Positions 1 to 13,947 of a stretch of 13,947 nt of DNA are shown piece after piece. The notes below the pieces were generated by a model, which did no database searches, had not been told where the DNA came from, and worked only from the letters and a program-made list of their open reading frames with translations. The DNA comes from a candidate division TA06 bacterium DG_78 (lineage in GTDB: Bacteria > Hydrothermota > Tepidihabitantia > SM23-42). The stretch covers positions 1 through 13,947 of the forward strand of contig LJNI01000048.1 of NCBI GenBank assembly GCA_001303225.1, read 5' to 3'. The translations under genes and the position numbers were made by a program. Each line of letters begins with the position of its first letter. The stretch's first letter is position 1.

Positions 1-134
1 CCTACAAAAAGGAGAAAAAAATAAAAGAAGCCCAAAAATCACTACAGCGTGCAAAACAGATATTTGAATCAGTAGGAAATCTGCACTATGTAGAAAAAGC
101 CCAGAAAGCGGTTGAAAAAATCCACAGTCACTAG
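1..134 (+). CDS. C-terminal end of a TPR-like protein (5' end outside window)
   Basis: An open frame enters from the left edge (first whole codon at base 3) and ends at TAG 132-134, giving 43 visible residues. The fragment is charged and helical. It contains the stretch QIFESVGNLHYVEKAQKAVE, which looks like the last TPR helix pair and capping helix of regulatory TPR proteins, where phrases such as 'A..IFE.VGN...V.KA...' are common. The large gene at the right end of the window has similar TPRs, so this may be the end of a related regulator; that is inference. No catalytic residues are visible and nothing can be said about the N-terminal domains. A short hairpin with a T run follows at once, consistent with the end of a transcript. 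Confidence 0.6.
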   Translation, partial: YKKEKKIKEAQKSLQRAKQIFESVGNLHYVEKAQKAVEKIHSH

Positions 135-137
135 AAA

Positions 138-161
138 CGGCGGAAAACGTGCCGCTTTTTT
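138..161 (+). terminator. Probable intrinsic terminator after the TPR-like gene
   Basis: A short GC hairpin (CGGC 138-141 with GCCG 151-154, or GCGG 140-143 with CCGC 152-155) is followed directly by six T (156-161). It begins four bases after the TAG of the upstream gene. The stem is only 4 bp, so efficiency is uncertain. Confidence 0.5.
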
Positions 162-185
162 CTAAATCACTAAATTTCATTCTAA

Positions 186-226
186 CCATATGAAATATGG
201 AGATTTTTATAATCACGCACTAGTGC
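186..226 (+). promoter_or_regulatory. Candidate regulated promoter: TATAAT between two dyads
   Basis: A consensus TATAAT lies at 208-213. On its left is a dyad, CCATAT-GAA-ATATGG (186-200), covering where a -35 box would be; no good -35 hexamer is visible. On its right is a perfect 10-bp palindrome, GCACTAGTGC (217-226), at the expected start of transcription. The arrangement suggests an activator- or repressor-controlled promoter for the precursor gene, with a leader of nearly 200 bases. The leader (227-402) shows no gene, only small dyads such as TTTGT-GT-ACAAA (332-343). The promoter assignment is inference. Confidence 0.3.
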
Positions 227-402
227 ACATTAATATGATTGCAATCGAACTGTAGTAAAATTCACCATCTTTTAACAAGCCCCCAAAGTGCAAAAAAACA
301 CCCACTAAAATTCCATGAAATTTCAAGACTTTTTGTGTACAAACTAACCCATTCTGGCACACATATTGCTTATTCAATAACACAGATCTTTAAAAACAAA
401 AA

Positions 403-410
403 AAAGGAGG
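403..410 (+). promoter_or_regulatory. Strong ribosome binding site fixing the precursor start
   Basis: AAAGGAGG sits five bases before ATG 416. The frame stays open back to 239, but the upstream part has no such site and its composition looks non-coding, so 416 is the start. Confidence 0.85.
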
Positions 411-415
411 CTATC

Positions 416-712
416 ATGCCAACATATGAAACTCATTCAGCAAGTTGTTCTGGACTCGGTGGTTGTGAAGCGCCGTGTTCGTGTGGCAGTTGTTGGGTAA
501 CCTGCACTGCCCTCTGTGAAGCAGCATGCTTGACAGCATGCGGAGCATCTGGTGGAGTTGGAGCAGTTTTGGGGTCAGTAGGAGGATCTGAACTGAGCTC
601 TGAAGGCGGTACAGCTTCTGTCGATGCTGGTAATCAGCTTGCGAATCAATCAGGAATCGATCAGTATGTTGAACATATTGCTGCAGTCGTCTGGGGATGG
701 TTTATTTCTTAA
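416..712 (+). CDS. Cys-rich RiPP precursor peptide with CX3C repeats (98 aa)
   Basis: This is a small ribosomally made peptide, probably the substrate of the two radical SAM enzymes downstream. Nine Cys are at residues 11, 17, 21, 23, 26, 30, 34, 38 and 42. The last five form an exact CX3CX3CX3CX3C ladder, so they would lie on one face if helical. Residues 43-72 are rich in Gly, Ser and Ala with several GG pairs. Residues 73-98 contain no Cys and end in a hydrophobic stretch with two Trp (VVWGWFIS). Only ten residues precede the first Cys, so there is no ordinary N-terminal leader; the long C-terminal part may serve as a follower recognition segment, or the enzymes may bind within the Cys region. 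Cys-rich substrates of SPASM enzymes (SCIFF, ranthipeptides, CXXX-repeat peptides) are the closest analogues I know of, but I do not recognise this sequence. The start is set by AAAGGAGG at 403-410. Thioether cross-linking is inferred from context. Confidence 0.8.
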   Translation: MPTYETHSASCSGLGGCEAPCSCGSCWVTCTALCEAACLTACGASGGVGAVLGSVGGSELSSEGGTASVDAGNQLANQSGIDQYVEHIAAVVWGWFIS

Positions 713-771
713 GCACTTAGCGCTGTGATTGCAATGGATATCCTAGTCTGAGATATCACCCAAAGAATCAA

Positions 772-812
772 AAGACAGCTATAAGCCTATACGCTAGCCT
801 TATAGCTGTCTT
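772..812 (+). other. 14-bp perfect hairpin between precursor and maturase genes
   Basis: Arms 772-785 (AAGACAGCTATAAG) and 799-812 are perfectly complementary over 14 bp around a 13-base loop. Only two T end the right arm, and ACTTATAATC follows, so this is not a textbook terminator on the + strand. It may act as a partial terminator or as a 3' end that protects a short precursor mRNA, letting precursor accumulate above the enzymes. A weaker dyad (GATATC 737-742 and 752-757) lies just upstream. Confidence 0.7.
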
Positions 813-840
813 ACTTATAATCAGAACACCGTAGACAATC

Positions 841-868
841 TTGACTTTTTGAGAATAATACTTATAAT
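841..868 (+). promoter_or_regulatory. Sigma-70-type promoter for the radical SAM/ABC genes
   Basis: TTGACT (841-846), a 16-base spacer and TATAAT (863-868) form a near-consensus promoter. Transcription should start near 875, about 20 bases before the ATG at 895, leaving room for GGAGG at 883-887. The same -35 hexamer and spacer length recur at 5863 and 11419. Confidence 0.75.
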
Positions 869-894
869 ATATAAGTATAAATGGAGGTTTATCA

Positions 895-2436
895 ATGACT
901 ACACAGACTAATACAACTCTACTCTTCAAAACCATGAGTAATGGTGAATACATATATGACGATAATTCAGGGGCTATTTTCCCGGTTAATGAGTTGTTAA
1001 AAAAAGCGATCGATCTATATCCAAAGTATGACATCGATACTGTTCGTGCAAAGCTGATAAAAGAATATCCTGAAACATATGTTAATGGTGCTTTGAAATT
1101 CATAGAGCGATGGTGTCAGACATACGGCAGATTTTGCAGTTCACCGAGAGGAAAAAATGGACTCCTTCAGAACGTAGAATCCTTTAAAACAGAAGATATT
1201 ATAGAGCAATTTCTTCATTATCCAACAATGGCGAAGCAGTTAATATTAAATTTAACTGAGGATTGTAATTTGCGGTGTAAATACTGTATATATTCGGATA
1301 ATTATACATACTCAAGAAAACCGAGCAAAAATGCTATGAAACTAGAAACAGGGAAAAGGGCTATAGATTACTTTTTTAAACTTAACGAGAAAGCGGCAAT
1401 TAGAAATCCCGGCAAAAAAATTGCTATTAGTTTCTATGGTGGGGAGCCGCTGCTTTGTTTATCAATCATGGATAAATTAATTCAATACGCCCGAGAAAAT
1501 ACACCTCTCCGTATCAATTTTGTCATGACAAGTAATGGTATGTTATTGAATGATGAGGTGTCCGATTTTATAGTAAAGAATAATATATTTTTCGCCATAA
1601 GTTTAGATGGCAATAAAGAAAACCACGACCGAAACCGAGTAACTGTGACTGGACGTGGTTCATTTGATATTGTTAACAAAAATATCAAAAGGTTTTTTGA
1701 ACGTCATCCTGATTATTTAACACAAATGGGATTTATATGTGTATATGATTGGAATACTGATTTAGAAGCGGTTGAACGTTTTTTTGAAGAAAATCATTGG
1801 AATGTTATGTTTGCTGATCCTGTAGCACCGGGTGGTCAAGTAGATAACTACTATGACCGTTTTACAAAAAGTGAAAGAGAGAGGTTTTTCAAACAAGAAA
1901 TTCATATGTTGAAAAGATTTAAAAATGATTTGGAGAATAAAAAGGACCCCGCTCTTTTTTCAAAGGTTTACTTTGCCCCTAGATTCATTCCTCTTTATCT
2001 ACATATGAGAGCGTTCGATAAAAGAATGAATATAATTCCTTTTACCGTTACCTGTCTTCCTGGAACAAAAATAAATGTAAGGGTAGATGGCACTTTTGAT
2101 ATATGTGAGCGTGTAAATCCCACAATGCCCATAGGAGACGTGAAAAATGGTCTTGATTGGCATGTAATCGCCAATCTTATTCGGAAATACAATAATGCGC
2201 TGGGAGATAAATGTTTATCGTGTCCGATTACAAAAATATGTGATGTTTGCTTTGGTGATGGAAATGCTATGCAAAATGCATCATTTTTAATTCCCGTAGA
2301 TAGATGTAAATCACTTCTAAAATACCGATTGGGTAACTTATCCCTGTTTTATTCACTATTGGAAATTGATCCTGATGCCGCCATCAACTGGCTTGGACAA
2401 TGGTTCAAAAAACCCGAGAGAGAATATTTCTTTTAA
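895..2436 (+). CDS. Radical SAM/SPASM peptide maturase 1 (513 aa)
   Basis: This is probably a cytoplasmic iron-sulfur enzyme that uses S-adenosylmethionine radical chemistry to modify the Cys-rich peptide encoded upstream. The SAM-cluster motif CX3CX2C is C124, C128 and C131, within 'TEDCNLRCKYC'. The SAM-binding GGEP is residues 182-185. A seven-Cys SPASM domain follows (C387, C404, C440, C443, C449, C452, C471), with the CX2CX5CX2C core expected to hold two auxiliary 4Fe-4S clusters. Residues about 8-105 resemble the small peptide-recognition (RRE/PqqD-like) domain seen at the start of SCIFF and quinohemoprotein maturases, judged by pattern only. All cluster ligands are present, so it should be active. 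GGAGG seven bases before ATG 895 fixes the start. The next gene begins 16 bases after its stop, indicating co-transcription. Family membership is clear; the exact cross-link (thioether to alpha, beta or gamma carbon) cannot be read from sequence. Confidence 0.93.
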   Translation: MTTQTNTTLLFKTMSNGEYIYDDNSGAIFPVNELLKKAIDLYPKYDIDTVRAKLIKEYPETYVNGALKFIERWCQTYGRFCSSPRGKNGLLQNVESFKTEDIIEQFLHYPTMAKQLILNLTEDCNLRCKYCIYSDNYTYSRKPSKNAMKLETGKRAIDYFFKLNEKAAIRNPGKKIAISFYGGEPLLCLSIMDKLIQYARENTPLRINFVMTSNGMLLNDEVSDFIVKNNIFFAISLDGNKENHDRNRVTVTGRGSFDIVNKNIKRFFERHPDYLTQMGFICVYDWNTDLEAVERFFEENHWNVMFADPVAPGGQVDNYYDRFTKSERERFFKQEIHMLKRFKNDLENKKDPALFSKVYFAPRFIPLYLHMRAFDKRMNIIPFTVTCLPGTKINVRVDGTFDICERVNPTMPIGDVKNGLDWHVIANLIRKYNNALGDKCLSCPITKICDVCFGDGNAMQNASFLIPVDRCKSLLKYRLGNLSLFYSLLEIDPDAAINWLGQWFKKPEREYFF

Positions 2437-2452
2437 CAAAAGGACAATAAAA

Positions 2453-3766
2453 ATGGATTATTTCCGCTTTTCACCTGAGTGCCATTATGTTAAAGGGTCA
2501 ATAAGAGGAACATTATATAGCATCATAACCGGCAAGGTTATTCATTTCTCTAAAGTTGAAACAGAAATAGTTAACTGTTGGTTGACAAATGAACGGGTTG
2601 ATACGGTTGAATCAAAGTATCCAAAGGTTGCGAATGAACTTTTAAATCACCTCATTAGTGAAGGACTTGGATTTTTGTATTCAACACCAGTATATACCCA
2701 ACCCTACGAACCAAATCAGCCATATTATAAACTCGACGAGTCAGTTGAACCTCCACCAGTGATAAAAAATGTGTTTATCCAGTTGACCGATAGATGCAAT
2801 GCAAACTGTTTATTCTGTAAAAATAAAGATTACTATGTTTCCCGGGGATGTATTACCTGCCTACGTTGGGGCCAAGGGCAATATCGAGATGCAAAAACCA
2901 CCAATAAATTAAACAATGATAATATGGAAAAACTGCTGAATCAATTAGCTGGCCTCGAAACCCAGGTATTGTCATTTTCAGGAGGAAATCCTCTGATGGA
3001 ATGGGCTAAACTTGTTGATATTGTAAAAAAAACGACTCAATATCGACCCTCAATAAGATTTTTAGTTCATACAAATGGTTTTGGGTTAAATGAGAAAATC
3101 GCAAAAGATGCTGTGGAGTTAAATATCAGATTCAATTTTACCGTTTTTTCCGATTCTCAAGAAGGCTACCAAAAAATAACCGGAACAGGAGAACTATTTA
3201 AATTATTGCTCAGTGCCGTAGAAATGTGCAAAATGCATCAGATTATTTATGCCATTTCTGTCCTTGTTTCTCCAGACTCACGGCAGCATTACAATAAGAT
3301 TTGCCAGTTCGCTCAAAATTTAGGTGGGGCTTCACTGTTTTTTAGTGAAATATTTCCTAAAACAGAAACTAAGAACCCGATGGTTAGTCTTCCAGTTGGC
3401 GAAGAAGCCGGTGAAAAGTCCTTTAGTTCATCCGATCCTCAGAAATTTGTTGAGGCAAAGAATTTTAGCAAATGTCTAAATGGTACCCTTGCTGTATCAG
3501 AAAACGGAATGATATTACCGTGCCCCATGTGGATTGAGTCAATAACTGAGATTCCAGAAGACGATATATTTTCCCTTTTCCGAAATGAAAAGCATAAACC
3601 ATTTTGGGAATTGAACAAAAGCAAAGTTTCAACCTGCAACCGATGTGAATTTCGATTCCTATGTAATGACTGTGCTCTTATCGACCACTATCGTAAAGAA
3701 GATCCATCAATACATAATGCAGTTTGCACCTACAACCCTGAAATAGGTGAATGGATTTCATATTAA
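2453..3766 (+). CDS. Radical SAM/SPASM peptide maturase 2 (437 aa), with extra CxxC
   Basis: This second radical SAM enzyme of the cluster is not a duplicate of the first. The SAM cluster motif is C115, C119 and C122. A further CxxC (C133, C136) lies eleven residues on, in a segment ending 'WGQGQYRD', which most family members lack. The usual GGEP is GGNP here. The SPASM domain is C341, C357, C395, C398, C404, C407 and C425. Residues 1-100 ('YFRFSPECHYVKGSIRG...') recall the N-terminal recognition domain of grasp-with-SPASM maturases ('C..VKG..R'), by memory of the pattern only. The frame is open from ATG 2366, but that start would overlap the previous gene by 71 bases; ATG 2453, with AAAGGAC at 2438-2444, leaves a normal 16-base gap and starts at the conserved domain. 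It probably makes a second type of modification or acts on the C-terminal half of the precursor; that is inference. Confidence 0.9.
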   Translation: MDYFRFSPECHYVKGSIRGTLYSIITGKVIHFSKVETEIVNCWLTNERVDTVESKYPKVANELLNHLISEGLGFLYSTPVYTQPYEPNQPYYKLDESVEPPPVIKNVFIQLTDRCNANCLFCKNKDYYVSRGCITCLRWGQGQYRDAKTTNKLNNDNMEKLLNQLAGLETQVLSFSGGNPLMEWAKLVDIVKKTTQYRPSIRFLVHTNGFGLNEKIAKDAVELNIRFNFTVFSDSQEGYQKITGTGELFKLLLSAVEMCKMHQIIYAISVLVSPDSRQHYNKICQFAQNLGGASLFFSEIFPKTETKNPMVSLPVGEEAGEKSFSSSDPQKFVEAKNFSKCLNGTLAVSENGMILPCPMWIESITEIPEDDIFSLFRNEKHKPFWELNKSKVSTCNRCEFRFLCNDCALIDHYRKEDPSIHNAVCTYNPEIGEWISY

Positions 3767-3838
3767 TATACTGCATTGGAAAATTATAAGACTTCTAAAT
3801 CGCACTACTATCATACTATCATTTGGCAAATTTGTTAA

Positions 3839-5710
3839 ATGGTAGACGTAACCAGTCTGTTCAAAATACCGAAACAAAAAACCAATGCGAAATTTTCACT
3901 TTTAATTCGTGCGCTTGTTTTTGTTTGGAAAACGAGTAAGTTCTCTACTGCTCTGATGTTGATAATCAAAGTAATATCCGCCCTCTTCCCTGCGGCAAAT
4001 TTATTTGTGGTAAAAAATGTAATTGATGGTATAACCAGTATCGTGATTAATAACAGCAGTGGTGGTTTGCGCAATCTATCCACATGGATTGCATTATTAA
4101 TTGGCTTATGGGTTTTACAACATATCATTAGTACTTTACAGACAATCACTTCATCATGGTTGAATCTGTGCGTTGAACAAAATTCCCAAATAGCTATTAT
4201 GCGCAAGTGTTCAAAGTTTGATGTCGCTTTTTTTGAAAATCCAACTAATTTAAATATGTTGCAAAATGCTTATATAGGATCATCGGGTACTATTAATCAG
4301 GTAATGACTATTTTCTTCAGTATTATTGAAATAAATATTACCCTTATAAGTTTTGTCGCCATCATTTTTCGATTACACTGGGGAGCTTTTTTAATTATTA
4401 TTGCGGCAACGCTGCCGCGAATTTTGTCTAATCGATACTTTGCCAAAAAGAGGTGGGAAATAACAACAGGTCTTGTGGAACCCCGTCGCATGAGTAGCTA
4501 TTACTCCGGACTAGTAATACAAAGAAACGTCGCCAAAGAGATCCGGCTCTTTGGTTTATTTAAACACTTTTTCGATCGATTCGTATTTTTCATAAATCAA
4601 TTCAGACAGATTGAAAAGAATTATATTCGAAAACAGGGAGTAATTAACTTTTTAGTTAATCTAATTACTATTGCAGGTTCTTCAATTATCTGGGTTTATG
4701 TTATACACAGGGCTATCAATGGAACGATCAGCATTGGCGATATTGTACTTTATACTGGAGCCGTATCAAGTTTTCAAGGTGGTCTGACCGCGATGTTTTC
4801 GTTTTTCGGACAGATTTTCCAGAATGTCCTTTTTTTGGGAAATTTCTTTTCACTATTAGACCTTAATCCTGAAAAAATTGAGGGAGCACTTAAAGGTCCA
4901 GCGGATCTAATTAGTTATCGGAGTGGTAATGTAAAACCATCGACAGTGCTCGAGAAAGGTATTGAGTTTAGAAATGTTTCATTTAAATATCCGCAAACTA
5001 ATAAATTAGTATTGAAAAATGTCAATTTCTCTTTACCTCCTAAGGAATCAGTTGCCATTGTTGGAGAAAATGGTGCAGGAAAGACTACCCTGATAAAACT
5101 GTTGGCTCGCCTCTATGACCCGACTGAAGGACAGATACTCATTGATGATAAGGATATTAGAGAATACGACCTGGAAAGTCTACATAGGATCTTCTCAGTA
5201 ATTTTTCAAGATTACATATGTTATCCCTTAACTGTTCGCGAAAATATTGGCTTTGGAAATATAGAAAAAATTGATGACATATCAGCTATCCAGAAAGCTT
5301 CAAAAAAAGCAGGAGCACATGAGTTCATTGAGCGATATCCCAATAAATATGAGACCTATATCGGCCGGATATTTCAAAAATCGAGCATAGACCCCTCGAT
5401 AGGAGAATGGCAGAAATTATGTCTTGCTCGAGCCTTAATGAAAGAAGAGGCGCCGATATTAATTTTAGATGAACCAACCGCAGCTCTTGATGTATATTCA
5501 GAATATGAAGTGTATAAAAGTTTTAGTAAAATGATGGTCGATAGGCTGACAATAATTATCTCTCATCGTTTTTCCACGGTCAGAGCCGCACATCACATTC
5601 TGGTTCTCCATGAGGGACGTCTCATAGAAGAGGGGTCTCATGAAGAGTTGATGGAACAGGATACATTATATAAAGAAATGTATAGTATTCAAGCAGACCG
5701 ATATAAGTAG
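3839..5710 (+). CDS. ABC exporter, membrane domain fused to ATPase (623 aa)
   Basis: This is probably the inner-membrane exporter of the modified peptide, working as a dimer. About six membrane spans fill residues 20-330, followed by a nucleotide-binding domain (about 375-615). Walker A is GENGAGKT (409-416), the Q-loop is Q457, Walker B ends at D544-E545, and the H-loop is H576. The signature motif reads SIGEWQ (520-525) instead of LSGGQ; GEWQK variants are common among peptide and lantibiotic exporters. There is no N-terminal C39 peptidase domain, so this protein cannot itself cleave a double-Gly leader. The start at 3839 has no clear ribosome binding site (TTGGCAAA upstream is poor), but no better start precedes the first membrane span. 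It follows the second maturase after 72 bases without a visible terminator, so it is likely in the same transcript. Confidence 0.92.
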   Translation: MVDVTSLFKIPKQKTNAKFSLLIRALVFVWKTSKFSTALMLIIKVISALFPAANLFVVKNVIDGITSIVINNSSGGLRNLSTWIALLIGLWVLQHIISTLQTITSSWLNLCVEQNSQIAIMRKCSKFDVAFFENPTNLNMLQNAYIGSSGTINQVMTIFFSIIEINITLISFVAIIFRLHWGAFLIIIAATLPRILSNRYFAKKRWEITTGLVEPRRMSSYYSGLVIQRNVAKEIRLFGLFKHFFDRFVFFINQFRQIEKNYIRKQGVINFLVNLITIAGSSIIWVYVIHRAINGTISIGDIVLYTGAVSSFQGGLTAMFSFFGQIFQNVLFLGNFFSLLDLNPEKIEGALKGPADLISYRSGNVKPSTVLEKGIEFRNVSFKYPQTNKLVLKNVNFSLPPKESVAIVGENGAGKTTLIKLLARLYDPTEGQILIDDKDIREYDLESLHRIFSVIFQDYICYPLTVRENIGFGNIEKIDDISAIQKASKKAGAHEFIERYPNKYETYIGRIFQKSSIDPSIGEWQKLCLARALMKEEAPILILDEPTAALDVYSEYEVYKSFSKMMVDRLTIIISHRFSTVRAAHHILVLHEGRLIEEGSHEELMEQDTLYKEMYSIQADRYK

Positions 5711-5721
5711 ATAATTTTTCA

Positions 5722-5760
5722 CTTCTCCAGAGAATACTCAAAAACCCAACTCTGAAGAAG
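5722..5760. other. 11-bp imperfect hairpin after the exporter gene
   Basis: Arms 5722-5732 and 5750-5760 pair over 11 bp with one C-A mismatch, around a 17-base loop. No T run follows on either strand. It may stabilise the 3' end of the cluster mRNA. Confidence 0.5.
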
Positions 5761-5809
5761 TAGTAGATATGAAACAATTTATTAAAATTTAGCGGCTATA
5801 CTTGAAACT

Positions 5810-5858
5810 TTTCTCTATATCTTGCGTAGTACTTAGTATATAGAGGAGAAATTTTTTT
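5810..5858 (+). terminator. Intrinsic terminator of the RiPP cluster
   Basis: CTCTATAT (5813-5820) pairs with ATATAGAG (5838-5845), and TTTCTC pairs further with the following GAGAA if one G is bulged. Seven T follow (5852-5858). It lies 100 bases after the exporter stop and just before the next promoter at 5863. The stem is AT-rich. Confidence 0.6.
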
Positions 5859-5862
5859 ATGA

Positions 5863-5890
5863 TTGACTTCATTTGGTTTTTGGATAAAAT
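5863..5890 (+). promoter_or_regulatory. Sigma-70-type promoter for the YIP1-TolC-MacAB operon
   Basis: TTGACT (5863-5868), a 16-base spacer and TAAAAT (5885-5890) match the promoter form at 841 and 11419. It sits directly after the terminator and about 85 bases upstream of the first gene of the export operon. Confidence 0.6.
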
Positions 5891-5974
5891 TGGGTGTTAT
5901 CATGAGACATATAGAGAAACCTTTGACGCCAAAAAATTCGATGTCTAACACTCTATCTGTGCAAGGAAGAAGAG

Positions 5975-6691
5975 GTGGATTATCAGCATAACCTGATAGG
6001 AGATGATGTAGGAGCAACAATGGATATCTATATGGCACCGAAAAAAGTCTTCACCAGACTAAAAGAAAAAGCACAGTGGGTAAAACCATTTATTATTGTC
6101 TTGGTTGTTATTGCAATTGTCGCTGCACTCGCTCTAAATATAACCAGAGCAACACTTGCTGTACAGCAACGAGAAGCACTCGAACAGAGAGGACTGAGTG
6201 AGGAGCAGATTGAACAAGCAATGAATTTATTCAATGGCCCATTAGCAATGATTGCCGCTGCAATTAGTGCGGCTATTTTTACGACAATTATCCTGTTACT
6301 ATTTGCTTTAATCATTAATCTCTTTATCCCGCTCTTTGGTGGGAAGAGTTTGTACAAAACTGTCTTCTCAGTTGTCTGTTTTTCAGCATTAATTAAGGTA
6401 CCTGCAGCCATATTGAAATTGATACTGATTGCTATTACAAAATCACCATATGTAACGACATCTCTCGCACTCCTTACACCAAATCTTGTAAAAAATTCTT
6501 TTGGCTATCAATTACTCGCTGGTTTCGATTTCTTTATTATTTGGGAAATGATTTTAGTGGCGATTGGTATCAGCATCACCAATGAACTCAAACAGAAAAA
6601 TGCTTATCTTCTGGTATTTATTATCTGGATAGCATCAGTATTTATTGGTATCGGACTTGGCAGTGTGTTCAGACCAGGTATAGGTATGTAA
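5975..6691 (+). CDS. YIP1-family integral membrane protein (238 aa)
   Basis: This is a membrane protein of unknown biochemical role. It has about five membrane spans (roughly residues 36-55, 90-120, 128-154, 178-202 and 210-232). Before the first span is a short phrase, 'IYMAPKKVFTRLKEK', typical of the start of YIP1 domains ('P..vF..L'). A polar helix with QQREALEQRGLSEEQIEQA lies between spans 1 and 2. The GTG start at 5975 has AAGGA seven bases upstream. An equally good choice is ATG 6020 (residue 16) with GGAG five bases before it; the longer form is kept because 'NLI...' before this phrase is common in such proteins. Small YIP1 genes often sit beside TolC/MacAB export genes in uncultured bacteria, in my recollection. 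It is the first gene of its operon, 52 bases before the TolC-like gene. A regulatory or assembly role is a guess. Confidence 0.75.
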   Translation: MDYQHNLIGDDVGATMDIYMAPKKVFTRLKEKAQWVKPFIIVLVVIAIVAALALNITRATLAVQQREALEQRGLSEEQIEQAMNLFNGPLAMIAAAISAAIFTTIILLLFALIINLFIPLFGGKSLYKTVFSVVCFSALIKVPAAILKLILIAITKSPYVTTSLALLTPNLVKNSFGYQLLAGFDFFIIWEMILVAIGISITNELKQKNAYLLVFIIWIASVFIGIGLGSVFRPGIGM

Positions 6692-6743
6692 TACATACAT
6701 GATCAACATAACTGATGCACTAAACAGTAACTAAAGCAAAAAT

Positions 6744-7985
6744 ATGATACCTTTACTTCTCTTTTTGCAGATTGACTCATTATCACTCAATGAGGCAATT
6801 GATATTGCCTTTTCTCAAAGTCCTACTTATTACGAATCAAAAATTGCATTGGATCAATCACGCATTCTCTTTTATCAAAGTCTCTCAAATCTCTTGCCAA
6901 CTGTTTCTGTAACAGCTGATTATACGAAAAGTGAATACAGCGGTGTTACAACAAGTGGCTATACAGGTTTTGCGAGTCTTACCGTACCACTTTTTGATGT
7001 CGACGTTATCAGTTCTATCCTCATTGCTGGTCGACAAGCAAAAGGGACCACGATACAGCACAAGGCAAATATATCCTATTTGATCCTACAATTAAAAACT
7101 GCATACTATAGTCTTATTAACACCCAGAATCTCTTAGCATCATCAGAGATTACCATAGAACGGGCTCAAGAAAATTTAAAACTGGTCGAAACAAAATATG
7201 AACTCGGGTCTGCATCGAGATTCGAAATGCTCCAGGCAGAGGTCTTTTACCTACGCAGCCTGCAGGACAGGACACGGGCAAAAACGCAGAAAATAAGTGC
7301 CCAGGAACAGCTCAAATCTATTCTCGGACTACGTAATGATATCTATCCAACTGATACGTTAATCGCTCCTGACAACACTGAATTTCCGCCCCTCGATTCA
7401 CTCATTTCAATCTTACAGGAGGTAAATTATAATATTCAGATCGCCCAGGAAATGAGGAACATCGCCAAATTAGAATTAGTTTCATCATATCTCGCACTGT
7501 TACCAAAGGTTTCATTCTTCTACGGCTACAGCGTAACTTCTGATTCACTCATTTTTGATTTTGAGTATTATCGTGATAATGCAGTTAAAAATTATGGCAT
7601 AAGTGTTTCTTTTCCTATCTTTGAGATAAAATCAGTCATTTTTAACTACCTCAATGCAAGAAAAGATTTACAATTAAAAGAGTTTGAAAAACAGCGGACG
7701 ACACTAGAGGCAGAAAAATCATTGCGCACAACCTATTATACACTACAAGAATCTTACGATAATCTTCATTTTGCGAAAAAGAGCCTCGAGGCTGCAAGCG
7801 AAGCAGCCACAATTGCAAAAGAACAGTACGCGCTCGGCATTATTTCATTTTTAGACTTCCTGGATGCTGAAGAGGGTTTGTATGAAGCAAAAGTTTCTTA
7901 TACTTCGGCATTAAGTGATTTTCATATTCAGAGAGCGAATTTTTCGTATGTTTTAGGTGCGTTGACCTTTAGTAAGGAGAAATGA
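6744..7985 (+). CDS. TolC-family outer-membrane efflux protein (413 aa)
   Basis: This is the outer-membrane and periplasmic channel component of a tripartite export system. It shows the two-repeat outer-membrane-efflux (OEP) layout of TolC. The first repeat begins at 'SLSLNEAIDIAFSQSP' (about residues 12-27), with long helices around 100-195. The second runs from about 225 to the end, with long coiled-coil helices at 300-390. Length is close to the family norm. The signal peptide is unusually short: only MIPLLLFLQ precedes the mature-looking sequence, with no basic n-region. A stop (6732-6734) rules out a longer start in frame, and no strong ribosome binding site precedes ATG 6744. Its stop overlaps the next ATG (ATGA, 7982-7985). 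It should work with the MacA- and MacB-like proteins downstream. Confidence 0.88.
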   Translation: MIPLLLFLQIDSLSLNEAIDIAFSQSPTYYESKIALDQSRILFYQSLSNLLPTVSVTADYTKSEYSGVTTSGYTGFASLTVPLFDVDVISSILIAGRQAKGTTIQHKANISYLILQLKTAYYSLINTQNLLASSEITIERAQENLKLVETKYELGSASRFEMLQAEVFYLRSLQDRTRAKTQKISAQEQLKSILGLRNDIYPTDTLIAPDNTEFPPLDSLISILQEVNYNIQIAQEMRNIAKLELVSSYLALLPKVSFFYGYSVTSDSLIFDFEYYRDNAVKNYGISVSFPIFEIKSVIFNYLNARKDLQLKEFEKQRTTLEAEKSLRTTYYTLQESYDNLHFAKKSLEAASEAATIAKEQYALGIISFLDFLDAEEGLYEAKVSYTSALSDFHIQRANFSYVLGALTFSKEK

Positions 7986-8212
7986 TTTACCCCGCCCCTC
8001 CAAAATGGTTCTATGTTTATCTAGTAAGAAATAAAAAGGGCAGAGTATATTCAACAAGGAGGAAGTTACCAATGGAACTTATATATTTTGAAGCATATAA
8101 ATATAGACAGAATGCTTTTGAGCGAGAAAAAAAACTTAAACATTATGGCAGTGCTTTAAGGAATTTAAAGTTAAGATTAAAAGATATTTTTTCAAAAGGA
8201 GGGGCGCGGTGA
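7982..8212 (+). CDS. Shortened GIY-YIG nuclease-family protein, catalytic core deleted (76 aa)
   Basis: The N-terminus carries the first half of the small GIY-YIG fold ('FYVYLVRNKKGR', residues 10-21) and the C-terminus carries the conserved tail ('LPMELIYFEAY...REKKLKHYGSALRNLKLRLK'). In family members known to me, roughly 20-25 residues holding the YIG strand and the catalytic Arg helix lie between these parts. Here they are missing, and the chain passes straight from KKGR to VYSTRR. The frame is intact, so this looks like an in-frame deletion, possibly between repeated KKG/KG-R coding sequences. One catalytic Tyr and the Arg are gone, so nuclease activity is unlikely; the Glu in 'REKKLK' remains. 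The start ATG is shared with the tolC stop (ATGA), and AAGGAG lies upstream. It sits inside an export operon where no nuclease is expected, and within the cassette described at 7986-8210. Confidence 0.8.
   Translation: MIYPAPPKWFYVYLVRNKKGRVYSTRRKLPMELIYFEAYKYRQNAFEREKKLKHYGSALRNLKLRLKDIFSKGGAR
7989..8001 (+). repeat. Left terminal inverted repeat of the GIY-YIG cassette
   Basis: ACCCCGCCCCTCC; complementary to 8198-8210 at 12 of 13 positions. It encodes the PAPP residues near the start of the small protein. Confidence 0.75.
8198..8210 (-). repeat. Right terminal inverted repeat of the GIY-YIG cassette
   Basis: GGAGGGGCGCGGT; partner of 7989-8001. It encodes the terminal GGAR residues and now also provides the GGAGG ribosome binding site for the macA-like gene at 8214. 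Confidence 0.75.
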
Positions 8213-8213
8213 A

Positions 8214-9365
8214 ATGAAAAAGAAACCTTTAATTATAATCAGCGTCATTGTCGTTATTATCCTCATTATAGTCTTGAACCTCACTCAAAAAGAAACCAGG
8301 GAGCACGTTGAGGTCACGATTGTAACAAAAGGCAATATCATGTCAGTAGTAACAGCTTCAGGTGAATTACGTGCAAAGTCCCAAGTGGATATATCTGCAG
8401 AAACCATTGGAAGAATTAAAAAAATTTACTATCGAGAAGGAGATTATGTAAAGAGAGGTGATCTTATCATCGTTCTCGACGATGTCCAGGCACAGGCAAA
8501 TCGAAAACTCGCAGAAGCACAAGTGAAACAGGTAGCGCAAGAACTCTTACGTGGCCAAAAACTGTTTGAGAAAAACTTGATTTCTCAGGAGAGTTTGGAA
8601 AAATTACAATTAGCGTACGAATCGGCAAATGCACAGTATGAGCAGGCAATGGATGCATACAGAAAAACAAAAATCTATGCTCCTATTTCAGGCAAAATTA
8701 TGAAAATCAATGTTGAAGAGGGTGAAACCGCAGTCATGGGAACAATGAATTACGCAGGAACAGTATTGATGACCATTGCGGATCTCTCCAGTATGATTGC
8801 TGTGGTCACCATTGATGAAACTGATGTTCCTGTGGTCAAGGTTGGTCAAGATGCAGAAATCACTGCCGATGCTCTCCCTGATTCTGTATATAAAGGAGAA
8901 ATAACAAAGATTGGTCTCATGCCCATCACCAGTCTGTTGACTACAGAAAAGGTTACTGATTTTGAAGTCGAGATAGAAATGAGTGATTTCTCGCCTTTAC
9001 TCCGGCCTGGCATGAATGTCAAAACAGATATCACCACGAATGAAAAAGAAGATGTTTTGACTATTCCTATCCAGGCATCGGGCAAACGAAAAATCGATGA
9101 CAAAACTGCAGAAACAGTCTTCGTCGTCCAGAATGGAAAAGCACATCTCATGGAGATTACTACTGGTGTATCGAGTGATACTCAGATTGAAATCATCTCT
9201 GGAATAGCAGAAGGCGATACATTAATCATTGGGCCGTATCGCGTGCTTTCGAAAATAAAAGATGGGCAACAGGTAAGCTTTGAAATATCAGAAGAAGACA
9301 CCTCATCACAATCGTATAAGGTGAACCCACGACGCATAGTAAGGGCATTGAAAAAACGAATATAG
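8214..9365 (+). CDS. MacA-like periplasmic adaptor (membrane fusion protein, 383 aa)
   Basis: This protein links the inner-membrane ABC transporter to the TolC-like channel. An N-terminal membrane anchor (residues 5-22, after a KKK start) is followed by a beta segment, the first half of a lipoyl-like domain (about 55-90, 'GRIKKIYYREGDYVKRGDLI'), and a short alpha-helical hairpin (about 92-150). The second half of the lipoyl domain is at 152-190 ('IYAPISGKIMKINVEEG'). Beta-barrel and membrane-proximal domains run to about 350. The hairpin is shorter than in E. coli MacA. ATG 8214 lies one base after the cassette gene's stop and uses GGAGG within the cassette's right repeat. Its stop is two bases before the next GTG, so the genes are translationally linked. 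The substrate is unknown; MacA-type adaptors serve peptides, lipopeptides and macrolides. Confidence 0.9.
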   Translation: MKKKPLIIISVIVVIILIIVLNLTQKETREHVEVTIVTKGNIMSVVTASGELRAKSQVDISAETIGRIKKIYYREGDYVKRGDLIIVLDDVQAQANRKLAEAQVKQVAQELLRGQKLFEKNLISQESLEKLQLAYESANAQYEQAMDAYRKTKIYAPISGKIMKINVEEGETAVMGTMNYAGTVLMTIADLSSMIAVVTIDETDVPVVKVGQDAEITADALPDSVYKGEITKIGLMPITSLLTTEKVTDFEVEIEMSDFSPLLRPGMNVKTDITTNEKEDVLTIPIQASGKRKIDDKTAETVFVVQNGKAHLMEITTGVSSDTQIEIISGIAEGDTLIIGPYRVLSKIKDGQQVSFEISEEDTSSQSYKVNPRRIVRALKKRI

Positions 9366-9367
9366 TT

Positions 9368-10051
9368 GTGAAGAAACACACGGTAATCTGCCGAGCAATC
9401 AATATCTGCAAGACCTATTGGCGGGGAAAGGTCGCAGTTGAAGCACTCAGAGGAGTAAACATAGACATTAAGAATAATGATTACACCTCAATCATGGGTC
9501 CCTCTGGTTCTGGGAAATCAACCTTAGTGCACATCCTGAGTTGTCTCGATACACCCACATCCGGTGAATACTATCTGGAAGATAAACTCATTTCCACATA
9601 CACAGATCTTGAATTAGCAAAAATACGAAATGAGTTTTTCGGATTTGTATTTCAAAGTTTCAGTCTCCTGCCCCGGCTCACTGCACTCGACAACGTTGCC
9701 CTTCCCTTAATGTATTCCGGAGTGAACAAGCAGGCGAGAGTAAATCGGGCAAAAGACATATTGGCCAAAACCGGCCTCAGCGATAGAATGCACCACCGAC
9801 CCAATGAAATGTCAGGAGGTGAGTGCCAGCGTGTCGCAATCGCCCGAGCCCTCATCAACAATCCGAAGGTGATATTTGCTGATGAACCCACTGGTAATCT
9901 CGATTCGCGAACTGGAACAGAAATCATGGAACTATTCGACCAACTCGTTGAAGAAGGCAATACCGTTGTTATGGTTACCCATGATTCGAATGTTGCCGCT
10001 CACGCACGGAAAATAGTAAAGTTGAAGGATGGTTTGATCGAACATGACTAG
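9368..10051 (+). CDS. MacB/LolD-type ABC ATPase (227 aa)
   Basis: This is the cytoplasmic ATPase of the MacAB-like transporter. Walker A is GPSGSGKST (44-52), the signature is MSGGECQR (148-155, with E-C in place of Q-Q), Walker B ends ADEPTGNLD with D172 and E173, and the H-loop is H205. Length and the 'PTGNLDSRTG' phrase are typical of the MacB/LolD/FtsE group, where the ATPase powers conformational changes across the membrane. It starts with GTG two bases after the adaptor's stop; no ATG lies in frame before Walker A. Its last eight bases overlap the permease gene (ATGACTAG), so the two are translated together. In E. coli MacB the ATPase and permease are one chain; here they are separate, as is common outside Proteobacteria. 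Confidence 0.94.
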   Translation: MKKHTVICRAINICKTYWRGKVAVEALRGVNIDIKNNDYTSIMGPSGSGKSTLVHILSCLDTPTSGEYYLEDKLISTYTDLELAKIRNEFFGFVFQSFSLLPRLTALDNVALPLMYSGVNKQARVNRAKDILAKTGLSDRMHHRPNEMSGGECQRVAIARALINNPKVIFADEPTGNLDSRTGTEIMELFDQLVEEGNTVVMVTHDSNVAAHARKIVKLKDGLIEHD

Positions 10052-11291
10052 TGTGTTCGGGAAAATTACCGAGTCTTTTCAAACATTTAAAACCCATAGA
10101 TTACGATCGTTTCTTACTATATTGGGTATCATTATTGGGGTAACCACAGTAATCGCAATTCTCTCTTTGATTGAAGGGCTCAACCGTGCAGTTTCTGAGC
10201 AGGTTCAGTCAATTGGTTCAGATCTCATTTTTCTCCAGAAATTTACCTGGATCTCAACTGGTCAACAAGATCTGGACAAGCTTGCCGATCGGCCAGATCT
10301 AACACCCGATGACGCCGAAGCAATCAGTAAACTACCATCTGTTGAAATCGCAATTCCTGACATTGACAGACGGCTCAGCAAATTAAAGTATAGAGATAAG
10401 GAAGTCTCAAATCCTACAATCGCAGGCTCAGATGAGAACTATTCATATGTCAATAACCACTTTGTTGAGAGTGGCCGTGATTTCACAGAAGATGACATTC
10501 TACACCGTCGCAGTGTCGGTATCCTCGGCTCCTATGTTGCCAGCCAGCTATTTCCAGAGGAATCGCCGATTGGCAAAGATCTGCACATTAATGGGCATCG
10601 TATAAAAATCATAGGTGTATTCAAAGAAAAGGGAACATTTATTGGCCAGAGCTTGGATAATTTTGTGCTCATCCCCTATACCCTGCATGAAAAGTTCTTT
10701 CCAAGGGAGCGAGGTTCAATATTCTCGCGTGTATATGGTGGTTATTCAATCGATATTAAACCAAAATTAGACAAGATCGATGAGGTAGTCGATGAGGTGA
10801 GAGAACTTATGCGACGCAGACATGGTCTCGGTTTTGATAAAGAAGACGATTTCGAATTGAACACGCAACAAATGCTCATGGATCTTTATAAAAATATCAC
10901 ACGGATTGGTTTTGCTGCAATCATTGCAATTGCCGCAATCTCATTGGTTGTCGGAGGTATCGGCATTATGAATATTATGCTGGTATCAGTTGCCGAACGG
11001 ACCAGGGAAATTGGCATTCGTAAGGCAGTTGGAGCTTCAAATCAGAATATCCTCTTACAGTTTCTCACTGAATCGATTGTCCTTGCACTCATTGGAGGAA
11101 TTATTGGTATTATTTTAGGGGTCCTCTTAGCAAAATTGATCTCTGCGGTTTCACCGCTCAAGGCTGCAGTATCGTTCTGGATGGTTATGCTCGGCTTTGG
11201 GTTCTCTGCTGCAGTCGGTATATTCTTCGGTATCTATCCTGCCCGTCGTGCCGCTTCACTCAATCCCATAGAAGCACTGCGGTACGAATAA
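10044..11291 (+). CDS. MacB-type ABC permease (415 aa)
   Basis: This is the inner-membrane part of the MacAB-like system. The first membrane span (about residues 20-44, 'RSFLTILGIIIGVTTVI') is followed by a large periplasmic MacB core domain (about 46-285) and three further spans (about 288-315, 341-364, 376-400). The conserved cytoplasmic phrase 'VAERTREIGIRKAVGA' begins at V316, and the C-terminus 'YPARRAASLNPIEALRYE' is diagnostic for the family. Such permeases do not pump across the inner membrane; they move periplasmic substrates into the TolC channel by a mechanical stroke. The start overlaps the ATPase stop by eight bases. It is the last gene of the operon. The substrate is unknown; the neighbouring RiPP is one possibility, but it has its own exporter and separate promoter. 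Confidence 0.94.
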   Translation: MTSVFGKITESFQTFKTHRLRSFLTILGIIIGVTTVIAILSLIEGLNRAVSEQVQSIGSDLIFLQKFTWISTGQQDLDKLADRPDLTPDDAEAISKLPSVEIAIPDIDRRLSKLKYRDKEVSNPTIAGSDENYSYVNNHFVESGRDFTEDDILHRRSVGILGSYVASQLFPEESPIGKDLHINGHRIKIIGVFKEKGTFIGQSLDNFVLIPYTLHEKFFPRERGSIFSRVYGGYSIDIKPKLDKIDEVVDEVRELMRRRHGLGFDKEDDFELNTQQMLMDLYKNITRIGFAAIIAIAAISLVVGGIGIMNIMLVSVAERTREIGIRKAVGASNQNILLQFLTESIVLALIGGIIGIILGVLLAKLISAVSPLKAAVSFWMVMLGFGFSAAVGIFFGIYPARRAASLNPIEALRYE

Positions 11292-11298
11292 TTATCAC

Positions 11299-11406
11299 GC
11301 AGTAATCGCAGCATCGCTACGCTCGCAGGATCATTTTATTTGCAGTACATTAGGCATTTCTTGCAAGTCGGAGGCGCTACTGCAAGTTCTGTAAGAACGA
11401 TCCTGC
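11299..11406. repeat. Palindrome-rich non-coding element after the permease gene
   Basis: Nested inverted repeats lie in the gap between genes. GCAGGATC (11325-11332) pairs with GATCCTGC (11399-11406), enclosing TTGCAGTA (11340-11347) paired with TACTGCAA (11378-11385). GCAGTA also occurs at 11299-11304 and could compete for the same partner. GCAAGT is directly repeated at 11363 and 11382. The stretch ATCGCTACGCTCGCAGGATC is much richer in G+C than the next promoter. No T run follows, so it is not a simple terminator. It looks like an interspersed palindromic repeat (REP-like) or a structured 3' end; one window cannot show whether it is repeated in the genome. Confidence 0.5.
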
Positions 11407-11418
11407 ATTCTCAATGAG

Positions 11419-11446
11419 TTGACTTTGATAAAATATTAATTATAAT
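11419..11446 (+). promoter_or_regulatory. Sigma-70-type promoter giving a leaderless mRNA
   Basis: TTGACT (11419-11424), a 16-base spacer and TATAAT (11441-11446) are followed by only eight bases before ATG 11455. Transcription should start at or within two bases of the ATG. Confidence 0.7.
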
Positions 11447-11454
11447 CTGTGGTC

Positions 11455-13947
11455 ATGAAGGAAATATATATTGATGAACTCACTGGCTGCTATAATCGAC
11501 GATTTCTTCACTATTGGATTGAGAATGAAATCAAGCGATCGAATCGCTATGCCACGAAATTTGCTTTAATTCTCTTAGATATCGATAATTTTCGTGATAT
11601 TAACAATAATTTTGGCCACTTAGAAGGTGACCGAGTTTTAATTGAGTTCACCGAATTTCTGCGCAAGAATATACGAGAAGTAGATAGCCTCGTCCGGTAC
11701 GGTGGTGATGAATTCATCATTCTCGTACCAAATACGCATAGCAAAGGAGCCCTCGAATTGGCACAGCGACTCTTTGGCGGCCTAAACGAAACAGAAATAT
11801 TGCGTCATAAAATTCGTTGCTGCATCGGGTTTTCTGTATTCCCGGATGATGGAACAACTACCGAGGCAATGATCAATCAAGCTGATGATCTTATGTACCA
11901 AGCCAAAAAGCAAGGTAAGAATAGAATCGGTGTGAGGCAGAGAATTGTGCAGAAATTACAAATTCCTTCACCGATCACTATAGGACGTGAGGATGAAGCA
12001 CACTGGATATTAACCCAACTCAAGGATTACAACACGATCTTTATTGCTGGTGAAATAGGTGTCGGGAAAACTCGACTTGTCTTGGAGATCAAAGATCGTT
12101 TGAATACCGACATTATTTTGAGAGGCAATGCCTATGCCGCACTCTCATCAGTTCCCTACCATCCGTTTAAAAATATGTTTAGCGAGTTGATTAACAAAAA
12201 TTTCGCTCTGGTGCAGCGCGTCTTCAAACAGATGCCAGAAATCTATCAAGCTGAGGTAATGAAGTTACTTCCTGCAGAAGGTATCTTAAAGGCAGTACAG
12301 ATCGAGGGTCTGGATAAGTATCGCCTGTATAATGCCGTCGCTGAATTCATCTTGAAAATGTCACATATGGCTTCACCAACTACAACAATGTTGCTCTTAG
12401 ATGATCTACACTGGATTGATCGACCGAGTTGTGAATTGCTCGATTTTCTCATAAGGAGTATAAAAAATAATATCAAAATCTTTGGTACATATCGAGTTGA
12501 GGAGATAAAGACGTCGCAGCTTGTTGAGTTTTTAGGCATTTGGGCTCGAGAAAAATTCTATACGCAGATGACTGTATCGCCACTCAATGATAAACAGACT
12601 AGCCAGCTACTCAAGGCGATTATGGGTTCAGTGCCTCAATCAGCTGGGAAGTTTATCTACCACCAGAGTGGCGGCAATCCCTTCTATGTCGAGGAAATCG
12701 TACGAGAATTAGAGCGTCAGAAAAGACTTTACTGGAACGGTAAGGAATGGGTTTTTGTGAAACATCTTGAAGTAACAGTACCACGATCGATAGAAGAAAC
12801 AATAAAAAGGAAACTCAAATTCCTTGACCCTGACCACAGAATGTTCTTGGAGATCGCTGCTGTCTATGGACAGGAATTTATTGCAGATATCATTGCAATG
12901 GCGAGCAAACGAAATGTTGGCGAAATTCTCCACGCAATCGATGAACTCCGTAGGTTAGGTTTCATTAAAGAGAGGACAGGAGAAAATTTCTTTTTTAGTG
13001 AAGACGTTGTTCGCCAAATAGTATACAAAAATATATCACGGGCTGATTTAATGCGTTATCATAACTTAGTTGGTGAAACCATTGAAAATTTCTACCGCGG
13101 TTCTCTTCCGAATTACTATGAACAATTAGCACTCCACTTTACGATCGCAAATGATGACCAAAAAGCCTTAGATTATTCGAAAGAAGCAGCTGCAAAGGCG
13201 AAGGCGAATTATGCCCACAGCCTCGCCGTCAAATTCTTTGAAAATGCCCTCAAGTATGAAGATAATCTCGAGGAAATCTTTAACATAAAGTTTTCCCTTG
13301 CAGAAATACATTTTTTAACTGGTAACTACAAAAAGGCAATTGAGGAACTGAGAACGTGTTTAAAAATACATACAACCGCATATCGGGTCTACGAGCAACT
13401 CGGGAAGGTCTACCAGCATATCGGTGATTACAAAAATAGTCTAAAATATTATCGACTCGGCTTGACGCTCGTACGTGGAACCGACATTACATACGCATTT
13501 AGATTAGCCATCTCTATGGTATACGTGCGGCTCGGGCAGCACCTCCGTGCAAAGAAGGAGTGTGAAAAAATTCTGAAGAAGAAAAGCCAGATGAGTAGAC
13601 AGCATGTCGGAAGCGCCTATCTCATACTCGGAATAGTAGCCTTGCGCTTATTACAATTCAACAAAGCTGAATTGTATTTTAAAAAGGCTTTAAAGATAAG
13701 AGAAGAGAGCGACAATAAAACGAGTATTGCAGCATGTTACATCAACCTCGCAATAATGTATCAAGAGAAATTGAATGTAAAAGCGTGTGAAGATTACTAT
13801 AAGAAAGCACTAAAGATAAACCAAGAGATCGGCTATCAAGGAGGCACGGTCACTGCACTCTTAGACCTGGGAGCTCTCTATGCTGATTATGATCTTCCAA
13901 AGGCAGAGGAGTACTATCTCAAAGCACTCTCTATATCCAAAATCATT
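11455..13947 (+). CDS. GGDEF - AAA ATPase - TPR signalling protein (3' end outside window)
   Basis: The frame is open for 831 codons to the window edge. Residues 1-165 are a GGDEF domain ('DELTGCYNRRFL' near the start, GGDEF at 83-87) with the inhibitory RxxD site at R74 and D77. It should therefore make cyclic di-GMP and be inhibited by product. Residues about 175-450 form an AAA_16/STAND-like ATPase: Walker A GEIGVGKT (199-206) and Walker B LLLDDLHWID with D316-D317. This ATPase type usually follows adenylate cyclase or serine/threonine kinase domains. From about residue 560 there are TPRs with repeated 'ALKI' and 'A..Y..ALKI' helices, still continuing at the edge. No membrane span is seen before the edge. 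No ribosome binding site precedes ATG 11455, while the promoter ends eight bases upstream, so a leaderless message is likely. Cys or Leu replacements do not touch the GGDEF signature. The signal sensed by ATPase and TPRs is unknown. Confidence 0.9.
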   Translation, partial: MKEIYIDELTGCYNRRFLHYWIENEIKRSNRYATKFALILLDIDNFRDINNNFGHLEGDRVLIEFTEFLRKNIREVDSLVRYGGDEFIILVPNTHSKGALELAQRLFGGLNETEILRHKIRCCIGFSVFPDDGTTTEAMINQADDLMYQAKKQGKNRIGVRQRIVQKLQIPSPITIGREDEAHWILTQLKDYNTIFIAGEIGVGKTRLVLEIKDRLNTDIILRGNAYAALSSVPYHPFKNMFSELINKNFALVQRVFKQMPEIYQAEVMKLLPAEGILKAVQIEGLDKYRLYNAVAEFILKMSHMASPTTTMLLLDDLHWIDRPSCELLDFLIRSIKNNIKIFGTYRVEEIKTSQLVEFLGIWAREKFYTQMTVSPLNDKQTSQLLKAIMGSVPQSAGKFIYHQSGGNPFYVEEIVRELERQKRLYWNGKEWVFVKHLEVTVPRSIEETIKRKLKFLDPDHRMFLEIAAVYGQEFIADIIAMASKRNVGEILHAIDELRRLGFIKERTGENFFFSEDVVRQIVYKNISRADLMRYHNLVGETIENFYRGSLPNYYEQLALHFTIANDDQKALDYSKEAAAKAKANYAHSLAVKFFENALKYEDNLEEIFNIKFSLAEIHFLTGNYKKAIEELRTCLKIHTTAYRVYEQLGKVYQHIGDYKNSLKYYRLGLTLVRGTDITYAFRLAISMVYVRLGQHLRAKKECEKILKKKSQMSRQHVGSAYLILGIVALRLLQFNKAELYFKKALKIREESDNKTSIAACYINLAIMYQEKLNVKACEDYYKKALKINQEIGYQGGTVTALLDLGALYADYDLPKAEEYYLKALSISKII

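What the first reader, a model, noticed from the sequence alone, without database searches (positions are those of the whole stretch)
7979..8217. A GIY-YIG mini-cassette behaves like a self-contained mobile element inserted on a start codon
A small GIY-YIG gene in an export operon is bounded exactly by 13-bp GC-rich inverted repeats (12/13) and flanked by GAAATGA on both sides. Removing cassette plus one heptamer rebuilds GTAAGGAGAAATGAAAAAG, a perfect tolC/macA ATGA overlap. The host supplies the cassette's ATG, and the cassette's right repeat supplies a new ribosome binding site for macA, so insertion is nearly neutral. The repeats encode the protein ends (PAPP and GGAR), so mobility signals and coding sequence are merged. 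I know of no described element of this design, though free-standing GIY-YIG genes are common in uncultured bacteria.
Basis: partly seen in the sequence, partly recalled or inferred. Interest (0 to 1): 0.88.

Follow-up and report, generated by a model that had tools for sequence, protein, structure and literature searches.

The report
Tiny nuclease element invading start codons
The small gene is a worn, internally deleted copy of what looks like an undescribed family of mobile DNA, only about 300 base pairs long when complete, that slips into the start codons of bacterial genes and gives each gene back a new ribosome-binding site and start codon.

Summary
The GC-rich inverted repeats are real, and the cassette belongs to a mobile-element family. 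Full relatives (265-313 bp, one longer) in Omnitrophota, Planctomycetota and Stahlbacteria encode only a GIY-YIG nuclease (90-106 aa, mostly) whose ends are written by the inverted repeats. Eleven of 12 close loci have an exact 4-bp flanking duplication, mostly TGAA (8 of the 12 genes are unbroken). The same genomes carry 23-118-bp copies with matching ends. Of 42 elements, 34 have an exact 4-bp duplication and none of 2, 3 or 5-8 bp. Of the 27 with TGAA, 26 have a GTG or ATG that opens a long frame at the right junction, mostly host genes; background 269 of 1099. Relatives show empty sites for a full element (rfbC-rfbA) and for a short one at this same tolC-macA junction in another genus. The window copy lacks the YIG/Arg/His part of the nuclease, so it is not self-contained. 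That the GIY-YIG protein moves the element is inferred. Ten literature searches listed no description (no preprints held).

The parts
7990..8001 (+). left terminal inverted repeat, CCCCGCCCCTCC (pairs further out to 7986); encodes the PAPP of the protein
   Evidence: same ends in relatives
8198..8209 (+). right terminal inverted repeat, GGAGGGGCGCGG; encodes the C-terminal GGAR and holds the GGAGG ribosome-binding site for macA (8198-8202)
   Evidence: same ends in relatives
7982..8212 (+). 76-aa ORF, an internally deleted GIY-YIG nuclease gene: lacks about 22 aa with YIGCTSNLxKRLxEH; deletion point near 8030-8040
7986..7989 (+). 4-mer abutting the left end, TTTA (most of the family has TGAA here; TTTA or its complement TAAA is a duplication seen at other elements)
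8210..8213 (+). 4-mer abutting the right end, TGAA: probable right copy of the target duplication; also gives the stop codon of the ORF
7979..7985 (+).
8211..8217 (+).
6744..7985 (+). tolC-like outer membrane efflux gene upstream of the insertion
8214..9365 (+). macA-like periplasmic adaptor gene downstream of the insertion

Best explanation
The cassette is an internally deleted copy of a small mobile element. The full element is about 265-313 bp (343 in one copy with nested inserts). It consists of two terminal inverted repeats (CCCCGCCC(C/T)TCC... and variants) and one GIY-YIG nuclease gene that includes both repeats. It inserts in one orientation at TGAA-like sites and duplicates 4 bp (shown by comparison). 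Most sites are the TGAA inside ATGAA start codons. The left copy keeps the host's ribosome-binding site and ATG, which now start the nuclease gene (MNPAP). The right repeat supplies GGAGG or GGAAGG and, with the right TGAA copy, a new GTG or ATG for the host gene (seen in the sequence; effect on translation inferred). Internal deletion yields 23-118-bp copies that keep the ends and that moved in the past. The inferred step: the GIY-YIG protein, whose closest solved folds are UPF0213 and the branched-DNA nuclease Slx1, recognises the folded repeats, frees or copies the element and opens the target with a 4-nt stagger. The window copy has lost catalytic residues and could only be moved in trans, if at all.
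For: Relatives share both ends with the same coding. 11 of 12 close loci have exact 4-bp duplications, one of them TGAG/TGAG (by eye). 42 elements: 34 exact at 4 bp, 0 at 2, 3, 5-8 bp; permuted flanks mean 21.9, max 28; among the 15 not TGAA/TGAA, 7 match against a permuted mean of 1.7, max 7. Of 27 TGAA elements, 26 have a GTG/ATG opening a long frame at the right junction, one of them leading into a second element; stricter start-codon test on the empty site 24 of 27 against 45 of 1099 background TGAA sites. Orientation: ORF follows TGAA in 12 of 12 close loci, TGAG in two of them; the bases TA follow the left end in 21 of 27 and the right end in 0 of 27. Empty sites: G001 against G011 at tolC-macA, G092 against G066 at rfbC-rfbA. 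Two 26-bp palindromes with TTTA duplications nested inside a nuclease gene. End variant shared by gene and short copies within a genome. 101 of 118 bases of a short copy align to the full element at the same junction of a relative. 26 of 30 best family genes in Omnitrophota (21 of the 24 not seen before) have inverted repeats above the shuffled 95%; other GIY-YIG genes 6 of 25. Purifying selection: dN 0.15, dS 0.78. Tyr, Arg, His, Glu columns invariant in 16 of 16 (catalytic roles recalled).
Against: No activity is shown. 4 of 12 genomes with short inverted pairs had no family protein at E 1e-12, and the loose protein set is not associated with them (8 of 12 against 146 of 273, p 0.56). The window's own flanks do not match (TTTA/TGAA) and its repeats alone do not beat shuffles. 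With the same blind test only 7 of the 12 close loci exceed all shuffles, 12 of 27 for L079-L105 and 9 of 53 for L106-L158. 8 of 42 elements lack an exact duplication (two are mispairings by my script). 4 of 12 close genes are broken. The start-codon bias may partly be survival. GIY-YIG enzymes are known as hydrolytic nucleases, not transposases (recalled).
Confidence: 0.8

Rival explanations
1. The ends are moved in trans by an ordinary transposase (DDE type); the GIY-YIG gene is a passenger trapped in a short non-autonomous element.
For: Terminal inverted repeats with a short duplication are typical of DDE elements (recalled). 4 of 12 genomes with short copies lacked the family protein.
Against: In the place lists (truncated; G069, all 55 exact ends) I saw no inverted pair of these ends 0.4-3 kb apart except where each end had a nearer mate; I did not read the genes between. 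The nuclease gene is the only cargo in the full copies read, from several phyla, with active-site columns invariant. Short copies associate with the close protein: 4 of 11 against 7 of 273, p 3.6e-4, leaving out G066; the E 1e-30 bound was chosen after seeing the list.
Confidence: 0.15
2. A REPIN/RAYT-like system: palindromes spread by a Y1 (IS200-like) transposase.
For: Y1 transposases occur in 7 of the 9 genomes tested; the architecture (gene between inverted repeats plus short inverted pairs) is alike.
Against: None found in G070 (a full copy and three short pairs) nor in G068; these genomes may be incomplete. A 4-bp target duplication is not made by Y1 enzymes (recalled).
Confidence: 0.04
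3. A free-standing homing endonuclease with chance or terminator-like inverted repeats.
For: GIY-YIG domain; PHROG matches to homing endonucleases. Many other GIY-YIG genes lack such repeats.
Against: Homing gives no 4-bp duplication and no gene-less copies with the same ends (recalled); sites here are many unrelated genes.
Confidence: 0.03
4. The window locus alone is an old resident gene with coincidental repeats.
For: Repeats of this copy alone do not beat shuffles.
Against: The junction has a spacer of 8 nt or less in 25 of 29 other loci; the ends match the family; a short copy with the same ends sits before a purD-like gene in the same genome.
Confidence: 0.02

Closest known systems
Insertion sequences and MITEs (terminal inverted repeats, target duplication)
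   Same: Inverted repeats, exact short duplication, empty sites, short deleted copies with the same ends
   Different: No DDE, HUH, serine or tyrosine transposase in the element; only a ~95-aa GIY-YIG gene; less than half the length of the smallest ISs I know of (recalled); the ends are coding and carry translation signals
UPF0213 / YhbQ-like GIY-YIG proteins (1zg2)
   Same: Domain, size and sequence (E 3.3e-9; fold E 4e-4)
   Different: GIY-YIG genes of other subfamilies in relatives mostly lack terminal repeats (6 of 25 above the shuffled 95%, 4 of 25 above all shuffles)
REPIN-RAYT systems
   Same: A gene between inverted repeats plus many short inverted pairs in the genome
   Different: Different enzyme; 4-bp duplication; placed at start codons rather than between genes (REPIN features recalled)
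Rickettsia palindromic elements
   Same: Short palindromes inserted in frame in genes (described in a review, PMC10969869, passages seen)
   Different: No associated gene known to me; here a gene with matching ends is found and most sites are start codons
GIY-YIG insertions in rRNA genes of CPR bacteria (PMC11270868)
   Same: L097 is such a case: a GIY-YIG gene with 19-bp inverted repeats inside a 16S rRNA gene. The paper's passages say these insertions resemble neither intron class and seem outside homing
   Different: The paper's text holds no 'inverted repeat', 'palindrom' or 'target site duplication' (0 occurrences)

Membership tests
Insertion sequence / MITE in the broad sense | terminal inverted repeats | tested here: met
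   26 of 30 best family genes in Omnitrophota above the shuffled 95%; 12/13 in the window
Insertion sequence / MITE in the broad sense | target site duplication | tested here: met
   family: 34 of 42 at exactly 4 bp; the window copy itself: not matched (TTTA/TGAA)
Insertion sequence / MITE in the broad sense | empty site in a relative | tested here: met
   tolC-macA and rfbC-rfbA
Insertion sequence / MITE in the broad sense | encodes or uses a known transposase | tested here: not met
   16 of 16 members scanned match GIY-YIG, some also T5orf172 or MUG113 (kin of GIY-YIG, recalled), and no transposase family
GIY-YIG catalytic domain (PF01541) | score over the Pfam cut-off | tested here: met
   family: 16 of 16 members match at E 1e-3, first member 59.8 bits; window copy 22.0 bits, below 22.6
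GIY-YIG catalytic domain (PF01541) | catalytic Tyr/Arg/His/Glu residues (roles recalled) | tested here: not met
   window copy lacks the YIG, Arg and His columns; family invariant at Y12, Y23, R33, H37, E69 in 16 of 16
Homing endonuclease | copies itself only into the cognate allele of one site | tested here: not met
   sites are many unrelated genes
REPIN-RAYT | Y1 transposase (PF01797) present with the repeats | tested here: inconclusive
   present in 7 of 9 genomes, not found in G070 and G068
REPIN-RAYT | no target duplication (recalled) | tested here: not met
   34 of 42 with an exact 4-bp duplication
Autonomous transposable element | own protein moves the element | not testable with these tools
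   needs a mobility assay

The most novel reading that the evidence does not exclude
A new class of transposable element: the smallest autonomous DNA transposon known (about 265-313 bp), moved by a ~95-aa GIY-YIG nuclease through folded terminal repeats. It targets start codons in one orientation and replaces the translation start of the gene it hits, so that it can sit in essential genes; its deleted offspring would be the source of families of bacterial palindromic repeats.
Probability: 0.6. Interest if true: 0.96.

Novelty: categorically new. Interest (0 to 1): 0.9.

Why it matters
If the nuclease moves the element, this adds an enzyme class to the known ways of DNA transposition and gives by far the smallest autonomous mobile element I know of. 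It would also explain in simple terms how an element can insert at the start codons of genes that read like lepA or pfk without killing the cell: it hands the gene a new ribosome-binding site and start codon. And it offers a testable origin for short palindromic repeats of uncultured bacteria, including GIY-YIG insertions in rRNA genes that were reported as unlike either intron class and outside homing (PMC11270868, passages).

Tried and rejected
Window repeats alone: score 10 against shuffle maxima 11 and 12, so I did not rest on them. General GIY-YIG genes as the family: the hits fetched from 61 relatives are mostly other subfamilies without such repeats; rejected as evidence. Pattern search for CCCCGCCCCTNC in the host family: 5 of 23 genomes matched; of the four hits outside G000 three (L075, L077, L078) looked like coding sequence by eye and none showed a paired end. 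Loose co-occurrence was negative (p 0.56); only the close protein set (E 1e-30, chosen after seeing the list, and including genomes that I had first reached through this family) associates. A tree of 14 proteins had 1 starred branch of 11 and cannot show transfer between phyla; the window's nearest row by path was an Omnitrophota copy. dN/dS rows with L087 came from a misplaced start and are dropped; 6 of the 15 remaining pairs were saturated. Phages: 1 record of 50,697 with a distant match; plasmids 6 of 72,556, all under 60% identity; viral contigs: 31 pattern matches, none a relative. My early reading of L090 as lying in a tRNA gene was not borne out by Rfam. My first count of start codons (30 of 34) included three in-frame sites inside genes (GTC, GTC, GTA); one search gives the cleaner count. 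Literature searches; none listed a bacterial GIY-YIG element with inverted repeats and a target duplication; titles and abstract starts seen, passages of two papers read.
Full report
WHAT IS IN THE WINDOW. The ORF 7982-8212 (76 aa) lies between a tolC-like and a macA-like gene. The arms 7989-8001 and 8198-8210 match 12 of 13. Only 2 of 493,452 position pairs 180-215 bp apart in the window reach 12/13, but in a free local search the pair scores 10 against shuffle maxima of 11 and 12. GAAATGA occurs on both sides, but the left copy does not touch the arm; the 4-mers that do touch the 12-bp ends are TTTA and TGAA. The protein lacks about 22 residues that hold the YIG motif, the Arg and the His of the family, and Pfam sees only profile positions 33-70, just under its cut-off.

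THE FAMILY. The protein search gave 25 hits, the window's own protein among them. Most of the full-length ones begin MNPAP or alike and end GGAG or alike: ATGAACCCCGCCCCT and GGAGGGGCGGGGTGA, so both repeats are coding. A scan of named genomes kept 80 of 98 loci, of which I read 27, L079-L105. Twelve (L079-L089, L103) are close members, in Omnitrophota, a Phycisphaerae bacterium, Scalindua and a Stahlbacteria bacterium; in 8 of the 12 the reading frame is unbroken (broken: L081, L086, L089, L103). By eye, 11 of the 12 have an exact 4-bp repeat abutting the ends, ten TGAA and one TGAG (L080, whose downstream gene begins ATGAGC); L083 has TGAG/TGAA. The element is 265 bp in L080, 280-313 bp in the others measured and 343 bp in L079 (less the outer pair). 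In L081 and L087 a gene-less palindrome and a full element stand in tandem with TGAA three times. L079 carries two 26-bp palindromes nested in frame inside its nuclease gene, with TTTA three times.

SHORT COPIES. In 12 genomes that hold a family gene, one end was sought with one mismatch (the place list is truncated). G069 had 55 exact ends, and none in the reversed-pattern control; in several of the 12 genomes the one-mismatch count was no higher than its control. I fetched 40 stretches and paired the ends (30 of 35 with an exact 4-bp duplication). Over the loci held from these genomes and G000, 42 distinct elements were found: 34 have an exact duplication of 4 bp and none of 2, 3, 5, 6, 7 or 8 bp; permuting the right flanks gives a mean of 21.9 and a maximum of 28. 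Among the 15 that are not TGAA/TGAA, 7 match, against a permuted mean of 1.7 and a maximum of 7; the matched sequences are TAAA, TCAA, TGGA and TCAG. Of the 8 misses, L011 and L079 are wrong pairings by my script. The end variant CCCAGCCCCTCC is shared by the full element and most short copies of G066, and CCCCGCCCTTCC by those of G069. The insides of several short copies look like remnants of the nuclease gene. At one junction (I read the neighbours as alaS and hisD, recalled) G070 has a full element and G066 a 118-bp copy, 101 of whose 118 bases align to it.

START CODONS. In 30 of the 34 elements with a duplication a frame of at least 60 codons, the longest of the three, runs on from the right junction. 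Three of these are in-frame sites inside genes (GTC, GTC, GTA); 27 read GTG (26) or ATG (1), and one of the 27 leads into a second element (L087) rather than a host gene. Of the 27 elements with TGAA, 26 are of this kind; among 1099 TGAA sites in the flanks 269 meet the same frame test. On a stricter test of the empty site it is 24 of 27 against 45 of 1099. I read several of the genes from their first residues as lepA, pfk, nadD, truB, yidC and a shikimate kinase (recalled, no database call). The left copy is ATGAA in 22 of 27, so the host's own ribosome-binding site and ATG lead into the element. The right repeat ends GGAGGGGCGGGG, GGAAGGGCGGGG or alike, and its last base plus TG makes GTG (or ATG). 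The element has a polarity: TA follows the left end in 21 of 27 and the right end in 0 of 27. Because TGAA-like sites between genes are also common, I read the bias as preference plus survival, without being able to separate them.

EMPTY SITES. The tolC-macA spacer is between -7 and 8 nt in 25 of the 29 loci other than the window's; it is longer in L047 (78), L069 (48), L074 (139) and L049 (109). L049 is G011, which reads GCGATAATGAA, then a 106-bp insert with ends TCCAGCCCC.. and ..GGAGCGGGA, then TGAAAAAG, where G001 of the same genus reads GCGATAATGAAAAAG. So this junction was hit twice in one family. G011 also holds a full element with an unbroken gene (L320), the same sequence as L083 from a Stahlbacteria genome, which places the window's family in or near that phylum (inference). 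For a full element, G066 has ..GGAGGAAACCATGAA, 295 bp, TGAAAGGCATAG, where G092 has ..GGAGGAAATAAATGAAAGGCGTG. The script found the downstream start in 11 of 15 loci; in the 10 outside G066 the 60 nt shown upstream hold no such ends, and in 7 of them they hold the end of the rfbC-like gene.

BREADTH. Of the 30 best family genes fetched from 285 Omnitrophota genomes, 26 are bounded by inverted repeats above the shuffled 95%; six of the 30 were known to me before, and of the other 24 it is 21. End types vary. In the host's relatives, 10 of 30 fetched loci are above all shuffles, the window and L320 not among them. Of other GIY-YIG genes, 6 of 25 are above the 95% and 4 of 25 above all shuffles (four truncated loci left out). 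The same blind test puts 12 of 27 loci L079-L105 (7 of the 12 close ones) and 9 of 53 of L106-L158 above all shuffles, so it misses imperfect ends. Short inverted pairs (26-56 bp) occur in 12 of 285 genomes, 0 in the reversed control. They associate with the close protein set (E 1e-30): 4 of 11 against 7 of 273 with G066 left out, p 3.6e-4. They do not associate with the loose set (8 of 12 against 146 of 273, p 0.56), and 4 of the 12 genomes had no loose hit.

THE PROTEIN. Family members match PF01541 in 16 of 16, and Y12, Y23, R33, H37 and E69 are invariant (catalytic roles recalled). The model (pLDDT 79.9) is nearest to UPF0213 1zg2 and, more weakly, to Slx1. L084 against L088 has dN 0.15 and dS 0.78. 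Selection keeps the protein working while the element moves, as expected if the protein serves the element.

MECHANISM. Seen in sequence: ends, duplication, orientation, empty sites, deleted copies, placement at start codons. Inferred: the nuclease binds and cuts the folded ends, and the target is opened with a 4-nt stagger. An Slx1-like, structure-specific cut at the foot of a hairpin or cruciform fits the palindromic ends, but GIY-YIG strand transfer is not known (recalled), so repair-based copying is equally possible. For the window: most likely an insertion at the TGAA of the tolC stop, with a 3-bp change on the left, and an in-frame internal deletion; the macA ATG at 8214 is kept, and the GTG at 8209 does not open macA (its frame stops after two codons).

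RIVALS. A hidden DDE element with the same ends was not seen in the place lists but is not excluded. Y1 transposases occur in 7 of 9 genomes, not found in G070 and G068, and would not leave 4-bp duplications (recalled).

KNOWN OR NEW. Ten literature searches listed no bacterial GIY-YIG element with terminal repeats and a duplication. The library lacks preprints and most subscription journals. A paper on rRNA insertions in CPR bacteria says that GIY-YIG genes lie in insertions unlike either intron class and seem outside homing (PMC11270868, passages); L097 shows such a case, a GIY-YIG gene with 19-bp inverted repeats inside a 16S rRNA gene that Rfam matches over its whole length.

Noticed in passing
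window 239-5710: A small Cys-rich ORF, two radical SAM/SPASM ORFs (best NCBIfam CcpM 237 bits and SPASM_w_grasp 75 bits, both below cut-off) and an ABC exporter: looks like an undescribed radical-SAM peptide (RiPP) locus.
   Followed up: partly
L097 3001-3279: GIY-YIG gene with 19-bp inverted repeats inside a 16S rRNA gene (Rfam 2559-4409) of a Niyogibacteria genome.
   Followed up: partly
L100, L101, L105 (also L102 by eye): In Patescibacteria, GIY-YIG genes are followed at once by a complete tRNA gene (L100 3250, L101 3269, L105 3240) and preceded by what look like partial tRNA copies with small palindromes (by eye). Rfam called no tRNA near the gene in L090 and L102.
   Followed up: partly
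L128, L148, L150: GIY-YIG genes flanked by palindromes such as CACTGAGCGCAGTCGAAGTG: the link between this nuclease and palindromic repeats may be wider.
   Followed up: no
L094, L095 (Scalindua): An inverted-repeat GIY-YIG copy seems to interrupt an ORF that reads like a four-helix-bundle (23S intervening sequence) protein (by eye, name recalled).
   Followed up: no
L007 1501-1610 (G000 C65): 110-bp gene-less inverted pair with 24-bp perfect arms reaching TTGACT, followed by a TATAAT-like box; no 4-bp duplication.
   Followed up: no
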